This document shows, in pieces, positions 1 through 64,000 of a stretch of DNA of 64,000 nucleotides (positions within the stretch are counted from its first letter, which is position 1; each line of letters begins with the position of its first letter). This stretch comes from Ruegeria sp. 6PALISEP08 (GTDB lineage: Bacteria; Pseudomonadota; Alphaproteobacteria; Rhodobacterales; Rhodobacteraceae). The notes under the pieces are model-generated. The model searched no databases and was not told where the DNA came from. It saw only the letters and a program-made list of their open reading frames with translations. The DNA is taken from the NCBI RefSeq assembly GCF_001238295.1, contig NZ_LGXZ01000009.1:62001-126000 (forward strand), given 5' to 3'. The translations under genes were made by a program, and so were the position numbers.

Positions 1-1
1 G

Positions 2-3000
2 GATGCCGACACAATCGACGCGTTGATCGAAGATAAAATCGCACCTTCAGACTGGGGCAAGCACTTGGGGCAATCTTCGTCATCCCTTGTGAACGCGTCG
101 ACCTGGGCGCTGATGCTGACCGGTAAAGTACTGGACGAGGGCAAGGCGTCTCCGGTCGGAGCGTTGCGCGGGGCCATCAAACGGCTGGGCGAGCCGGTGA
201 TCCGCACCGCCGTAGCCCGCGCGATGAAAGAGATGGGGCGGCAATTCGTTCTGGGTGAAACCATTCACTCCGCTATGGAGCGTGCCCGCGGGATGGAGGA
301 AAAGGGCTATACCTATTCTTACGACATGCTGGGCGAAGCGGCCCGGACAGACGCAGATGCCGCGCGTTACCACCTGTCCTATTCGCGCGCCATTTCGGCC
401 ATTGCCGAGGCCTGCACCCATGACGATATCCGTGCCAATCCCGGTATCTCGGTAAAACTGTCGGCCCTGCATCCTCGCTATGAACTGGCCCAGGAACAGC
501 GGGTCATGGACGAATTGGTTCCACGGCTGCGTGCGCTGGCGTTGCTGGCCAAGGCCGCCGGAATGGGCCTGAATGTCGACGCCGAAGAAGCAGATCGCCT
601 GTCGCTGTCGCTACAGGTGATCGAGGCGGTGATGTCTGATCCGGCCCTCGCCGGATGGCACGGATTCGGTATCGTGGTTCAGGCTTACGGCCCGCGCGCC
701 GGGCTGGTTCTGGATACGTTATACGACATGGCCGAACGTCACGATCGCAAGCTGATGGTGCGACTGGTCAAGGGCGCCTATTGGGACACCGAAATCAAAC
801 GCGCGCAAGTCGAGGGGGTGGATGGGTTTCCGGTCTTCACCCACAAAGCAGCGACCGATGTCTCGTACATCGCCAATGCACGCAAGTTGCTGAACATGAC
901 GGACCGGATATATCCGCAATTTGCCACCCATAACGCCCACACGGTCAGTGCCATCCTGCATATGGCCGAGGATCAGCCCTACGAGTTCCAGCGTCTGCAT
1001 GGCATGGGCGAGACCCTGCATCAGATCGTGATGGACAAGCAAAATACCCGCTGCCGAATCTACGCACCGGTTGGGGCGCATCGCGATCTACTGGCCTATC
1101 TGGTGCGGCGCCTTCTGGAAAACGGGGCGAATTCGTCCTTCGTCAACCAGATCGTCGATGAAAACGTGCCCCCGGAAGAGGTTGCAGCCGATCCGTTTGT
1201 CACTGTGCAGACACCTCCGCCCGCGCTGCCGAAAGGGCCGGAGCTGTTTCAACCCGAACGTCCCAATTCCAAAGGGTTTGATCTGCACCAGACGCCCACT
1301 CTGGATCAGATCGAGGCGGCGCGGGATGGGTTCCAGGCGCAGCATTGGTTTGCTCAACCCCTATTGGCTGACAAGGCCAAGCCCGAAGCCGAAGAACCTG
1401 TCACAAATCCGGCCAACCCGCAGGACAGGCCCGGTGCCGTTGCGTCGGCCAGCGCGGCGGATGCAGAGCTTGCCCTGGCCTCGGCCAACCCCTGGGACGC
1501 GCCCGCTGCCGAGCGTGCGCGCGTTCTGAACGCCGCCGCCGATCTATATGAAGCGCATTATGGTGAGCTGTTTGCCCTTTTGGCACGCGAGGCCGGGAAA
1601 ACGCTGCCGGACGCGGTTTCCGAACTGCGCGAAGCGGTAGATTTCCTGCGCTATTACGCGGCCAACATTCCTGCGGCCAATCCCGCTGGAATTTTCACCT
1701 GCATCAGCCCTTGGAACTTCCCTCTGGCGATTTTCTCGGGGCAGATCTCGGCCGCGCTGGCCACTGGAAACGCGGTTCTGGCCAAGCCTGCGCCTCAGAC
1801 GCCTTTGATTGCGCATCGCGCGATTCAGCTGATGCATGAGGCAGGCGTACCGCGAGATGCGCTGCAACTGCTGCCGGGTGGGCCTGCCGTGGGCGCAGCT
1901 CTGACGTCGGATGAGCGCGTCTCGGGCGTGGCCTTTACTGGGTCGACAGCCACTGCGCTCAAGATCCGTTCGGCGATGGCTGGATCTATGCGTCCCGGAA
2001 CACCTCTGATCGCAGAAACCGGAGGTCTGAACGCCATGATCGTCGACAGCACGGCCTTGCCTGAACAGGCGGTACAGTCGGTCATTGAAAGCGCCTTCCA
2101 ATCGGCGGGCCAGCGATGCTCAGCCCTGCGGTGCCTGTACCTGCAGGAGGATATCGCCGACGATGTTCTGACCATGCTCAAAGGAGCGATGGACGCGCTG
2201 AGCATCGGGGACCCCTGGCTGATCTCAACCGATTGCGGCCCGGTGATCGACGAGCAGGCCCGCCAAGGCATCGCAGACCATGTGGCCAAGGCGCGCGGCG
2301 AGGGACGGGTTCTGAAAGAGCTTCCGCTGCCGGCCGAAGGGATCTTTGTAGCACCCACTCTGATCGAGGTTTCTGGCATTGCCGCACTGGAGCGCGAGAT
2401 CTTCGGCCCCGTACTGCACGTGGCCCGGTTCAAGGCGCAGGAGATTGACAAAATCATCGACGATATCAATGCTACCGGATACGGCCTGACCTTTGGCCTG
2501 CACACCCGCATCGACGACCGCGTGCAGCATGTGACCGAGGCGATCCATGCGGGCAACATCTATGTAAACCGCAACCAGATCGGCGCTATTGTCGGCTCTC
2601 AGCCCTTTGGTGGTGAAGGGTTGTCGGGCACCGGCCCCAAAGCGGGTGGGCCGAACTACTTGGCCCGGTTCTGCGCGCCGGACCGTCAAAGTACGGCGGA
2701 TACTTGGAGCGCTGTGGCTGACCTGCCCGCGCCACAAGGGCAACCAGCGCCGGTCAAAACCCAGTCATTGCCCGGTCCGACCGGAGAATCGAACCGCTTG
2801 AGCGAATACCCCCGCCCACCATTGCTGTGCATGGGACCCGGAGAGATCGCCGCACAGGCGCAGGCTGAAGCCGTTCAGGCGCTGGGTGGCATCGCCATTC
2901 AGGCGACCGGTATGCTTGACCTGCACCGGTTAGAGAACCTGACCGGTATCTCGGGCGTTTTGTGGTGGGGAGATGACCAAACTGCCCGGCAGATCGAGCA

Positions 3001-3142
3001 GCATCTGGCGCGCCGCGACGGCCCGATTCTGCCCCTGATCCCCGGCAAACCCGACCGCGCCCGCGTTCTGGGCGAGCGTCATGTCTGTGTCGACACGACC
3101 GCTGCGGGCGGAAACGCTGCATTGTTGGGAGGTGCGGCATAA
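2..3142 (+). CDS. putA: Bifunctional proline dehydrogenase / P5C dehydrogenase PutA (5' end outside window)
   Basis: Oxidises proline to glutamate in two steps: an FAD-dependent proline dehydrogenase barrel, then an NAD-dependent P5C dehydrogenase. The frame is open from base 2 with family-like sequence (DADTIDALIEDK), so the gene starts upstream; the TTG at 23 is not the true start. The first ~400 residues carry ProDH motifs (RLVKGAYWD, FATHNAH, GAHRDLLAYLV). The ALDH domain begins near base 1480, with the SPWNFPLAIF and FTGSTATA motifs, and the catalytic Cys in GQRCSALR is the codon at 2117-2119. The last ~170 residues (after FGGEGLSGTGP) are the C-terminal extension seen in long PutAs. proC, the biosynthetic counterpart, lies at about 45 kb. 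The identification is secure; the N-terminus cannot be assessed. Confidence 0.96.
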   Translation, partial: DADTIDALIEDKIAPSDWGKHLGQSSSSLVNASTWALMLTGKVLDEGKASPVGALRGAIKRLGEPVIRTAVARAMKEMGRQFVLGETIHSAMERARGMEEKGYTYSYDMLGEAARTDADAARYHLSYSRAISAIAEACTHDDIRANPGISVKLSALHPRYELAQEQRVMDELVPRLRALALLAKAAGMGLNVDAEEADRLSLSLQVIEAVMSDPALAGWHGFGIVVQAYGPRAGLVLDTLYDMAERHDRKLMVRLVKGAYWDTEIKRAQVEGVDGFPVFTHKAATDVSYIANARKLLNMTDRIYPQFATHNAHTVSAILHMAEDQPYEFQRLHGMGETLHQIVMDKQNTRCRIYAPVGAHRDLLAYLVRRLLENGANSSFVNQIVDENVPPEEVAADPFVTVQTPPPALPKGPELFQPERPNSKGFDLHQTPTLDQIEAARDGFQAQHWFAQPLLADKAKPEAEEPVTNPANPQDRPGAVASASAADAELALASANPWDAPAAERARVLNAAADLYEAHYGELFALLAREAGKTLPDAVSELREAVDFLRYYAANIPAANPAGIFTCISPWNFPLAIFSGQISAALATGNAVLAKPAPQTPLIAHRAIQLMHEAGVPRDALQLLPGGPAVGAALTSDERVSGVAFTGSTATALKIRSAMAGSMRPGTPLIAETGGLNAMIVDSTALPEQAVQSVIESAFQSAGQRCSALRCLYLQEDIADDVLTMLKGAMDALSIGDPWLISTDCGPVIDEQARQGIADHVAKARGEGRVLKELPLPAEGIFVAPTLIEVSGIAALEREIFGPVLHVARFKAQEIDKIIDDINATGYGLTFGLHTRIDDRVQHVTEAIHAGNIYVNRNQIGAIVGSQPFGGEGLSGTGPKAGGPNYLARFCAPDRQSTADTWSAVADLPAPQGQPAPVKTQSLPGPTGESNRLSEYPRPPLLCMGPGEIAAQAQAEAVQALGGIAIQATGMLDLHRLENLTGISGVLWWGDDQTARQIEQHLARRDGPILPLIPGKPDRARVLGERHVCVDTTAAGGNAALLGGAA

Positions 3143-3184
3143 GCTTGCCTTGACGCCGGGCGCGCAAAAGCCCAGCGTCACACC

Positions 3185-3928
3185 ATGTTTCCGATCCGAG
3201 ACCATAACCCTTCGGGGCGCACGCCTTATGTTGTCTACGCGCTGCTGGCCGCCAACATTCTGATCTTCCTCAGCTATGTTGGTATCATGGACGATGGGCC
3301 AAGGATCAGCAGGCTGTTTTTCGACTACGCCATCATCCCGGCGCGGGTCAGCGACGGGTTTGGACTGGAAACCTTGGTGACGTCCATGTTCCTGCACGGC
3401 GGCTGGATGCATCTGGCCGGGAATATGCTGTTTCTATGGATCTTCGGCGACAATCTGGAAGACGAGATGGGCCACCTGCCCTTCCTGCTGTTCTATCTGG
3501 CAGCCGGGATCGGTGCGGGCCTCATTCACATCATCACCGGGCCGGCCTCTCAGGTCCCGACCGTTGGGGCCTCGGGCGCGATTGCGGGCGTGATGGGCGG
3601 CTATCTGCTGCTGTTCCCAAAAGCACGGGTGGATATTCTGCTGATCCTGATCGTCTATTTCAGGGTCTTCACCATTCCGGCCTTCATCATGCTGGGGGTC
3701 TGGCTGGCAATACAGTTCTTTGGCAGCGTCACCAGCCACCCGGACGAAGGCGGCATCGCCTATTGGGCCCATACCGGAGGGTTTGCCGTAGGCTTGATCC
3801 TGTGCATACCGCTATGGCTGCGGCGCGGAGGGGTGCAGTTCTGGGACCGCAACCATGGGCATCCGCCCCACCCCGAAGCAAAGTACAAGCTGTCACAGTC
3901 GCGCATACCGCGTGTTCCGCGTCGATAA
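3185..3928 (+). CDS. Rhomboid family intramembrane serine protease
   Basis: A 247-residue membrane protein with about six hydrophobic helices. The rhomboid catalytic dyad is visible: Ser130 in the GASG motif (VGASGAIAGV) and His196 in YWAHTGGFAVG. The HGGWMHLAGNM segment (His71, His76, Asn80) supplies the oxyanion-side residues. The family cleaves transmembrane substrates within the lipid bilayer; the substrate here is unknown. The C-terminal tail after residue ~210 is polar and basic. The gene starts 42 nt after putA ends and lacks a strong Shine-Dalgarno sequence, so it may depend partly on read-through. It converges on the inositol monophosphatase gene with only a 12 nt gap. Confidence 0.93.
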   Translation: MFPIRDHNPSGRTPYVVYALLAANILIFLSYVGIMDDGPRISRLFFDYAIIPARVSDGFGLETLVTSMFLHGGWMHLAGNMLFLWIFGDNLEDEMGHLPFLLFYLAAGIGAGLIHIITGPASQVPTVGASGAIAGVMGGYLLLFPKARVDILLILIVYFRVFTIPAFIMLGVWLAIQFFGSVTSHPDEGGIAYWAHTGGFAVGLILCIPLWLRRGGVQFWDRNHGHPPHPEAKYKLSQSRIPRVPRR

Positions 3929-3940
3929 GTTAAAAGGGGG

Positions 3941-4726
3941 TCAGGCCCTGATCACCTTGGCGAACTGATCAAAGATCGGTTCGTTCGAACAGATCACTTC
4001 ACCGTCCTCCAGCACACTGCCTTCAGGGTTCAGTGCCTGCACGAATCCGCCTGCTTCTTTGACGATGATGATACCCGCCGCCAGATCCCATGCGTTCAGG
4101 CGACGTTCCCAGAAGCCTTCGTAACGGCCCGCGGCGACATACGCCATGTCCAGCGCTGCAGCACCCCAACGGCGCACACCGGCGCAGGCGGGCATCAAAC
4201 GCGCCAGATCCTGCAGAGTTGCGGGCAGGTCCGAACGCCCACCAAAAGGCAGACCAGTCGCAAAGATCGATTCAATCATGCGGTGACGGCCTGACACGCG
4301 AATACGCATATCGTTCATCCATGCGCCTTCGCCTTTTTCGGCAAAGAACATCTCGTCCTTGGCAGCGTCATAGATCACACCGGCAACGATCTTGCCCTTA
4401 TGTTCCAGCGCGATGGAGATTGCCCAGTGCGGCAGGCCATGCAGAAAATTGGTGGTACCATCCAGCGGGTCGACAATCCAGCGGCGGGTCGGGTCTTCGC
4501 CGTCAATCGTGCCGCCTTCTTCGGCCAGCCAGCCATAGGTCGGGCGCGCGCCCAGCAGTTCTTCCTTCAGAATGGCTTCGGCGGCGATATCGGCTTTCGA
4601 GACAAAGTCGCCCGCGCCTTTCATCGACACCTGCAAATTCTCGACTTCACGGAAATCCTTGACCAATGAACGCCCCGCTTTGCGCGCGGCCTTGATCATG
4701 ATGTTGAGATTTGCACTGCCAACCAT
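3941..4726 (-). CDS. Inositol monophosphatase family protein (SuhB-like)
   Basis: A Mg2+-dependent phosphatase of the IMPase/SuhB family, 261 residues from the ATG at 4726. That ATG has a good Shine-Dalgarno (AGGAG, 9 nt upstream); a TTG two codons earlier is less likely. Metal-site motifs are present: GDFVSKAD near residue 40, the Glu of WLAEEGG (about 70), WIVDPLDGTTNF (Asp86, Asp89), and a C-terminal WDLAAG motif. The likely substrate is inositol-1-phosphate or a related sugar phosphate; in enterobacteria SuhB also joins rRNA antitermination complexes, which cannot be judged here. Downstream it converges on the rhomboid gene; upstream lies the LysR regulator in the same direction. Confidence 0.92.
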   Translation of the reverse strand: MVGSANLNIMIKAARKAGRSLVKDFREVENLQVSMKGAGDFVSKADIAAEAILKEELLGARPTYGWLAEEGGTIDGEDPTRRWIVDPLDGTTNFLHGLPHWAISIALEHKGKIVAGVIYDAAKDEMFFAEKGEGAWMNDMRIRVSGRHRMIESIFATGLPFGGRSDLPATLQDLARLMPACAGVRRWGAAALDMAYVAAGRYEGFWERRLNAWDLAAGIIIVKEAGGFVQALNPEGSVLEDGEVICSNEPIFDQFAKVIRA

Positions 4727-4824
4727 TGTCAAAGGGCTCCTGTCCGGTCAAACCGCGCGTATACTGCCGCAATGCGTCCTTGCCAAGAGGAATGATACGC
4801 ATAACGGACCCGCCGCAAACGCCG

Positions 4825-5730
4825 TTACTGGGATTGCAGCGTGCGCGCTTCGTCCCGGGCCAGTTTCACCAGTTCCTGCACATAGGGTTTCTCCAGATCC
4901 TCAGACCGGACTGCAGCGTACAGGCGCCGTGTGATGCCCTCTTTCGTCAGGGGTCGGGTGACGTAGTCCGAGTTGTATTTGACCTCGCGCACGACCCAAT
5001 CCGGCAAGACCGAGATCCCACGGTTTGACGCCACCAGCAGCAATATTACTGCGGTCAGTTCCACTTGCCGGATCGTGGCAGGCTCAACCCGTGCGGGGAT
5101 CAGCAACTGGCTGAACACATCCAGACGCGTGCGCTCTACCGGATAGGTGATCAGGGTTTGACCCCGAAAATCCTCGGCCTCGATAAATTCATTCTTGGCC
5201 AGCGGATGGGTCGAGGCCGCCACAAAGACAGCGTGATAGTCGAACAACTCAACAAATTCGACACCCGGCAGGTCTTCGGGGTCGGACGAGACCACCAGAT
5301 CAACCTCTTCCTTTTGCAAGGCCGGAAGGGCGTCGAAGGCCAGGCCGGGGCGGATATCCACATCAACATCACCCCAGGATTTTCTGAAGGACTCGAGCAC
5401 GGGGAACAACCATTCGAAACAGGCGTGGCATTCGATCGCAATATGCATCCGCCCCGTGCGCCCGTCCCGCAGCGATGAAAATTCGTGTTGAGCGGCCTCG
5501 ACCTGCGGCAGGATCTGTTCCGCCAATCGAAGCAATCGAAACCCTGCGGCTGACAGTTTCATGGGTTTGGAGCGGCGCAGAAACAGCTCGACCCCGGCCT
5601 GATCCTCCAACCCTTTGATCTGATGGCTTAATGCGGACTGGGTGATATTCAACTGGTCCGCAGCACGCGCCAGTCCACCGCATTCATGGATCGCCTTGAT
5701 GGTGCGCAGATGCCGGAATTCAATGTGCAT
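4825..5730 (-). CDS. metR: LysR-family regulator, MetR-like
   Basis: A LysR-type regulator of 301 residues if started at the ATG at 5730, which matches the family N-terminus MHIEFRHLRTIKAIHE and has a GGTG-like ribosome site. An in-frame ATG at 5742 (305 residues) has no ribosome site and would overlap a palindrome. The N-terminal winged HTH spans residues 4-62 (RAADQLNITQSALSHQIKGL), followed by a two-lobed effector domain. It is divergent from metF, the arrangement known for MetR, which uses homocysteine as coeffector to activate methionine genes. The sequence and this context support MetR. Palindromes in the shared intergenic region are listed separately. Confidence 0.86.
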   Translation of the reverse strand: MHIEFRHLRTIKAIHECGGLARAADQLNITQSALSHQIKGLEDQAGVELFLRRSKPMKLSAAGFRLLRLAEQILPQVEAAQHEFSSLRDGRTGRMHIAIECHACFEWLFPVLESFRKSWGDVDVDIRPGLAFDALPALQKEEVDLVVSSDPEDLPGVEFVELFDYHAVFVAASTHPLAKNEFIEAEDFRGQTLITYPVERTRLDVFSQLLIPARVEPATIRQVELTAVILLLVASNRGISVLPDWVVREVKYNSDYVTRPLTKEGITRRLYAAVRSEDLEKPYVQELVKLARDEARTLQSQ

Positions 5731-5741
5731 TTCGAACACCA

Positions 5742-5776
5742 TTCATGTTGTTGTTGAATAATATGAGTTTGTCTCA
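5742..5776. promoter_or_regulatory. Candidate MetR operators between metR and metF
   Basis: The 94 bp gap holds two inverted repeats. One is TTCA-N9-TGAA at 5742-5758. The other is TGAG-TTTGT-CTCA at 5764-5776, which matches the enterobacterial MetR layout TGAA-N5-TTCA with one change per half-site, and those changes preserve the symmetry. Position and architecture fit an autoregulated divergent LysR promoter. This is inference from pattern only. Confidence 0.5.
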
Positions 5777-5824
5777 CATTGCCTGACATGGCACAAGTGG
5801 CTCAGATGATCCAGCGAGGCTGCA

Positions 5825-6691
5825 ATGTCCAAACCTGAAATTTCATTCGAGTTCTTTCCACCCAAAACCCTGGAAGCCTCATTCCGTCTTTGGGACACGG
5901 TTCAGACCTTGGCCCCGCTGGACCCTCGCTTTGTCTCGGTCACCTATGGCGCTGGCGGTACAACGCGCGAACTGACACGCGACGCGGTTGCGACCCTGCA
6001 TAAGTCGTCGGGGTTGAACGTGGCTGCACATCTGACTTGTGTCGATGCTTCGCGACAGGAAACGCTTGAGATAGCGGATACATTCGCACGCGCCGGTGTA
6101 CAGGACATCGTCGCCTTGCGCGGTGACCCGCCAAAGGGTCAGGACACATTCGCGCCCCACCCCGACGGGTTTGCCAATTCGGTTGAGCTGATCGAAGCCT
6201 TGGCCGAAACCGAGATGTTCAGCATCCGTGTCGGCGCTTATCCCGACACGCATCCTGAAGCCGCAGATATGGCTGCTGATGTCGACTGGCTGAAAGCCAA
6301 GCTTGATGCGGGCGCGGATGAAGCTCTGACGCAGTTTTTCTTCGAAGCCGACACCTTCTTCCGGTTTCGTGACGCCTGTGCAAAGGCTGGGATCGACAAG
6401 CCGATCGTGCCGGGCATTCTGCCAATCGAGAATTGGTCGGGGGCTCGCAATTTCGCCAAGCGCTGCGGTACCCATATTCCTGTATGGGTCGAGCAGGCAT
6501 TCGAAAAGGCAGTGCGCGACGAGCGCGAGGATCTGCTGGCGACTGCGATCTGCACAGAGCTGTGTTCAGACCTGATCGAAGGCGGCGTGGACAAGCTGCA
6601 TTTCTACACCTTGAACCGCCCGGAACTGACACGCGATGTGTGTTTCGCGCTTGGCGTCACTCCGAGTGTTGAATTGGAAAACGTCGCCTGA
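5825..6691 (+). CDS. metF: 5,10-methylenetetrahydrofolate reductase MetF
   Basis: An FAD-dependent reductase that makes 5-methyl-THF for homocysteine methylation. At 288 residues it is the usual bacterial length. Family motifs run in order: FEFFPPKT with the catalytic Glu at residue 9, VSVTYGAGGTT, HLTCVDASRQE, VALRGDPPKG, a YPDTHPEA segment, LTQFFFEAD and PGILPIEN. It is divergent from metR, implying MetR control in response to homocysteine. After the stop, TAGGTT-ACGTTC-AACCTA (6715-6732) could form a short hairpin, but no T tract follows. Confidence 0.96.
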   Translation: MSKPEISFEFFPPKTLEASFRLWDTVQTLAPLDPRFVSVTYGAGGTTRELTRDAVATLHKSSGLNVAAHLTCVDASRQETLEIADTFARAGVQDIVALRGDPPKGQDTFAPHPDGFANSVELIEALAETEMFSIRVGAYPDTHPEAADMAADVDWLKAKLDAGADEALTQFFFEADTFFRFRDACAKAGIDKPIVPGILPIENWSGARNFAKRCGTHIPVWVEQAFEKAVRDEREDLLATAICTELCSDLIEGGVDKLHFYTLNRPELTRDVCFALGVTPSVELENVA

Positions 6692-6919
6692 CGCAAAAAT
6701 CCAAACGATTCTTTTAGGTTACGTTCAACCTAGGGCAATTTTCGCCCCATATTGTGCGAACTGTTTCACACTCGCATTCGCGAATTCACTGCTTTACGGG
6801 ACAATTGAATCTCCTCGTTGCGATTGTTGTCAGCACCCACGCAAACCGGCTGGGGAATTTGACAAAACTATGACCTTGGCGACACTGAGGACGTGTAGTT
6901 TGTAACGAGTGTATTGAGT

Positions 6920-7585
6920 ATGGAACCTGTTGATAAAGTGCGGGCACGCAGCGATGCCCTTGCAGATTTGGGTTTATCCCCGTCTGCCAGTTCCAGCGAA
7001 ATCAGAGAGGCCTGGCGGCAGATTGCCTTTCATTCGCATCCCGATCACAGGGATGGTGACAGTTCAGGGTTTTCCCGCGCAAAGGCCGCTTATGATTTCC
7101 TGCGCAAGGAGGGATCGGTAAAAAAAGGCGGCTGCAACGCTGGTCCGCCCCAGCCACGCCGCCCGCGTTTGAAAAAGCGGATCATTGAACTGCCGCAAGA
7201 AGATATCGCCGCCTGCAAGGCAATGCTAAGTCCTGATCAGGTACTATCGCATATGCATAGCGCAGCAGATGCGTGCGACATACCCGAAGAGCGTGTCTCG
7301 GATCATGTTCCCGATGCAGTGGGCTGTTACGGGCGGCATTTGACCTATTTTGTCACCACGCCGGTCCACCACGGGGCAAATCGCGTGGCCCTGCCCACTA
7401 CGGTCCTGAGCGGTACGCGGCATACCGAGGCGGAAATTCTGAGCTTTCAGTCCAAGGATACCGGCGCCGGAGAAGTGGTTATTCCCGATACCATCCGTGA
7501 ACGCAAGTTTCCCGGGGCCAAGAGTGTACGGATCAGATTTGACGCCGATCAGGATATTCGGGATCAGTTCTGGCTTGCTGGCTAA
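6920..7585 (+). CDS. J-domain protein
   Basis: A 221-residue protein from the ATG at 6920 (a TTG two codons upstream is the less likely start). Residues ~12-65 form a J domain with the HPD tripeptide at 40-42 (FHSHPDH) and the helix IREAWRQIA, so it should stimulate a DnaK-type ATPase. No G/F region, zinc finger or DnaJ C-terminal domain follows. The rest is a polar linker (PQPRRPRLKKRI) and a ~150-residue region I cannot assign, with conserved-looking GCYGRHLTYFVTTPVHHG and VVIPDTIRERKFPGAKSVRI. It is therefore a specialised co-chaperone rather than DnaJ. It ends at a strong hairpin terminator. Confidence 0.82.
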   Translation: MEPVDKVRARSDALADLGLSPSASSSEIREAWRQIAFHSHPDHRDGDSSGFSRAKAAYDFLRKEGSVKKGGCNAGPPQPRRPRLKKRIIELPQEDIAACKAMLSPDQVLSHMHSAADACDIPEERVSDHVPDAVGCYGRHLTYFVTTPVHHGANRVALPTTVLSGTRHTEAEILSFQSKDTGAGEVVIPDTIRERKFPGAKSVRIRFDADQDIRDQFWLAG

Positions 7586-7590
7586 CCGCA

Positions 7591-7618
7591 AAAGCCCGGC
7601 TTAAACAAGCCGGGCTTT
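7591..7618. terminator. Bidirectional hairpin terminator
   Basis: A perfect 12 bp stem (AAAGCCCGGCTT / AAGCCGGGCTTT) with a 4 nt AAAC loop sits between the convergent J-domain and YHS genes. It is A/T-flanked on both sides, which suits termination in either direction. Confidence 0.85.
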
Positions 7619-7635
7619 GATCTTTCAGTACCGGA

Positions 7636-8154
7636 TCAATTGGAAACCGGACCTTCCGAAGTAAATTTCGGGATCACGCTGGTCGAGGCATCCGTGGGCT
7701 CGATACCCGGCCAGTTGCCTTCAGCGAGATTGATGTTGCCCGGGATGTCTTCTTCGAAGAACCCGACAACCACATCGGTGATGTTCAGGTACAGCTTGTC
7801 GTCCACAATCCGCCACAGGTTTGGGTTTGCCGGAACTTTACCACCGCGCGACACACCATAAGCGCAGTGCCCATCATATTGCGGTGCGTAATAGGCCGGG
7901 TTTTCCAGGAATTTGTCGCGGTTTTCCTCGGTCGCGAAAGCCCAGGTTGAACCGTTGTGTTCCGCGGTGATGTCGGCTTTGCCCCGCACGCCTTCCGGCT
8001 GCGACTGGCCAACAGGCACCTGTTCCAGATTGCGATAGGCGACAACGTCATAGCCCGAGACGGCAAAGCCAGTGCCGTCAACATATTGTGGGCCAGCAAA
8101 GGCCGGAATGGCCAAGAACAAGGCCCCGGCGAATGTCATTGCGAAGCGTTTCAT
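7636..8154 (-). CDS. Secreted YHS domain-containing protein
   Basis: A 172-residue precursor from the ATG at 8154, which has AAAGGAT as its ribosome site; the in-frame extension to 8247 is rejected. Residues 1-20 are a signal peptide ending AFA. The mature part matches the YHS-domain (seleno)protein family of Rhodobacteraceae: SGYDVVAY near residue 33, a TAEHNGSTWAFAT core, a YAPQYDGHCAYGVSRG block with one conserved Cys, then WRIVDDKLYLN and a DIPGNINLAEGNWP tail. YHS modules often bind metals, and in some relatives the Cys position is annotated as selenocysteine. The function is unknown. It is divergent from the YghU-type GST. Confidence 0.85.
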   Translation of the reverse strand: MKRFAMTFAGALFLAIPAFAGPQYVDGTGFAVSGYDVVAYRNLEQVPVGQSQPEGVRGKADITAEHNGSTWAFATEENRDKFLENPAYYAPQYDGHCAYGVSRGGKVPANPNLWRIVDDKLYLNITDVVVGFFEEDIPGNINLAEGNWPGIEPTDASTSVIPKFTSEGPVSN

Positions 8155-8404
8155 GTGATCTATCCTTTTCGTGTCAACTGTCTCGGTGACGCCGTATTGG
8201 CTGGTCTGAGAAGACAATATGCGATTCCCGCCCAGTTCGTAGTCCACCTAACGGCGCTGTGACCCCGAACGAGAAAACGTGAGAGATTGCTCGTGGATTA
8301 TTACAAAATTAGCCGGATAGACTGGGTTGGACTCTGCAGACTGCAACATTAGCTGTAAGGCAGCCGTGGGCACGGCCCCGCAAATTAGGGAAGAAAGGCA
8401 AGAG

Positions 8405-9283
8405 ATGAGCGACCAATCCCCGTACACCCCTCCAACGGTCTGGACCTGGGACAGTGAAAGTGGCGGACAATTCGCCAACATCAATCGTCCAATTGCTGGG
8501 GCCACCCATGACAAGGACCTGCCAACCGGGCGTCATCCCTTTCAGCTGTATTCGTTGGCAACACCCAACGGTGTAAAAGTCACCGTGATGCTGGAAGAGC
8601 TGTTGGCGCTGGGCCATGAAGAAGCGGAATACAACGCCTGGCTGATCAACATCGGTGAGGGCGATCAGTTTGGCTCGGGCTTTGTTGGTGCCAACCCGAA
8701 TTCAAAAATCCCCGCTCTTTTGGACCGGTCGGGCGAAGAACCAGTTCGTGTCTTTGAAAGCGCCTCGATCCTGTTCCATCTGGCCGAAAAGTTCGGCGCG
8801 TTCCTGCCCGAATCCGGTCCGGAGCGAACCGAAGTGATGAACTGGGTGTTCTGGCAGATGGGCAGCGCGCCCTACCTGGGTGGCGGGTTCGGCCATTTCT
8901 ACGCCTATGCACCCGAGAAATGGGAATACCCGATCAACCGCTTCGCGATGGAGGCCAAGAGACAGCTGGACGTTCTGGATCAGGAATTGGCGGGTAAAAC
9001 CTTCATCGCAGGCGACGAGTATACGATTGCCGACATGGCGATCTGGCCGTGGTATGGTCAGTTGGTTCTGGGTCGCCTCTACAGCGCTGCCGAGTTCCTG
9101 GACGTTGAATCGTACAAGAACGTCATGCGTTGGGCCAAGGAGATCGACGCGCGCCCAGCAGTTCAGCGTGGTCGTATGGTCAACCGCGCCTTTGGCGAGT
9201 CGCACACGCAGCTTCACGAGCGCCATGACGCCAGCGATTTCGAAACCCGCACGCAGGACAAATTGGAAGCGGCTGCAGAATAA
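8405..9283 (+). CDS. yghU: YghU-type (Nu-class) glutathione transferase / disulfide reductase
   Basis: A 292-residue protein from the ATG at 8405 (AGGCAAGAG upstream); the TTG at 8327 is a track artefact. It resembles E. coli YghU throughout: an N-terminal lead (RPIAGATHDKDLPTG), a thioredoxin-fold GST domain with the glutathione-site TPNGVKVTVMLEELL, NPNSKIPAL and the SNAIL-like FESASILFHLAEK, then an all-helical domain with GGGFGHFYAYAP and EYTIADMAIWPW. Nu-class enzymes bind two glutathiones and reduce disulfides such as 2-hydroxyethyl disulfide. A redox-repair role is likely; the physiological substrate is unknown. A 12 bp hairpin follows the gene. Confidence 0.92.
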   Translation: MSDQSPYTPPTVWTWDSESGGQFANINRPIAGATHDKDLPTGRHPFQLYSLATPNGVKVTVMLEELLALGHEEAEYNAWLINIGEGDQFGSGFVGANPNSKIPALLDRSGEEPVRVFESASILFHLAEKFGAFLPESGPERTEVMNWVFWQMGSAPYLGGGFGHFYAYAPEKWEYPINRFAMEAKRQLDVLDQELAGKTFIAGDEYTIADMAIWPWYGQLVLGRLYSAAEFLDVESYKNVMRWAKEIDARPAVQRGRMVNRAFGESHTQLHERHDASDFETRTQDKLEAAAE

Positions 9284-9301
9284 TCACAGCCCTCGTCGAA
9301 T

Positions 9302-9330
9302 AACACGCGGTGCAGCTTGCGCCGCGTGTT
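9302..9330. terminator. Hairpin between convergent GST and SseB-like genes
   Basis: A 12 bp stem (AACACGCGGTGC / GCGCCGCGTGTT, one G-T pair) with a 5 nt loop. No long T tract follows, so it is probably a bidirectional terminator of moderate strength. Confidence 0.6.
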
Positions 9331-9343
9331 TGCGTCTTGTCCG

Positions 9344-10132
9344 TTACTTCAGAATTGGCGGATTGTCCGGGTTGCTGCCGGGGACTTCCCGTACCGGCTC
9401 AGCCGCTTGCGACTTGGGCAGGTCAAACCGAAGACCCACCTTGGCCAGCAGCGCGGCGGCGGTCTCATTGGCGGTGAAGAAACCAACATCCATCGCGCCC
9501 GCCTCAATCCCGGAAAAGGTAAGCGCCTCGGACGCGGCCTTGGCCAGAGCGGTCTCGGCCCCGTCAACCACATCGACAAATCCCAACAAATGCCCCTGCG
9601 CGCCAGCCTCTGACTTGGTTGCAACCAAATAGGCCGCGCCGGCCAACCCGCCTGCGGTTGCCAGCTTGGCATCCAAAGCGGTCAGCAAGTTATCAGGCAA
9701 GTCGGAGGGTGGCATGAATTCAGCCAGCTTTTCCTCGACCTCTTGCGGACTGTGTTGCAGCGTTTCAGCCAACCAACCCAAAGCCTCTGCTGGCACCAGC
9801 ATCGAAGATGGCGCCGTTTCCAGATTCAGGCCCAGCCCAATCCCCTGCCCAGCCAGCATCCCTGAAAGAACCCGCCCCGAAAGCGCGACGTAAGGCACGG
9901 GCCGTCCGGCAAACTGCGCCAGCCGCTCTTCTCGGTCGAAGACCAGCACAAAGCGCCCGTCGGCCACGTCGAACAGTTCGGGCGAGATATTCTCGCCCCG
10001 CGCTTCTTCGGTCAGCATCAGAAACAGTTCGCTGTCGGCAAGCCGTTCGAAGAAACGCAGCCGGGCAGCATCACTCTGCGAATCCGCCTGCATCGCGGCA
10101 TGCGCTGTGTCCAACGCTGTGGTTTCAGTCAT
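9344..10132 (-). CDS. SseB family protein
   Basis: A 262-residue soluble protein whose first ~125 residues match the SseB N-terminal domain (FFERLADSELFLMLTEE, DGRFVLVFDREERLAQFAG, VPYVALSGRVLSGML, GLGLNLETAPSSMLVPAEALGWL). The C-terminal half (AYLVATKSEAGAQGHLLGFVDV) resembles the second domain found in such proteins. No enzymatic motif is visible. SseB was named for a role near rhodanese/serine sensitivity in E. coli, but its molecular function is unclear. The start overlaps the stop of the upstream DNA glycosylase gene by 8 nt, so the two are co-transcribed and probably translationally coupled. Confidence 0.82.
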   Translation of the reverse strand: MTETTALDTAHAAMQADSQSDAARLRFFERLADSELFLMLTEEARGENISPELFDVADGRFVLVFDREERLAQFAGRPVPYVALSGRVLSGMLAGQGIGLGLNLETAPSSMLVPAEALGWLAETLQHSPQEVEEKLAEFMPPSDLPDNLLTALDAKLATAGGLAGAAYLVATKSEAGAQGHLLGFVDVVDGAETALAKAASEALTFSGIEAGAMDVGFFTANETAAALLAKVGLRFDLPKSQAAEPVREVPGSNPDNPPILK

Positions 10133-10712
10133 TCAGCACCTCTTGGACCCGCGCACGCAAAACCGGCAGCAGTTCAGCTTCGAACCACGGGTTTTTCTTC
10201 AACCATGCCGTATTGCGCCAGGACGGATGAGGCAAGGCAAAGACCCGCGGCGCATGGTCCTGCCAGCTTTGCACGGTGTTTGTTACAGAACCGCGCGCGC
10301 CAAGGTGGTATTTATGCGCGTGACCTCCGACCAGCACGGTCAGTGGCACCTGACCCAAATCCTGCATCACCCGATCATGCCAGGTCTTGCGGCACAAGGC
10401 GGGCGGCGGAAGGTCAGCGTTGCGGGCATCATATCCGGGAAAGCAGAACGCCATGGGTACAATTGACACACGGTCGCGATCATAGAAGATCGTGTCATCA
10501 ATCCCCAACCAGTGCCGAAGCCTGTCGCCTGACGGGTCGGTAAAGGGCCGCCCAGACTCGTGCACCCGCGCGCCCGGAGCCTGCCCTGCGATCAAAATGG
10601 GCGTGCCAGCACGAAACCAGACGACCGGGCGTGGTTCATGCGCTGTTTCGGTTTGCGCGAACCTGTCAGCACAGAGGCGACAGGTGCGAATTTCGTCGGC
10701 AAGACTGTTCAC
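10125..10712 (-). CDS. Uracil-DNA glycosylase superfamily protein, Fe-S type
   Basis: A 195-residue protein of the UDG superfamily (COG1573-like). Motif A region GQAPGARVHESGRPFTDPSG (from residue 43) corresponds to the GEAPG...GRPF uracil-binding segment of family 4, with Gln replacing Glu. The C-terminal motif LPHPSWRN (from residue 160) is the catalytic/minor-groove loop. Four cysteines at 11, 14, 90 and 107 are spaced like the [4Fe-4S] ligands of family 4/5 enzymes. It presumably removes uracil or other deaminated bases from DNA; the exact base specificity cannot be read from sequence. It is the first gene of a two-gene unit with the SseB-like gene. Confidence 0.84.
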   Translation of the reverse strand: MNSLADEIRTCRLCADRFAQTETAHEPRPVVWFRAGTPILIAGQAPGARVHESGRPFTDPSGDRLRHWLGIDDTIFYDRDRVSIVPMAFCFPGYDARNADLPPPALCRKTWHDRVMQDLGQVPLTVLVGGHAHKYHLGARGSVTNTVQSWQDHAPRVFALPHPSWRNTAWLKKNPWFEAELLPVLRARVQEVLND

Positions 10713-10870
10713 CGGATTTCAAAACCTCTTATGGCCCAAGTGTCACAATCGGGAACATAAGGCCCAACGGTCACACCGCCAATCAGGTTGTCACAGGTTT
10801 TACCGCAACGCATTGATCATTTGTTTCATAATTCGACATAATGTAGCCAACATGGATCGGTAAAAATAAC

Positions 10871-10891
10871 TCTTTCAGGCCGTCTGAAAGA
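10871..10891 (+). promoter_or_regulatory. Hairpin in the leader of the capsule-export operon
   Basis: A perfect 8 bp inverted repeat (TCTTTCAG / CTGAAAGA) with loop GCCGT lies 37 nt upstream of the kpsT-like ATG. It may be an operator or an RNA leader hairpin. Nothing else is recognised in the 215 bp between the divergent glycosylase and kpsT-like genes. Confidence 0.35.
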
Positions 10892-10927
10892 ACGGCAACA
10901 CCACGGAACACGAGCAGCAGGCCCCGA

Positions 10928-11587
10928 ATGTTAGAGTTCGACAATGTCAGCAAGTCCTTCTGGACCGGAACGCGCCGCAAGGTGATTCTGGATCAGGTCT
11001 CGTTCCGGGTCGAGCTGGGTACATCGCTGGGGGTTCTGGCCCCAAACGGCACCGGAAAAACTACACTTATCAACATGATGGCCGGCCTGGAAAAAGCCGA
11101 CGAAGGCGTGATCCGCCGCGAGTGTCGTGTGTCTTTTCCGATGGGGTTCACCGGCGGCGTGTCGGGAAAACTGTCAGCGCTTGAGAACGCGCGCTACATA
11201 GCCAAGATCTACGGAATGGACCCGGATTATATCGAAGCCTATTGCAAATGGCTCTGCGGGTTGGGCGAGTATTTTGATCAGCCGCTTGCGACCTATTCCT
11301 CGGGGATGCGATCGCGGTTCACATTTTCTTTGATGCTGGCGCTGGATTTCGACATGTATCTGATCGACGAAGGGATGCCCGCGACAACGGATGTCGAGTT
11401 CAACGAAAAGGCCGGGTCCATCCTGAAAGAAAGATTACGGACCACAACGCTGGTCATCGTATCGCACAGCCCGACTGTGTTGGAGAAATTCGCTCAGCAA
11501 GCCGCCGTTTTGCTGGACGGGCAATTGTACATGTTTGACTCCTTGGAAGAGGCTAAGCAGCTATATGACTACGAAACCCAAGGTTAG
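10928..11587 (+). CDS. kpsT: Capsule polysaccharide export ABC ATPase, KpsT-like
   Basis: A 219-residue ATPase of the polysaccharide-export (KpsT/Wzt, ABC-2) class. The P-loop is APNGTGKTT (residues 38-46), with Ala where most family members have Gly. The signature is YSSGMRSR (123-130), Walker B is MYLIDEGM with Asp147/Glu148, and the switch His is in VIVSHSP. It would energise export of a group-2-type capsule or similar glycan. The next gene encodes a KpsE/Wzz-like partner and overlaps it by 23 nt. No KpsM permease gene is present nearby, which is unusual; the permease may lie elsewhere on the genome. Confidence 0.88.
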   Translation: MLEFDNVSKSFWTGTRRKVILDQVSFRVELGTSLGVLAPNGTGKTTLINMMAGLEKADEGVIRRECRVSFPMGFTGGVSGKLSALENARYIAKIYGMDPDYIEAYCKWLCGLGEYFDQPLATYSSGMRSRFTFSLMLALDFDMYLIDEGMPATTDVEFNEKAGSILKERLRTTTLVIVSHSPTVLEKFAQQAAVLLDGQLYMFDSLEEAKQLYDYETQG

Positions 11588-13148
11588 AAAGTACAGCTGG
11601 CGCCGTAACAACCAGGCCGAAGGTTCGGCCGAGGCGCGGGCCGATGCAATCTCGCGCATTCGCAACGCAACGCAGGGACAAGCCCCCGTGGATGAGGCGC
11701 AGCCCGGCAAGCAGCTGGACGACATCAAACGCGAGGGCCTGACAGGACGGCAATTGCGCATCGCGCGACGGCTAGCGCAGAAACATGGGCTGGCTGCGAC
11801 CTCGGATTATGATGCCGTACGGCTGCTGCGCAAGAAAGGCATCGACCCGTTCCAGCGCACAAATCTGCTGGACCTCGCTGCGGCCAAACCCTCGACTCAA
11901 AGCGACGACAAGGGCCCCAACGACAAGGTTAGCATAAAGCTGCCGCAGGCCGTGGGTGCTAAGAAAACCAATCTGCCGGGCCCCGAGCTCAGCCCGGCTG
12001 AACGGCGCAACCTAGAGATTGGGGAAATCCAGAAAGACATTGCGCGCAGACGCCAACGCAAACTGTTTGCCTTGTTTGCCCGTCTGGCCGTTTTTGTCTT
12101 TCTGCCGACCTTTGTCGTGGGGTTCTATTTCTACCGCATCGCCACCCCGATGTATGCCAGCGATTCTGAGTTTTTGATCCTGCAGGCAGATGGCGGGCCG
12201 GGCAGTGTCGGTGGCTTGCTGGCCGGGACGCAATTTGCGACCACTCAGGATTCCATTTCAGTTCAGTCTTTCCTGGAATCGAAAGAAGCGTTGTTGCTGC
12301 TGGACCGCGATGCCGGGTTTTCGGAGGTCTTCAAACAGGACTGGATCGATCCGATCCAGAGACTGGCACCTGATGCAACACTGGAAGACGCCTATAAGCT
12401 GTTCAAACGTATGATCACCATCGGCTATGATCCAACCGAAGGGGTCATCCGGATGGAGGTCGCCGCCCCAGATGCGCAAACCGCAACCGAGTTCTCGGAA
12501 CGTTTGATCTCTTACTCCGAGAACCGGGTGAATGCCCTGTCCGGCAAGAAGCGCGAAGATCAGATGCGCGATGCATTGGAAAGTTTTGAGGCCGCGCAGG
12601 AAGCACGCAAAGAGGCGCAGGAAGAACTGATTGAGCTTCAGCTTCAGGGCGCGGTGCTGGACCCGGAAAACGTGATCGCCAGTTTGCGAAGCCGAATCAA
12701 CGAGATCGAGGTGCTGGTTCAGGACAAGGAGCTTGAGCTTGCGGCCCTGCTGGACAATCTGCGTCCGAACAAAGCCAAAGTTGATGGTGTTCAGGCCGAC
12801 ATCGCCCGGCTGGAAAAAGTGCTGGAGGAGCTGAATGCCGAAATGCAGGATGCCTCAGACGGCGAAAACTCGCTGGCCCGCTTGAGCGTGCGAATACAGA
12901 TTGCTCAGGCTGATCTGACGACGCGTGACATGATGCTGCAAACCGCAATGCAGCAAATGGAAGCCACCCGATCTGAAGCGAACCGGCAGGTGCGATATCT
13001 GACCGTCTCGGTGAACCCTATTCCCAGTCAGGAACCCAGCTATCCGCGCAAGTTCGAAAATACGATTTTGGCATTCCTGTTGTTTGCTGGTATCTACCTC
13101 ATGATCTCGCTTACCGCGTCGGTCCTTCGTGAACAGGTATCCTCATAA
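11565..13148 (+). CDS. kpsE: Capsule polysaccharide export inner-membrane protein, KpsE/Wzz-like
   Basis: A 527-residue protein from the ATG at 11565 (GAGG upstream), nested in the end of the ATPase gene. It has a ~165-residue polar cytoplasmic N-terminus (GRQLRIARRLAQKHGL, a basic KDIARRRQRK stretch), TM1 at about 167-190, a large periplasmic region with long heptad-like helices (about 340-470, rich in Glu/Ala/Leu), and a second TM near the C-terminus (TILAFLLFAGIYLMISL). This is the KpsE/polysaccharide co-polymerase topology. The N-terminal extension is absent from E. coli KpsE (about 380 residues). It likely couples the ATPase to periplasmic export components. Confidence 0.85.
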   Translation: MTTKPKVRKYSWRRNNQAEGSAEARADAISRIRNATQGQAPVDEAQPGKQLDDIKREGLTGRQLRIARRLAQKHGLAATSDYDAVRLLRKKGIDPFQRTNLLDLAAAKPSTQSDDKGPNDKVSIKLPQAVGAKKTNLPGPELSPAERRNLEIGEIQKDIARRRQRKLFALFARLAVFVFLPTFVVGFYFYRIATPMYASDSEFLILQADGGPGSVGGLLAGTQFATTQDSISVQSFLESKEALLLLDRDAGFSEVFKQDWIDPIQRLAPDATLEDAYKLFKRMITIGYDPTEGVIRMEVAAPDAQTATEFSERLISYSENRVNALSGKKREDQMRDALESFEAAQEARKEAQEELIELQLQGAVLDPENVIASLRSRINEIEVLVQDKELELAALLDNLRPNKAKVDGVQADIARLEKVLEELNAEMQDASDGENSLARLSVRIQIAQADLTTRDMMLQTAMQQMEATRSEANRQVRYLTVSVNPIPSQEPSYPRKFENTILAFLLFAGIYLMISLTASVLREQVSS

Positions 13149-13152
13149 GACC

Positions 13153-13986
13153 ATGAAACATGTAAAAATCTCCGACCATACAGTCGGCAACGACCTTCCG
13201 CTGACCATCATTGCCGGCCCTTGTCAGCTGGAAACGGCAGACCATGCGCAAATGATTGCGGGAAAAATGAAAGAAGCCTGCGATGCGGCTGGTGCGCAGT
13301 ATGTGTTCAAGGCGTCTTATGACAAGGCCAACCGGACCTCGCTGTCTGGCAAGCGCGGCATGGGAATCGACGCGGGGTTGCAGGTACTGGATGATATCCG
13401 CAAGACGATGGGCATCCCTGTTCTCACTGATGTTCACACCGAGGCACAATGCGCCATCGCGGCCGAGGCTGTGGATGTACTGCAGATCCCAGCGTTTCTG
13501 TGCCGTCAGACCGACATGTTGCTGGCTGCGGGGGAAAGCGGTAAGGCCGTTAACGTCAAGAAAGGCCAGTTTCTTGCTCCTTGGGAGATGACGAATATTG
13601 TCGACAAGGTCGAAAGCACCGGAAACCAGAACATCCTGCTGACCGAACGCGGCACCTCGTTTGGGTATAACACCTTGGTGGCTGACATGCGTGGCCTGCC
13701 CCAGATGGCAAAGACCGGCTATCCTGTGGTCATGGATGCAACACATTCGGTACAGCAACCCGGTGGCAAAGGTGGCTCGTCCGGTGGACAACGTGAGTTT
13801 GCGCCTGTTATGGCCCGAGCGGCCGTTTCGCTGGGTATTGGCGCTGTTTTCATTGAAACGCATCAGGACCCTGACACCGCGCCTTCGGACGGTCCCAACA
13901 TGATCCCGTTGGACCAGATGCCCCAACTCGTTGACACACTGATGCGCTTTGATGCGCTGGCCAAAGCGAATCCTATTCAGATCTAA
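13153..13986 (+). CDS. kdsA: 3-deoxy-8-phosphooctulonate (Kdo-8-P) synthase KdsA
   Basis: Condenses phosphoenolpyruvate with arabinose-5-phosphate to give Kdo-8-phosphate, used for LPS and Kdo-containing capsules. It is 277 residues from the ATG at 13153 (family about 275-285); the GTG at 13129 would overlap the previous gene and is less likely. Motifs: IIAGPCQLE, VFKASYDKANRTS, PVLTDVHTEAQC, IPAFLCRQTD, VNVKKGQF, TERGTSFGYNTLV, MDATHSVQQPGG and FIETHQDP. It starts 4 nt after kpsE stops, with no clear ribosome site of its own. Linkage to export genes suggests a surface polysaccharide using Kdo. Confidence 0.95.
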   Translation: MKHVKISDHTVGNDLPLTIIAGPCQLETADHAQMIAGKMKEACDAAGAQYVFKASYDKANRTSLSGKRGMGIDAGLQVLDDIRKTMGIPVLTDVHTEAQCAIAAEAVDVLQIPAFLCRQTDMLLAAGESGKAVNVKKGQFLAPWEMTNIVDKVESTGNQNILLTERGTSFGYNTLVADMRGLPQMAKTGYPVVMDATHSVQQPGGKGGSSGGQREFAPVMARAAVSLGIGAVFIETHQDPDTAPSDGPNMIPLDQMPQLVDTLMRFDALAKANPIQI

Positions 13987-14001
13987 AGATTGAGACCCGT
14001 T

Positions 14002-15498
14002 ATGACCAAACCCCTCCCCGAGGTGACCCCAAACACCTGGAGCTTTCTGCGCGACGCGATGATCAAACCCACCGGGTTTCGCGAATATGACGCTCGCTGG
14101 AAGTACCCTGAAGAGATCAACTTGCCCGGAATGACCGCACTGGGCCTGGGGCTGGGCACCCAGATGCGCAGGCGAGGGATCGAGCCCGTGATCGCCGTTG
14201 GCAATGACTATCGCGATTACTCGCTGGCAATCAAAAACGCGCTGATCCTTGGTCTGATGCAGGCCGGTATCCGCGTGAAAGATATTGGTCCCGCGCTGAG
14301 CCCTATGGCCTATTTCGCGCAGTTTCATCTGGACGTGCCCGCCGTGGCCATGGTCACTGCCAGCCACAACCCCAACGGCTGGACCGGTGTAAAAATGGGC
14401 TTTGACCGTCCTTTGACTCATGGCCCGGACGAAATGTCGGAACTGCGTGACATCGTTTTGAACGGCGAAGGGCAGCCCCATGAGGGCGGCTCGTATGAGT
14501 TCGTTGAAGGCGTAAAAGAAGCCTATATCGACGACCTGGTGGGCGACTTCAAAATGTCCCGCCCGCTGAAAGTGGTTTGTGCCACTGGCAATGGTACTGC
14601 CTCGGCCTTTGCGCCCGAGATTTTCGAGCGGATCGGGGTCGAAGTCGTGCCCAGCCACAATCGGCTGGACTATACCTTCCCCAATTACAACCCGAACCCC
14701 GAAGCGTTGGAGATGTTGCACGACATGGCCGCCACGGTGAAATCCAGCGGCGCCGATATGGCGCTGGGGTTTGACGGGGACGGCGACCGCTGCGGTGTTG
14801 TCGATGACGAAGGTGAAGAGATTTTCGCCGACAAGGTGGGCGTGATCATGGCCCGCGATCTGGCCAAGCTGTACCCCGGATCGACCTTTGTCGCGGATGT
14901 GAAATCCACCGGTTTGTTTGCCAGCGACCCAGAATTGCAGGCTTTGGGCGTCAAGGTGGATTACTGGAAAACTGGCCACAGCCACATGAAACGGCGGGTC
15001 AAGGAAATCGACGCGCTGGCCGGGTTCGAAAAGTCAGGCCACTATTTCTTGGCCGAGCCGGTCGGGCGCGGATATGACTGCGGTATGCGCGTGGCGGTCG
15101 AGATCTGCAAACTGATGGACCGCAACGCGGGTCAGAGCATGTCGGACCTGCGCAAGGCGCTGCCCAAGACCTGGTCGACCCCCACCATGTCACCCTATGC
15201 CGCGGATACCGAGAAATACGATATCCTCAAGCGTCTGGTCGACAAGCTGGTTGCCAAAGGTGAGGCGGGCGAGTCCCTCGCAGGCCGTTCGATCAAAGAG
15301 GTTGTCACCGTGAACGGCGCACGCGTCATTCTGGACAATGGCAGTTGGGGGCTGGTACGGGCCTCGTCCAACACCCCCAATCTGGTGGTTGTCTGTGAAA
15401 GCAGCGAAAGCGAGGCTGAGATGCGCGCGATCTTTGCCGATATCGACGCCGTCATCCGGACCGAGCCCGGCGTTGGCGACTACGACCAGACCATCTGA
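14002..15498 (+). CDS. Phosphomannomutase/phosphoglucomutase (alpha-D-phosphohexomutase)
   Basis: A 498-residue phosphohexomutase from the ATG at 14002 (the TTG at 13990 is less likely). The phosphoserine loop is TASHNPNGW with Ser121, the metal loop is DGDGD at 258-262, the sugar-binding GFEKSGHYF motif is present, and a C-terminal phosphate-binding segment lies around NGSWGLVRASSNTPNL. It interconverts hexose 1- and 6-phosphates (mannose and/or glucose) to feed nucleotide sugars. It starts 15 nt after kdsA, so it belongs to the same surface-glycan operon. Mannose versus glucose preference cannot be told from sequence alone. A GC-rich hairpin follows. Confidence 0.93.
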   Translation: MTKPLPEVTPNTWSFLRDAMIKPTGFREYDARWKYPEEINLPGMTALGLGLGTQMRRRGIEPVIAVGNDYRDYSLAIKNALILGLMQAGIRVKDIGPALSPMAYFAQFHLDVPAVAMVTASHNPNGWTGVKMGFDRPLTHGPDEMSELRDIVLNGEGQPHEGGSYEFVEGVKEAYIDDLVGDFKMSRPLKVVCATGNGTASAFAPEIFERIGVEVVPSHNRLDYTFPNYNPNPEALEMLHDMAATVKSSGADMALGFDGDGDRCGVVDDEGEEIFADKVGVIMARDLAKLYPGSTFVADVKSTGLFASDPELQALGVKVDYWKTGHSHMKRRVKEIDALAGFEKSGHYFLAEPVGRGYDCGMRVAVEICKLMDRNAGQSMSDLRKALPKTWSTPTMSPYAADTEKYDILKRLVDKLVAKGEAGESLAGRSIKEVVTVNGARVILDNGSWGLVRASSNTPNLVVVCESSESEAEMRAIFADIDAVIRTEPGVGDYDQTI

Positions 15499-15505
15499 AG
15501 ATAAT

Positions 15506-15533
15506 GGCTTGGGGCATCTCCACGCCCCAAGCC
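15506..15533. terminator. Hairpin between convergent phosphohexomutase and AsmA genes
   Basis: A perfect 10 bp stem (GGCTTGGGGC / GCCCCAAGCC) with an 8 nt loop. It lacks a T tract. It lies between two convergent stops and probably ends transcription from both sides. Confidence 0.6.
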
Positions 15534-15543
15534 CATCGGTTGC

Positions 15544-17499
15544 TCAATCGCCGCCAAACAGCTTGAGCAGACCTTTCTTTGCCTCTTCTTCAAGCTTGTT
15601 CTTCAGCGCATCTTCGATCTGATCGCTGTCGGTGATGGTCGTATCCAATTCATTCCCGACCTTCTCAAAGACCTTCTGCTTGGCGTCGTCTTCCAGCTCC
15701 TTGACCTTCACATCTGCCGCCGCCTCGATGACCTTGGTCAGGTCTGGCTTGATCGACGGGTTGCTCCACGGACCAACGATGCGTACCGGCACTGAAATTC
15801 CCTGTCCGGAATTGGCCCGAAGCGCCACGGGTGTGAAAATGTAGTCAATATCCCGTGCGCCCAGCCCAATCTTGCCCGCCCCATCAGCGCGGTAGTTCTT
15901 CAGCGACATGAGCAGATCGTTGTTTGTCAAGACACCCTGATCCATGGTGAAGCTTCCAGTCAGGCTGTTGAAAACGGTTGTTCCGCCCGATCCGGCCCCC
16001 TGCCCCATCAGGCGGTCCAGATCAAAACCGGATATTACACCTGTCCCGACATCCAGATTTCCCTTGCCGCTGAGGGAGCGCATGATCTGATCCTCAGACT
16101 GGCCAACGCCCAGAAACTCCAAACTTCCCGCAGCCGTGCCCGACAGACGTTCAACCCCGGCCAGTGTGGTCAGCGCCTGTTTCAGATCCATCCCATTAGC
16201 TTTGATGTTGCCGCCCACGGACAGACCGTTGCGATTGTTGGCAATCACCTGCCCGCTCAGCTGACCCGCAAACAACGTGGCCGGGTGCATTTCCAGCACC
16301 GCGCGTGATCGATCCAGCGACAGTGTCAGATCACTTTTGCCAAATGTCATGCCCGGAACGGCGATCGAGTTTGCCGTCAAACGGATTTTGCCGTTCGCCA
16401 GTGCCAAAGCGGATGCATCAATTGGTTCTTGCGACCACCCGTCCGCTGCCGGTGCACTTGGCGGCGACGCATCGCCCTGGGTAGGCTCTGTTTCAGAAAT
16501 CCGCGAAAGATCCAGATCACCCGCATCCAGCCGCGCCACGATCTGTGGAGGATCCGAGATAGTGATATCCGCCTCTCCCACGAATCGGTTGTCATCCAGT
16601 TGCGCGGTCATATCCCGCAAGGAAATCCGGCCATCCTTGGTATAAGTCATATGCGCAGCGATATTTGCCTCAGTACCCAGCCCCAGCGGGATGTGCACAC
16701 CGGTCTGACCAAGAGCGCCGAACATCTTCTCACTATTCCGCGCCACAACCTTGGTGGTTCCGTCCATTTCACCGGCCAGATTAACTCGACCGTCAAAACC
16801 AATCTCGCCCCCCGGCGCAGTCAAAGCCAGTTCCAAGGCGGTCACATCCCCATTGGAAAATGCGGGAAGGTCCGGAATTTTCAGATCCACTTCGACGGCC
16901 CCTCCGGGCACCGCCATTGTGGCCTGCATGATCATGGGGGCTGCGACCTGGGGCCAACTTGCAGACACTGTCACACCAGAGAAATCCATCTGTGTCACAC
17001 CGTTCTCTACGTAAATCAGCCGCGCGTCGGTCAACTCCAGTTGGTCCAGGGTGACCTCACCTGCTGGCTCTGCAGGCGCAACGCCCCCAGCCGTGCCAGC
17101 AACCGGGGTAGTCGCCGGTGCGCCAAGTTCCCAATTAACGCGACCCTCTGATTGCTCTAACCGCAGGACAGGGTTGTCTGCAAATACGCGTTTGATCCTC
17201 AGATCGCCGTTCCACAACGCGGCGGCGTCTACGCCTACGGCAAGGCTGTCTGCGCTCAGCATCGGCTCGGGTCCAGCCCAGCTGGCGTTTCCGAACCGCA
17301 CCGGACCAGTTTCCATACCCAGCACAGGCCAGAAGGACAGGCGCACGTCACCGCTCAACGTCAGATCCCGCCCGGTTTGCGCCTTTACTTGCTCTGCCAG
17401 GATCGCGCCCAGTTTGTCCCCGGGCATCAGCAGCAGCGCACCGATTACCAGCCCGACCACCGCCACAACAACAAACAGGATGCGCATCACCCACTTCAT
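15544..17499 (-). CDS. AsmA family protein
   Basis: A 651-residue protein from the ATG at 17499, preceded by GGAGAG; the in-frame extension to 17556 is rejected. One N-terminal TM helix (WVMRILFVVVAVVGLVIGAL) anchors a long periplasmic beta-rich body. The AsmA N-terminal pattern is clear (LAEQVKAQTGRDLTLSGDVR, then GPVRFGNASW). The C-terminal AsmA domain includes GSLEFLGVGQS, SLSGKGNLDVGTGVISGFDL and LTGSFTMDQGVLTNNDL. The family consists of bridge-like lipid-transfer proteins affecting outer-membrane assembly. The last ~45 residues are charged and helical (VKVKELEDDAKQKVFEKVG). It is divergent from rimO. Confidence 0.9.
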   Translation of the reverse strand: MKWVMRILFVVVAVVGLVIGALLLMPGDKLGAILAEQVKAQTGRDLTLSGDVRLSFWPVLGMETGPVRFGNASWAGPEPMLSADSLAVGVDAAALWNGDLRIKRVFADNPVLRLEQSEGRVNWELGAPATTPVAGTAGGVAPAEPAGEVTLDQLELTDARLIYVENGVTQMDFSGVTVSASWPQVAAPMIMQATMAVPGGAVEVDLKIPDLPAFSNGDVTALELALTAPGGEIGFDGRVNLAGEMDGTTKVVARNSEKMFGALGQTGVHIPLGLGTEANIAAHMTYTKDGRISLRDMTAQLDDNRFVGEADITISDPPQIVARLDAGDLDLSRISETEPTQGDASPPSAPAADGWSQEPIDASALALANGKIRLTANSIAVPGMTFGKSDLTLSLDRSRAVLEMHPATLFAGQLSGQVIANNRNGLSVGGNIKANGMDLKQALTTLAGVERLSGTAAGSLEFLGVGQSEDQIMRSLSGKGNLDVGTGVISGFDLDRLMGQGAGSGGTTVFNSLTGSFTMDQGVLTNNDLLMSLKNYRADGAGKIGLGARDIDYIFTPVALRANSGQGISVPVRIVGPWSNPSIKPDLTKVIEAAADVKVKELEDDAKQKVFEKVGNELDTTITDSDQIEDALKNKLEEEAKKGLLKLFGGD

Positions 17500-17584
17500 G
17501 ATCTGCTCTCCGCCTTTTGGCTTATCTTTGCCATGATCATTCAAATCACACGTCACATTTGCAAGGGGAAGCGTTCCCCACTAT

Positions 17585-18982
17585 ATGCCGCGCATGACGA
17601 CGAACCCGCCAAACCTCCGCCCCGACCTGGCGCCTGCCGCCCGGATCACCGAGACCCCCCATTCCAACCAGCCGACCATCGGCATGGTGTCGCTGGGTTG
17701 CCCAAAGGCGTTGGTTGACAGCGAACGCATCCTGACCCGACTTCGCGCCGAAGGATACGGCATTTCGCCCGATTACGCCGGGGCTGATGCCGTCATTGTG
17801 AACACCTGCGGGTTCCTCGACAGCGCCAAGGCGGAATCGCTGGACGCGATCGGAGAGGCGCTGGTTGAAAACGGCAAGGTCATCGTCACAGGATGCCTGG
17901 GAGCGGAACCGGATTACATTCGGGAACATCATCCCCGCATCATGGCCGTTACCGGACCGCATCAATACGAGCAAGTATTGGATGCGGTGCATGTCGCGGT
18001 TCCCCCCGCGCCCGATCCGTTTGTCGATCTGCTGCCAGCCAGCAGCGTGCAGTTGACCCCGCGCCACTATAGCTATCTGAAGATCTCGGAAGGCTGTAAT
18101 CATAAATGTAAGTTCTGCATCATCCCCGATATGCGTGGTAAACTGGCCAGCCGCCCGGCCCACGCCGTTCTACGCGAGGCGGAAAAGCTGGTCGATAACG
18201 GCGTGCGTGAGCTGCTGGTGATCTCGCAGGACACCTCGGCCTATGGGCTGGACCGGAAATATGATGTGAACCCGTGGAAAGACCGCGACGTGCGGAGCCA
18301 TATCACCGATCTGGCACGAGAACTGGGGCAGCTGGAGGCCTGGATACGCCTACACTACGTCTACCCCTACCCGCATGTGCGCGAGTTGATCCCGCTGATG
18401 GCCGATGCCGGGTGCAATGTGCTGCCTTACCTGGATATCCCCTTCCAACACGCCCACCCGGACGTTCTGAAACGTATGGCCCGCCCGGCTGCTGCGGCCA
18501 AAACGCTGGATGAAATCCAGGCCTGGCGCGACATCTGCCCGGACATCACCCTGCGATCGACCTTTATCGTCGGCTATCCCGGCGAGACCGAAGCCGAATT
18601 CCAGACCCTGCTGGACTGGATGGACGAAGCACGGCTCGATCGCGTCGGCTGCTTTCAGTACGAAAATGTGGACGGCGCGCGGTCGAACGACCTGCCCGAT
18701 CACGTCCCGGCCGAGGTCAAGCAAGAGCGCTGGGAACGTTTCATGGAAAAGGCGCAGGCGATTTCCGAGGCCAAACTGGCGGCCAAGGTCGGCCAGACCC
18801 TGCAGGTGATCGTGGATGAGGTCGATGACGAGGCCGCCACCTGCCGCACCAAGGCAGACGCGCCCGAGATTGACGGCAACCTGTTCATTGATGAAGGTTT
18901 CGAAGCCCTTAATCCCGGAGATATCGTCACGGTTGAGGTGGACGAAGCCGGAGAATACGATCTTTGGGGCAAGCTCGCTTAA
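17585..18982 (+). CDS. rimO: Ribosomal protein S12 methylthiotransferase RimO
   Basis: A radical-SAM enzyme that adds a methylthio group to the conserved Asp of ribosomal protein S12. At 465 residues it has three domains: an N-terminal UPF0004 domain with Cys39 ([12 protein letters not shown]), Cys75 and Cys104 for the auxiliary cluster; the radical SAM core with Cys171, Cys175 and Cys178 ([19 protein letters not shown]); and a C-terminal TRAM domain ([22 protein letters not shown]). The RimO-type [12 protein letters not shown] and [13 protein letters not shown] distinguish it from MiaB. The start may be the ATG at 17585 or the one three codons later. Confidence 0.95.
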
Positions 18983-19094
18983 GGCTATTCCGCCCACCCG
19001 TTTCACCGCAGATGGGCAAAGCGTGAAGCAAGTTTATTGGTCGAACACACAAAAAGACCCGATCTTAGACTGAAAGCCACCTACGGAGGGTTTC

Positions 19095-19454
19095 ATGTCT
19101 CGATACGTCAAACTTGTCCTGAACGGCGTGGTGTTCCTGATCGCCGCGTTATGTCTTGCAACGCCCTCTACCGCGCAAACTGCACCGGGCGGCCCCACCG
19201 GCTGGATCGCGGTCAGCGGCAAAAATTTCAGCCTTCAGAGTACCGGCCACCTCAAGATCAAGCGATATTATCTTGTGCCCAAATCCAAGGCACATGCCGA
19301 ACACCCGCAGGTGCACCACAAAAAGCATCCCAAAACACATCGCTTTCACACACCGAAACGGCGCGTGATCGGACATGTGCCTTATAGGCAGATCAAACGG
19401 CACAAGTTCAAATCGTTCAGGTTCAAGCACAAATACGGCTTCAAAAAATACTGA
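19095..19454 (+). CDS. Small secreted His/Lys-rich basic protein, unknown function
   Basis: A 119-residue precursor with a strong ribosome site (CGGAGGG, 5 nt before ATG). Residues 1-27 form a signal peptide (LVLNGVVFLIAALCLATPSTA). The mature protein starts with a short neutral part (GWIAVSGKNFSLQSTGH), then becomes extremely basic: about eleven His and many Lys/Arg in the last 70 residues (HHKKHPKTHRFH, RHKFKSFRFKHKYGFKKY). No domain is recognised. Possible roles are metal binding, or binding to anionic envelope polymers; neither is supported beyond composition. Two hairpins follow. The signal peptide and ribosome site make it a real gene; function is unassigned. Confidence 0.75.
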   Translation: MSRYVKLVLNGVVFLIAALCLATPSTAQTAPGGPTGWIAVSGKNFSLQSTGHLKIKRYYLVPKSKAHAEHPQVHHKKHPKTHRFHTPKRRVIGHVPYRQIKRHKFKSFRFKHKYGFKKY

Positions 19455-19488
19455 ACCGCCGAACGATGTGCGTTTGGTACAAACAGAA

Positions 19489-19507
19489 AGCCGCCTCAAA
19501 GGCGGCT
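19489..19507 (+). terminator. Short hairpin after the basic secreted protein gene
   Basis: A perfect 7 bp GC-rich stem (AGCCGCC / GGCGGCT) with loop TCAAA, 34 nt after the stop. No T tract follows; a weak terminator or mRNA 3'-end stabiliser is plausible. Confidence 0.5.
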
Positions 19508-19523
19508 GTCCATCGAACAATGT

Positions 19524-19551
19524 GCAGGCGGTCCGGTCATGGACCGCCTGC
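19524..19551. terminator. Hairpin after the small lipoprotein gene
   Basis: A perfect 11 bp stem (GCAGGCGGTCC / GGACCGCCTGC) with a 6 nt loop, directly downstream (minus strand) of the lipoprotein stop and between convergent genes. No T tract. Confidence 0.55.
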
Positions 19552-19558
19552 TAAAGGC

Positions 19559-19747
19559 TTATTGAGTAATCGGGTCACAGACCGTCTGGCCAGCCTCGGT
19601 TGTGGCAAGTTGATATCCGCCTGGGCAACTGGGTGTGCCGGCTTTGTCATAGCTGGGCTGTACATAAACAGGTGTCGGTTCTTCCTGCTGCGCGCAAGCA
19701 GTCAGGATCAGAGCAAATGCGCCAACGGCAGCGAGTTTCAGTTTCAT
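19559..19747 (-). CDS. Small lipoprotein, unknown function
   Basis: A 62-residue prolipoprotein from the ATG at 19747, with AGAGGA 8 nt upstream (a TTG three codons earlier is less likely). The lipobox is LILTAC, with the lipidated Cys near residue 18, so the mature part is about 45 residues: a Pro/Gln-rich start (AQQEEPTPVYVQPSYDK), then GTPSCPGGYQLATTEAGQTVCDP with two Cys that could form a disulfide. The window also encodes Lgt, the enzyme that would acylate it. Likely an outer-membrane-attached structural or accessory lipoprotein; no function is known to me. Confidence 0.8.
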   Translation of the reverse strand: MKLKLAAVGAFALILTACAQQEEPTPVYVQPSYDKAGTPSCPGGYQLATTEAGQTVCDPITQ

Positions 19748-19976
19748 GTCCGTCAATCCTCTATTACTTTTCTGATATTGCCCAGCTTTTCGGGGCCATA
19801 ACCAGAATACGGGCTGAACTTCGATCTGGCAACTGAATCGATCACGTCTTTGTGACTCAGGGCGAAACCATGCCAGTTCAGGCAGGAAAGGCTGATCTCT
19901 GCAGCCTCAAAGCTACTCTTTTGGCGGCTTTGATCTAAACTGTTGTCTCGACATCAGCCAAAGACGGAGAAGCCAT

Positions 19977-20219
19977 ATGTCAGACGCGCCAAACATTGCC
20001 CAGAAATCACCGTTTCCGGTCGAGGTTATCGAAGGGAAAACCTATTTTTGGTGCTCATGTGGAAAATCTTCGCGGCAACCGTTTTGTGACGGGTCCCACA
20101 AAGGCAGCGGGTTTGAGCCGTTGAAATACACCGCTGACACCAGCAAAAAGGTCTTTTTTTGTGGATGCAAACACAGCGCCAAGCAGCCTTTATGCGACGG
20201 CAGTCACAACAAGCTGTGA
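19977..20219 (+). CDS. Tandem CDGSH iron-sulfur domain protein
   Basis: An 80-residue protein consisting almost wholly of two CDGSH zinc-finger-type [2Fe-2S] motifs. The first has ligands Cys26, Cys28, Cys37 and His41 (CSCGKSSRQPFCDGSH); the second has Cys62, Cys64, Cys73 and His77 (CGCKHSAKQPLCDGSH). This matches the two-motif class (as in mitochondrial CISD3), where each Cys3His1 site holds a labile, redox-active 2Fe-2S cluster. The likely role is Fe-S or electron transfer, or redox sensing. It converges without a gap on a run of three Cys-containing DUF6455 genes. Confidence 0.93.
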   Translation: MSDAPNIAQKSPFPVEVIEGKTYFWCSCGKSSRQPFCDGSHKGSGFEPLKYTADTSKKVFFCGCKHSAKQPLCDGSHNKL

Positions 20220-20480
20220 TCAGGTTCTCAACCCATTCAAGGTCTCGGCATTTGCGCAGAATTCCGGGGCTTTGTTGGCCAAAGTCTTCTGATCTGCCAG
20301 CCACAAGGCACACTGCCCTTCGCAGTTCGAGGCGCGACAACGCGTGACCAATTCGGCGTAACCTTCGGGTGACAGGCGGCCCTCTGCCATCGCCTCGGTC
20401 AGGGAAATACCCATGCAACGCGAGACAGAGCGTGTAAGCCAGAAATGCTGTTCAATCTCGCCCAATGTGATCTGCGCCAT
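20220..20480 (-). CDS. DUF6455 family protein (copy 1 of 3)
   Basis: An 86-residue protein from the ATG at 20480. The ATG overlaps the stop of the upstream paralogue by one base (TGATG) and has GGAG 8 nt upstream, so translation is probably coupled. It is all-helical by eye, with four Cys: CRASNCEGQC near the middle and FCAN near the C-terminus. The other two copies have the same pattern, C-x2/3-C-x3/5-C then a distant Cys, suggesting a metal or Fe-S site. DUF6455 is a small alphaproteobacterial family without an assigned function. The gene abuts the CDGSH gene tail to tail. Confidence 0.82.
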   Translation of the reverse strand: MAQITLGEIEQHFWLTRSVSRCMGISLTEAMAEGRLSPEGYAELVTRCRASNCEGQCALWLADQKTLANKAPEFCANAETLNGLRT

Positions 20481-20749
20481 CACGCTTGCTCCAATTGTTG
20501 GGCCTTGAGAGCAGCGAATCGCTCTGTGTTCGGGCAGGTACTTGGTGCCTGTTCGATCTGATCACGCTGTTCCAGCCATTCCGGACAGTCATGGGCCCAC
20601 GCACAACCGCGACATTGCTGCACGATCTCGGCCCATTCTTCGTGGTTCAGATGCCCCTTGCGATATGCCACCGCCAAATCGGTTCCGGTGGCCTGACCCA
20701 TGCGCAGCACCAGACGCAGATGGGTCATGATATTGCCCAGTTGTGGCAT
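20480..20749 (-). CDS. DUF6455 family protein (copy 2 of 3)
   Basis: An 89-residue paralogue of its two neighbours. Order of features: an N-terminal helix (THLRLVLRMGQATGTDLAVAY), a turn (GHLNHEEWAEIV), the Cys cluster CRGCAWAHDCPEWL, and the final Cys in STCPNTERF. The start codon region has only a weak ribosome site (GAAAG). It lies 14 nt downstream of copy 3 and overlaps copy 1 by one base, so all three form one transcript. Function unknown; the conserved Cys pattern is the only mechanistic hint. Confidence 0.82.
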   Translation of the reverse strand: MPQLGNIMTHLRLVLRMGQATGTDLAVAYRKGHLNHEEWAEIVQQCRGCAWAHDCPEWLEQRDQIEQAPSTCPNTERFAALKAQQLEQA

Positions 20750-20763
20750 GGCATACTTTCAAT

Positions 20764-21015
20764 TCATGGCATAAGTTTATGGAGTAATTCCTGGTTCCGG
20801 CAATATTCCGGCGTCCCCTGTACGGCGGTTGCTTGACTCAGCAGAGCCTGACAATGCCCGGGGTTCGGACAATCCGTGCATCGCAATACCGCCTCGGATA
20901 TCTGGTCCACGGAAACCGAGCCGCCAATGGCAGCTTCTTCAAGATCGATGTCCAGCTTTCTGGCCATGTCGTCCACCAAACCGGCGTGGAGCCGCAAGGT
21001 CTCTCGAGTGGGCAT
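20764..21015 (-). CDS. DUF6455 family protein (copy 3 of 3, promoter-proximal)
   Basis: An 83-residue protein from the ATG at 21015, which has a strong AGGAAAGGA ribosome site; the track extension to 21045 is rejected. It shares the layout of its neighbours: LRLHAGLVDDMARKLDIDLEEAA, VSVDQISEAVLRC, the cluster CTDCPNPGHCQALL and a last Cys in EYCRNQELL. It is the first gene of the three-copy operon and has the best translation signal. The copies are clearly diverged, so the duplication is old or the copies have different partners. Confidence 0.82.
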   Translation of the reverse strand: MPTRETLRLHAGLVDDMARKLDIDLEEAAIGGSVSVDQISEAVLRCTDCPNPGHCQALLSQATAVQGTPEYCRNQELLHKLMP

Positions 21016-21083
21016 GTCGGTTCCTTTCCTTTCGCGCTTTGTCAAAAGGGTAGCGAATCTGCATCTTCAAACATTGACACAGG

Positions 21084-21452
21084 TCAAGATGCGACACCGA
21101 TGTGATCTAGATAAGCGCGGGTGGCGTCCTGAACCCTGCGAAACCGGTCCCCACCCAGTTTTTTGCCGCCATACCAGCGGGTGACAATGATCACGTGGTT
21201 CTGCAACCCCGCCCTTTCGATCATGCGCAGGATCACCATGCCTGCCCCACTTTCCCCGTCATCGGCCTTCAACGCGCCGGTCGGCAAATTTGCGGCCCAG
21301 GTGTTGTGGGTCGCTTTGGCATAGCTTTTGTCCGATTTCAGGTCATCCAGCACGGCATCAATCTCGGTTCGTGACGCTACGGTGGCCCCGGACACCGCAT
21401 ATTTCGAGCCTCGATCCGTCAGGATCACCCCCAAACGCACAAGACCGGTCAT
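21084..21452 (-). CDS. IMPACT/YigZ family protein (short form)
   Basis: A 122-residue protein matching the IMPACT N-terminal domain: AKATHNTWAAN, DDGESGAGMVILRMIE and VTRWYGGKKLGGDRF. E. coli YigZ is about 200 residues with a second UPF0029 domain; here only the first domain is present. The family is implicated in translation control in eukaryotes, while its bacterial role is unclear. The start overlaps the stop of the M48 protease gene by 4 nt (ATGA), so both are in one operon. Confidence 0.88.
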   Translation of the reverse strand: MTGLVRLGVILTDRGSKYAVSGATVASRTEIDAVLDDLKSDKSYAKATHNTWAANLPTGALKADDGESGAGMVILRMIERAGLQNHVIIVTRWYGGKKLGGDRFRRVQDATRAYLDHIGVAS

Positions 21453-22156
21453 TGTGTCAGGCCCAACTGTGCCGCCGTTTTGATCACAATCTGAACGCGC
21501 TGCGCATTTGGCGGGTGAGTTCCCAGAAACTTGTCGCCGGGGTCCGGAATCCGTTCAAAGAACTTCGCTCCAACCAGAGGATTGTATCCCGCATCGTATG
21601 TTATGATCGTTCCCAACTGGTCTGCCTCCAGCTCAAAATCCTTCAGATAAGCTTGAACACCAACCTTGGCCCCCAGCTTTTGCGCCTCTTCTATGGCGGC
21701 CGCATCACCGCCGCGCAACTGCTCTCGTCTACCAAACTCTGCTGCGCTGGCGCTGGCGTTCTCGCTTTGCCGGGCGATATGCCCCAAAACGTGATGCGCC
21801 GCTTCATGCCCCATGACAAAGGCAAGCTCATCGGCGTTCTGAGCAGATCGGATCATCGACCGCGTGAAAATGATCACTGGCTGCCCGTTCTCATCCAGTG
21901 TTTGAAACGCGTTGGCCTGGGCGCGCGGATTCAGATCGACAAGAACCCTGAACTCACAATTCTTGCGTCCAGGTTGTTTCAGACACTGCTTGCGTGCCTC
22001 GGCTCCGATGGCCTGACTAACCTGCTGAAAGGTCTGAATCTCAGGACCAGAACCTGGCTCATCCCTAACCCAATCTTCGGATGTTTGCACCCGCAGCGTA
22101 TCCTGCGCACAGGCCGCCAGCAGCAGGGACAACAGTAAAATAAAGCATCTGCGCAT
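21449..22156 (-). CDS. M48 family metalloprotease lipoprotein
   Basis: A 235-residue protein from the ATG at 22156, preceded by AAAGGA; the upstream extension to 22234 is rejected. The lipobox LLAAC places the lipidated Cys at residue 16. The zinc site is GHEAAHH (His117, Glu118, His121), and the third ligand is probably the Glu in KDFELEADQLG. This is the Oma1/BepA/LoiP-like M48 class, which degrades or helps assemble envelope proteins. A small disulfide-prone segment (CLKQPGRKNCEF) precedes the catalytic domain. It is coupled to the IMPACT gene. Confidence 0.92.
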   Translation of the reverse strand: MRRCFILLLSLLLAACAQDTLRVQTSEDWVRDEPGSGPEIQTFQQVSQAIGAEARKQCLKQPGRKNCEFRVLVDLNPRAQANAFQTLDENGQPVIIFTRSMIRSAQNADELAFVMGHEAAHHVLGHIARQSENASASAAEFGRREQLRGGDAAAIEEAQKLGAKVGVQAYLKDFELEADQLGTIITYDAGYNPLVGAKFFERIPDPGDKFLGTHPPNAQRVQIVIKTAAQLGLTQ

Positions 22157-22277
22157 GTCGCATCCTTTGGGCCAATCGGTCCGCCATTTCAACATAGTAC
22201 GCCCCATCCGGAGAGACCACATCACACCTGGCAAGGAACGGCTTGCATTGCGTCACCGTGGCTTGCACTGTGGCCCT

Positions 22278-22526
22278 ATGTTTTCGATTGAGCATGAATT
22301 CGACTCGACGGTCATTACACTTGTGGACGAAGGCGAAAAGCCTTTGCAGGAAGACGTTGTGATCAACAATTTCGCTGAATGCGTTACCCTTGAGCAATTG
22401 GACCCGCGCACTGAACAGGTTCAGAAGATCACCCTGTCACCGGAACAGGTGCGCGATCTGGCCGCCGCGCTGGATCTGCCCGAGGGCGTTTATCAGATAC
22501 GCGAAACCGGGCCTCAGGGGTCATAG
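22278..22526 (+). CDS. Conserved hypothetical protein, 82 residues
   Basis: An 82-residue acidic cytoplasmic protein started at the ATG at 22278 (FSIEHEFDSTVITLVDEG); the longer frame from 22155 runs through the divergent protease promoter and is rejected. It looks like a compact beta-rich N-terminus followed by a helix (SPEQVRDLAAALDLPEG). I do not recognise a family with a known function. No strong ribosome site is visible. Its stop overlaps the convergent DUF167 gene by 13 nt. The coding-like composition and balanced fold pattern support it being real. Confidence 0.65.
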   Translation: MFSIEHEFDSTVITLVDEGEKPLQEDVVINNFAECVTLEQLDPRTEQVQKITLSPEQVRDLAAALDLPEGVYQIRETGPQGS

Positions 22527-22789
22527 ACAAAGACCTTGTTCCGCGCGGTCTGCCCCTGTTTCAGAGTAAGCGTCGAGGGGGCAATACCAAGGCACTTGGC
22601 AAGCAATACCAGAACCGCCTGATTGGCTTTGCCGTTCTCGGGCGGGGCGGTCACGAACACCCTGATCTGATCTTCTTCACAGATCACCCGATCCCGTGCC
22701 GCCTTGGGCGTCACCTTTACGTTCAGTGTAGCCCCGACCTGTGTCAGCGCGCTGAGGTCGGGCAAGTCGCGCAGTTTGGGTTTTACCAT
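22514..22789 (-). CDS. DUF167 (YggU) family protein
   Basis: A 91-residue protein from the ATG at 22789, with AAGGGG upstream; the frame to 23266 is antisense to the nitroreductase gene. It matches the YggU/DUF167 fold: LNVKVTPKAARDRV, IRVFVTAPPENGKANQAVLVLLAKCLG, and a C-terminal LKQGQTARNKVF. The structure is known for the family, but the biochemical function is not. It is divergent from the nitroreductase gene. Confidence 0.9.
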   Translation of the reverse strand: MVKPKLRDLPDLSALTQVGATLNVKVTPKAARDRVICEEDQIRVFVTAPPENGKANQAVLVLLAKCLGIAPSTLTLKQGQTARNKVFVYDP

Positions 22790-22924
22790 AGCCACCCCTT
22801 TTTCTTCAAAGTCTTGCATGACAGGCGTCGGAATGAAAATGATCCACGCAATGCATCGGCACACCCTTGAAACGGGCAAGTTGCCGACCAAGATACAGAG
22901 TCGTGATGTAAAGGAAGTTAACAT

Positions 22925-23503
22925 ATGTCCCTGAAAAGCCCCGCCGCTCTGGAGTTTTTGCAGTCGCGCCGGTCCCGGCCCGCCAAGACACTGATCGCAC
23001 CGGCCCCGACACGGGACGAATTGCTGCCCTTGCTCACCGCTGCCGCGCGCAGCCCCGATCACGGTAAACTTGAGCCTTGGCGCTTTATCGTTCTGGAAAA
23101 AGGTTCCATGCCACGTTTGGCGACTTTGACCGAAGCATGTGGTCACAAGCTGGGAAAAAGCCCGGAAGACATCGCCAAAGCGCGAAGCCAGTTCGATTTG
23201 GGGCATCTGGCGGTTGCAGTCATCGAAGTGCAAAAACCGTCCGAAAAAATTCCTGCCATTGAACAAACCTATTCCGCAGGCGCGGTCTGCCTGGCCCTCC
23301 TGAACGCAGCGCTGGCAACGGGTTGGGGCGCGAATTGGCTGTCAGGCTGGCAAACACATGATCGCGACTTCTGCGTCGACGCATTTGGACTTGCAGAAAA
23401 CGAACGTGTGGCTGGGTTGATTCACATCGCAACCGAAGGAACAGCCCCGCCGGAACGCCCGCGACCCGACGTGGCGGCCTTGACGGAATGGGTCACGGAA
23501 TGA
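22925..23503 (+). CDS. Nitroreductase family protein (YdjA-like)
   Basis: A 192-residue FMN-dependent oxidoreductase of the small, YdjA-like nitroreductase group. Motifs: an N-terminal FLQSRRSRP FMN-phosphate segment, AAARSPDHGKLEPWRFIVLE, a central AGAVCLALLNAALATGWGANWLSGW, and a C-terminal GLIHIATEGTAPPERPRP. A good ribosome site (AAAGGAAG, 8 nt) precedes the ATG at 22925. The substrate is not predictable; relatives reduce nitro compounds or act on quinone-like electron acceptors. The following membrane protein overlaps by ATGA. Confidence 0.9.
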   Translation: MSLKSPAALEFLQSRRSRPAKTLIAPAPTRDELLPLLTAAARSPDHGKLEPWRFIVLEKGSMPRLATLTEACGHKLGKSPEDIAKARSQFDLGHLAVAVIEVQKPSEKIPAIEQTYSAGAVCLALLNAALATGWGANWLSGWQTHDRDFCVDAFGLAENERVAGLIHIATEGTAPPERPRPDVAALTEWVTE

Positions 23504-24198
23504 TCATCCTGAACGCCTTTTTCAGCGCACTTGGCCAGACCGGAGACCCTAAGTTTCGCGCCGTTTTGCTGCGCGGTGTGGGATTGACGATCCTACTTTT
23601 GATTGTTGCCTGTGCGGGGGCGATCTGGCTGATCAACTGGTTGTCGGGCAGTGAGATATCCCTGCCCTTCATCGGTGCCGTACCCTGGCTGAACGACGTT
23701 CTGAACTATTCCGGGATCGTACTGGTCCTGATCCTGCCCGTTTTTCTGATGGTGCCGGTCGCATCGGCCATCACCTCGATCTTTCTGGACGAGGTTGCAC
23801 AGGCGGTTGAGGACAAGCATTTTTCAGCTTTGCCGCCCGCACGGCGTATCCCGGTCTCAGAGGCGCTAATGGACGGCCTCAGTTTTCTTGGCGTTCTGAT
23901 TGTCGCAAACCTGCTGGCGCTGATCCTCTATGCGATTTTCACCCCGCTTGCGCCTTTCATCTTCTGGGCGATGAACGGATTCTTGCTGGGGCGGGAATAC
24001 TTCACCCTTGCAGCGATGCGTAGGATCGGGCGCGAAGGGGCTCGTAAACTACGCTCCAAACATTCGACAACGATCTGGGTGGCGGGCACATTGATGGCCA
24101 TTCCACTTTCAGTGCCGCTGGTGAACCTGGTGATCCCGATCATCGGGGCCGCCACGTTCACCCATATCTATCACGCCCTGTCAGACCAAAACGCCTGA
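23500..24198 (+). CDS. EI24 domain membrane protein (CysZ superfamily)
   Basis: A 232-residue integral membrane protein started at the ATG at 23500, which overlaps the nitroreductase stop as ATGA. It has about four to five strongly hydrophobic helices (GLTILLLIVACAGAIWLINW, IVLVLILPVFLMVPVA, LSFLGVLIVANLLALILYAI, and a C-terminal LMAIPLSVPLVNLVIPIIGAA). The signature GREYFTLAAMRRIG belongs to the EI24 superfamily that contains the sulfate permease CysZ. Sulfate transport is possible but unproven. It converges on the DUF1467 gene. Confidence 0.85.
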   Translation: MIILNAFFSALGQTGDPKFRAVLLRGVGLTILLLIVACAGAIWLINWLSGSEISLPFIGAVPWLNDVLNYSGIVLVLILPVFLMVPVASAITSIFLDEVAQAVEDKHFSALPPARRIPVSEALMDGLSFLGVLIVANLLALILYAIFTPLAPFIFWAMNGFLLGREYFTLAAMRRIGREGARKLRSKHSTTIWVAGTLMAIPLSVPLVNLVIPIIGAATFTHIYHALSDQNA

Positions 24199-24204
24199 AA
24201 AGGT

Positions 24205-24477
24205 TTACCTTTGCTCCAACTGGTTCAGCCAGTCGAAATCCCGCACCGAGATCACGCCCGAAAGAATGATCCCGGCAATAATCGCCCACAGAACCACGGA
24301 AATGCCGGTGGTGATCCACATCTTTTTTTTCATGTGATGCACTTCCGGCGCGCCCGCATGCGTGCCCGGAACGATCTCACCCAGATCACCCTGGGTCTTG
24401 ATGCGGATGGGCAGCACCACAAGCAGCGTCATAAACCAGATGACGGCAAACAATACCAGTGCGGCAGTAATGGTCAT
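24205..24477 (-). CDS. DUF1467 family membrane protein
   Basis: A 90-residue protein with two TM helices (LVLFAVIWFMTLLVVLPI and ITTGISVVLWAIIAGIILSGV), separated by a polar loop (RIKTQGDLGEIVPGTHAGAPE) typical of DUF1467. The function is unknown. It follows the methylmalonyl-CoA epimerase gene by 24 nt on the same strand, an arrangement I associate with this bacterial group. Confidence 0.88.
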   Translation of the reverse strand: MTITAALVLFAVIWFMTLLVVLPIRIKTQGDLGEIVPGTHAGAPEVHHMKKKMWITTGISVVLWAIIAGIILSGVISVRDFDWLNQLEQR

Positions 24478-24501
24478 TTCAGCCCCTCCGGGGTTGGGAA
24501 A

Positions 24502-24906
24502 TTACACCTGCTCCAGCTCGACCAGGCAGCCGTTGAAGTCTTTGGGATGCAGGAACAAAACCGGCTTTCCATGCGCCCCGATCTTGGGCTCGCCCGAGCC
24601 CAGAACGCGGGCACCAGTTGCTTTCAGATGATCACGGGCGGTTATGATGTCTTCGACTTCGTAACACAAATGGTGGATACCGCCCGAGGGGTTCTTTTCC
24701 AGGAATCCGTTGATCGGGCTGTCATCACCCAGCGGATATAGAAGCTCGATCTTGGTATTGGGCAATTCGATGAACACAACTGTGACGCCGTGATCCGGCT
24801 CATCCTGCGGTGCGCCGACATTGGCGCCCAGCGCATTGCGATATTGCGCTGAGGCGGCTTCAAGATCCGGCACGGCAATGGCGACGTGGTTCAGACGTCC
24901 AATCAT
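24502..24906 (-). CDS. mce: Methylmalonyl-CoA epimerase
   Basis: A 134-residue vicinal-oxygen-chelate (VOC) protein. It interconverts (R)- and (S)-methylmalonyl-CoA in propionyl-CoA assimilation to succinyl-CoA. It has two beta-alpha-beta modules: NHVAIAVPDLEAA with metal ligand His7, FIELPNTKIELLYPLGDDSPI, then GIHHLCYEVEDI (His78/79) and PVLFLHPKDFNGCLVELEQV with the C-terminal Glu. Length and motifs match Mce closely. DUF1467 follows on the same strand. Confidence 0.93.
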   Translation of the reverse strand: MIGRLNHVAIAVPDLEAASAQYRNALGANVGAPQDEPDHGVTVVFIELPNTKIELLYPLGDDSPINGFLEKNPSGGIHHLCYEVEDIITARDHLKATGARVLGSGEPKIGAHGKPVLFLHPKDFNGCLVELEQV

Positions 24907-24982
24907 GTCTCTCTCCTGCTGTCCTGCGTTGCAGGGGTTATGGGGGCTGATCCGTCAAAGGACAAGTGCGCCAAATCGCGCG

Positions 24983-24997
24983 TTAACGTCGTGTTAG
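24983..24997 (+). promoter_or_regulatory. Candidate CtrA-type box upstream of the response regulator
   Basis: TTAA-N7-TTAG, matching 7 of 8 positions of the CtrA half-site pair TTAA-N7-TTAA, 46 nt before the response-regulator ATG. CtrA controls signalling and motility genes in many Rhodobacteraceae. A single 8-position match may be chance. Confidence 0.35.
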
Positions 24998-25042
24998 CCA
25001 GAAGTTCCTAGCGTGAGGCATCTGCTGGATAGGAGAGCTGCC

Positions 25043-25762
25043 ATGGACGATTCGGGTCTACTTGCCACCACCACCGTCACGCCCACCGCGACGCGGCCCT
25101 TGTTGGGTCAGACCATTCTGGTTGTCGAAGACAGCCGTTACGCTTGCGACGCGATCCGCCTGATGTGCCTGCACAGCGGCGCACGTGTTCGCCGCGCGGA
25201 TTGTCTTAAATCGGCCCGACGGCACCTGCAGATCTATCGCCCCTCTGTCATACTGATCGATATGGGCCTGCCAGATGGGTCCGGGGCCGACCTGATCGCC
25301 GAACTGGCCGAGACAACGCCCCGTGTCAGCGTCATCATGGGCCTGTCAGGCGATGATGCCAACGAAAGTCAGGCACTGGCTGCCGGAGCGGATGGATTTT
25401 TGGCCAAACCGCTAAAATCAATGTCCTATTTTCAGAAATCCATTCTGGAACGTCTGCCCGAAGATCGCCGACCAAGCGGGCGATATGCGATCCGGGATGA
25501 GGTCATCGAGCCTGATCCGATGGCCTATCAGGACGACATGGCCCATATAGCCGACGTTCTGACCGGACCCAACGATAATCGCACACTGGATTATGCCGCC
25601 CAGTTCCTGCAGGGCGTTGCACGCGAGGCAGGAGACAACTCCCTTGCGGAAGCTGCGCGGAAGCTCGCTTGGTCCCGCGCAAACGGTGCGCCCTTTACGA
25701 TGCAGGCGGCGCAAGTCGCCGGGATGGTTCAGACTCGTCTGGAACAGCGGGAGGCTATCTGA
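25043..25762 (+). CDS. Response regulator (receiver domain with C-terminal helical domain)
   Basis: A 239-residue protein from the ATG at 25043, with AGGAGAG upstream. Residues ~22-145 form a CheY-like receiver: acidic pocket Glu29/Asp30 (VVEDSRYAC), phospho-acceptor Asp73 (LIDMGLPDGSG), and the conserved Lys in FLAKPLK. The ~90-residue C-terminus (LDYAAQFLQGVAREAGDNSLAEAARKLAWSRA in two helices) has no HTH, GGDEF or kinase motif, and no His in an HPt context, so output is probably by protein-protein contact. No cognate kinase is adjacent. A tiny membrane protein gene follows after 2 nt. Confidence 0.85.
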   Translation: MDDSGLLATTTVTPTATRPLLGQTILVVEDSRYACDAIRLMCLHSGARVRRADCLKSARRHLQIYRPSVILIDMGLPDGSGADLIAELAETTPRVSVIMGLSGDDANESQALAAGADGFLAKPLKSMSYFQKSILERLPEDRRPSGRYAIRDEVIEPDPMAYQDDMAHIADVLTGPNDNRTLDYAAQFLQGVAREAGDNSLAEAARKLAWSRANGAPFTMQAAQVAGMVQTRLEQREAI

Positions 25763-25764
25763 CA

Positions 25765-25884
25765 ATGGTCACGGCCTATTTCATTACCGCAACGCTTCTG
25801 TGCCTTTGGGCTTATCGCCAGACGCGACAAACAGCGCGCAGCATTCGGGTCAATCGAGATCAACTGGAAAACCCACTGGACTGA
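25765..25884 (+). CDS. Predicted 39-residue membrane protein
   Basis: A short ORF starting 2 nt after the response-regulator stop, with GGGAGG 11 nt before its ATG. It encodes one hydrophobic helix at the N-terminus (TAYFITATLLCLWAY) and a polar, basic tail (RQTRQTARSIRVNRD). The placement suggests co-translation with the regulator and a possible membrane-anchoring or modulatory role. Confidence rests on position, ribosome site and clear amphipathic layout only. Confidence 0.5.
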   Translation: MVTAYFITATLLCLWAYRQTRQTARSIRVNRDQLENPLD

Positions 25885-25912
25885 TACGCGGAACGTTTCC
25901 TATCGCCATATG

Positions 25913-25940
25913 AAAACCGCCCGCATTTACGGGCGGTTTT
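25913..25940. terminator. Bidirectional hairpin terminator after aspS
   Basis: A perfect 11 bp stem (AAAACCGCCCG / CGGGCGGTTTT) with a 6 nt loop. The A/T-rich arms provide a T tract for both the response-regulator transcript and the opposing aspS transcript. Confidence 0.88.
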
Positions 25941-25943
25941 ACA

Positions 25944-27959
25944 TTAGTCCTGAGGAATGATCCGCAGACCAAGCTCCATCAACTGATCCGAGGTCGGATC
26001 AGAGGGTGCATCCATCATCAGATCTTCGGCGCGCTGGTTCATCGGGAACATCATCACTTCGCGAATATTGGCCTCATCCGCCAGCAACATCACGATCCGG
26101 TCAATGCCCGCCGCACACCCACCGTGCGGGGGAGCGCCATAGTGGAAGGCGTTGAACAGAGCGCCAAAGCGGGATTTGACTTCATCCTCGCCATAGCCTG
26201 CCAGTTCAAAGGCTTTCAGCATGATTTCCGGCTTGTGGTTCCGGATCGCGCCCGAAACCAACTCGTACCCGTTACAGGCCAAATCGTACTGGTATCCGCG
26301 CACGTCCAGCGGGTTACCTTGCAGCGCTTCCATACCGCCCTGCGGCATCGAGAACGGGTTGTGCTCAAAATCGATCGCGCCGGTTTCTTCGTCCTGCTCA
26401 TAGATCGGGAAGTCCACGATCCAGGCAAAGGCAAAGCGGTCTTTCTCGGTCAGGTTCAGTTCTTCACCGATCACGTCGCGCGCTTTACCTGCAACCTTTT
26501 CAAAGGCTTTCGGCTTACCACCCAGGAAGAACGCCGCATCGCCGACACCCAGACCCAGTTGCTGACGGATCGCTTCGGTGCGCTCGGGGCCGATGTTCTT
26601 GGCCAGCGGGCCAGCGGCTTCGAACTCACCAAAGTATGCATTCGCTAGAAGTTGGGCCCTACGCCAATTTCCTGCATCCAGCGCTCGCGTAATTTTATCC
26701 TTAACCTCGTCTTCGATTTGGAAAGTGGCATCAATTTCAGCCAAAATTGAGCGACCTATGTCCAAGATTGGACCGACTGCTTCACGAGCCTCTCCGCCAA
26801 CTTTCATCAGAAGCTCGGCGGCATCGTTCAGTTTCTCAACTTTGTCGAGCAAAACATCAGTTGGCTTCTCCGAACGAAGACGCCAGAAGATGTAACCCAT
26901 TCCAGGCAGTCCTTCTTTCTGGGCAAAGGCGTTCATGCGGTCACAGAACTTGCGGCTGCCGCCAGTCGGCGCAGGGATAGCGCGGATTTCGGTGCCTTCC
27001 TGCTCCAGCAGCTTTGCGAAAATCGCAAAGCCAGATCCGCGGAAGTGGTCAGAGACCACTTGCATTTTGATAGGGTTACGCAGGTCGGGCTTGTCGCTGC
27101 CATACCACAGGGCCGCGTCCTTGTAGGAAATTTGCGGCCAGTCCTGATCGACCTTGCGGCCTCCACCGAACTCTTCAAACACGCCGGTCAGAACAGGCTG
27201 GATCGTGTCGAACACGTCCTGCTGCTCGACAAACGACATCTCGAGATCAAGCTGGTAGAAATCGGTGGGCGAACGGTCGGCACGCGGGTCTTCGTCACGA
27301 AAGCATGGCGCAATCTGGAAATACTTGTCGAAGCCCGACACCATGATCAGCTGTTTGAACTGCTGAGGGGCCTGAGGCAGCGCGTAGAACTTGCCCGGAT
27401 GCAGGCGCGAGGGCACCAGGAAATCGCGTGCACCTTCGGGCGAGGACGCAGTGATGATCGGCGTTTGATATTCGCGGAAGCCCTGATCCCACATACGTTT
27501 GCGCATCGAGGACACGACGTCCGAGCGCAGGGTCATGTTCTGCTGCATCGCTTCGCGGCGCAGGTCCAGATAGCGATAGCGCAGGCGGGTTTCTTCAGGG
27601 TATTCCTGATCGCCGAACACCATCAGCGGCAGTTCGTCGGCAGCACCCAGCACTTCCAGTTCACGCACGTAAACTTCGATCTCGCCGGTGGGCAGCTTTG
27701 CGTTCACCAGTTCCGGGTCACGCGCTTTGACGGTGCCGTCGATGCGAATGCACCATTCGGACCGGACTTTTTCCAACTCGGCAAAAGCCGCGCTGTCGCC
27801 GTCGCATAGAACCTGCGTCACACCAAAATGGTCGCGCAGGTCGATGAACAGCACGCCACCGTGATCGCGAACCCGATGCACCCAACCGGACAGGCGGACG
27901 GTTTCACCAACATTGGCGGCGGTCAGAGCGGCGCAGGTGTGGCTGCGGTAGGCGTGCAT
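25944..27959 (-). CDS. aspS: Aspartyl-tRNA synthetase with an ~86-residue insertion in the GAD domain
   Basis: Charges tRNA-Asp (or Asp/Asn if non-discriminating). It has an N-terminal OB anticodon-binding domain ([23 protein letters not shown]), class II motif 2 ([10 protein letters not shown]), the QLDLEMSFV segment, and motif 3 near the C-terminus ([12 protein letters not shown]). At 671 residues it is about 80 longer than usual bacterial AspRS (about 590). The excess is residues 361-446, between GMGYIFWR and [11 protein letters not shown] within the bacterial GAD insertion domain. The reading frame is intact and both flanks are canonical. The insert has lower GC and uses ATA, CTA, CGA and AGG codons rare elsewhere here. 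See the separate entry and finding. Confidence 0.96.
26622..26879 (-). other. In-frame foreign-looking insertion inside aspS
   Basis: These 258 bp encode residues 361-446 of AspRS, a predicted helical, charged segment ([38 protein letters not shown]). By hand count, 26641-26880 is about 49% GC, against about 63% in the adjacent 26581-26640. I see no terminal repeats, intein residues or stop codons. It may be an acquired domain or a captured gene fragment. Confidence 0.7.
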
Positions 27960-28038
27960 GGATCATATCCCTTCGGGCGCAGAATTCGTCGCGCCGATAC
28001 ACCCCGTCAGGCCCGGAAAGTCAAGGCAGGTCGCGCCG

Positions 28039-28710
28039 TCAAAACGGCCTTTGCACATTGCCTGAGTAGAAATAGACACCCAGCCCCACCGCAAAGATGA
28101 TATTGCCCGCAATTGCGTGCAACAGCACCGCATAGAAGAACGAGCCGCGCTGTCGATACGCCCACGTGAACAATAGCCCGCCCGCGAAGGTCATCAGGGC
28201 GACGATCCAGCTCCAGTACATCAGGTGGGCGAACGAAAATACTGCGGCATTTAACAGATAGGCCGCGCGTCTGTTAGGCAGGATCGCGTGATAGCGGCGG
28301 AAGAACAGAGGGCGGAACAGCAGTTCTTGCGGCAGGGCAGACAGCAATGGATAGCCGGCCCAGATGAACGCCAGCATCTCGGGGCGGTGTATTACCAAGA
28401 AAAACGCGGCATCCGGGCGCGTGACGTGTATCAACCCCACGCAGAAGACGGTCATGATGGCGGCAAAAAGTGCCACCTCACGCAGCGACCAGTTGGCCCA
28501 GTCATAACGCAATTCAGCCCACTGAAAGCCTGGTGTCCGGTGCAACAACACTATACCCAACCCAGTCAGGGCAAACAGCGCCGGGAACATCCAGTTGGGT
28601 GGGAAAAGAACGGCGATCAGCAAAGGCAGGCCAACATAGAAAAGGCCAAATTCCAGCCTCAGCCGTGGCAGTGCAACCAGCGGTCCGATCATCGTGCTGT
28701 CTTTGGTCAC
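28039..28710 (-). CDS. CPBP family intramembrane metalloprotease
   Basis: A 223-residue membrane protein with about six to seven helices. Its GTG start overlaps the preceding stop (GTGA), so translation is coupled to the pabC-like gene. CPBP motifs: QELLFR at 128-133, corresponding to EExxxR with Gln for the first Glu; FSFAHLMY with His162; and HAIAGNIIF with His198/Asn203. Members cleave CAAX-like or membrane substrates, but many bacterial ones lack demonstrated activity. The Gln substitution leaves one motif-1 Glu, so activity is uncertain. The link to folate genes is probably only transcriptional. Confidence 0.82.
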   Translation of the reverse strand: MTKDSTMIGPLVALPRLRLEFGLFYVGLPLLIAVLFPPNWMFPALFALTGLGIVLLHRTPGFQWAELRYDWANWSLREVALFAAIMTVFCVGLIHVTRPDAAFFLVIHRPEMLAFIWAGYPLLSALPQELLFRPLFFRRYHAILPNRRAAYLLNAAVFSFAHLMYWSWIVALMTFAGGLLFTWAYRQRGSFFYAVLLHAIAGNIIFAVGLGVYFYSGNVQRPF

Positions 28711-29354
28711 GTGTCTATCAGCTCCACCCGGATCAGCCCGCGCAATGAATTGCCCATATGTACAATTTGCGCGTTTTTGAGATCGGTCAAGGTCAGTACG
28801 GCTTCTGTAACTGTTTCTTTATCCAGCAGTTCTTCACGCAGTATCCCCGGCAACAGCCCGCTGGACAGGGCGGGTGTCAGAACTCGACCATCGGACATTT
28901 CCAAAAACACGTTTGTTATGGTGCCTTCGCACAATTCGCCAAGCTCATTCAGGAACAACAGCTCATCGACACCTTCGGGCAACCCTGCGCGCGCAGAGTC
29001 ATAGAGTGATCGTTGGGTTGTCTTGTGACGCAACCACAGGTCATTCGAAGCCAGACGCTGATCGGACAAAGCGACGCGCCAGATTGATGGATTGGCAGCC
29101 AGAACACCAGTCGTCAGATCAAACACACCAGATGTGTCCAGTGTCAGGCGGCAACGTAACGGGGTATCGCCGACAGCTTCATTCAGCACAGCGGTCGCTT
29201 GATCCGGGTTAAACGGGATATCAACGACCCCCGCCGTGCGGGCCATACGCGCCAGATGACGGTCCTGCCGAACGAACCCCCGCTCAGGCCGGAAAGCCAG
29301 CGTTTCGATCAGACGGAAATCAGGCTCAGCTGGCGGGCGAAGCGGGCTTTCCAT
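28707..29354 (-). CDS. pabC: Aminotransferase class IV, probable aminodeoxychorismate lyase
   Basis: A 215-residue PLP enzyme of fold type IV. It has FRLIETLAF at the N-terminus, the PLP lysine in RHKTTQRSLYD, NELGELCEGTITNVFLE, and a C-terminal PALSSGLLPGILRE. Adjacency to pabB argues for 4-amino-4-deoxychorismate lyase, which releases pyruvate to give p-aminobenzoate for folate. It overlaps pabB by 46 nt in a different frame, and the next gene overlaps its stop by 4 nt. It is shorter than E. coli PabC (about 270), which is usual for alphaproteobacterial versions. Confidence 0.88.
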   Translation of the reverse strand: MESPLRPPAEPDFRLIETLAFRPERGFVRQDRHLARMARTAGVVDIPFNPDQATAVLNEAVGDTPLRCRLTLDTSGVFDLTTGVLAANPSIWRVALSDQRLASNDLWLRHKTTQRSLYDSARAGLPEGVDELLFLNELGELCEGTITNVFLEMSDGRVLTPALSSGLLPGILREELLDKETVTEAVLTLTDLKNAQIVHMGNSLRGLIRVELIDT

Positions 29355-30436
29355 AGCGCCTCCTCATATTCTGACGGGGCAGTGCTGTCCCAGACGACTC
29401 CACCGCCTACGTTCAGAGTGGCGTGATCGTCTTCAAGCATCAAGGTGCGGATGGCCACATTGAATTCGGACCGACCGTCAGGCGCAGCCCAGCCAATGGT
29501 GCCGCAATAGATGTCACGCGCCCACGGCTCCAGCTCGGCCAGAATTTCAATTGCACGAATCTTAGGCGCACCGGTGATCGACCCACAGGGGAACAGCGCC
29601 GTCAGAATCTCACCCAGCCCGACGCATTTATGCAATTGCGCCCGGACCAGTGAGACCATCTGATGCACAGTGGCATAGGTTTCGACCCGAAACAGATCGG
29701 GAACATGAACCGACCCAGGCAGCGCGACGCGGCTGATGTCATTGCGCAGAAGGTCAACGATCATCAGGTTCTCGGCCCGGTTCTTTTCGTCCGTGGACAG
29801 GAAAGCCCGACGCCAATCGTCCTCTTCCGGGTCGTCGCTGCGTGGCTGGGTGCCCTTCATCGGGCGCGTTTCGATCTTTCCGCTCTCATCCGTGCGGAAA
29901 AACAGCTCGGGTGAGCGGCTAAGCAGATCCGGTAACCCATCTTGCTGCACCAATGCACCATGGCCCACCGGTTGCCCCGCAGCCAACGCGGCATAGAGTG
30001 TTTCGCCGTCGCCCGAAACCGTCAGGTCAATCGGGAAGGTCAAGTTGGCCTGATAGATGTCGCCCGCGCCGATGGCCTCGTGCACAGCCTGAAACGCCTG
30101 TGTATAGCACTCTTCATCCCAACGAGGTTGAAATTCGCTAACTTCACCGGCGGCGGTTGGCAGGGTAACACGATCCGGCGCGTCGTAAGCACCAAAGCAC
30201 AGCAAAGGCAGGCGACGGTCGTTGGGCAACAGGTTCAGCAGCCGGGGCTCCAGCGCATAACCAAGCTCGTAACTGGCGTACCCTGCCAGCCAGGCACCAC
30301 CCGCGCGCGCCTCATCCAGCGCCGCCAGAGCCTGGGGAACCTCTTCCGCGACATCCGCGCGGATAATCTGGGACGGACGCTGGAACCGGGTTCCACGCCC
30401 GGCCGGTCCCTGATCGAAACGAATACGCACTTGCAT
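29309..30436 (-). CDS. pabB: Aminodeoxychorismate synthase component I
   Basis: About 375 residues from the ATG at 30436; a GTG two codons later has better spacing from GAGG and could be the true start. The frame to 30601 is rejected because it enters the carB promoter region. Chorismate-binding motifs: GDIYQANLTFPIDL, SRSPELFFR, RPMKGTQPRS, KNRAENLMIVDLLRND, ETYATVHQMVS, PCGSITGAPKIRA and a C-terminal GGGVVWDSTAPSEYEE. It is a short, PabB-like form without a fused amidotransferase or lyase. With the next gene it makes p-aminobenzoate. It is divergent from carB. Confidence 0.92.
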   Translation of the reverse strand: MQVRIRFDQGPAGRGTRFQRPSQIIRADVAEEVPQALAALDEARAGGAWLAGYASYELGYALEPRLLNLLPNDRRLPLLCFGAYDAPDRVTLPTAAGEVSEFQPRWDEECYTQAFQAVHEAIGAGDIYQANLTFPIDLTVSGDGETLYAALAAGQPVGHGALVQQDGLPDLLSRSPELFFRTDESGKIETRPMKGTQPRSDDPEEDDWRRAFLSTDEKNRAENLMIVDLLRNDISRVALPGSVHVPDLFRVETYATVHQMVSLVRAQLHKCVGLGEILTALFPCGSITGAPKIRAIEILAELEPWARDIYCGTIGWAAPDGRSEFNVAIRTLMLEDDHATLNVGGGVVWDSTAPSEYEEALWKARFARQLSLISV

Positions 30437-30613
30437 CCTCAATTGCCGTGAGGGGCCGTATAGAGAATACTCCACCAAGTGAAAGAGGGGAAAGCGGCAA
30501 TTTCGCCCCTGTTTCCGATCCCTCTTGCACCTTTTCGCGCGGTCCCTATAACGCAGGACAATTTGGGCGCTTGGGCGGTGCCCTGACTCGCTGACAATCA
30601 AAGGAACCAGGCC

Positions 30614-33958
<3,345 letters not shown>

Positions 33959-33998
33959 CCCGCCTGAGCCACAAATGGCTCATTGACGAACAAACAGT

Positions 33999-34040
33999 TG
34001 TGCGCCCGTTGACCTACCATCAACGGGCGCGCATTTTTTT
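33999..34040 (+). terminator. Intrinsic terminator of carB
   Basis: A 14 bp stem with one mismatch (TGTGCGCCCGTTGA / TCAACGGGCGCGCA), a 7 nt loop, and a run of seven T. It is a textbook rho-independent terminator, 40 nt after the carB stop. Confidence 0.93.
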
Positions 34041-34062
34041 CAGGCACAAGGAGAATGAAACA

Positions 34063-34137
34063 ATGCGGGTATTTCTGGTTCTCACAATTTTCACCGTTCT
34101 GGCTGCATGTGATGTGCCGTTTGTTCCATTAATTTGA
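34063..34137 (+). CDS. Tiny lipoprotein, 24 residues
   Basis: A very short ORF beginning 10 nt after AAGGAG. It encodes a signal-peptide-like sequence with a lipobox (FTVLAAC) and only about nine residues from the lipidated Cys to the end (CDVPFVPLI). The layout resembles entericidin-type or other minute lipoproteins. It lies just after the carB terminator and probably has its own promoter. The strong ribosome site and perfect lipobox support translation; no homology can be claimed from so few residues. Confidence 0.55.
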   Translation: MRVFLVLTIFTVLAACDVPFVPLI

Positions 34138-34141
34138 CCTA

Positions 34142-34171
34142 ACCGGGTCCGGCCTTTCCAACAGACCCGGT
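34142..34171. terminator. Hairpin between the tiny lipoprotein and the RND efflux gene
   Basis: A perfect 8 bp stem (ACCGGGTC / GACCCGGT) with a 14 nt loop between convergent genes. No long T tract; probably a bidirectional terminator. Confidence 0.5.
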
Positions 34172-34183
34172 CTAAGCTTGTTT

Positions 34184-37100
34184 TCAAGTGGTCAGCGCCT
34201 CGCGTCTTTCGTCCCGCTTGAAGAAAAGCAGGTAGAACACTGGCGCGGCGACCATGGTCAGAACGGTTGCAAACGCCAGACCGCCCATGATCGTCACCGC
34301 CATCGAGACAAAGAACGCGTCCGTCAACAGCGGTGCCATACCCAGAATGGTCGTGATCGCAGCCAGCATCACAGGGCGCAAACGGGAGACTGAGGCTTCG
34401 ACGATGGACTCACGCAGGGGTTTTCCTGTGGCGCGAACAAGGTCGATCTCTTCCACCAGCACGATGCCGTTTTTGATCAACATGCCGGACAGGCTGAGCA
34501 GACCCAGAAGCGCGGTGAAGGTGAACGGCAGGCCAGTTCCCAGCAAGCCAATGACCACACCGTTGACCGACATCGGCACCAGCAGCCAGATGATGATCGG
34601 TTGACGGATAGCGTTGAACAGCAGGACCGAGATCAGAACCATGATCAGAAGGCTCAGAGGCAATTGCTTGCCCAGGCTTTCCTGTGCATCGCGTGAGTTT
34701 TCGAACTCTCCGCCCCACTCCATCTTGTACCCGGGGGGCAGCTCGATGGCCTCGATGGCGTCACGTACGTCGGCATGAACCTGTGCTGCCGTCAGGTCAG
34801 GCGGAATGTCCGCACCGACGGTGATGGTCAAAACACGGTCACGACGGTGCACCAGCGTATTGAGCGACTTGTACTCGAACCCGTCGACCATCTGTTCGAT
34901 CGGTACAAATTTCTCAGACTGGTCCGAGTACACCACCTGATCGACGATTGAATAATCTCCGTCCACCGGTCGGCGCAGGATGATCGGGATCAGACGATCA
35001 CGTTCCCGGAACACACCCCCCGTGATGCCGTCGGTCGAGAATTGCAGCGTAGCGGCAATATCCTCGCGCGTGACACCAGCGGTCTGCGCCCGCTCGGTGG
35101 CATAGATCGGCTGCACCGCCAGCTCCTGCTCGCGCCAGTCGTGGTGGACGAGCAGCGCGTTGGGCGATGCCGCAGCCATGCGCTGCACGGCCTCGTCGGC
35201 AAGCTGACGCAGCACCACCGGATCACTGCCCGAGAACCGGGCCTGGATCGGGTCACCGCCACCGGGTCCAAAGACCAGACGCTTGGTGCCAAACTCACCT
35301 TCCGGAAACTGGACAGATCCAAACGCTTCCAGATCCGCCTGCAAGGCCGGAATGTCATCCAGGCTTTCTGTGCGGATGATCATGTGCCCATAGCTCGGGT
35401 TCGGTTTTTCCGCCGAGTAGGTCAGCATGAAACGGGTCGCGCCCTGCCCCACGAAGGTTGTGACCGAAACCACGTCTTCGCGGTCGGCCAGCCAGTTTTC
35501 GAACACCGCCATATCTTGCGCCGTACGCGCAATCGGTGTGCCCTGAGGCAGCTTGTAATGCACGAAGAACAGCGGCGTGTTCGAGTTCGGGAAGAACTGC
35601 TGTTTCATCAGCCCGAACCCGGCGTAACAGACAACCGTCACACCGATGAGGCCAGCAACAACCAGCCAGCGGAAGCGCAAGGCGAAGCGAAGGATCGCGC
35701 CGTAGATACGGAACAGAATGCCTCCGTAAGCGTCGATCTCACCTTCTTTGCCCTGCTTGAAGAAGTAGTGCCCCAACAGCGGCGTAGCAGTTATGGCCAG
35801 TATCCAGCTGAGCAACAGCGAGATACCGATCACCGCAAACAGTGAGAACAGAAACTCACCCGTCGCATCGGGGCTGAGGCCGATGCCGGCAAATGCCATG
35901 ATACCGATTACAGTGGCCCCCAACAGCGGGATCTGGGTTTTCGATGCCACATCTTCAGCGGCATCGCGCGAGGACTTGCCGCGCAACATGGAGATCTGCA
36001 TCCCTTCGGCCACCACGATGGCGTTGTCTACAAGCATCCCCATGGCAATGATCAGGGCGCCCAGCGATATCCGCTCCATCTCGATCGAGAACAGCGACAT
36101 GAACAAGAGCGTGCCGACCACGGTCAACAACAGGGTCGAGCCCACGACTATAGCTGCGCGCCAGCCCATGAAGATACCCAGCACGGCGACCACGATGGCC
36201 ACTGACATGGCAAGGTTCACAAGGAAATCGTTCGAGGCCTGCTCGACCACCACATGTTGCTGGTAGATCGGCAGAATTTCCACACCGAAGGGGATATTCG
36301 CGTCCAGTTCCGCGAATTTGGCGTCGGCCCGTTTGCCGACTTCGACGATGTTTTCCGTGGCCAGGCCCGCGATGCCAAGGGTGAACGCCTCGGTCCCGTT
36401 GTAGCGAATCATGATATCCGGATCGTTCTGACGGGCGCGATAGACGTCGGACATGTCGAACAGGTTGATCACCTGCCCTTGCGAGCCAACGGACAGACCC
36501 GCAATGGCCGACACACTGTCAGACCCTTCGGCGGTAAGGATGGTGGTGCGTTCGTTTTCCGAGCGCAAAGACCCCGAGGAATTCACCGAATCCGCGTTGG
36601 CGATGGCTTCGTTGATCGCCTGCAGCGGTACATTCTGGTTCACCGAAATCGCCAGATCAGGCTCCACAAAGATTGCTTCATTCGGCAGGCCCTGAGCCTC
36701 GACATCCGCCACACCGTCAACGGTCAGCAATTCCCGTCGCAGGAAGGTGGCCAATTCGTGCTTTTCGGCATCCGAGAACCCTTCGGCGGTTACGGCATAG
36801 AACAGACCAAACACATCTCCAAAACCGTCATTCACGTAAGGTTGGCTGACGCCCGACGGCAAGCCGCGTGCTGCGTCGCGCACTTTGGCCCGCAGGCGGG
36901 TCCAGATGGCAGGCAGTTCGGTGCCGTCGTAGGTCGACTTGATCTCGACCTCGATCAGAGATTGCCCGGGTTGGTTGACCGAGGTGATAACGTCCACCTC
37001 GCCCATCTGCTGGATCGCGGATTCCAGCGGCTCAGATACTTCCAGCGCCACCTGTTCCGCTGTGGCGCCGGGGTATTGCGTGGCGATAACCGCGTTTTTG

Positions 37101-37225
37101 ATCGTGAAGGCCGGGTCTTCCAACCGGCCAAGCGACATGAACCCCCAGATGCCCCCAAACAGGGCAATGAGGATGATCAGCCATGTGTAAAGCGGCCGAT
37201 CGATCGAGGCACGAGCGATGTTCAT
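34184..37225 (-). CDS. RND-family efflux transporter permease
   Basis: A 1013-residue inner-membrane pump of the AcrB/hydrophobe-amphiphile efflux class. It has TM1 at the N-terminus (LYTWLIILIALFGGIWGFM), two large periplasmic loops, and a central block of five TM helices in each half. In TM4 the proton-relay segment reads GMLVDNAIVVAEG: one Asp where AcrB has Asp-Asp (VDDAIVV). The second half repeats the pattern (LLGLLSLSGMLIKNGIVLVEE). With the MFP adaptor and MarR regulator it forms a three-gene efflux operon; an outer-membrane channel is not encoded here. The exported substrate is unknown. Confidence 0.94.
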   Translation of the reverse strand: MNIARASIDRPLYTWLIILIALFGGIWGFMSLGRLEDPAFTIKNAVIATQYPGATAEQVALEVSEPLESAIQQMGEVDVITSVNQPGQSLIEVEIKSTYDGTELPAIWTRLRAKVRDAARGLPSGVSQPYVNDGFGDVFGLFYAVTAEGFSDAEKHELATFLRRELLTVDGVADVEAQGLPNEAIFVEPDLAISVNQNVPLQAINEAIANADSVNSSGSLRSENERTTILTAEGSDSVSAIAGLSVGSQGQVINLFDMSDVYRARQNDPDIMIRYNGTEAFTLGIAGLATENIVEVGKRADAKFAELDANIPFGVEILPIYQQHVVVEQASNDFLVNLAMSVAIVVAVLGIFMGWRAAIVVGSTLLLTVVGTLLFMSLFSIEMERISLGALIIAMGMLVDNAIVVAEGMQISMLRGKSSRDAAEDVASKTQIPLLGATVIGIMAFAGIGLSPDATGEFLFSLFAVIGISLLLSWILAITATPLLGHYFFKQGKEGEIDAYGGILFRIYGAILRFALRFRWLVVAGLIGVTVVCYAGFGLMKQQFFPNSNTPLFFVHYKLPQGTPIARTAQDMAVFENWLADREDVVSVTTFVGQGATRFMLTYSAEKPNPSYGHMIIRTESLDDIPALQADLEAFGSVQFPEGEFGTKRLVFGPGGGDPIQARFSGSDPVVLRQLADEAVQRMAAASPNALLVHHDWREQELAVQPIYATERAQTAGVTREDIAATLQFSTDGITGGVFRERDRLIPIILRRPVDGDYSIVDQVVYSDQSEKFVPIEQMVDGFEYKSLNTLVHRRDRVLTITVGADIPPDLTAAQVHADVRDAIEAIELPPGYKMEWGGEFENSRDAQESLGKQLPLSLLIMVLISVLLFNAIRQPIIIWLLVPMSVNGVVIGLLGTGLPFTFTALLGLLSLSGMLIKNGIVLVEEIDLVRATGKPLRESIVEASVSRLRPVMLAAITTILGMAPLLTDAFFVSMAVTIMGGLAFATVLTMVAAPVFYLLFFKRDERREALTT

Positions 37226-37236
37226 CTGTCAGCACC

Positions 37237-38274
37237 TCAGTTCGCGAAGCCGGTGAACCGACGCACGGACTGACCGTCTGTCAGTACCGCGCCACCGGCA
37301 ACAACAACTTCGTCACCATCGGACAAGCCCGTCAGCACCCGCACATCGCCGGTCTGCGTGGGTTCAATGGTCACCGGAACACGGCGAACGGTGCCTTCAT
37401 CCGCTCCGACCGGAGAGAACACCATGACGCTGAGTTCACCGGTGGCGTCCGCGACAATGGCGGTCGCTGGCACGACGATACCTGTGCGTCCATCGCGGAC
37501 CTGAACGTTCACGGTGACTGAAGATCCCGGAAGGATTTGCAACCCCTCGGGCGGAGACAGGCCAAACTGGATACGGAATGTCTGACCCACGCTGGAGGTT
37601 TCAGCGTCGAATTCCCGGATTTCCAGTGGGAAGACCTCGTCGCTGACGGGGAATTTGGCGGTGATCGTTCTTTCATCGTTTTGACCTGAACGTTGGAACA
37701 GGATCTCGGGCACGTCCACCTCAATGCGCAGTTCGGACATGTCGTGGATGCGGACAATGGGCGCGCCTGCCGATACGGTGGTGAAAGCCTCAACTGCGCG
37801 GCTGGAGACAAGCGCATCGAACGGCGCAGTCAGGGTTGCATGTTCCAACTCGTATTCCGCGTCGCGCAGGGCAATCGCGGCCAGTTGCGCCTCGGTCTCC
37901 GCGTCATCGACCGCCACCTGGCTGGCCGTTGTGCCCCGCAGGCGGGACAAGCGGGCAACTGTACGGTCCGCTTGATCCTTTTGAAGACGCACACGATCCA
38001 GACGCAGATCGAACGGCTCCTGATCCAGACGTGCAATCAGGCCGTCTTTGGGGATCACGAACCCTTCGTTGACGGGCATCTCGACGATCTGACCAGCCAC
38101 CTGAAAGGCCAGATCAACGGTCTGACGCGCAGCGACGCGGCCAAAGAATTGGCGGGTGAAGCCAGGTGCTGTCTCGCGCACCTGCATGAGCTTTACCGGT
38201 TTGGGGGTGCCTTGAGCGGCAATGGGGCTTGCCAGAACGGCCAGAGCAAGGCCGATAGAGGTCAGGAGTTTCAT
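37237..38274 (-). CDS. RND efflux periplasmic adaptor (MFP) subunit
   Basis: A 345-residue precursor with a signal peptide (LLTSIGLALAVLASPIAAQ). It has the AcrA-like order: a lipoyl/barrel-sandwich half (FGRVAARQTVDLAFQVAGQIVEMPVNEG), an alpha-hairpin coiled coil (RLDRVRLQKDQADRTVARLSRL), the second lipoyl half (TLTAPFDALVSSRAVEAF), then the beta-barrel and membrane-proximal domains (GIVVPATAIV, VLTGLSDGDEVVVAGG). It lacks a lipobox. Its start overlaps the MarR gene by ATGA, and the permease follows after 11 nt, so the three are expressed together. Confidence 0.93.
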   Translation of the reverse strand: MKLLTSIGLALAVLASPIAAQGTPKPVKLMQVRETAPGFTRQFFGRVAARQTVDLAFQVAGQIVEMPVNEGFVIPKDGLIARLDQEPFDLRLDRVRLQKDQADRTVARLSRLRGTTASQVAVDDAETEAQLAAIALRDAEYELEHATLTAPFDALVSSRAVEAFTTVSAGAPIVRIHDMSELRIEVDVPEILFQRSGQNDERTITAKFPVSDEVFPLEIREFDAETSSVGQTFRIQFGLSPPEGLQILPGSSVTVNVQVRDGRTGIVVPATAIVADATGELSVMVFSPVGADEGTVRRVPVTIEPTQTGDVRVLTGLSDGDEVVVAGGAVLTDGQSVRRFTGFAN

Positions 38275-38738
38275 TTCTTCAATCCCTCGGGAATTCCCGT
38301 TTTCAAAACGTTGTCACGGATTTTGCACGCAAGTCGCGCGAATTCGGCAGTTTCTTCTTTGTTCAGACCCGAGGCCCTGTGAAACAGGTCTCCGGCCTCG
38401 GCCACCAGCATATTGCGGGCCTCCTCGCCTTGGCCGGTCAGCACCAGCAACCAGGCGCGGCGATCTTCGGGGTCACGCTCGCGCGTCAAGTAGCCTGCTT
38501 TTTCAAGGGAATCGGCAGTGGCCGTGATTGTTGAAGGCACGCTTAGCATATCGGCAGCCAGCACCCCCATGCGCTTTGGCTGATCCAGCTTGATCAGCAT
38601 GTGGCATTCGGGGTGGCTCAGGTCCGTTTTGATACAGTCAAATGTCTCTTCCAGCTTCCAGTACAGGGCATACACCCCCATGATCGCCTGAATCTCGGGG
38701 CTGAGGCGGCCAAGCCTGGTGCTGATATCGTTTGGCAT
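38271..38738 (-). CDS. MarR family transcriptional regulator of the efflux operon
   Basis: A 155-residue winged-HTH regulator. The DNA-binding core covers about residues 40-105: GVLAADMLSVPSTITATADSLEKAGYL as the helix-turn-helix and REDPEDRRAWLLVLT-type wing (TRERDPEDRRAWLLVLTGQG). It is first in the operon with the adaptor and pump, the usual arrangement for local repression relieved by a small ligand. The ATG has GGAG 8-9 nt upstream. A palindromic sequence about 45-65 bp upstream may be its operator. Confidence 0.92.
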   Translation of the reverse strand: MPNDISTRLGRLSPEIQAIMGVYALYWKLEETFDCIKTDLSHPECHMLIKLDQPKRMGVLAADMLSVPSTITATADSLEKAGYLTRERDPEDRRAWLLVLTGQGEEARNMLVAEAGDLFHRASGLNKEETAEFARLACKIRDNVLKTGIPEGLKK

Positions 38739-38776
38739 TGAGGTTCTCCGCGCACGTTTGGGGGCGATATACTTCG

Positions 38777-38803
38777 ATTTCTGAACTATTCAAGATATGA
38801 AAT
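38777..38803. promoter_or_regulatory. Candidate MarR operator
   Basis: ATTTC-N17-GAAAT enclosing TGAA-CTA-TTCA (38782-38792), with a second TTCA-AGATA-TGAA overlapping it. This AT-rich nested symmetry lies between marR and the divergent FabH-like gene, and is typical in size for a MarR dimer site. Confidence 0.4.
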
Positions 38804-38897
38804 TGCGCCTCCGGAAACATTCCCTTGGGTCAACATACCTTGATCAAATCACACCATGACTGCATTTTGAGCAAATCCGAAACATTCAGGGCCCGCC

Positions 38898-40022
38898 ATG
38901 TATACCCCCGCCATCACCGGTTCCGGTGTCTTCACGCCTCAAAACGTCATCACCAATGCAGAACTTGTTGAGGCGTTCAACGCTTATGCCGACAAACAGA
39001 ACGCGAAGAATGCCGAGGCTATTGCCGCAGGGCAGATGGAGCCAATGCAACATTCCTCGGAAGAGTTCATCGTGAAGGCGTCGGGAATCGAGAACCGCTA
39101 TGTGATGGACAAGTCTGGTGTGCTGGACCCGGACCTGATGCACCCGTCGCTGCGGCAGCGCAGCGACGATGAGCCCGGGATCATGACCGAGATGGCAGTG
39201 GATGCCTGCAGGAAGGCGCTTGCTCAGGCGGGGCGCAACGCGGCAGATGTCGATCTGGTAATCTGTGCGGCCTCGAACCACGAACGCGCCTATCCGGCGG
39301 TTGCGATTGAAATACAGCAGGAACTGGGTATCGACGGGTTCGGCTTTGACATGAACGTCGCGTGCTCTTCGGCCACGTTCGGCATACAGGCGGCGGCGGA
39401 CATGGTGCGGTCAGGATCGGTGCGTGCGGCGCTGGTGGTGAACCCGGAAATATGCTCGGGCCATCTGGAATGGTGCGACCGCGATTGTCACTTCATCTTT
39501 GGTGATGTCGCGACAGCAACCCTGATCGAACGGATCGAAGAAGCACAAGGCCCGCATTTCGAAATCCTCTCGACCCGCTGCGCCACCGCGTTTTCCAACA
39601 ATATCCGCAACAACAACGGCTTTTTGCGCCGCTCGCGCCCGGATGGGATGACCGACCGGCGCGACATGCAGTTCATGCAGAACGGGCGGAAAGTGTTCAA
39701 GGAAGTGCTGCCGATGGTCAGCAAGCACATCAGCGACCACATGGATGCCGAAGGGGTCAGCAATACCGACCTCAAACGCCTCTGGCTGCATCAGGCCAAC
39801 AAAACCATGAACGATTTCATCGGCAAAAAGGTTCTGGGCCGTGAGCCCGAAGCGGGCGAGCAACCAAACATCCTTCAGGATTATGCAAACACGTCATCCG
39901 CCGGGTCGATCATCGCGTTTTCGAAGTATTCCAACGACCTGCAAGACGGTGATCTTGGGCTGATCTGTTCTTTCGGGGCCGGGTATTCGGTTGGGTCGGT
40001 GATCGTAAAGCGCCACGCCTAA
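38898..40022 (+). CDS. Beta-ketoacyl-ACP synthase III-like protein
   Basis: A 374-residue thiolase-fold enzyme of the KAS III class. The Cys-His-Asn triad is intact: Cys156 in NVACSSATFG, His298 in LWLHQANKTM, and Asn331 in YANTSSAGS. The C-terminal GAGYSVGSVIVKR is conserved in KAS III. It is longer than housekeeping FabH (about 320), with an N-terminal insertion (about residues 25-60, ADKQNAKNAEAIAAGQMEPM). This is a recognised variant group; it may prime fatty acid synthesis or condense other acyl groups. It is divergent from the MarR efflux operon. The function of the insertion is unknown. Confidence 0.87.
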   Translation: MYTPAITGSGVFTPQNVITNAELVEAFNAYADKQNAKNAEAIAAGQMEPMQHSSEEFIVKASGIENRYVMDKSGVLDPDLMHPSLRQRSDDEPGIMTEMAVDACRKALAQAGRNAADVDLVICAASNHERAYPAVAIEIQQELGIDGFGFDMNVACSSATFGIQAAADMVRSGSVRAALVVNPEICSGHLEWCDRDCHFIFGDVATATLIERIEEAQGPHFEILSTRCATAFSNNIRNNNGFLRRSRPDGMTDRRDMQFMQNGRKVFKEVLPMVSKHISDHMDAEGVSNTDLKRLWLHQANKTMNDFIGKKVLGREPEAGEQPNILQDYANTSSAGSIIAFSKYSNDLQDGDLGLICSFGAGYSVGSVIVKRHA

Positions 40023-40028
40023 AAGCGC

Positions 40029-41837
40029 TTATTGCACCGCAGTGACTCTAAACATTTGGAAGGCGTCTTCACCCGAACCTGAAATGCGGGTGAGGTAGTC
40101 CGGCACCTCGCCCTCGACCAATCGCGTCTGCAAACCACGCCCGCCTGACGCCGCGCTCCAGAAATCGGCCCGTGGTGCCGAGGTGCAGAGAAGCACGTAG
40201 TCTATGCCCAGCGCATTTAAGTGCGGCGCGATACGTGTGGCGTCGGATCGAAACAGGTCGATCTGCGCCAGAATTCCGGCCTGATTGCGGTGGTAATTGC
40301 CAGCCAGCACCGCGTGGTCGGTGTAACGCAGCACGTTTGCTGCAAAATCGAAGTCAATCAGAACCATACCACGGGGTAGATCGCGCAGCGCCGCATAAGC
40401 CTGCTGCGTGCGGCAAGAGGCACCAGCCTCTGAAGAGTCTTGCCCTGCGGCTGACGCCGAAGCGGCAAAAGACGGGTTGAACAAAGCCCCAAACTGTTTT
40501 TCCAAACTGATGCCGATCTTGGGTGAAACGCAAATGACAAACGCCACCATCGCCAGCCCGGCGGCCACATGGCGATCCCGCGCGTAAGCGTTGTACAGCA
40601 CACGCAGGATCTGCGCCTGAACCGCCACCAACGAGACGCTGAAAAAGGTCATCATCCGGGACTGGTAAAGGAAAACGACAAAGCCGACAGCGATCAACGC
40701 AAGAAACAGAGTGTAATCCAAACCAGCGCGGGACCTGAGCGCGAAAGCCAGCGCCGCTCCCGTCGTCAGCAGGGACATCGCCATCAGGGCAATGACCTCA
40801 CCCCAATGCCGTTCAAGCACTACGCTGATACCTTGCGCTTCGGCTATCTGTCCAAGCCAGAATACTCGCATCTCTTGCGGCAACGCGTCGATAGGATTGC
40901 TGAGGCAATACGGCGCAAAGACATAGGAGCAGGCCAGTGTCACGGCCCCGGCACCGAGGCAGGCAACAATCCGGCCAGGACGAGACCAGCCGGAACCGAT
41001 CCAGGCCACAGCAGCAAGACCAAGTGCGGCCACACTTGCGGGCAATGCCACGCTGATGGTCAGTGCATCACAACTTGGGTAAAAGAAACTATCCCGCCCA
41101 GTCGTCGCGAGACTGGTCAGCGCAAGGGTCAGGGCCAGTCCAACGCCGAAGGTCACAGTGCGGTGGCGCGCAGGTGTGCCGTTGATCATCCAGTCGATGG
41201 CACAAAACACCGCAATGAGTGCGATCTGCAATATGGCTTCGGTGCCCACCGACACCGACAGCGCCAGGCAAAGCCCCAGCATCCAACCGGCATAGCGCCT
41301 GTCCTTACGCAGCACAAAAAAAGCAATCGCCGCTGCAAAGAGCAGGATTTGAAGATTGTGATGATCGAAAGAAAAATAGTCGAACTTCCGCGAGTGTTCG
41401 AGAGTCAGCACGCCGATTACGAGAGCCGAGATTGCGCCCTCACGCCCGCCCAGAACACCTCCGGTCATCGCAAAGGCCCATAAGGTCAGTGCTGCCAGTA
41501 GCGCTGGCCAGAAAAAGGCCGTGATCTGAAAGGCGATGTCGGGGCCAAAAACCGGCTGGAGTGCAAAGTGAAGCCCGGCAATCGGGGCATCGACCAAGCG
41601 GGACCAGTGCATCAGGGTTCCATCGTTGGGACCCAGTCGCTGCTGATAGGCGTCAAACCAGCCTTGCCCTTCCAGCAGGTCGCGCACACCGACCCAGCGC
41701 ATTATATCGTCGGAGCCTTCGCTGTGGCCGCTCAGCGTCATCAAGACCACAAGCACTACAAAGGCGCAGACAAAGGCCAACAAGACCACCGGATCCGTAC
41801 GGCTGTTGTAGATCTGCTGCGATGTTTGCATGATCAT
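40029..41837 (-). CDS. Polytopic membrane protein, predicted GT-C-fold glycosyltransferase-like
   Basis: 602 residues with about eleven to twelve TM helices in the first 430, followed by a ~150-residue soluble C-terminal domain. The first extracytoplasmic loop contains DDIMRWVGVRDLLEGQGW and a GTLMHWSRLVDAP block; an acidic pair in this loop is a hallmark of GT-C enzymes that use polyprenyl-linked sugars. The family is often mislabelled as AcrB-like. No close functional assignment is possible. A role in modifying surface glycans would suit the rest of the window. The start may be the ATG at 41837 or at 41831. Confidence 0.72.
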   Translation of the reverse strand: MIMQTSQQIYNSRTDPVVLLAFVCAFVVLVVLMTLSGHSEGSDDIMRWVGVRDLLEGQGWFDAYQQRLGPNDGTLMHWSRLVDAPIAGLHFALQPVFGPDIAFQITAFFWPALLAALTLWAFAMTGGVLGGREGAISALVIGVLTLEHSRKFDYFSFDHHNLQILLFAAAIAFFVLRKDRRYAGWMLGLCLALSVSVGTEAILQIALIAVFCAIDWMINGTPARHRTVTFGVGLALTLALTSLATTGRDSFFYPSCDALTISVALPASVAALGLAAVAWIGSGWSRPGRIVACLGAGAVTLACSYVFAPYCLSNPIDALPQEMRVFWLGQIAEAQGISVVLERHWGEVIALMAMSLLTTGAALAFALRSRAGLDYTLFLALIAVGFVVFLYQSRMMTFFSVSLVAVQAQILRVLYNAYARDRHVAAGLAMVAFVICVSPKIGISLEKQFGALFNPSFAASASAAGQDSSEAGASCRTQQAYAALRDLPRGMVLIDFDFAANVLRYTDHAVLAGNYHRNQAGILAQIDLFRSDATRIAPHLNALGIDYVLLCTSAPRADFWSAASGGRGLQTRLVEGEVPDYLTRISGSGEDAFQMFRVTAVQ

Positions 41838-42008
41838 GTGCCCTTGAAGGTGTTTTCTGCACTATAAACCTATTGCACGGGCGTGACTGAATTGAGGCGC
41901 GTGTTATGGCCCTGGACATTTTCTGACCGCAATTTATTGGCTTCTGAGCCTAGCGATCCGACCGCCGGATTTCAGCCGGATACAGGCGCCCGCATAGGAA
42001 AAACGGGA

Positions 42009-42470
42009 CTAGCTGACGCTTTCTTCTTCCAGGTGCAACTTCATCTCGATCAGAACCTGTTGCAGCAGGCTGGTTTCCCTCAACAGCCGCTTGGCCTCGT
42101 TCACGGTTATGATGCCGTCTTCGATGGCTGCCTGATACTCGGTCATCAGCATTGCAAACCGCTGGCTGAGCGCGATGACATCCGAGTTCACGCCGCCTGT
42201 ACGCGGCTCAGTCGAATTGCGGTCGGTATAAGACAAGGTGATATTCTTCAGATCCGCCAAAGCCGACGTGACATGCGGGTAAGTTGCCGCGTTTTCAAGA
42301 CGGGCCACCGCATCCACAGGCATGAACCTGTCCGCATGTTCGGCGTTGTCGGAATAATACCGGCCCAGAGTGGCCTTGGATTTCCCGGTAATTTCACATG
42401 CGGCTTCGATTCCGACGTCTTTGACCAATGCTTCTGTATGCTTTTTCAGATAGGCCCCGATATCTGCCAT
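42009..42470 (-). CDS. Hypothetical protein with a CII-like putative DNA-binding N-terminus
   Basis: A 153-residue protein from the ATG at 42470 (AAAGG 8 nt upstream); the extension to 42512 is rejected. Residues ~8-45 (ALVKDVGIEAACEITGKSKATLGRYY) look like a helix-turn-helix. The following segment, FMPVDAVARLENAATYPHVTSALADL, resembles the pattern in phage CII-like regulators. The C-terminal half is helical (SQRFAMLMTEYQAAIEDGIITVNEAKRLLRE) and may oligomerise. No other phage gene is nearby, so it may be a domesticated regulator. Function unproven. Confidence 0.6.
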   Translation of the reverse strand: MADIGAYLKKHTEALVKDVGIEAACEITGKSKATLGRYYSDNAEHADRFMPVDAVARLENAATYPHVTSALADLKNITLSYTDRNSTEPRTGGVNSDVIALSQRFAMLMTEYQAAIEDGIITVNEAKRLLRETSLLQQVLIEMKLHLEEESVS

Positions 42471-42824
42471 TTTATTACCTTTGTTACCTGCAAACGCCTG
42501 CCCGATGTCCAATTGGGGGAAAGCGTCGGGAAATTTCCCATAACCGATTCATAATTGAAATGTCATACATTGACTATCCCTCAGATATGCGGGGGATTTT
42601 GTGAGTGAGTGGCGGCAGTTCAAGCCGGTAACGAGTGATTGCGAGGCGGTATTGTTTGGCTTCGCTCCGTTTTGGCCACATGTTGGCCGACGGCGTCGCT
42701 GTTGTGGATGTCGGGGTTCCATCCCCTAGAGCGTAGCTCGGCCTCTGCAAAAACAACGGCGACGTCGCTCTGTCAAAACGATTGATATCTTGTTCCTTTG
42801 CATCAGGCAATTTAGACCCGCGCC
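42471..42824. other. Gene-free interval with an inverted-repeat element
   Basis: A 354 bp gap between divergent genes. It contains an imperfect inverted repeat, GCGTCGCTGTTGT (42693-42705) against ACAACGGCGACGT (42753-42765), flanking GAGC-GTA-GCTC (42729-42739). A minus-strand 85-codon frame here looks non-coding. It may be a dispersed intergenic repeat. Confidence 0.4.
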
Positions 42825-43403
42825 ATGGCAAAGCTGTATTTCAACTATTCGACAATGAACGCGGGTAAATCGACCGTGTTACTGCAGGCCTCGCACAACT
42901 ATCGTGAGCGCGGGATGCAGACTTATCTGATGACTGCCGCCATCGATGGACGAGCAGGAGCTGGGCGGATTGCATCGCGTATCGGTATCTCGGAACAGGC
43001 CGACACATTCACACCTGACGACGATGTCTTCGCCATGATTCAGAAACGCCTGGACGAAGGCGCGGTGGCGTGCGTGTTCATCGACGAGGCCCAGTTCCTG
43101 TCCGAAGAACAGGTCTGGCAGCTGGCGCGTGCGGTCGATGATCTGAAAGTTCCGGTGCTGGCCTATGGGTTGCGCGTGGATTTTCAGGGCAAACTGTTCC
43201 CCGGATCAGCCGCCCTGCTGGCCCTTGCCGACGAAATGCGCGAGGTGCGCACCATCTGCAAATGCGGCCGCAAGGCAACGATGGTGATTCGTCAGGACGA
43301 AAACGGCAACGCCATAACCGAAGGTGCCCAGGTGCAGATCGGCGGCAACGAAACCTATGCCTCGCTTTGCCGCAAGCACTGGCGCGATGCGATGGGCGAC
43401 TAA
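42825..43403 (+). CDS. tdk: Thymidine kinase
   Basis: Phosphorylates thymidine for dTMP salvage. A 192-residue type II thymidine kinase with a P-loop STMNAGKST near the N-terminus, the catalytic-Glu region VFIDEAQFLSEEQVWQL, the lasso GLRVDFQGKLFPGSAALLALAD, and a zinc site from CKCGRKA and the C-terminal CRKHW. Length and motifs are standard. Its last four bases overlap the stop of the convergent 2-hydroxyacid dehydrogenase gene. Confidence 0.95.
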   Translation: MAKLYFNYSTMNAGKSTVLLQASHNYRERGMQTYLMTAAIDGRAGAGRIASRIGISEQADTFTPDDDVFAMIQKRLDEGAVACVFIDEAQFLSEEQVWQLARAVDDLKVPVLAYGLRVDFQGKLFPGSAALLALADEMREVRTICKCGRKATMVIRQDENGNAITEGAQVQIGGNETYASLCRKHWRDAMGD

Positions 43404-44350
43404 ACCGGATTAGGCAGCGTCCTGCCCGCCACAAAGGCCGCGACGTTGTCCAGCGCCATATGGCCCATGCTGCTTCGCACCTCTTCGGTGGCCGTGCCCA
43501 GATGGGGCAGCAGGGTGACATTTTCCATATCACAGAGGACCTGTGGTACACTGGGCTCGAACTCGTAGACGTCCAGCCCAGCCCCTGCAATCTGACCGGA
43601 TTGCAGTGCCGAGATCAGAGCGGCTTCGTCCACGACTTCGCCCCGAGCGATGTTTATCAGAATGGCTGAAGGGCTCACCGCCTCAAGGATATGCGCATCA
43701 ATCAGATGGCGGGTTTCCGCGCCACCGGGCACCGCGAGCACAAGGAAGTCGACCGAGGCGGCCAAGCTCTGCAATTGGGGCATGAACTCTGCCGGGAAAT
43801 CCAGATCCTTGGCACTGCGGGATTGATAGGCCACCTGCATTCCAAAGCCGAAATGGCACCGACGGGCGATAGCCTGCCCGATGCGGCCCATACCAACAAT
43901 ACCGACGCGTTTGCCGCTGACGTGATGCCCCAGCATCTGCGTTGGGTGCCAGCCTTGCCATTGACCCGAGCGGACCAGCCGCTCGCCCTCGCCCGCGCGT
44001 CGGGCTGTTGTCAGCAGCAAGGTCATGGCGATATCCGCCGTCGCATCGGTGACCGCACCGGGCGTGTTGGTCACCTCCAATCCTGCTGAGCGTGCGGCAT
44101 CCACATCGATGTGGTTATAACCAACGCCGAAATTGGCCAACAGCTTGCAACGAGGCTTGTCTGCATCCCCAAAAACCTGAGCGGAAAACTGGTCGCCCAG
44201 TGTCGGTACAACGACATCGAACTCTGCCAAAGCGGACAGCATCTCCTGCTGTGACATGGGCATGGTGTTCTCACGTATCTCCACGTCAAACTCAGCACGG
44301 GCGCGAGCCTCGACCGCCGAGGTCATTGGTCGTGCAATCAGTAGTTTCAT
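43400..44350 (-). CDS. D-isomer-specific 2-hydroxyacid dehydrogenase
   Basis: A 316-residue NAD(P)-dependent oxidoreductase, probably a glyoxylate/hydroxypyruvate reductase. The nucleotide-binding motif is GIVGMGRIGQA. Catalytic residues are Arg in INIARGEVVDE, Glu in LDVYEFEP, and His in LLPHLGTATEE. The substrate-side loop NFGVGYNHIDV is typical of GRHPR-like enzymes. Physiological substrate and cofactor preference are inferred only. It starts directly at the end of the csaA gene (shared base 44350), so they are probably one transcript with proC. Confidence 0.93.
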   Translation of the reverse strand: MKLLIARPMTSAVEARARAEFDVEIRENTMPMSQQEMLSALAEFDVVVPTLGDQFSAQVFGDADKPRCKLLANFGVGYNHIDVDAARSAGLEVTNTPGAVTDATADIAMTLLLTTARRAGEGERLVRSGQWQGWHPTQMLGHHVSGKRVGIVGMGRIGQAIARRCHFGFGMQVAYQSRSAKDLDFPAEFMPQLQSLAASVDFLVLAVPGGAETRHLIDAHILEAVSPSAILINIARGEVVDEAALISALQSGQIAGAGLDVYEFEPSVPQVLCDMENVTLLPHLGTATEEVRSSMGHMALDNVAAFVAGRTLPNPV

Positions 44351-44688
44351 CAGTGCATCCGTCCGCCGGTTGGAACTTTGCCATCGGGGCCGATCAGAAC
44401 GATCTCGCCATTTTCATCGGGCAGACCCAGGACCAGAACCTCGGACATGAACCTGCCGATCTGGCGCGGAGGGAAATTGACCACAGCCATGACCTGTTTG
44501 CCAACCAGAGCCGACGGATCGTAATGCGCAGTGATCTGGGCCGAGGTCTTGCGTTCACCGATCTCTTCCCCGAAGTCGATCCACATCTTGATCGCAGGTT
44601 TGCGGGCCTCGGGATAGGGTTCGGCGCGGATCACCTCGCCCACCCGGATATCGACTTTGAGAAAGTCGTCGAATGAAATCTCACTCAC
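44350..44688 (-). CDS. csaA: tRNA-binding domain protein CsaA
   Basis: 112 residues from a GTG start at 44688, chosen because AGGAG lies 7 nt upstream and the sequence then matches CsaA from its first residues (SEISFDDFLKVDIRVGEV). It is a single OB-fold EMAP/ARC1-type domain with PEARKPAIKMWIDFG, KTSAQITAHY, GKQVMAVVNFPPRQIGRFMSEVLVLGL and a C-terminal VPTGGRMH. Homologues bind tRNA and have chaperone-like activity linked to secretion in Bacillus. It overlaps the proC stop by 8 nt, implying coupled translation. Confidence 0.93.
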   Translation of the reverse strand: MSEISFDDFLKVDIRVGEVIRAEPYPEARKPAIKMWIDFGEEIGERKTSAQITAHYDPSALVGKQVMAVVNFPPRQIGRFMSEVLVLGLPDENGEIVLIGPDGKVPTGGRMH

Positions 44689-45496
44689 GTGACAGCTCCT
44701 TGGATCGGTCGGTTGCGGCTTTGACGGCACGGTGCAGTAGATCGGGGAACCCCTGTTCATCATGCATCAGCACCTCAAGCGCGGCCTGCGTGGTGCCATT
44801 CGGAGAGGTCACATTGATGCGCAGCTGAGCCGGGTCGTCCTCGGCCGCCATGGCCAACGCACCAGCGCCTGCGACAGTAGATATCGCCAGTTTCATGGCA
44901 AGTTCCGCAGGCAAACCCTGTGCCTCGCCAGCGGCAGCCAGAGTTTCAATCAGGTGGAAGACATAGGCCGGGCCGGATCCGCTGAGACCGGTTACGGCGT
45001 CCATCTGCGCCTCATTGTCCAGACGCACGGTCTCGCCCACTGCCGACAGCAAGCTTTCGGCCAAAGTCAGATCATTGTCCGAGGCATGGCTGTTGCCAAT
45101 CAGCGCCGTGATGCCCTGACGGATGGCCGCGGGTGTGTTGGGCATGGCGCGAATGATTGGGGTATCGCTGCTCAATACGGTTTCGAACGAGGCGATCGAG
45201 GTGCCCGCCGCGACCGAGACAAACAGGCTGTCACCACCGCCCAGTGCCTGAATAGCAGGCAAAGCCTCACCCATCATCTGCGGCTTGACCGCGACCAGCA
45301 CCACGGCGGGCGCTTCGGGCAATGGAGTGTTGATGTTGACGCCCTGCGCCTTCAGCCAGTCGGACGGGTACGGGTCGATCACCCAAACGGACGCTGGCGG
45401 GAGGCCGTGTTCCAGCCATCCCGCCAGCATTGCGGACCCCATCTTACCGCACCCCAGAAGCACAAGCCCCTGTTCGGCCACACGCGTCATGTCCAT
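44681..45496 (-). CDS. proC: Pyrroline-5-carboxylate reductase
   Basis: Last step of proline synthesis: NAD(P)H reduction of P5C. 271 residues, with a Rossmann GCGKMGSAMLAGW motif, VLVAVKPQMM, IRAMPNTPAAIRQG, and the C-terminal dimerisation/active-site signature DAVTGLSGSGPAYVFHLIE followed by SPNGTTQAALEVL. It is first in a run with csaA and the 2-hydroxyacid dehydrogenase. The opposing catabolic enzyme PutA is at the left end of the window. Confidence 0.95.
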   Translation of the reverse strand: MDMTRVAEQGLVLLGCGKMGSAMLAGWLEHGLPPASVWVIDPYPSDWLKAQGVNINTPLPEAPAVVLVAVKPQMMGEALPAIQALGGGDSLFVSVAAGTSIASFETVLSSDTPIIRAMPNTPAAIRQGITALIGNSHASDNDLTLAESLLSAVGETVRLDNEAQMDAVTGLSGSGPAYVFHLIETLAAAGEAQGLPAELAMKLAISTVAGAGALAMAAEDDPAQLRINVTSPNGTTQAALEVLMHDEQGFPDLLHRAVKAATDRSKELSRE

Positions 45497-45535
45497 TTGC
45501 CCCTCCCGCGTTACATGTCGGTTTGGGGCAAAGCT

Positions 45536-46036
45536 TTACGCCCGGCCGTAGGCCTCTGCAATGGCCACTTGCATGGCTTCTTCTGGGCCTCGATTGCCCC
45601 AGGTCACCAGTTGGATCGCGGGGTAGTACCGCTCGGCGCTCATGACTGCGGCGGTGATCATTGTGTTGATCTGATCCGCGCTGGCTGTTTGCCCCCCTGC
45701 AAGGACCAGCCCATAGCGGTAAACCATCAGCTTCTGGTTTGCCCAATAGGTAAAGGCGCCCGCCCAGCATTGATCATTCATCTTGTTGAGCAACTCATAG
45801 AGCTGCATTTCGCGCTCGGCCGGCGGTTCCATCTCAAACGAGCACACCATGCGCAGCGTTTCGTCGTAGTTGGACCAGGCCAGAGTGATCGAGTAAGTCC
45901 GCCATTGTCCTTCGACGGCCATGGCGATCTGATCGTCGCCTATACGGTCAAAATCCCAATCGTGATGTTCGGCCAGGTTTTCAACAATGTCGATCGGATG
46001 AATGTCTTCTTCGAGATACTGCTCGGAAAGGGCCAT
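45536..46036 (-). CDS. YbjN domain-containing protein
   Basis: A 166-residue soluble acidic protein with a GAGGTGG ribosome site. It matches the YbjN family: IDIVENLAEHHDWDFDRIGDDQIAMAVEG, YSITLAWSNYDETLRMVCSFEMEPP, LYELLNKMNDQCWAGAFTYW and a final helix. The fold resembles type III secretion chaperones. In E. coli YbjN influences motility and stress phenotypes, but no mechanism is established. It lies 39 nt upstream of proC on the same strand and may be co-transcribed with it. Confidence 0.9.
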   Translation of the reverse strand: MALSEQYLEEDIHPIDIVENLAEHHDWDFDRIGDDQIAMAVEGQWRTYSITLAWSNYDETLRMVCSFEMEPPAEREMQLYELLNKMNDQCWAGAFTYWANQKLMVYRYGLVLAGGQTASADQINTMITAAVMSAERYYPAIQLVTWGNRGPEEAMQVAIAEAYGRA

Positions 46037-46358
46037 AATGCCACCTCACTAATCTCTAGCATTTCGGGACTGGCAGCGCCCCAGCGCTAGTTGCCTTCTC
46101 TACAAGCCGGGCTTCCCCCGTAGGCCTGTACTAAATATGGTGCGATGTACCGTGAGTTCTGGCAACCCTAATTCTTGGGGATAACAGCAATAAGTTGTGG
46201 ACAGAAGGCAACGGCGATCAAAATATTGGCACTTGGGTCAGCTTTGTCTTGATTAAATTCTGTGACACGTCAGAATACACGTCACCGCACAATCCGGGTT
46301 GGATTGCGCGATTCCGGGGCTCGTCCAAATTTTTGAAAATGACAAAACGCCCGGGGCG
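46037..46358. other. Gene-free interval between YbjN and ubiK genes
   Basis: 322 bp. Apart from the ubiK terminator at its right end and presumed ybjN promoter signals at its left, I see no ORF with a ribosome site, no tRNA-like fold and no long repeat. Confidence 0.5.
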
Positions 46359-46360
46359 TT
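46346..46360 (-). terminator. Compact hairpin terminator overlapping the ubiK stop codon
   Basis: On the minus strand AACGCC/GGCGTT forms a tight stem with a CCG-type loop, followed by TTTTGTCATTTT. The TAA stop codon (46361-46359) lies at the foot of the stem, so translation termination and the terminator are nearly fused. Confidence 0.6.
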
Positions 46361-46607
46361 ATTTGTCCAGCTTCGCCTCAAGCGCGGCGATGCGGGCTTC
46401 GAGTGCCGCATTTTCTTCACGCGCTTTCTGGGCCATGGCGCGGACGGCATCAAATTCTTCGCGGGTGACGAAATCGCGGTCGGCCAACCAGCGGTCTATC
46501 ATCGACTTCATTGCATTTTCGGCCTCTTCACGCGCACCCTGCGCCACGCCCATGGCGTTGGTCATCAGTTGGGACACGTCGTCCAGGATCTTGTTGCGGG
46601 TTTGCAT
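46359..46607 (-). CDS. ubiK: Ubiquinone biosynthesis accessory factor UbiK
   Basis: An 82-residue BMFP/YqiC-type protein. An N-terminal amphipathic region (KILDDVSQLMTNAMGVAQG) is followed by a coiled coil (DFVTREEFDAVRAMAQKAREENAALEARI, in heptads) that trimerises. UbiK assists the lipid-associated ubiquinone biosynthesis complex by contacting UbiJ. The ribosome site GGAG is 9 nt from the ATG. It is divergent from lgt. Confidence 0.88.
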   Translation of the reverse strand: MQTRNKILDDVSQLMTNAMGVAQGAREEAENAMKSMIDRWLADRDFVTREEFDAVRAMAQKAREENAALEARIAALEAKLDK

Positions 46608-46704
46608 ATCTTTACTCCGGTATCGCGATTGTTCCTTATATGGGGAAAGAATGGCGCAGGCTCAAGGTTGACTTGCCCTACAAACCACGGGCAATGAGAC
46701 GCAC

Positions 46705-47592
46705 ATGCAGGCTGTTCTGAATTTCCCCGATCTGTCGCCCGAATTGTTCTCGATCTCGCTGTTCGGGATGGAGTTCGCTTTAAGATGGTATGCGCTGGCC
46801 TATATCGCGGGCATCCTGATCGCCTGGCGGCTGGCTGTTGTGGCGCTGCGCCGCCCTGTCCTGTGGCCCACAGGCGGCCCGCCGATGAAGCCAGAACAGC
46901 TGGAGGATCTGGTCACCTGGATCATTCTTGGTGTGATACTGGGCGGGCGACTAGGCTTTGTATTGTTTTATCAACCTGCCTATTACCTTTCGCACCCGTT
47001 GGAGATTCTGAAGGTCTGGCAAGGCGGCATGGCGTTTCATGGCGGTCTGCTTGGTGTAATCCTCGCGTCCTACCTATTTGCCCGTCGCCATAAGATCCCT
47101 GCCCTGTCGCTGGGTGATCTGGTCGCCTACACCGTTCCGCCCGGTTTGCTGCTGGGGCGGTTGGCTAATTTCGTGAATGCCGAGCTGTGGGGCCGCCCAA
47201 GCGAGCTGCCCTGGGCCGTCATTTTTCCCGGCTTTGCCGCGCAGGATTGCCCCGGTGTTGTTGCGGGCATGTGTGCGAGACACCCGTCGCAGCTGTATGA
47301 AGCCGCGCTGGAAGGTGTGTTGCTAGGCGTGTTGCTGCTGTGGCTGGTCTATCGCAGGGGGGCCTTTCAGAAGCCCGGCCTGATCATGGGCCTGTTTCTG
47401 GCGGGGTATGGCGCGTCTCGCTTTATTGTTGAGTTTTTCCGCCAACCGGATGCCCAGTTTGTGTCACCCGGCAACCCGCTGGGGCTGGCTTGGCATTTGG
47501 GTGGCTATGGCCTGACCATGGGGCAAATACTGTCATTGCCAATGATCGCGATTGGCCTTTGGTTTGCCCTGCGCGCACGGCGGGCGGCATGA
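46705..47592 (+). CDS. lgt: Prolipoprotein diacylglyceryl transferase
   Basis: Transfers diacylglycerol from phosphatidylglycerol to lipobox cysteines, the first step of lipoprotein maturation. 295 residues with seven TM helices. Key motifs: FHGGLLG with His112, the Lgt signature [17 protein letters not shown] (Arg152 and neighbours), and [13 protein letters not shown]. It serves the lipoproteins encoded at 19.6, 22.1 and 34.1 kb among others. Its stop overlaps the next gene by ATGA, giving a three-gene operon lgt-midA-pgeF. Confidence 0.96.
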
Positions 47593-48656
47593 GCCTGACC
47601 GATCATCTGGTCGCCCGCATCCGGCAGGATGGGCCAATGAGCGTGGCAGACTACATGGCCGAATGCCTACTGCATCCCACGCAAGGCTATTACACTACGC
47701 GCGATCCACTCGGAACCAAGGGGGATTTCACCACCGCGCCGGAGATCAGTCAGATATTCGGGGAAGTGATCGGCCTGTCTCTGGCGCAAAGCTGGATGGA
47801 TCAGGGGCGACCTGCGCCCTTCACCCTGTGCGAACTGGGACCGGGGCGCGGTACACTGATGACCGATATTCTGCGCGCAACGCGGGCTGTCCCGGGGTTT
47901 CACGAGTCCGCTCAGGTCGTGCTGATCGAGGCATCGCCTGTATTGAAACAGGTGCAGGCCGAGACGCTGAAGGATTACGCGCCAACCTGGATCGACAGCG
48001 TCGCAGCCCTGCCGGACCAGCCGCTGCTGCTGGTGGCGAACGAATTCTTTGATGCCCTGCCCATTCGTCAGTTCCTGCGCGAAGGCGACGGCTGGTGCGA
48101 ACGTCTGGTGGGCGAACGGGGTGGCTCGCTTCTGTTCGGGCGGGGTCCAAACGGGCCGCAGGTGGCGCTAAGTGACAGGCTCACAGAAACCAAGGACGGA
48201 GATCTGGTTGAACTGTGTGCGGCAGCGATTCCCATTCTGACCGTGATGGCCAGCCGGATCGCCAGCCATGGCGGCGCGGCGTTGATCGTGGACTATGGCG
48301 ACTGGCATTCGCTGGGTGACACGTTACAGGCCCTGCAAAACCATGAACACACCGATCCTCTGGCCGCACCCGGTCAGGCCGATCTGACCGCACATGTGGA
48401 CTTTGAACCTTTAGCCGTTGCAACCCGTGCCTGCGGATGCCGCCACACGCGCCTGACCCCACAGGGCGTGTTTCTGGAACGGTTAGGTATAACCGCACGC
48501 GCGCAAACACTGGCAAAGGCGCTGAGCGGATCCGAGCTGGACTCGCTGATCGCCGCACATCGCCGGTTGACGCATCCTGACGAAATGGGAAATCTGTTCA
48601 AAGTGATGGGCCTTTTCCCGGCCTATGCCGCCCCACCGCCAGGATTAGAGCCATGA
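47589..48656 (+). CDS. SAM-dependent methyltransferase, MidA/NDUFAF7 family
   Basis: 355 residues from the ATG at 47589; the track start at 47490 lies inside lgt. The family signature is clear: [40 protein letters not shown], the SAM-binding ELGPGRG (82-88), [14 protein letters not shown], and a C-terminal FKVMGLF. Mitochondrial NDUFAF7 dimethylates an arginine of a complex I subunit during assembly; a similar role for bacterial members is inferred. It is linked by ATGA overlaps to both neighbours. Confidence 0.92.
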
Positions 48657-49411
48657 CATTGGAAATTCTGACCTCAGACTTGCTGTCGCCGTTGCGCCAT
48701 GGGTTCTTCACCCGTCGCGGAGGTGCCTCGTCGGGGATATTTGATGGGCTGAATTGTGGCTATGGATCCTCAGATCAGACCGAAGTTGTGGCGCTGAACC
48801 GCAAGCGGGTGGCCGATGCGATGAATGTTGCGCCCGAAGCGATGATCGGCGTGCACCAAGTCCATTCGCCGACAGTTCTGACCGTTGAAGGCCCAGTTGA
48901 AGGCAAAAGGCCCAAGGCGGATGCCATCGTCACCGCGACCCCCGGTCTGGCCCTGACTATTCTGACAGCGGATTGTCAGCCGGTCCTGTTTGCCGATTCT
49001 GACGCGCGGGTGATCGGCGCGGCCCATGCGGGCTGGCGCGGGGCGCTGGACGGCGTACTTGAGGCTACGTTGGACTGCATGGAGGCGTTAGGGGCCAATC
49101 GCAACAACATCAGTGCCGTGATCGGTCCCAGCATTTCCCAACGCGCTTATGAGGTGGGACCCGAGTTTCTAGACGCTTTCATGGCGGATACACCGGACAA
49201 CACCCAATTCTTTGCAAATGGTCAGGATGACCGGCTGCAATTCGACTTGCCCTCTTTTGGCCTGCACAGGCTGCGGCAGGCCGGTGTTGGACAGGCGGAA
49301 TGGACCCGGCATTGCACCTATTCCGACCCGGATCGGTTCTATTCCTATCGCCGTGCAACACACGCGAAACAAGCCGATTACGGCAGGCTGATCTCAGTCA
49401 TAAGATTGTGA
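48653..49411 (+). CDS. pgeF: Peptidoglycan editing factor PgeF (YfiH family)
   Basis: A 252-residue multicopper-oxidase-like (laccase-domain) protein. Metal-site residues match E. coli YfiH: His71 (GVHQVHS), Cys108 (LTADCQPVLF) and His125 (GAAHAGWRG). Other motifs are HGFFTRRGGASSG, IGPSISQRAYEVG and the C-terminal CTYSDPDRFYSYRR. In E. coli it removes wrongly incorporated L-Ser from peptidoglycan precursors; some homologues cleave purine nucleosides. It overlaps the methyltransferase gene by ATGA and ends the lgt operon. Confidence 0.93.
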   Translation: MTLEILTSDLLSPLRHGFFTRRGGASSGIFDGLNCGYGSSDQTEVVALNRKRVADAMNVAPEAMIGVHQVHSPTVLTVEGPVEGKRPKADAIVTATPGLALTILTADCQPVLFADSDARVIGAAHAGWRGALDGVLEATLDCMEALGANRNNISAVIGPSISQRAYEVGPEFLDAFMADTPDNTQFFANGQDDRLQFDLPSFGLHRLRQAGVGQAEWTRHCTYSDPDRFYSYRRATHAKQADYGRLISVIRL

Positions 49412-49681
49412 TTTTGGCCCAGATTTAGACCCCTCGCCACTTTTCCGCCACATTTGTTGTGTTTACCGGACTCAAGAATCGTAACGAGTTTTGCCAGTCA
49501 TCAGATGTGTATCTGACGTTCGTGTTTCGAACGCTGGCGTGTTGAGTGAAAGGAGTGTGAAGCTTCTATTTTTTGTCTGCAATTCATCCCGGATAAGCCT
49601 TATCCGCGCCGTAAATGGGCGTCACAAAAGGTTCAAACAGGATGCGGGAATGACCTTCCCGAACAAGGCAGGACAAAAAAC

Positions 49682-49810
49682 ATGAAACCCAAATCTCGCT
49701 TTCTCAAAGCCATGGTCGCCGCCACGCGGGATCAGAAGCTGGAAATGCCATGGAAACGGGTTTCAAGCCATTCTGTCAGGGTCGCAAGCCGTATCGCGGC
49801 TCGACGCTGA
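49682..49810 (+). CDS. Possible 42-residue basic protein
   Basis: A short ORF with AAGGCAGGA upstream of its ATG, in an otherwise gene-free stretch. The product is basic (KPKSRFLKAMVAATRDQ, then MPWKR and a VRVASRIAARR tail), with an MPW motif I associate with small conserved Rhodobacterales proteins. Its ATG overlaps the stop of a weaker upstream frame (ATGA). It could be a real small protein; coding evidence is limited to the ribosome site, composition and remembered resemblance. Confidence 0.4.
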   Translation: MKPKSRFLKAMVAATRDQKLEMPWKRVSSHSVRVASRIAARR

Positions 49811-50139
49811 GACAGAAACGCCCCAAGACCAAGCTGCCGGTCTAAAAAGGGCGATAACGCATCAGGCATACTCCGGCTTGATGTGTAATGGGGCGCGAGC
49901 GAGAGGTTCGTGACCTGATCAGGAGTTGTGTGTGCGGGCAATTTTCGCCCGTGAAGTACGAGTTTGTCTGGGGGGTCAATGTGTTGACCATTGGAAAGCG
50001 AGATTTCGTCGCCATACGGGGCATAGCAGCCACCGTCCAAGGGTCTTCCATTTGTTTCAAGACAAAGAACCTGTTCGTCAGGTGGGCCTGTACGGGGGTA
50101 CGCCAGGCCTGTTCGGACATTTGAGGGGACGGAATATTT
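49811..50139. other. Leader/intergenic region upstream of the Hint gene
   Basis: 329 bp without a convincing gene. It contains two inverted repeats, CGGGC-N7-GCCCG around 49935-49951 and a perfect GGTCAA-TGTG-TTGACC at 49974-49989, which could be an operator or leader hairpins. Minus-strand frames here look non-coding. Confidence 0.4.
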
Positions 50140-50922
50140 ATGACTATTCCTAATTCATTGGCCCGAGCGGCCAGAAATGCCATCGAAACGTCGGCCATGC
50201 TGCGGGAAGCACCGCGGCCGGTCACAAAACCCAAGGCGCAATTGCGCCGTTACGAAGTCAGCAGCCTGCTGCCAAACGGCGACGTGTCTCAGACCCGTCA
50301 CATTGCGCCCGCTCTGCCGATGTTCGAAGATGCCTTTTGTGCTTTTTCACGCGGGTCGCTGGTTGAAACGGAACACGGGCCAGTTGCAATCGAGGACCTG
50401 ATGCCAGGGGATACGGTTCTGACGCAGGACGGCAACTCGCAAACTGTTCTTTGGAAGGGGTCGGTCACTCTGATTCCGGGCCGCGAGGATTCTCGCGGGC
50501 GGACACGCCCACTGACGCGGATCATGCCGGATACATTCGGAATGCAGAAACCGATGTCAGGTGTAATCGCCGGACCTGCAGCGCGAATCGTCGGCGCTCC
50601 GGCGCATTTACGGCACCTTCATGGCGGGGAACCGATTCTCACGCGGGTCTCTGAGTTTCAGGATGGGATGGGTGTGATTGAAACAATGCCGCCCACGCCG
50701 GTTGAACTGTTTCACATTTGCCTGAAACGGCATTCCGTTATTCGTGTAGATGGTTTACAGTTCGAAACATATCACCCAGGTGTGAACGCGGTTCGCATGA
50801 TCAGCCATTCGTTGCGGTCGATCTATTTGAACCTGTTTGCGCATATCGAGTCGCTCAACGATTTTGGCTCGCTGCTGATGCCGCGTACCGGAGATGGAGA
50901 GATCGACGCGATGTCAGCCTGA
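50140..50922 (+). CDS. Stand-alone Hint-domain protein
   Basis: A 260-residue protein whose central region (about 65-215) matches the Hedgehog/intein (Hint) fold: Cys67 followed by FSRGSLVETEHGPVAIEDLMPGDTVLTQDG, then TVLWKGSVTL, TRPLTRIMPDTFG and VELFHICLKRHSVIRVDGLQFETYHPG. Such proteins are common in Rhodobacteraceae, where the Hint module often stands alone or follows calcium-binding repeats; no repeat domain is attached here. The Cys is one residue further from the Phe than the usual CF start. Self-cleavage is possible but untested. No adjacent partner is evident. Confidence 0.8.
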   Translation: MTIPNSLARAARNAIETSAMLREAPRPVTKPKAQLRRYEVSSLLPNGDVSQTRHIAPALPMFEDAFCAFSRGSLVETEHGPVAIEDLMPGDTVLTQDGNSQTVLWKGSVTLIPGREDSRGRTRPLTRIMPDTFGMQKPMSGVIAGPAARIVGAPAHLRHLHGGEPILTRVSEFQDGMGVIETMPPTPVELFHICLKRHSVIRVDGLQFETYHPGVNAVRMISHSLRSIYLNLFAHIESLNDFGSLLMPRTGDGEIDAMSA

Positions 50923-51041
50923 GTGTGATTATGGTTACTGCATTATGGGGGGCATCATGCAGCTGGTACTAAGTTGGGTTCTATCCCTTGCGGTGGCTGC
51001 GATGCTGCCACCAAACACCGCACAGCCGAAACGTGTAGGCG

Positions 51042-51542
51042 TTACGCCATCCGGGTCATACGTTCTTCCAGAACGTCGAACGGCACGCCTGGCTCGTCTT
51101 TTGCGCCGCGGATAACAAGCGATGTCTTGACGCTGGCCACGTTGGGCGTGGTCAGCAGTTCACTGGTCAAAAACTGCTGAAAGCTGCTCAGATCGGGTGC
51201 GACGCATTTCAGGATAAAGTCGACCTCGCCATTCAGCATGTGGCATTCCCGGACCAGCGGCCATTCGCGGCAGCGGTCCTCGAACGCGCGCAGTTCGGTT
51301 TCGGCCTGACTGTCCAGCCCGACCATGGCAAATACCTGCACTTCAAAGCCCAACTCACGCGAATTGACCTCGGCGTGGTAGCCGGTGATGTAGCCGGAGT
51401 CCTCAAGCGTGCGCACCCGGCGCAAGCAAGGCGGAGCTGAGATACCCACTCGTTTAGCCAGTTCAACATTGGTCATGCGACCGTCTGCCTGCAATTCCGC
51501 CAGAATCTTGCGATCGATTTCATCCAGCCGAGTCGTGACCAT
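51042..51542 (-). CDS. Lrp/AsnC family transcriptional regulator
   Basis: A 166-residue regulator with an N-terminal HTH (LDEIDRKILAELQADGRMTNVELAKRVGIS) and a C-terminal RAM/AsnC ligand domain (GFEVQVFAMVGLDSQAETELRAFEDRC and WPLVRECHMLNGEVDFILKC). These octameric proteins sense amino acids. It is divergent from trxB, with about 217 bp between the starts, a pairing I have seen in related genomes, which suggests it may influence trxB. The target amino acid is not predictable. Confidence 0.92.
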   Translation of the reverse strand: MVTTRLDEIDRKILAELQADGRMTNVELAKRVGISAPPCLRRVRTLEDSGYITGYHAEVNSRELGFEVQVFAMVGLDSQAETELRAFEDRCREWPLVRECHMLNGEVDFILKCVAPDLSSFQQFLTSELLTTPNVASVKTSLVIRGAKDEPGVPFDVLEERMTRMA

Positions 51543-51759
51543 AAAATGCTCCTGATTTTTGCGGTTCTTATATCAGCCCCCTAGGCGCGCGCAATAATGT
51601 TTCGCACATGCGCAATTTTCTTTGTTTTCAAATCGCTCAATTCCTTCCGATGCAGTGCCGGGGGTCACAATCAGGATGGGGGTTTAAGCCGGGCCGGTCG
51701 GTCGCTATATCGGGGCGACGGGCCAAAGGCCCACTTCAGGCAATTCGAGCGGGGATAGC

Positions 51760-52701
51760 ATGGCCGACACACGACACACCAAGGTTCTGATCATCGGGTC
51801 AGGGCCCGCGGGATACACCGCGGGCGTTTACGCAAGCCGCGCCATGCTGGAGCCCATTCTGGTGCAGGGTATTGAGCCCGGTGGCCAGCTGACGACAACG
51901 ACCGAGGTCGAGAACTGGCCCGGTGACACCGAGGTACAGGGCCCGGACCTGATGGTGCGGATGCAGGATCATGCCAAAGCCATGGGTTGTGAAGTGATCG
52001 GCGACATCATCAGCGATCTGGACCTCAGTCAGCGGCCCTTTACGGCCAAAGGCGACAGCGGCACCACCTATACTGCGGATGCGGTCATTCTGGCGACCGG
52101 CGCGCGCGCGAAATGGCTGGGCCTGCCGTCGGAAGAGAAATTCAAAGGCTTTGGCGTTTCTGCCTGTGCCACCTGCGACGGGTTCTTCTATCGCGGCCAG
52201 GAAATCGTGGTCATCGGTGGCGGCAATACCGCTGTGGAAGAGGCCCTGTTCCTGACCAATTTCGCCAGCAAGGTGACTCTGATCCACCGCCGGGATGAGT
52301 TGCGGGCAGAAAAGATCCTGCAGGATCGGTTGATGAAGAACGAAAAGATCGAACCCCTGTGGTTCCACCAGTTGGAAGAAGTGATCGGCACCGACGCGCC
52401 TTTGGGCGTGGAGGGCGTTCGGGTCAAGCATGTCAAATCCGGCGAGATCACTGAAATCCCGTGCAAGGGCGTCTTTGTCGCCATCGGCCATGCCCCCGCG
52501 AACGAGCTGGTCAAGGACACGCTGGAAACGCATATGGGCGGCTATGTCATCACCAAGCCGGGAACAACCGAAACTTCGGTTCCGGGCGTATTTGCGGCTG
52601 GTGATCTGACGGACCACGTTTATCGTCAGGCTGTCACAAGCGCCGGAATGGGCTGCATGGCGGCGCTGGATGCCGAGCGGTTCCTCGCAGAAAACGAATA
52701 G
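51760..52701 (+). CDS. trxB: Thioredoxin-disulfide reductase
   Basis: An FAD/NADPH enzyme that keeps thioredoxin reduced. 313 residues: the FAD motif [16 protein letters not shown] near the N-terminus, the redox pair Cys136-x-x-Cys139 ([10 protein letters not shown]), the NADPH motif [15 protein letters not shown], and the C-terminal FAD segment [24 protein letters not shown]. Length and motifs are canonical. A GC-rich hairpin follows 24 nt after the stop. Confidence 0.96.
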
Positions 52702-52724
52702 AGCGAACCCGGAAACTCAACGAT

Positions 52725-52750
52725 AGCGCCCCGAGGTTTCAGGGGGCGCT
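52725..52750 (+). terminator. Hairpin terminator after trxB
   Basis: An 8 bp GC stem (AGCGCCCC / GGGGCGCT) with a ~10 nt loop, then GTCTTAAAT. A short T-containing tail; probably the trxB terminator. Confidence 0.65.
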
Positions 52751-52856
52751 GTCTTAAATAAACTGCAATGCGATTATGAAGGACATTCAGCAGCAACTGC
52801 CATTCCCTTGACCCTCAGGCGGCGGCGTATCAGGATTATCCTGAGCACAGCGAAAG

Positions 52857-54560
52857 ATGGGTGAGCATTTGAACAACGCTCTTTGGCGCGGCGGGTGGTC
52901 AACCCGACTGAGGATCGGCAGTGGTCTTGTCCTGTTTGTTTTCGCATTTTTTCATTTCATTAACATAGGCTTGGGCCTGTTTCACACCGATTACCTGCAC
53001 GGGATGCAGGACGGTCGCAAAGAGGTGACGCGCCACAATGCGATGAGCGTGCTTCTCTATACGGCGCTGTTCGTACATGCCGGTCTGGCCCTCGTGTCTA
53101 TCGCGCAACGCCGAACCCTGCGTATGCCTTTCAGCACAGGTCTTCAGGTGGTGTTGGGGCTACTGATCCCCTTGCAACTGATCTCGCATATTGTTCATAC
53201 GCGGGTCGCGCATGAGGTTTATGACGTCAATGACGAGATGGGATACATCATTATCCTGATGTGGCCGAGCATTGCAGTCTGGATGCAAAGCGCACTGCTG
53301 CTGATTGTCTGGGTGCATGGCTGCATCGGTCTGCACATGTGGCTGCGGCTGACCAAATGGTGGTCGAATGCCGTACCTTATCTGATCGGCATGGCTGTCT
53401 TTGTGCCTCTGTTCGCACTGGCTGGCCTGTTGACCGAAGGCCGCCGCATCTGGGCCGATTTTGCCGACGAGTTTTTGCGCGAACAGTACATCGACCATTA
53501 CAACTGGCCCTCTCCCGAAGCCTTTCAGACACTGTTCAGCGTCAAGGACAACGCCCTGACGGCCTTTTGGTTGGCACTGGGCGCAACGGGTCTGGTGTTC
53601 ATCGGGCGCAAATTTTGGCGACGCAGGCATTCCGTGCGCGTCACCTATGCCAGAGGGCCCGATGTGGTCGCGGAAAAGGGCATGACTTTACTTGAGATCT
53701 CGCAAGCAAACGGCGTGCCTCATGCGGCTTTGTGCGGTGGCAAAGGGCGCTGCACCACATGCCGCGTCATTGTCGAGAACGGAGGCGATGCCCTGCCCCC
53801 GCCCAACGACGTAGAGGCACGCAGTCTGGCTGCTGTCGGCGCGTCTCCTCAGACGCGGCTGGCCTGCCAGATACGTCCGTCCGAGCCGACCACCGTATTT
53901 CGCGTTTTCCGACCGGATGGCGGGCGATTTCGCGGGCACGCTAGCCAGGGACAGGAGCGCCAACTGGCTGTTCTGTTTCTGGACATGCGCGGCTTTACCG
54001 CACGAACCACGGGACAACTGCCCTATGACATCGTTTTTCTGCTGAACCGGTTCTTTGATGCGGTGGTGCCTGCCATTACCGATGAAGGTGGCATCGTGGA
54101 CAAATATATGGGTGATGGGCTGCTGGCGGTGTTTGAAAAACCTGATGCTGCGGCATCAGCCCGTGCCGGACTGAACGCAGCGGTGGATATCAGCCATGCG
54201 TTGGACATGTTCAACGAACAGCTCGAAGCTGAAGGCAGCCCCGGCATTCGCATCGGCATGGGCCTGCACTTGGGGGATCTGGTCGTGGGTGAAATCGGCG
54301 CGCAGGGCCATGCCGCAAAGACGATCATTGGTGACGCGGTCAATGTGGCCAGCCGACTGGAGAGCGAAACCAAGGCGCTGGGGGTGGAACTTTTGGTTTC
54401 GGAAGAATTATTGCGCGCAGCGGGTGTAGATGTACCGCACGCTGAGATCCGGCCATTCGAATTGCGCGGAGTTTCCCAGCCGATTCCCGCGCTTCCGATA
54501 GCCCGGGCCTCACAGATTGGGTTTCAGCACCAAAGAAAGGAACAGTCATACTCTGCATGA
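52857..54560 (+). CDS. Membrane adenylate cyclase with heme-type anchor and 2Fe-2S ferredoxin domain (CyaC-like)
   Basis: A 567-residue sensor cyclase in three parts. Residues 1-255 form about five to six TM helices with many His (33, 43, 48, 60, 74, 111, 114, 119, 154, 160), resembling the diheme-b anchor of succinate dehydrogenase. Residues 258-345 form a plant-type 2Fe-2S domain with Cys293, Cys299, Cys302 and Cys337. Residues 365-545 are a class III nucleotide cyclase with metal Asp376 (FLDMRGF), Asp420 (KYMGDGLLAVF) and GDAVNVASRLES. This matches the redox-responsive CyaC type described in Sinorhizobium, so it likely couples quinone or redox state to cAMP. It stands alone with no adjacent effector gene. 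Confidence 0.9.
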   Translation: MGEHLNNALWRGGWSTRLRIGSGLVLFVFAFFHFINIGLGLFHTDYLHGMQDGRKEVTRHNAMSVLLYTALFVHAGLALVSIAQRRTLRMPFSTGLQVVLGLLIPLQLISHIVHTRVAHEVYDVNDEMGYIIILMWPSIAVWMQSALLLIVWVHGCIGLHMWLRLTKWWSNAVPYLIGMAVFVPLFALAGLLTEGRRIWADFADEFLREQYIDHYNWPSPEAFQTLFSVKDNALTAFWLALGATGLVFIGRKFWRRRHSVRVTYARGPDVVAEKGMTLLEISQANGVPHAALCGGKGRCTTCRVIVENGGDALPPPNDVEARSLAAVGASPQTRLACQIRPSEPTTVFRVFRPDGGRFRGHASQGQERQLAVLFLDMRGFTARTTGQLPYDIVFLLNRFFDAVVPAITDEGGIVDKYMGDGLLAVFEKPDAAASARAGLNAAVDISHALDMFNEQLEAEGSPGIRIGMGLHLGDLVVGEIGAQGHAAKTIIGDAVNVASRLESETKALGVELLVSEELLRAAGVDVPHAEIRPFELRGVSQPIPALPIARASQIGFQHQRKEQSYSA

Positions 54561-54756
54561 CCAAATTCGTTCCATTTCGAGGAACCGGATCATCTGTGGA
54601 GTCGCCGCGATAGAAATTTCTTCCAATTCTGAAAAAATCAGCGCATATCCTCCTTTGTTTCATTGACGCCAGTGGACTTCGTCCATCAGTCGGTGCAAAT
54701 GCCCTGACAACGCCCAATATCCACTGGCAATTCAACACTGCGATAAGAGTATTCAA

Positions 54757-56475
54757 ATGACGATGTTAAGCAATCTGGCCCCAATTCCTGAACTTTTCGT
54801 GTCGTATGACTCGGCGCAAAAGCTCAAGGTCGAAGCGACGGATCTGACCAGCTGGGACCTGAGCCCGCGCCAAATCTGCGACCTTGAACTTCTGATGAAT
54901 GGCGGTTTCAACCCGCTGAAAGGGTTCCTGAGCGAAGCCGACTACGACAACGTGGTCGAGATTATGCGTTTGGCCGATGGAACGCTGTGGCCGATGCCGA
55001 TCACACTGGATGTCAGCGAGGATTTTGCCCAAGGCATCGAGCTGGGTCAGGACATAGCCCTGCGCGATCAGGAAGGTGTGATCCTGGGCACCATGACTGT
55101 CACTGATCGTTGGACACCTGACAAGGCGCGCGAAGCCGAGAAGGTGTTCGGCGCCGATGACGATGCGCACCCCGCCGTAAACTACCTGCACAACGTTGCA
55201 GGTAAGGTCTATCTGGGTGGCCCGGTCGTTGGAATCCAACAGCCCATTCACTATGACTTCCGCGGCCGCCGCGATACGCCAAACGAGCTGCGCGCTTATT
55301 TCCGCAAGCTGGGCTGGCGTCGGATCGTTGCGTTCCAAACCCGCAACCCCTTGCACCGCGCGCATCAGGAACTGACCTTCCGCGCCGCAAAGGAAGCGCA
55401 GGCCAACCTGCTGATCCACCCGGTTGTCGGCATGACCAAGCCGGGCGACGTTGATCACTTCACCCGTGTGCGTTGTTATGAGGCGGTGCTGGACAAATAT
55501 CCGGCCTCGACCACGTCGATGTCGCTGCTGAACCTGGCGATGCGTATGGCTGGCCCGCGCGAGGCGGTCTGGCACGGACTGATCCGCGCCAATCACGGTT
55601 GCACGCACTTTATCGTTGGTCGTGACCATGCAGGCCCCGGCAAGAACTCGGCTGGTGAAGACTTCTATGGCCCCTATGATGCGCAGGAATTGTTCCGCCA
55701 GTATCAGGATGAAATCGGCGTCGAGATGGTTGATTTCAAGCACATGGTCTATGTGCAGGAACGCGCGCAGTACGAGCCGAATGACGAGATTCTCGACAAG
55801 GATGATGTCACGATCCTGAACATTTCGGGCACCGAACTGCGCCGTCGTCTGGCCGAAGGTCTGGAAATCCCCGAATGGTTCAGCTTCCCTGAGGTTGTGA
55901 CCGAACTGCGCAAGACCAAGCCACCGCGCAGCCAGCAGGGCTTCACCGTGTTCTTCACTGGTTTCTCGGGTTCGGGCAAGTCGACCATCGCCAACGCGTT
56001 GATGGTCAAGCTGATGGAGATGGGCGGCCGCCCCGTGACGTTGTTGGATGGCGATATCGTGCGCAAGAACCTCTCGTCGGAACTGGGCTTCTCGAAAGAG
56101 CACCGCGATCTGAACATCCGTCGGATCGGCTATGTGGCCTCGGAAATCACCAAAAACGGCGGCATTGCAATCTGTGCGCCCATCGCGCCCTACGCCACCA
56201 CCCGCCGGGCGGTTCGCGAAGAGATCGAACAGTTCGGTGCCTTCTGCGAGATCCACGTCGCGACCACCATCGAGGAATGCGAACGCCGCGACCGCAAGGG
56301 CCTGTACAAGCTGGCACGCGAGGGCAAGATCAAGGAGTTCACCGGCATCTCGGATCCATATGACGTGCCGCAAAACCCGGAGCTGCGCGTCGAGACCGAG
56401 AATGTCGAGGTCGACAACTGCGCCCACCAGGTTCTGCTGAAACTGGAAAGCATGGGCCTGATCGCTGCAAGCTGA
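54757..56475 (+). CDS. Bifunctional sulfate adenylyltransferase / adenylylsulfate kinase
   Basis: Activates sulfate to APS and then phosphorylates it to PAPS. A 572-residue Sat-CysC fusion. The N-terminal ATP sulfurylase has a PUA-like start, QTRNPLHRAHQEL with the HxxH active site, and GRDHAGPG. The C-terminal APS kinase starts near residue 390 with the P-loop GFSGSGKST, followed by LLDGDIVRKNLSSELGFSKEHRDLN and TGISDPYD. The kinase domain appears intact. The start is the ATG at 54757 or at 54763; neither has a strong ribosome site. A terminator follows. Confidence 0.95.
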   Translation: MTMLSNLAPIPELFVSYDSAQKLKVEATDLTSWDLSPRQICDLELLMNGGFNPLKGFLSEADYDNVVEIMRLADGTLWPMPITLDVSEDFAQGIELGQDIALRDQEGVILGTMTVTDRWTPDKAREAEKVFGADDDAHPAVNYLHNVAGKVYLGGPVVGIQQPIHYDFRGRRDTPNELRAYFRKLGWRRIVAFQTRNPLHRAHQELTFRAAKEAQANLLIHPVVGMTKPGDVDHFTRVRCYEAVLDKYPASTTSMSLLNLAMRMAGPREAVWHGLIRANHGCTHFIVGRDHAGPGKNSAGEDFYGPYDAQELFRQYQDEIGVEMVDFKHMVYVQERAQYEPNDEILDKDDVTILNISGTELRRRLAEGLEIPEWFSFPEVVTELRKTKPPRSQQGFTVFFTGFSGSGKSTIANALMVKLMEMGGRPVTLLDGDIVRKNLSSELGFSKEHRDLNIRRIGYVASEITKNGGIAICAPIAPYATTRRAVREEIEQFGAFCEIHVATTIEECERRDRKGLYKLAREGKIKEFTGISDPYDVPQNPELRVETENVEVDNCAHQVLLKLESMGLIAAS

Positions 56476-56496
56476 CGTCAGCGAACCAAGACTTTT

Positions 56497-56525
56497 CGGC
56501 CTCCGGTTTCCGGGGGCCGTTTTTG
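56497..56525 (+). terminator. Intrinsic terminator of the sulfate-activation gene
   Basis: A 10 bp GC stem (CGGCCTCCGG / CCGGGGGCCG, one T-G pair) with a 3 nt loop, followed by TTTTTGTTTGT. Strong rho-independent terminator. Confidence 0.9.
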
Positions 56526-56592
56526 TTTGTCCTGATTGACAAGCGCTGCCTGAATTGGTGCTGTGCGACAAGAAACAGGGTGAAATTTTGCC

Positions 56593-57447
56593 GTGACACA
56601 CAGATTGCCCACCATTGCCAGTTTCTGGTTCGGATCCGATCTGAGCTGGCTGGAGCAGCTGTGTATTCAGTCTTTTCTGGATCAGGGGCACGCGTTCGAT
56701 CTGTATCTTTCTCACGAGGTTCAGGGCATCCCCGCGGGTGTTCACACACGCCCGGCAAGCGCAATTTTCTGGCCCCCACCCTATCCTCTACAACCGGGCG
56801 ACCGGCAGGGTGTGGCTGTGTTCTCTGATATTTTCCGACTGCATCTGATGCGTCAGAGCGATACCATTTGGGTCGATCTTGATGCCTATTGCGTACGGGC
56901 TTTTCGCTCTTTTTCGGACTGGGTGTTTGCGCACTCCAAAACCAATGATTTCCCGACAGGTGTTCTGCGCCTGCCTCAGAACTCACAGACGCTTGCGCTG
57001 ATGTTGGATTTCGTGATGTCGGCTAACCCAACCCAGCCTTGGCGCGGTCGGCAAGTGAGGCGCCACAATCGCGAGCGGATTGCAAAGGGCGAAAGCTGGG
57101 GCATCGAATCTCTGCCCTGGGGCAGTTCGGGGCCCAAAGCCTTTGGACACTTCCTGCGCCAAACTGGTGAAGACAGTCACGCGATGGCGGCCAAATCCCT
57201 CTATCCGTTGGCACCAGCCGAGCTTTGGAAACTGCATGATCCGAACGTGGTGCCGGACGAGATCGAAGGAGAGGCTACGCATTCGGTCCATGTCTATGGC
57301 CACCAGAAAAAATTGCTGGCTATCCAACTGGCTGGTTTACCGGTTCCGGGATCTTATCTGGACACGCTTTGTACCCGACACGGGATTGACCCTCGAGCCG
57401 CTCCGATCAAACCACTGGATTGGATGCGGCCCGCTCCACGGGTCTAG
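56593..57447 (+). CDS. Glycosyltransferase-like protein with DxD motif
   Basis: 284 residues from a GTG start with a weak AGGG upstream. It begins IASFWFGSDLSWLEQLCIQSF, then has FSDIFRLHLMRQSDTIWVDLD with a DxD motif at Asp95/Asp97. This is the layout of GT32 (OCH1/alpha-1,4-galactosyltransferase-like) enzymes, where DxD binds the metal and nucleotide sugar. The C-terminal half has a HSVHVYGH segment. The acceptor is unknown; a surface polysaccharide or lipid is plausible. It lies after the sat-cysC terminator and so is transcribed separately. Confidence 0.72.
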   Translation: MTHRLPTIASFWFGSDLSWLEQLCIQSFLDQGHAFDLYLSHEVQGIPAGVHTRPASAIFWPPPYPLQPGDRQGVAVFSDIFRLHLMRQSDTIWVDLDAYCVRAFRSFSDWVFAHSKTNDFPTGVLRLPQNSQTLALMLDFVMSANPTQPWRGRQVRRHNRERIAKGESWGIESLPWGSSGPKAFGHFLRQTGEDSHAMAAKSLYPLAPAELWKLHDPNVVPDEIEGEATHSVHVYGHQKKLLAIQLAGLPVPGSYLDTLCTRHGIDPRAAPIKPLDWMRPAPRV

Positions 57448-57497
57448 GGGCAGGATACTATTTCGATTCCCGGCCTACGATCGCCTTGCCCGGCCCC

Positions 57498-58385
57498 TCA
57501 ACGCACATCCTCTGGCAGATCGACTTGCCCGCGCATCAGGATATGTCCCTCACCAGCGACCCTGATTCCGGTCATGGTGTCCGCCGGGCCAACGCGGGTA
57601 ACAGTGGCTTGTCCGGGGCGGCCCATGTCGTGCCCCTGTTCCGCGATGAATCCGTCTTTGGTCATCAGGCCATATTTCCAGAGATACGCTGCCATGGCCC
57701 CGGTGGCGGACCCGGTGAACGGGTCTTCGGGCGGGCTGGGTGGGGCCAGAAGCAGGCGCGAGAACGTATCACCTGCGTCGGTGGCCCCTTGTAACGTCAC
57801 GAGAAACGGTTCGGCCATATCCGAACCTGAAAAGCCCGCAGCCTCCGCCACTTTTCTCAAAGGACCTTCAACCAGTTGAGCCGCGCGCAAAGCGGCATGG
57901 TCGCGCAGGACGGTGATGCAGAACGGTAATCCGGTCGATACAAGCTGCGGCTGTGAGATAATGGCGTCAGGCGGCAGATTTACGGCTGCGGCCACCAGAT
58001 CGGCAGGCACATGCGGGCCGAATTGCGGGGCAACCTGGGTCATTTCAATCTGCGCGCCTTTCAGTCGAATCGACACTATCCCCGCACCGGTTTCCAGCGT
58101 CAGGCTCTCGCCCTCAATCATCCCGCGAGACCGCATGGCAGCCACGGTGGCAATTGTTGGATGCCCGGCAAAGGGAATTTCCCGGCTGGCCAGAAAATAC
58201 CGCACGCGGATATCAGCAATGTCGGATGGTCCGGTAAAGGTGCATTCGACCAGGGAGGTTTCGCGCACATAGGCCATGCAGACCTGTTCGGACAGAAGCG
58301 CGCCGTTATGAACCACGGCGCATCCGTTTCCGCCAAAGGCGCGGTCGCTAAAGGCGTCTACCCAATCGAATTCGAACCAGCTCAT
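57498..58385 (-). CDS. PhzF family protein
   Basis: 295 residues from the ATG at 58385 (TCAGGA upstream); the extension to 58433 is rejected. It has the PhzF fold: an N-terminal FDWVDAFSDRAFGGNGCAVV, the catalytic-Glu segment ETSLVECTF (Glu47), VRYFLASREIPFAGHPT, and the C-terminal half with DPFTGSATGAMAAYLW and a final QGHDMGRPG motif. Members catalyse isomerisation or epimerisation-type reactions; PhzF itself acts in phenazine synthesis, but most homologues have unknown substrates. No phenazine genes are nearby. Confidence 0.9.
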   Translation of the reverse strand: MSWFEFDWVDAFSDRAFGGNGCAVVHNGALLSEQVCMAYVRETSLVECTFTGPSDIADIRVRYFLASREIPFAGHPTIATVAAMRSRGMIEGESLTLETGAGIVSIRLKGAQIEMTQVAPQFGPHVPADLVAAAVNLPPDAIISQPQLVSTGLPFCITVLRDHAALRAAQLVEGPLRKVAEAAGFSGSDMAEPFLVTLQGATDAGDTFSRLLLAPPSPPEDPFTGSATGAMAAYLWKYGLMTKDGFIAEQGHDMGRPGQATVTRVGPADTMTGIRVAGEGHILMRGQVDLPEDVR

Positions 58386-58486
58386 GCGATAAAATCCTGA
58401 CTGAACATTCCGGCAGATTTCGCCGATGCTCATGTGTCGCGCGTGTCACTGGGAATGTCACGCCCCAAAAGGCGTTGGTGGGCCGT

Positions 58487-58711
58487 TCAGTGAACGGCCA
58501 CCGGGGACAGGTCATGCTGACGCGCCAGCACAAAGGCCAGCTTGCGGTCGGCCACAAGCGCCAGTTGCTGCCCATCGGAATCATGTACAGCATAAAGCTG
58601 ATCCAGATCCCCTGCCTGATCGCGCAGATCACGCGGCAGATCGGCGACCTCGACTGTTTTTACATAAACAATACGGTCGCCTTCGGTGTTGATTTCAATC
58701 GGTGTATTCAT
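58487..58711 (-). CDS. DUF1150 family protein
   Basis: A 74-residue protein matching DUF1150: VYVKTVEVADLPRDLRDQA, LYAVHDSDGQQLALVADRKLAFVLARQHDL. It starts 5 nt after the hsp20 stop, and its AAGGGG ribosome site overlaps the end of hsp20. The hsp20-DUF1150 pair is recurrent in alphaproteobacteria, so a role in heat stress is likely, though no function is established. Confidence 0.9.
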   Translation of the reverse strand: MNTPIEINTEGDRIVYVKTVEVADLPRDLRDQAGDLDQLYAVHDSDGQQLALVADRKLAFVLARQHDLSPVAVH

Positions 58712-58716
58712 TGCTC

Positions 58717-59130
58717 TTACCCCTTCCGTATGTTGATGGTCTGCACCACGGTTTCCGGCACGGCGCGGGTCAGATCCACATGAAGCAGACCGTTTTCCAT
58801 GATCGCCTCGCCCACTTCGACACCGTCAGCCAGCACAAACATGCGCTGAAATTGACGCGCCGCAATGCCGCGATGCAGGAATATGCGCCCCTCGCTGTCG
58901 TCGCGTTGACGGCCCCGGATCACCAGTTGGCGATCCTCGATGGTGATCGACATGTCCTCTTCGGCGAACCCCGCCACCGCAAGGGTGATGCGGTAGGAAA
59001 AGTCCGAAGTCTGTTCGATGTTATAGGGCGGATACCCTTCGTTGCCAGCCTTTGCAGACCGTTCCAGAAGGCGTTCCAACTGCTCGAACCCCAAAAGATG
59101 CGGGTATGAGCCCAAGGTAAGTTTCGACAC
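58717..59130 (-). CDS. Small heat-shock protein, Hsp20/IbpA family
   Basis: 137 residues from a GTG start at 59130, chosen because AAAGGA is 9 nt upstream and the frame then reads SKLTLGSYPHLLGFEQLERL like other family members; the track extension to 59415 is rejected. The alpha-crystallin domain runs from NIEQTSDFSYRITLAVAGF through LVIRGRQRDD, FLHRGIAARQFQRMFVLADGVEV to LLHVDLTRAVPE, ending with a short INIRKG tail rather than a long IxI extension. It is an ATP-independent holdase. Co-transcribed with DUF1150 from a sigma32-like promoter. Confidence 0.93.
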   Translation of the reverse strand: MSKLTLGSYPHLLGFEQLERLLERSAKAGNEGYPPYNIEQTSDFSYRITLAVAGFAEEDMSITIEDRQLVIRGRQRDDSEGRIFLHRGIAARQFQRMFVLADGVEVGEAIMENGLLHVDLTRAVPETVVQTINIRKG

Positions 59131-59198
59131 GTATTTTCGTCCTTTATTGTCAAAGCGACGTGGTGTGCGGCCCCGTTCTGGCAACCGCCTGTAATAGA

Positions 59199-59227
59199 AT
59201 ATGGGAAGAAACCAGGATGTCCACAAG
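59199..59227 (-). promoter_or_regulatory. RpoH (sigma32)-type promoter of hsp20
   Basis: On the minus strand CTTG (59227-59224, within CCTTGTGG) is followed, with standard sigma32 spacing (15 nt after the heptamer CTTGTGG), by CCCATAT (59205-59199). The consensus is CTTGAAA-N13-17-CCCATnT. A start site near 59190 would give a ~60 nt leader to the hsp20 GTG. Confidence 0.7.
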
Positions 59228-59293
59228 GTCTGGCGCGATAACGTCTTACACACTATCCTGTTGGGTAAGCACCACAACAAACCCGAGTCACCA

Positions 59294-59518
59294 ATGAACG
59301 CGCCCACCGATCTTTCGATGAAAACAGATGAAGTTCTGCGGGTCGAGCTGGAGGTTTTCCGCCGCCAGCACCGCGATCTGGATGAAGCGATTGAAGCGCT
59401 GCATGACCGGGGCACTGCTGATCAGCTGACGTTACGGCGGCTGAAAAAAGAGAAACTGCGCCTGAAAGACATCATCCGCATCATCGAAGACCGCCTGACC
59501 CCCGATATCATCGCCTGA
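59294..59518 (+). CDS. DUF465 (YdcH) family protein
   Basis: A 74-residue protein from the ATG at 59294 (the MKTDEVL start eight codons later is also possible; the frame to 59201 is rejected). It is helical, with the DUF465 pattern VELEVFRRQHRDLDEAIEALHD followed by LTLRRLKKEKLRLKDIIRIIEDRL, forming a short helical hairpin. The function is unknown. It is divergent from hsp20 and followed 76 nt later by purE. Confidence 0.88.
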   Translation: MNAPTDLSMKTDEVLRVELEVFRRQHRDLDEAIEALHDRGTADQLTLRRLKKEKLRLKDIIRIIEDRLTPDIIA

Positions 59519-59594
59519 ACACCCTGCAGCGCATTGCCAGAGAACCGGATTTGGCTATAGTGCGCGCTCTTTCTGAGCGCAGGGACAAAAGCGG

Positions 59595-60083
59595 ATGAGC
59601 GATGTGAAAGTGGGGATCATCATGGGCAGCCAGTCGGACTGGCCCACGATGAAGGAAGCGGCAGATATTCTGGATGAATTGGGCGTCGCTTATGAAAAAC
59701 GTATCGTGTCGGCCCACCGCACGCCAGATCGGCTGTGGGACTATGGCAAGACCGCAGTATCGCGCGGTTTGCAAGTGATTGTCGCGGGCGCTGGCGGTGC
59801 CGCGCATCTGCCGGGCATGATGGCATCGAAAACGCGGGTACCGGTTATTGGTGTGCCGGTGCAGACGCGCGCCCTGTTGGGCGTGGACTCGCTTTATTCC
59901 ATTGTGCAGATGCCCAAAGGTTTTCCTGTGGCAACCATGGCGATCGGGTCTGCTGGGGGTGCCAATGCCGGCCTGATGGCGGCGGGTATTCTGGCACTGC
60001 AGGATACGGCATTGGCCAATCGGTTGGATGCATGGCGCGAGGCTCTGTCAGCTTCGATCCCCGAGGAGCCTGTCAATGACTGA
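59595..60083 (+). CDS. purE: N5-carboxyaminoimidazole ribonucleotide mutase
   Basis: Class I PurE of purine synthesis: converts N5-CAIR (made by PurK) to CAIR. 162 residues with the [12 protein letters not shown] signature, [15 protein letters not shown] with the catalytic His, and [14 protein letters not shown]. The ribosome site is AGGGA. purK follows, overlapping by 8 nt. The pairing with PurK confirms the two-step, class I route. Confidence 0.96.
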
Positions 60084-61143
60084 AGCACTGCAAACCGGCG
60101 CGGTAATCGGGATCTTGGGGGGCGGTCAGCTGGGTCGGATGCTGTCTGTGGCGGCCTCCAGACTGGGCTTTGTCAGCCATATATATGAGCCGGGCGCAAA
60201 CCCACCCGCTGGGCAGGTTGCAGATCGGGTTACAACGGCGTCTTATGACGATGTCAACGCCTTGAAAGACTTTGCCGATGCAGTGGATGTCATCACCTAT
60301 GAGTTCGAAAACATCCCGACAGAAGCTCTGGACATTCTGGAAGCCCACCGCCCGATCCGCCCCGGGCGCGAGGCACTGCGGGTCAGTCAGGATCGTTTGA
60401 CAGAGAAGAATTTTCTGCAAAACCTGGGTCTGAAAACGGCCGCTTTCGCCGATGTAACCGATCAGGACAGCTTGAACGCAGCGATTGGACAAATCGGGAC
60501 GCCTGCCATCCTCAAGACCCGCCGCTTTGGCTATGACGGTAAGGGCCAAGCCCGGCTGCGTAACACTGAAGGTGCAGGGGCTGCTCTGGCCGACATGGCC
60601 GGTGCGCCTGCAATTCTGGAAGGGTTCGTGGATTTCTCGCACGAGGTGTCGATCATCGCAGCACGCGGGTTGGATGGTCAGGTGGCCTGTTTCGATCCGG
60701 GCGAGAATGTGCACCGGGACGGTATCCTGCACACCACCACCATCCCCGCCCGCCTGTCCCCTGCCCAGCGCACCGACGCAATCCTTCTGGCGGCCAACAT
60801 CCTGAACGCATTGGAGTATGTCGGTGTCATGGGGGTTGAACTGTTCGTGACACCCGGCGGTCTGATCGTGAACGAGATCGCACCGCGTGTGCATAATTCG
60901 GGCCACTGGACACAGAATGGCTGTGCCGTGGATCAATTCGAACAGCACATCCGTGCGGTTGCGGGCTGGCCCCTGGGGGATGGACAACGTCATTCGGATG
61001 TAGTGATGGAAAACCTGATCGGCAACGACATGGACCGCGTGCCCGAACTGGCCCGCGAGCGAGACGTGGCGCTGCATCTTTACGGCAAGGCCGAGATCAA
61101 AGCCGGGCGCAAGATGGGGCATTTCAACCGTATCAAACGCTGA
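60076..61143 (+). CDS. purK: N5-carboxyaminoimidazole ribonucleotide synthase
   Basis: ATP-grasp enzyme that carboxylates AIR with bicarbonate. 355 residues from the ATG at 60076, which has GAGGAG upstream; the track start at 60028 is inside purE. Motifs: [58 protein letters not shown] and [18 protein letters not shown]. Overlap with purE implies coupled translation. A short hairpin and a conserved-looking element follow. Confidence 0.96.
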
Positions 61144-61148
61144 GGGTA

Positions 61149-61198
61149 TCGCGCAAATGCGCGACGCCTTCGGCGAGAGTATTTGGGAAAAGATGAAG
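61149..61198. other. Intergenic 3' element: two hairpins plus GAGTATTTGGG motif
   Basis: After purK: TCGCGC-AAAT-GCGCGA (61149-61164), then CGCC-TTC-GGCG (61165-61175), then GAGTATTTGGGAAAAGATGA from 61177. I recall close variants of this composite at gene ends in other Rhodobacteraceae, so it is probably a terminator-like or repeated 3' element between convergent genes. Confidence 0.45.
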
Positions 61199-61209
61199 AC
61201 TTTTTGTGC

Positions 61210-62361
61210 CTAGCCCACAAACCGTGCGGCGATGTCACCTGACATATAGCTGACGCGCCCACCGGCCAGGGTTGCCGCGACCCGATGGGTTTCCGCATCC
61301 AGTATGACCAGATCTGCGCGTTTGCCCACGGCCAGCGTGCCCCGGTCTTGCAAGTCCAGCACCCGTGCGGGGCCGGATGAGATCAGCGCCCATGCACTGG
61401 CCAGATCCAGCAAGCCGGTTTTGGTCAGCATCAGCGCCGCACGGCGCGGGCTGGGATAATGGTAATCCGAGGCCAGCGCATCGCAGAGTCCCATGGCAAT
61501 CAGCTCGACTGCACTTGCGTTGCCTTTATGCGATCCACCCCGCACCACATTGGGGGAACCAAGGATGATGTGATCCCCGGCGGAACGCGCGGTCTCAGCA
61601 GCCTCAAGCGTTTCCGGGAACTCGGAAATGCAGATGCCCCGGTCGCGCCACCATGCCCGTGTCTCGGCGGTAGCGTCATCATGGCTGCCCAGACGCACAC
61701 CCATTTCGATGAGTTCAGCGCTAAGTGCTTCGATTGCAACCGGCACCTCGCTCCTGCGGGCGTGCATGTTGAGCAACATCTCAAAATGCGCATCCGGATT
61801 GCGTCCGGCCTTCAACGCCTGCCCGGTCAGGCGCGGCGGTTTCTTGCCCTGTGCCAAACGATCATGTGGCAGGTGATCATTGAAAACCACGTACGGCACC
61901 TGCCAATCGGCGATACGGCGGGCCAGACCGTCGTAGTCCTCGAGCATATTGGTCTCGAACCGCAATTGCGGGATCAGATCGGTGACCGTGCTTTCCTTAA
62001 CGGCAGCAATGGCCTGAAACACCTGCGCGGCAAATTCCGGACCCCGCACACCGCCTTCCCAGCTGTAGAATTGGGCGAGCACCGCGGTGGTAATGCCGTT
62101 TGCAGCAAGCTCGGTTTCGACCGACAGAATACCTTCATTCATCTGCTTCATCGCACCCCGGCGCGGTGCGATATGGCGTTCGAACCCATCCCCATGCAGA
62201 TCGATGATGCCGGGCAGGACAAGATATCCGGTCAGATCAACCCTACGCCCCGCAGACTCTGCCTGTATTGCGCCGTCGGCAATGGTCAGATCAGCGCAGG
62301 ACAAGCCCTCGCCCGACAACAGTACATCTGCGCCGGTCATAGTCAGCTCTAATGAGGTCAT
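61210..62361 (-). CDS. phnM: Alpha-D-ribose 1-methylphosphonate 5-triphosphate diphosphatase PhnM
   Basis: 383 residues from the ATG at 62361; the upstream extension lies in the lipase gene. An amidohydrolase-fold enzyme of the carbon-phosphorus lyase pathway, cleaving diphosphate from the ribose triphosphate intermediate. Motifs: [70 protein letters not shown] and LASDYHYPS. No other phn genes are here, so this copy is detached from a C-P lyase operon. It overlaps the upstream lipase gene by ATGA, which is an odd pairing. Confidence 0.9.
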
Positions 62362-63131
62362 CTTGTGGGCTCCGAGTCCGGCTCCGAGCAATCCTGCCCT
62401 ATACAAATCTCGTCTATTATTTCCATCACACCGTCCAGCCAAGTGATCTGCGGATCGAACTGGCCAAATTCAATGAAATGCAGCACCTGAGCCATTACGC
62501 GCGGGTTGTTCATCATGAAGGTATGGGTCACGGGCAAGACAAGATGATCGGCCATGCCCTCAACCTTGGTGCTTTCGACCGAAACCTTGCCATCATCAGG
62601 CCCGTCGATCAGCGAGGAAAACACGAGGTTCAGGGATTCGTCCCCTGCAATGACCCCCAGTTCGAAATCCACCGGAGGTAGCCGTCGGGGGATACCTTCT
62701 GGGCCTGTACTCAGTTGCAGGCCTGCTGGACCGTTCAGATATCCGAACACCTCCCACGCGCTGAGTTCGTCGACCAGCTGACTGCCTTGATTAGGTGGGC
62801 CCAGCATGACGGCGCGGCCCATGTTGGAAGGGTGATGATCCTTTAACCAATACCGCAGCAGGATGCCGCCCATGGAATGCGCCACAACATTAACTTTATC
62901 TTCTCCGCACGCGGCAAAGGCGTCCGGAAGGGTCTGTTCAGCCAATTCCGGAATGCCAATTTCGGTCGAGGGGTATCCGTGGCGCACAACGGTGTAGCCA
63001 TGTGCCTCGAACAACTCCTCCATCACCGCAAACGAAGCCTCGGTCCGGGCAAGCCCATGCAGCAGCACCACGCATTTCGCGCTGGCGGCAAACGGGAAAA
63101 GGCACAAAAGCAAGGCGGTCAGAAGTCTCAT
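62358..63131 (-). CDS. Secreted alpha/beta hydrolase, lipase-like
   Basis: 257 residues from the ATG at 63131; the long frame to 63431 is rejected. Residues 1-18 form a signal peptide ([16 protein letters not shown]). The fold motifs are LLHGLART at the oxyanion strand, [13 protein letters not shown] with nucleophile Ser86, and a C-terminal [10 protein letters not shown] containing the probable catalytic His. Similar proteins are triacylglycerol lipases or acyltransferases; the substrate is unknown. It is translationally coupled to phnM, so a periplasmic step related to phosphonate or phospholipid use is conceivable but unproven. Confidence 0.84.
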
Positions 63132-63169
63132 AACCGCCAGATAAAGCCTATGAGCCGCTGATGAAAGAC

Positions 63170-64000
63170 CTAGCTCTGTTGACGTCGCAGCACGGCCAGC
63201 GCGATACCGCCCAGAACCAGCGACGCTCCGATGATCAGCCGGACACTCGCGCTTTCGCCCAGCAGCGCGACACCCCCCAGGATCGCGATGACAGGCACGC
63301 TGAGTTGAACCACAGCCGCAACTGTTGGCGCAAGGTTCGGCAGCACGCGGTACCACAGGGCATATCCCAACCCTGAAGTGATGCCCCCCGACACAGCCGC
63401 CAGCAGATATCCAAACCCGGTCATGTGCCACTCTGCTCCAGTGGCCAGTAGGGCCAAAGCTGTAACAGGCAAAGCAATGATGAAATTCGCAGCCGTGCCC
63501 TGCAGGGCGTCAGGCTCGGATCGTCCGGCCAAAGAATAAACGGCCCAACCGATACCGGCAGCGACCATCAAAGCGGTACCCACCGGGTCAACCCGCACCG
63601 TGCCCGAGGGCCACAGCACATAGGCCAGCCCTCCCAATGCGATAGTCGCCCCTGCCAGTTGCTGTCGGGTGGGCAGAGTGCCTGACACAGCGGTAATACC
63701 GAACATTGTGATCTGCACAACGGCAAACAGCACCAGCGCCCCCAACCCCGCATCCAGTGTCATGTAGGCGATGGAAAACCCAATCATATAAACAGAGAGC
63801 GACCCCGCCCCAATGACCCGCCGACGGTTGCGCAAGGGTACATGCCTGCGGCGCGCCAGCACCAACGCAGTCAAGACCAGCGCGCCTGCGAGTACCCGCA
63901 CAATCGCAAACCCGGCCGGATCACTGGCACCACTGTCGATTGCCATCCTGTTAAGGATGGAATTCGCCGCAAATGCGCACATGGTCAGGGCGGTCAGAAA
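63170..64000 (-). CDS. DMT/EamA family transporter (5' end outside window)
   Basis: A membrane protein of the drug/metabolite transporter superfamily. The frame stays open through the right edge (FLTALT before the Met at 63982), so the true start is outside. Two EamA repeats are visible: [24 protein letters not shown] with a following RVLAGALVL helix, and a second set ending [24 protein letters not shown]. About ten TM helices in total. The substrate is unpredictable (amino acids, nucleotides or drugs). The gene ends 38 nt before the lipase gene starts on the same strand. Confidence 0.88.

Follow-up and report, generated by a model that had tools for sequence, protein, structure and literature searches.

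The aspS gene of Ruegeria sp. 6PALISEP08, which lies in the 64,000-nucleotide stretch of DNA analysed here (hereafter the window), carries at one loop of the encoded aspartyl-tRNA synthetase (AspRS) an exchangeable, hypervariable, foreign-like cassette, a description that is well supported by the comparisons set out below. In part of the Rhodobacteraceae such cassettes sit at one fixed site, a hairpin loop of the GAD domain; they are in frame and AT-rich, and the state of the loop has changed many times on the AspRS tree. As the best available explanation we propose, at a probability of roughly 0.4, that the 86 residues of the window enzyme are one allele of an exchangeable hypervariable surface cassette on a non-discriminating AspRS, the variability of which would most likely have come about through recognition by a hostile factor.

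A sequence-only reading of the window had described an AspRS of 671 residues with a surplus of 86 codons in its GAD region, and alignment to same-genus AspRS proteins bears this out (Table 1). The insert is bounded by GYIFWR and the EAAGP block; the loop of relatives reads GYIFWR-DQGEGM-EAAGP, and all 29 same-genus AspRS extracted (L002-L030) have 6 residues, DQGEGM or a variant, at the insert site. The change in the window is 86 codons replacing 6, a net gain of 80, rather than a pure insertion. The remaining protein is an ordinary bacterial AspRS with the same body as other such enzymes bearing a GAD insertion domain, scoring 782.7 bits with NF001750 (cut-off 443) and 573.3 bits with TIGR00459 (cut-off 373.85); it departs from them in having 86 rather than 6 residues in the GAD loop and in a Pfam GAD match (PF02938) that covers no more than residues 442-487 and does not reach its cut-off. 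The GC content of the insert is 0.484 and its GC3 0.442, against 0.590 and 0.711 for the rest of aspS, making it the largest internal GC3 dip among 54 window genes chosen for this test by a simple ORF rule. The foreign-looking low GC noted earlier thus stands, at 48%, but the 63% given for the neighbouring DNA was too high, the rest of aspS being at 59%. Among the uncommon codons that had been pointed out, the insert has one ATA, one CGA and one AGG, all three absent from the rest of aspS, and CTA is present once in the insert and once in the rest of the gene. The second largest dip in the window comprises 80 codons from codon 21 of a gene at 62361-63431 (minus strand) with an alpha/beta hydrolase match (GC3 0.44 versus 0.65). 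The gene upstream of aspS (28039-28710, minus strand) encodes a Rce1-like (CPBP) membrane protease (Pfam PF02517), a match to which adjoins aspS in 28 of the 29 insert-free same-genus loci, partially in two.

Table 1. Features of the window aspS gene (positions in the window; L002 is the nearest insert-free relative of this gene)
Feature	Position	Strand	Basis
aspS, aspartyl-tRNA synthetase with insert, 671 aa	25944..27959	-	ORF; NF001750 and TIGR00459 over cut-off; Pfam tRNA-synt_2 and OB domain
Variable cassette, residues 361-446, replacing the 6-residue loop of relatives	26622..26879	-	alignment; GC3 0.44 versus 0.71; predicted helical
Last 25 residues of the cassette, motif I..AL..G...RA.FL..AYFG.. 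common to most long inserts; two predicted helices and a short turn	26622..26696	-	alignments, position counts, fragment model
Upstream AspRS part, conserved, residues 1-360; possible left arm for homologous recombination	26880..27959	-	nucleotide identity 0.93 to L002
Downstream AspRS part, conserved, from EAAGP; possible right arm for homologous recombination	25944..26621	-	nucleotide identity 0.90 to L002

With one genome sampled per species, the window insert is missing from all 36 same-genus genomes first searched, each of which gives two matches that skip it, and the sole end-to-end AspRS alignment in that search is from the window's own genome. A wider genus search (54 genomes, own included) recovered from G062 one more AspRS with an 86-residue insert, encoded by an aspS that does not differ from the one in Ruegeria atlantica HKCCD6218. 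Identity between this insert and that of the window is 27%, against 98-99% in the protein on either side. Family profile searches over one set of 394 genomes matched 7 genomes with a two-row profile and 32 with a six-row profile, and AspRS inserts were confirmed in 22 of these 32. Eight other loci matched by the six-row profile (L060, L061, L063, L064 and L066-L069) are without an insert-bearing AspRS, with L060, L063, L064, L066 and L067 proving on re-reading to be other genes or chance frames, and the remaining two matches were without a locus; one genus match (L033) and two family matches (L038 and L039) were checked and are unrelated. A profile scan of named genomes recovered 18 loci, every one an AspRS with an insert at the same site, from Sedimentitalea, Loktanella, Cognatishimia, Rhodovulum, Litoreibacter, Phycocomes, Alterinioella, Lutimaribacter, Paracoccus and Fuscovulum among other sources, several of the loci belonging to genomes already met in the family searches. 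Outside the order, Ancylobacter radicis (Hyphomicrobiales) has an AspRS, 60% identical to that of the window, with an insert (L086). A relative of this Ancylobacter insert occurs in a Loktanella MAG from the rumen (38% over 87 residues). A class-wide profile search of 385 genomes matched nine, the window's own and eight at E-values of 0.0066-0.031, these eight being profile scores only, from a profile built on AYFG-type rows that may miss other types. When plasmids were searched with the whole AspRS, 98 records matched, and the best 15 of the 98 span about 1760-1780 bases, which fits an AspRS without a long insert. The idea of a one-off capture does not survive these comparisons, given the related or unrelated AT-rich modules at the same loop in many Rhodobacteraceae genera.

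An insert-free query of 180 residues spanning the loop, the split matches of which are found independently of the insert sequence, matched 240 of 248 family genomes in a sample of about one Rhodobacteraceae genome per genus. At least two matches were obtained in 62 of these, and 60 were counted as split at the loop, the other two (G209 and G234) having a full-span match as well. Of the 60, 28 genomes show a conserved loop of 31-32 residues and 31 a long insert, 37-94 residues in length; the long inserts of G195 and G258 lie on cut contigs. The last of the 60, G105, is a contig fragment whose loop has 8 residues. In a class-wide sample outside the family, two matches at the loop were seen in 4 of 272 matching genomes (G060, G489, G599 and G643), the last three being match counts alone. 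In the first, an alphaproteobacterium (L172), the loop is occupied by a low-complexity SGSGRDS repeat. With 60 of 240 genomes split inside the family versus 4 of 272 outside it, the loop is an insertion hot spot mainly in Rhodobacteraceae. These observations bear on an explanation in which the inserts are tolerated filler, the GAD loop accepting nearly anything helical, with AT-rich DNA entering by recombination, kept in frame by selection against damage and later lost. The free size of the long loops, the low-complexity loop of G060 and the presence of the same neighbouring genes with and without an insert within the window's genus are in keeping with it, but tolerance alone does not explain the difference between the family and its surroundings, and we regard this explanation as unlikely.

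The composition seen in the window recurs across the genera. All 50 distinct long inserts are lower in GC3 than their own flanks (mean 0.483 versus 0.815), and 47 of the 50 lie below every flank window of the same length; as a profile supplied part of the 50, the AYFG type may be over-represented in this set. The 31-residue loops, by comparison, are host-like, at 0.695 versus 0.745, with one of 28 below all windows. An insert of normal composition in most related AspRS, named in the sequence-only reading as the sign of an ancestral domain, is not what is observed across the Rhodobacteraceae AspRS aligned. There is a weak upward trend of insert GC3 with that of the host (slope 0.34, r 0.38), suggesting that some inserts have been resident in their hosts for a while. 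The second loop type, of 31-32 residues, is conserved as well as host-like in composition and reads EKTADAVAQELG..., KQSADSIAQEQG... and variants; it was found at 28 loci between L127 and L166 in EKTADAVAQELGITVKEAQAKLKSGEVEGGM-like and KQSADSIAQEQG-like versions, has no significant Pfam match and is also scattered on the AspRS tree.

To follow the loop against the enzyme we used a tree of 132 AspRS bodies with the loop removed, four of 136 rows (L034, L164, L171 and L098) having been dropped for short flanks; 51 of its 129 inner branches are open, that is weak, and 20 are starred. Several lines of evidence show the inserts to be uncoupled from the protein around them: 1) The three loop states (short, 31-residue and long) are interleaved on the tree, with 31 changes needed against a shuffled mean of 59.2; for long inserts versus the rest 18 changes are needed (shuffled mean 39.5), at least 6 of them forced by starred branches. 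2) The window AspRS adjoins the insert-free L002, and that of R. atlantica adjoins the insert-free L019. 3) In a Mantel comparison over the 1225 pairs of long inserts, with the last 12 residues left out, insert and flank similarity are correlated at r 0.018, 638 of 2000 permutations being as high; the control with 31-residue loops gave r 0.288, with 18 of 2000 as high. 4) The ten closest insert pairs, led by L075 and L081 at 73%, have flank identities of 0.64-0.86 versus an average of 0.81 over all pairs. 5) Twelve of the 37 cherries of the tree join two long inserts, and in none of the 12 are the inserts related beyond their last 12 residues, against related loops in all five control cherries of the 31-residue type; most cherries span different genera, so that the term sister is to be taken in a relative sense. 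Compared as wholes, the inserts of 4 of the 12 sister pairs are related at E < 0.01, which we put down to the shared C-terminus. Within the window's genus, most neighbouring genes do not differ between loci with and without an insert, and no linked partner gene specific to inserts was seen in the neighbour comparison, in which the flanks were short for most loci. In one assembly (G258) there are two aspS pieces (L179 and L180, on contigs C24 and C38), one of which carries an insert of 89 residues and the other a short loop. On the two sides of the loop they are 93.5% identical in DNA over 278 bases and 95.7% over 163 bases, and they represent either two mixed strains or a second gene copy. Together these results support the conclusion that the modules sort independently of the surrounding enzyme. 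They also weigh on the explanation that the insert is an ancestral domain of the Rhodobacteraceae AspRS that evolves very fast and has been lost repeatedly. One type of C-terminal motif in 33 of the 50 inserts, long inserts in many of the rows nearest the outgroup and the related insert in the Ancylobacter AspRS would all be expected of such a domain, and part of the counter-evidence could be blurred if the domain changed very fast where it stands; nevertheless, the foreign-like composition of all 50, their uncoupling from the flanks and the sisters without related inserts render it quite improbable.

At the protein level, the motif that recurs in 33 of the 50 long inserts is a RAxFLxxAYFG-like sequence at the C-terminus, directly before the EAAGP block, and the parts N-terminal to it vary freely in length and sequence; the window insert belongs to this AYFG type, as defined in this analysis. 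The non-AYFG long inserts seem by eye to group by SKYM-like ends or an HFP motif (L141, L151 and L160; L158, L167 and L169). The inserts of L158 and L167, and those of L167 and L169, are related by blastp. Such groups suggest that several modules use the same loop. Eight related insert pairs gave dN of 0.23-0.56 by the Nei-Gojobori method, with dS saturated in six and omega of 0.19 and 0.15 in the other two, dS of this size being rough; the related pairs thus look constrained as proteins. Both the shared motif and this apparent constraint argue against mere filler. The inserts are acidic (mean net charge -5.4; -5 in the window) and contain less proline and more Glu, Ala and Leu than their flanks. 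An AlphaFold fragment model of the window insert (pLDDT 78, pTM 0.47) is helical, mostly one long helix, with helices at 6-68 and 72-83; its C-terminal region is the most confident, the blocks of residues 51-80 having mean pLDDT values of 85, 96 and 93. Sequence and models hence agree with the earlier description of an in-frame, charged module predicted to be helical. The full-length model, which places the insert between two strands, is poor (mean pLDDT 52, pTM 0.31), and we do not take it to show where the insert stands with respect to tRNA or GatCAB. We infer from these features that the C-terminal helix may be docked and the variable part exposed.

Searches for a source of the insert, for signs of mobility or for a known domain gave nothing convincing. 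No second copy was found in the window's genome by protein (E <= 1), and by DNA there were only 15-17 base matches at E of 1 or more; the site (26560-26960) shows neither direct nor inverted repeats, the RNA fold is nothing special (z -0.43) and 25900-28100 has no Rfam match at gathering score. Inteins have an N-terminal Cys or Ser and a C-terminal His-Asn before Cys, Ser or Thr; the window insert starts with Leu-Arg and ends with Glu-Phe before Glu, so that its ends are not intein-like. A self-mobile in-frame element (palindromic element, intein relic or intron), though it would account for the intact frame, the foreign composition and the fixed site, is largely refuted by the single copy, the fold, repeat and Rfam results and these ends, and we give it hardly any credence. 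Phage records and viral contigs yielded no donor of the insert, and a single-sequence search with the insert gave no match in genome contigs and viral contigs, the former null reflecting a limit of sensitivity, since a profile later found relatives there. Of the proposals in the sequence-only reading, a mobile in-frame element is thus left unsupported by the single copy, the lack of repeats and the negative phage and viral searches; free-standing copies, which it had suggested looking for, were found in none of the searches made. Its proposal of a captured known domain fares no better, there being no convincing Pfam, PHROG, PADLOC or PDB relative: the insert family (23 members) gave only single-member matches to Pfam, PHROGs and PADLOC, at E of 0.0038 or worse, the best E in a PDB profile search of the insert was 0.64, and Foldseek gave nothing at E <= 0.001. 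The structure prediction it had recommended is helical, and the HMM and fold searches offer no convincing relative among known domains. A PADLOC match to Specificity_I (E 0.0088) involves one member of the 23, the window insert itself, and such a weak match is read as chance; fold matches of the insert-only model, which is mostly one long helix, are not meaningful. No paper on such AspRS inserts was recognised in literature searches.

The gene content of the host gives this enzyme a particular context. AsnRS (TIGR00457) is found over cut-off in none of the 20 genomes searched, and the matches below cut-off sit in AspRS, apart from a single weak one in G311. GatB, the one GatCAB subunit looked for, was found in the window's genome, which was the genome covered by that search. 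In bacteria without AsnRS, according to passages of PMC4206432, a non-discriminating AspRS serves both tRNAAsp and tRNAAsn. Given the lack of AsnRS and the presence of GatB, the window AspRS should therefore make both Asp-tRNAAsp and Asp-tRNAAsn, and by gene content should be non-discriminating. A factor hitting such an AspRS would hit two amino acids at once. The same context could also favour an accessory domain with a positive role for the host, one that tunes AspRS by way of tRNA affinity, the GatCAB transamidosome or a species-specific partner, and that differs as the partners differ. The signs of constraint within insert families, the docking-like conserved C-terminus and the conserved 31-32 residue loop of host-like composition at the same site are further points for such a role; but near-identical enzyme bodies without an insert or with unrelated ones, the AT-rich composition of all 50 inserts and the missing correlation with the remaining enzyme fit it badly, making it somewhat unlikely in our estimate. 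Nevertheless, we regard both this host role and tolerated filler as serious rivals of the reading that we prefer.

The preferred reading, an exchangeable surface cassette shaped by hostile recognition, would work as follows. The simplest route for the exchange would be homologous recombination through the conserved aspS flanks, the cassettes possibly being carried by the gene transfer agents of Rhodobacterales, by transformation or by phage. The conserved C-terminal helix would dock the cassette to AspRS and leave the variable acidic helices exposed; a factor encoded by a phage or competitor would act on this face of AspRS, and cells would escape or neutralise it by altering the AspRS surface. 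We favour a hostile factor because of the turnover of the inserts, their AT-rich make-up and their restriction to one loop, and genetic conflict is probably the driver of their variability. In its fullest form, the loop would be an antigen-like cassette site, where dissimilar helical modules are exchanged from an AT-rich pool under attack on this AspRS face by a factor of a phage or competitor, a version that we put forward tentatively, with less than even odds; if it is true, the inserts are an allelic defence in the translation machinery and their pool is a record of the attacker. Against the conflict step it counts that we know of no attacker, partner or phenotype for the AspRS cassette, that phage records and viral contigs hold no donor and that the cassette is missing in most relatives. 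Further, omega below 1 within families signals constraint and not diversifying selection, so that the case for conflict as the driver comes from the turnover.

Comparable arrangements are known in part. Rickettsia palindromic elements are short foreign-looking in-frame inserts tolerated by conserved alphaproteobacterial genes, and the window insert is likewise short, foreign-looking and in frame in such a gene; unlike them it is single-copy and non-palindromic, has counterparts of many dissimilar sequences and occupies one site of one gene, as judged by the GC3-dip scan within the window. Aminoacyl-tRNA synthetases have lineage-specific insertions and appended domains, which are normally stable within a lineage; the AspRS inserts resemble these as extra modules inside an otherwise conserved synthetase, but differ in that the modules of sister AspRS have no detectable relation beyond the last 12 residues. 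Type I restriction specificity subunits, whose hypervariable specificity regions are exchanged by recombination, share with the AspRS inserts a variable module between conserved flanks, low GC and allele-like turnover, but here the carrier is an essential translation enzyme.

Housekeeping synthetases are usually regarded as slowly evolving, and the divergence of the window and R. atlantica modules between their near-identical flanks is a case of fast loop turnover in this slow class of enzymes. This calls for caution in the use of aspS as a phylogenetic marker. It seems that small protein modules come and go at the aspS loop time and again, and replace one another there. If conflict is indeed behind this, these bacteria have in AspRS a target that has gone unrecognised, and the cassettes offer a direct route to the attacker; if it is not, nature has still provided 50 cases of a module inserted into an essential enzyme.
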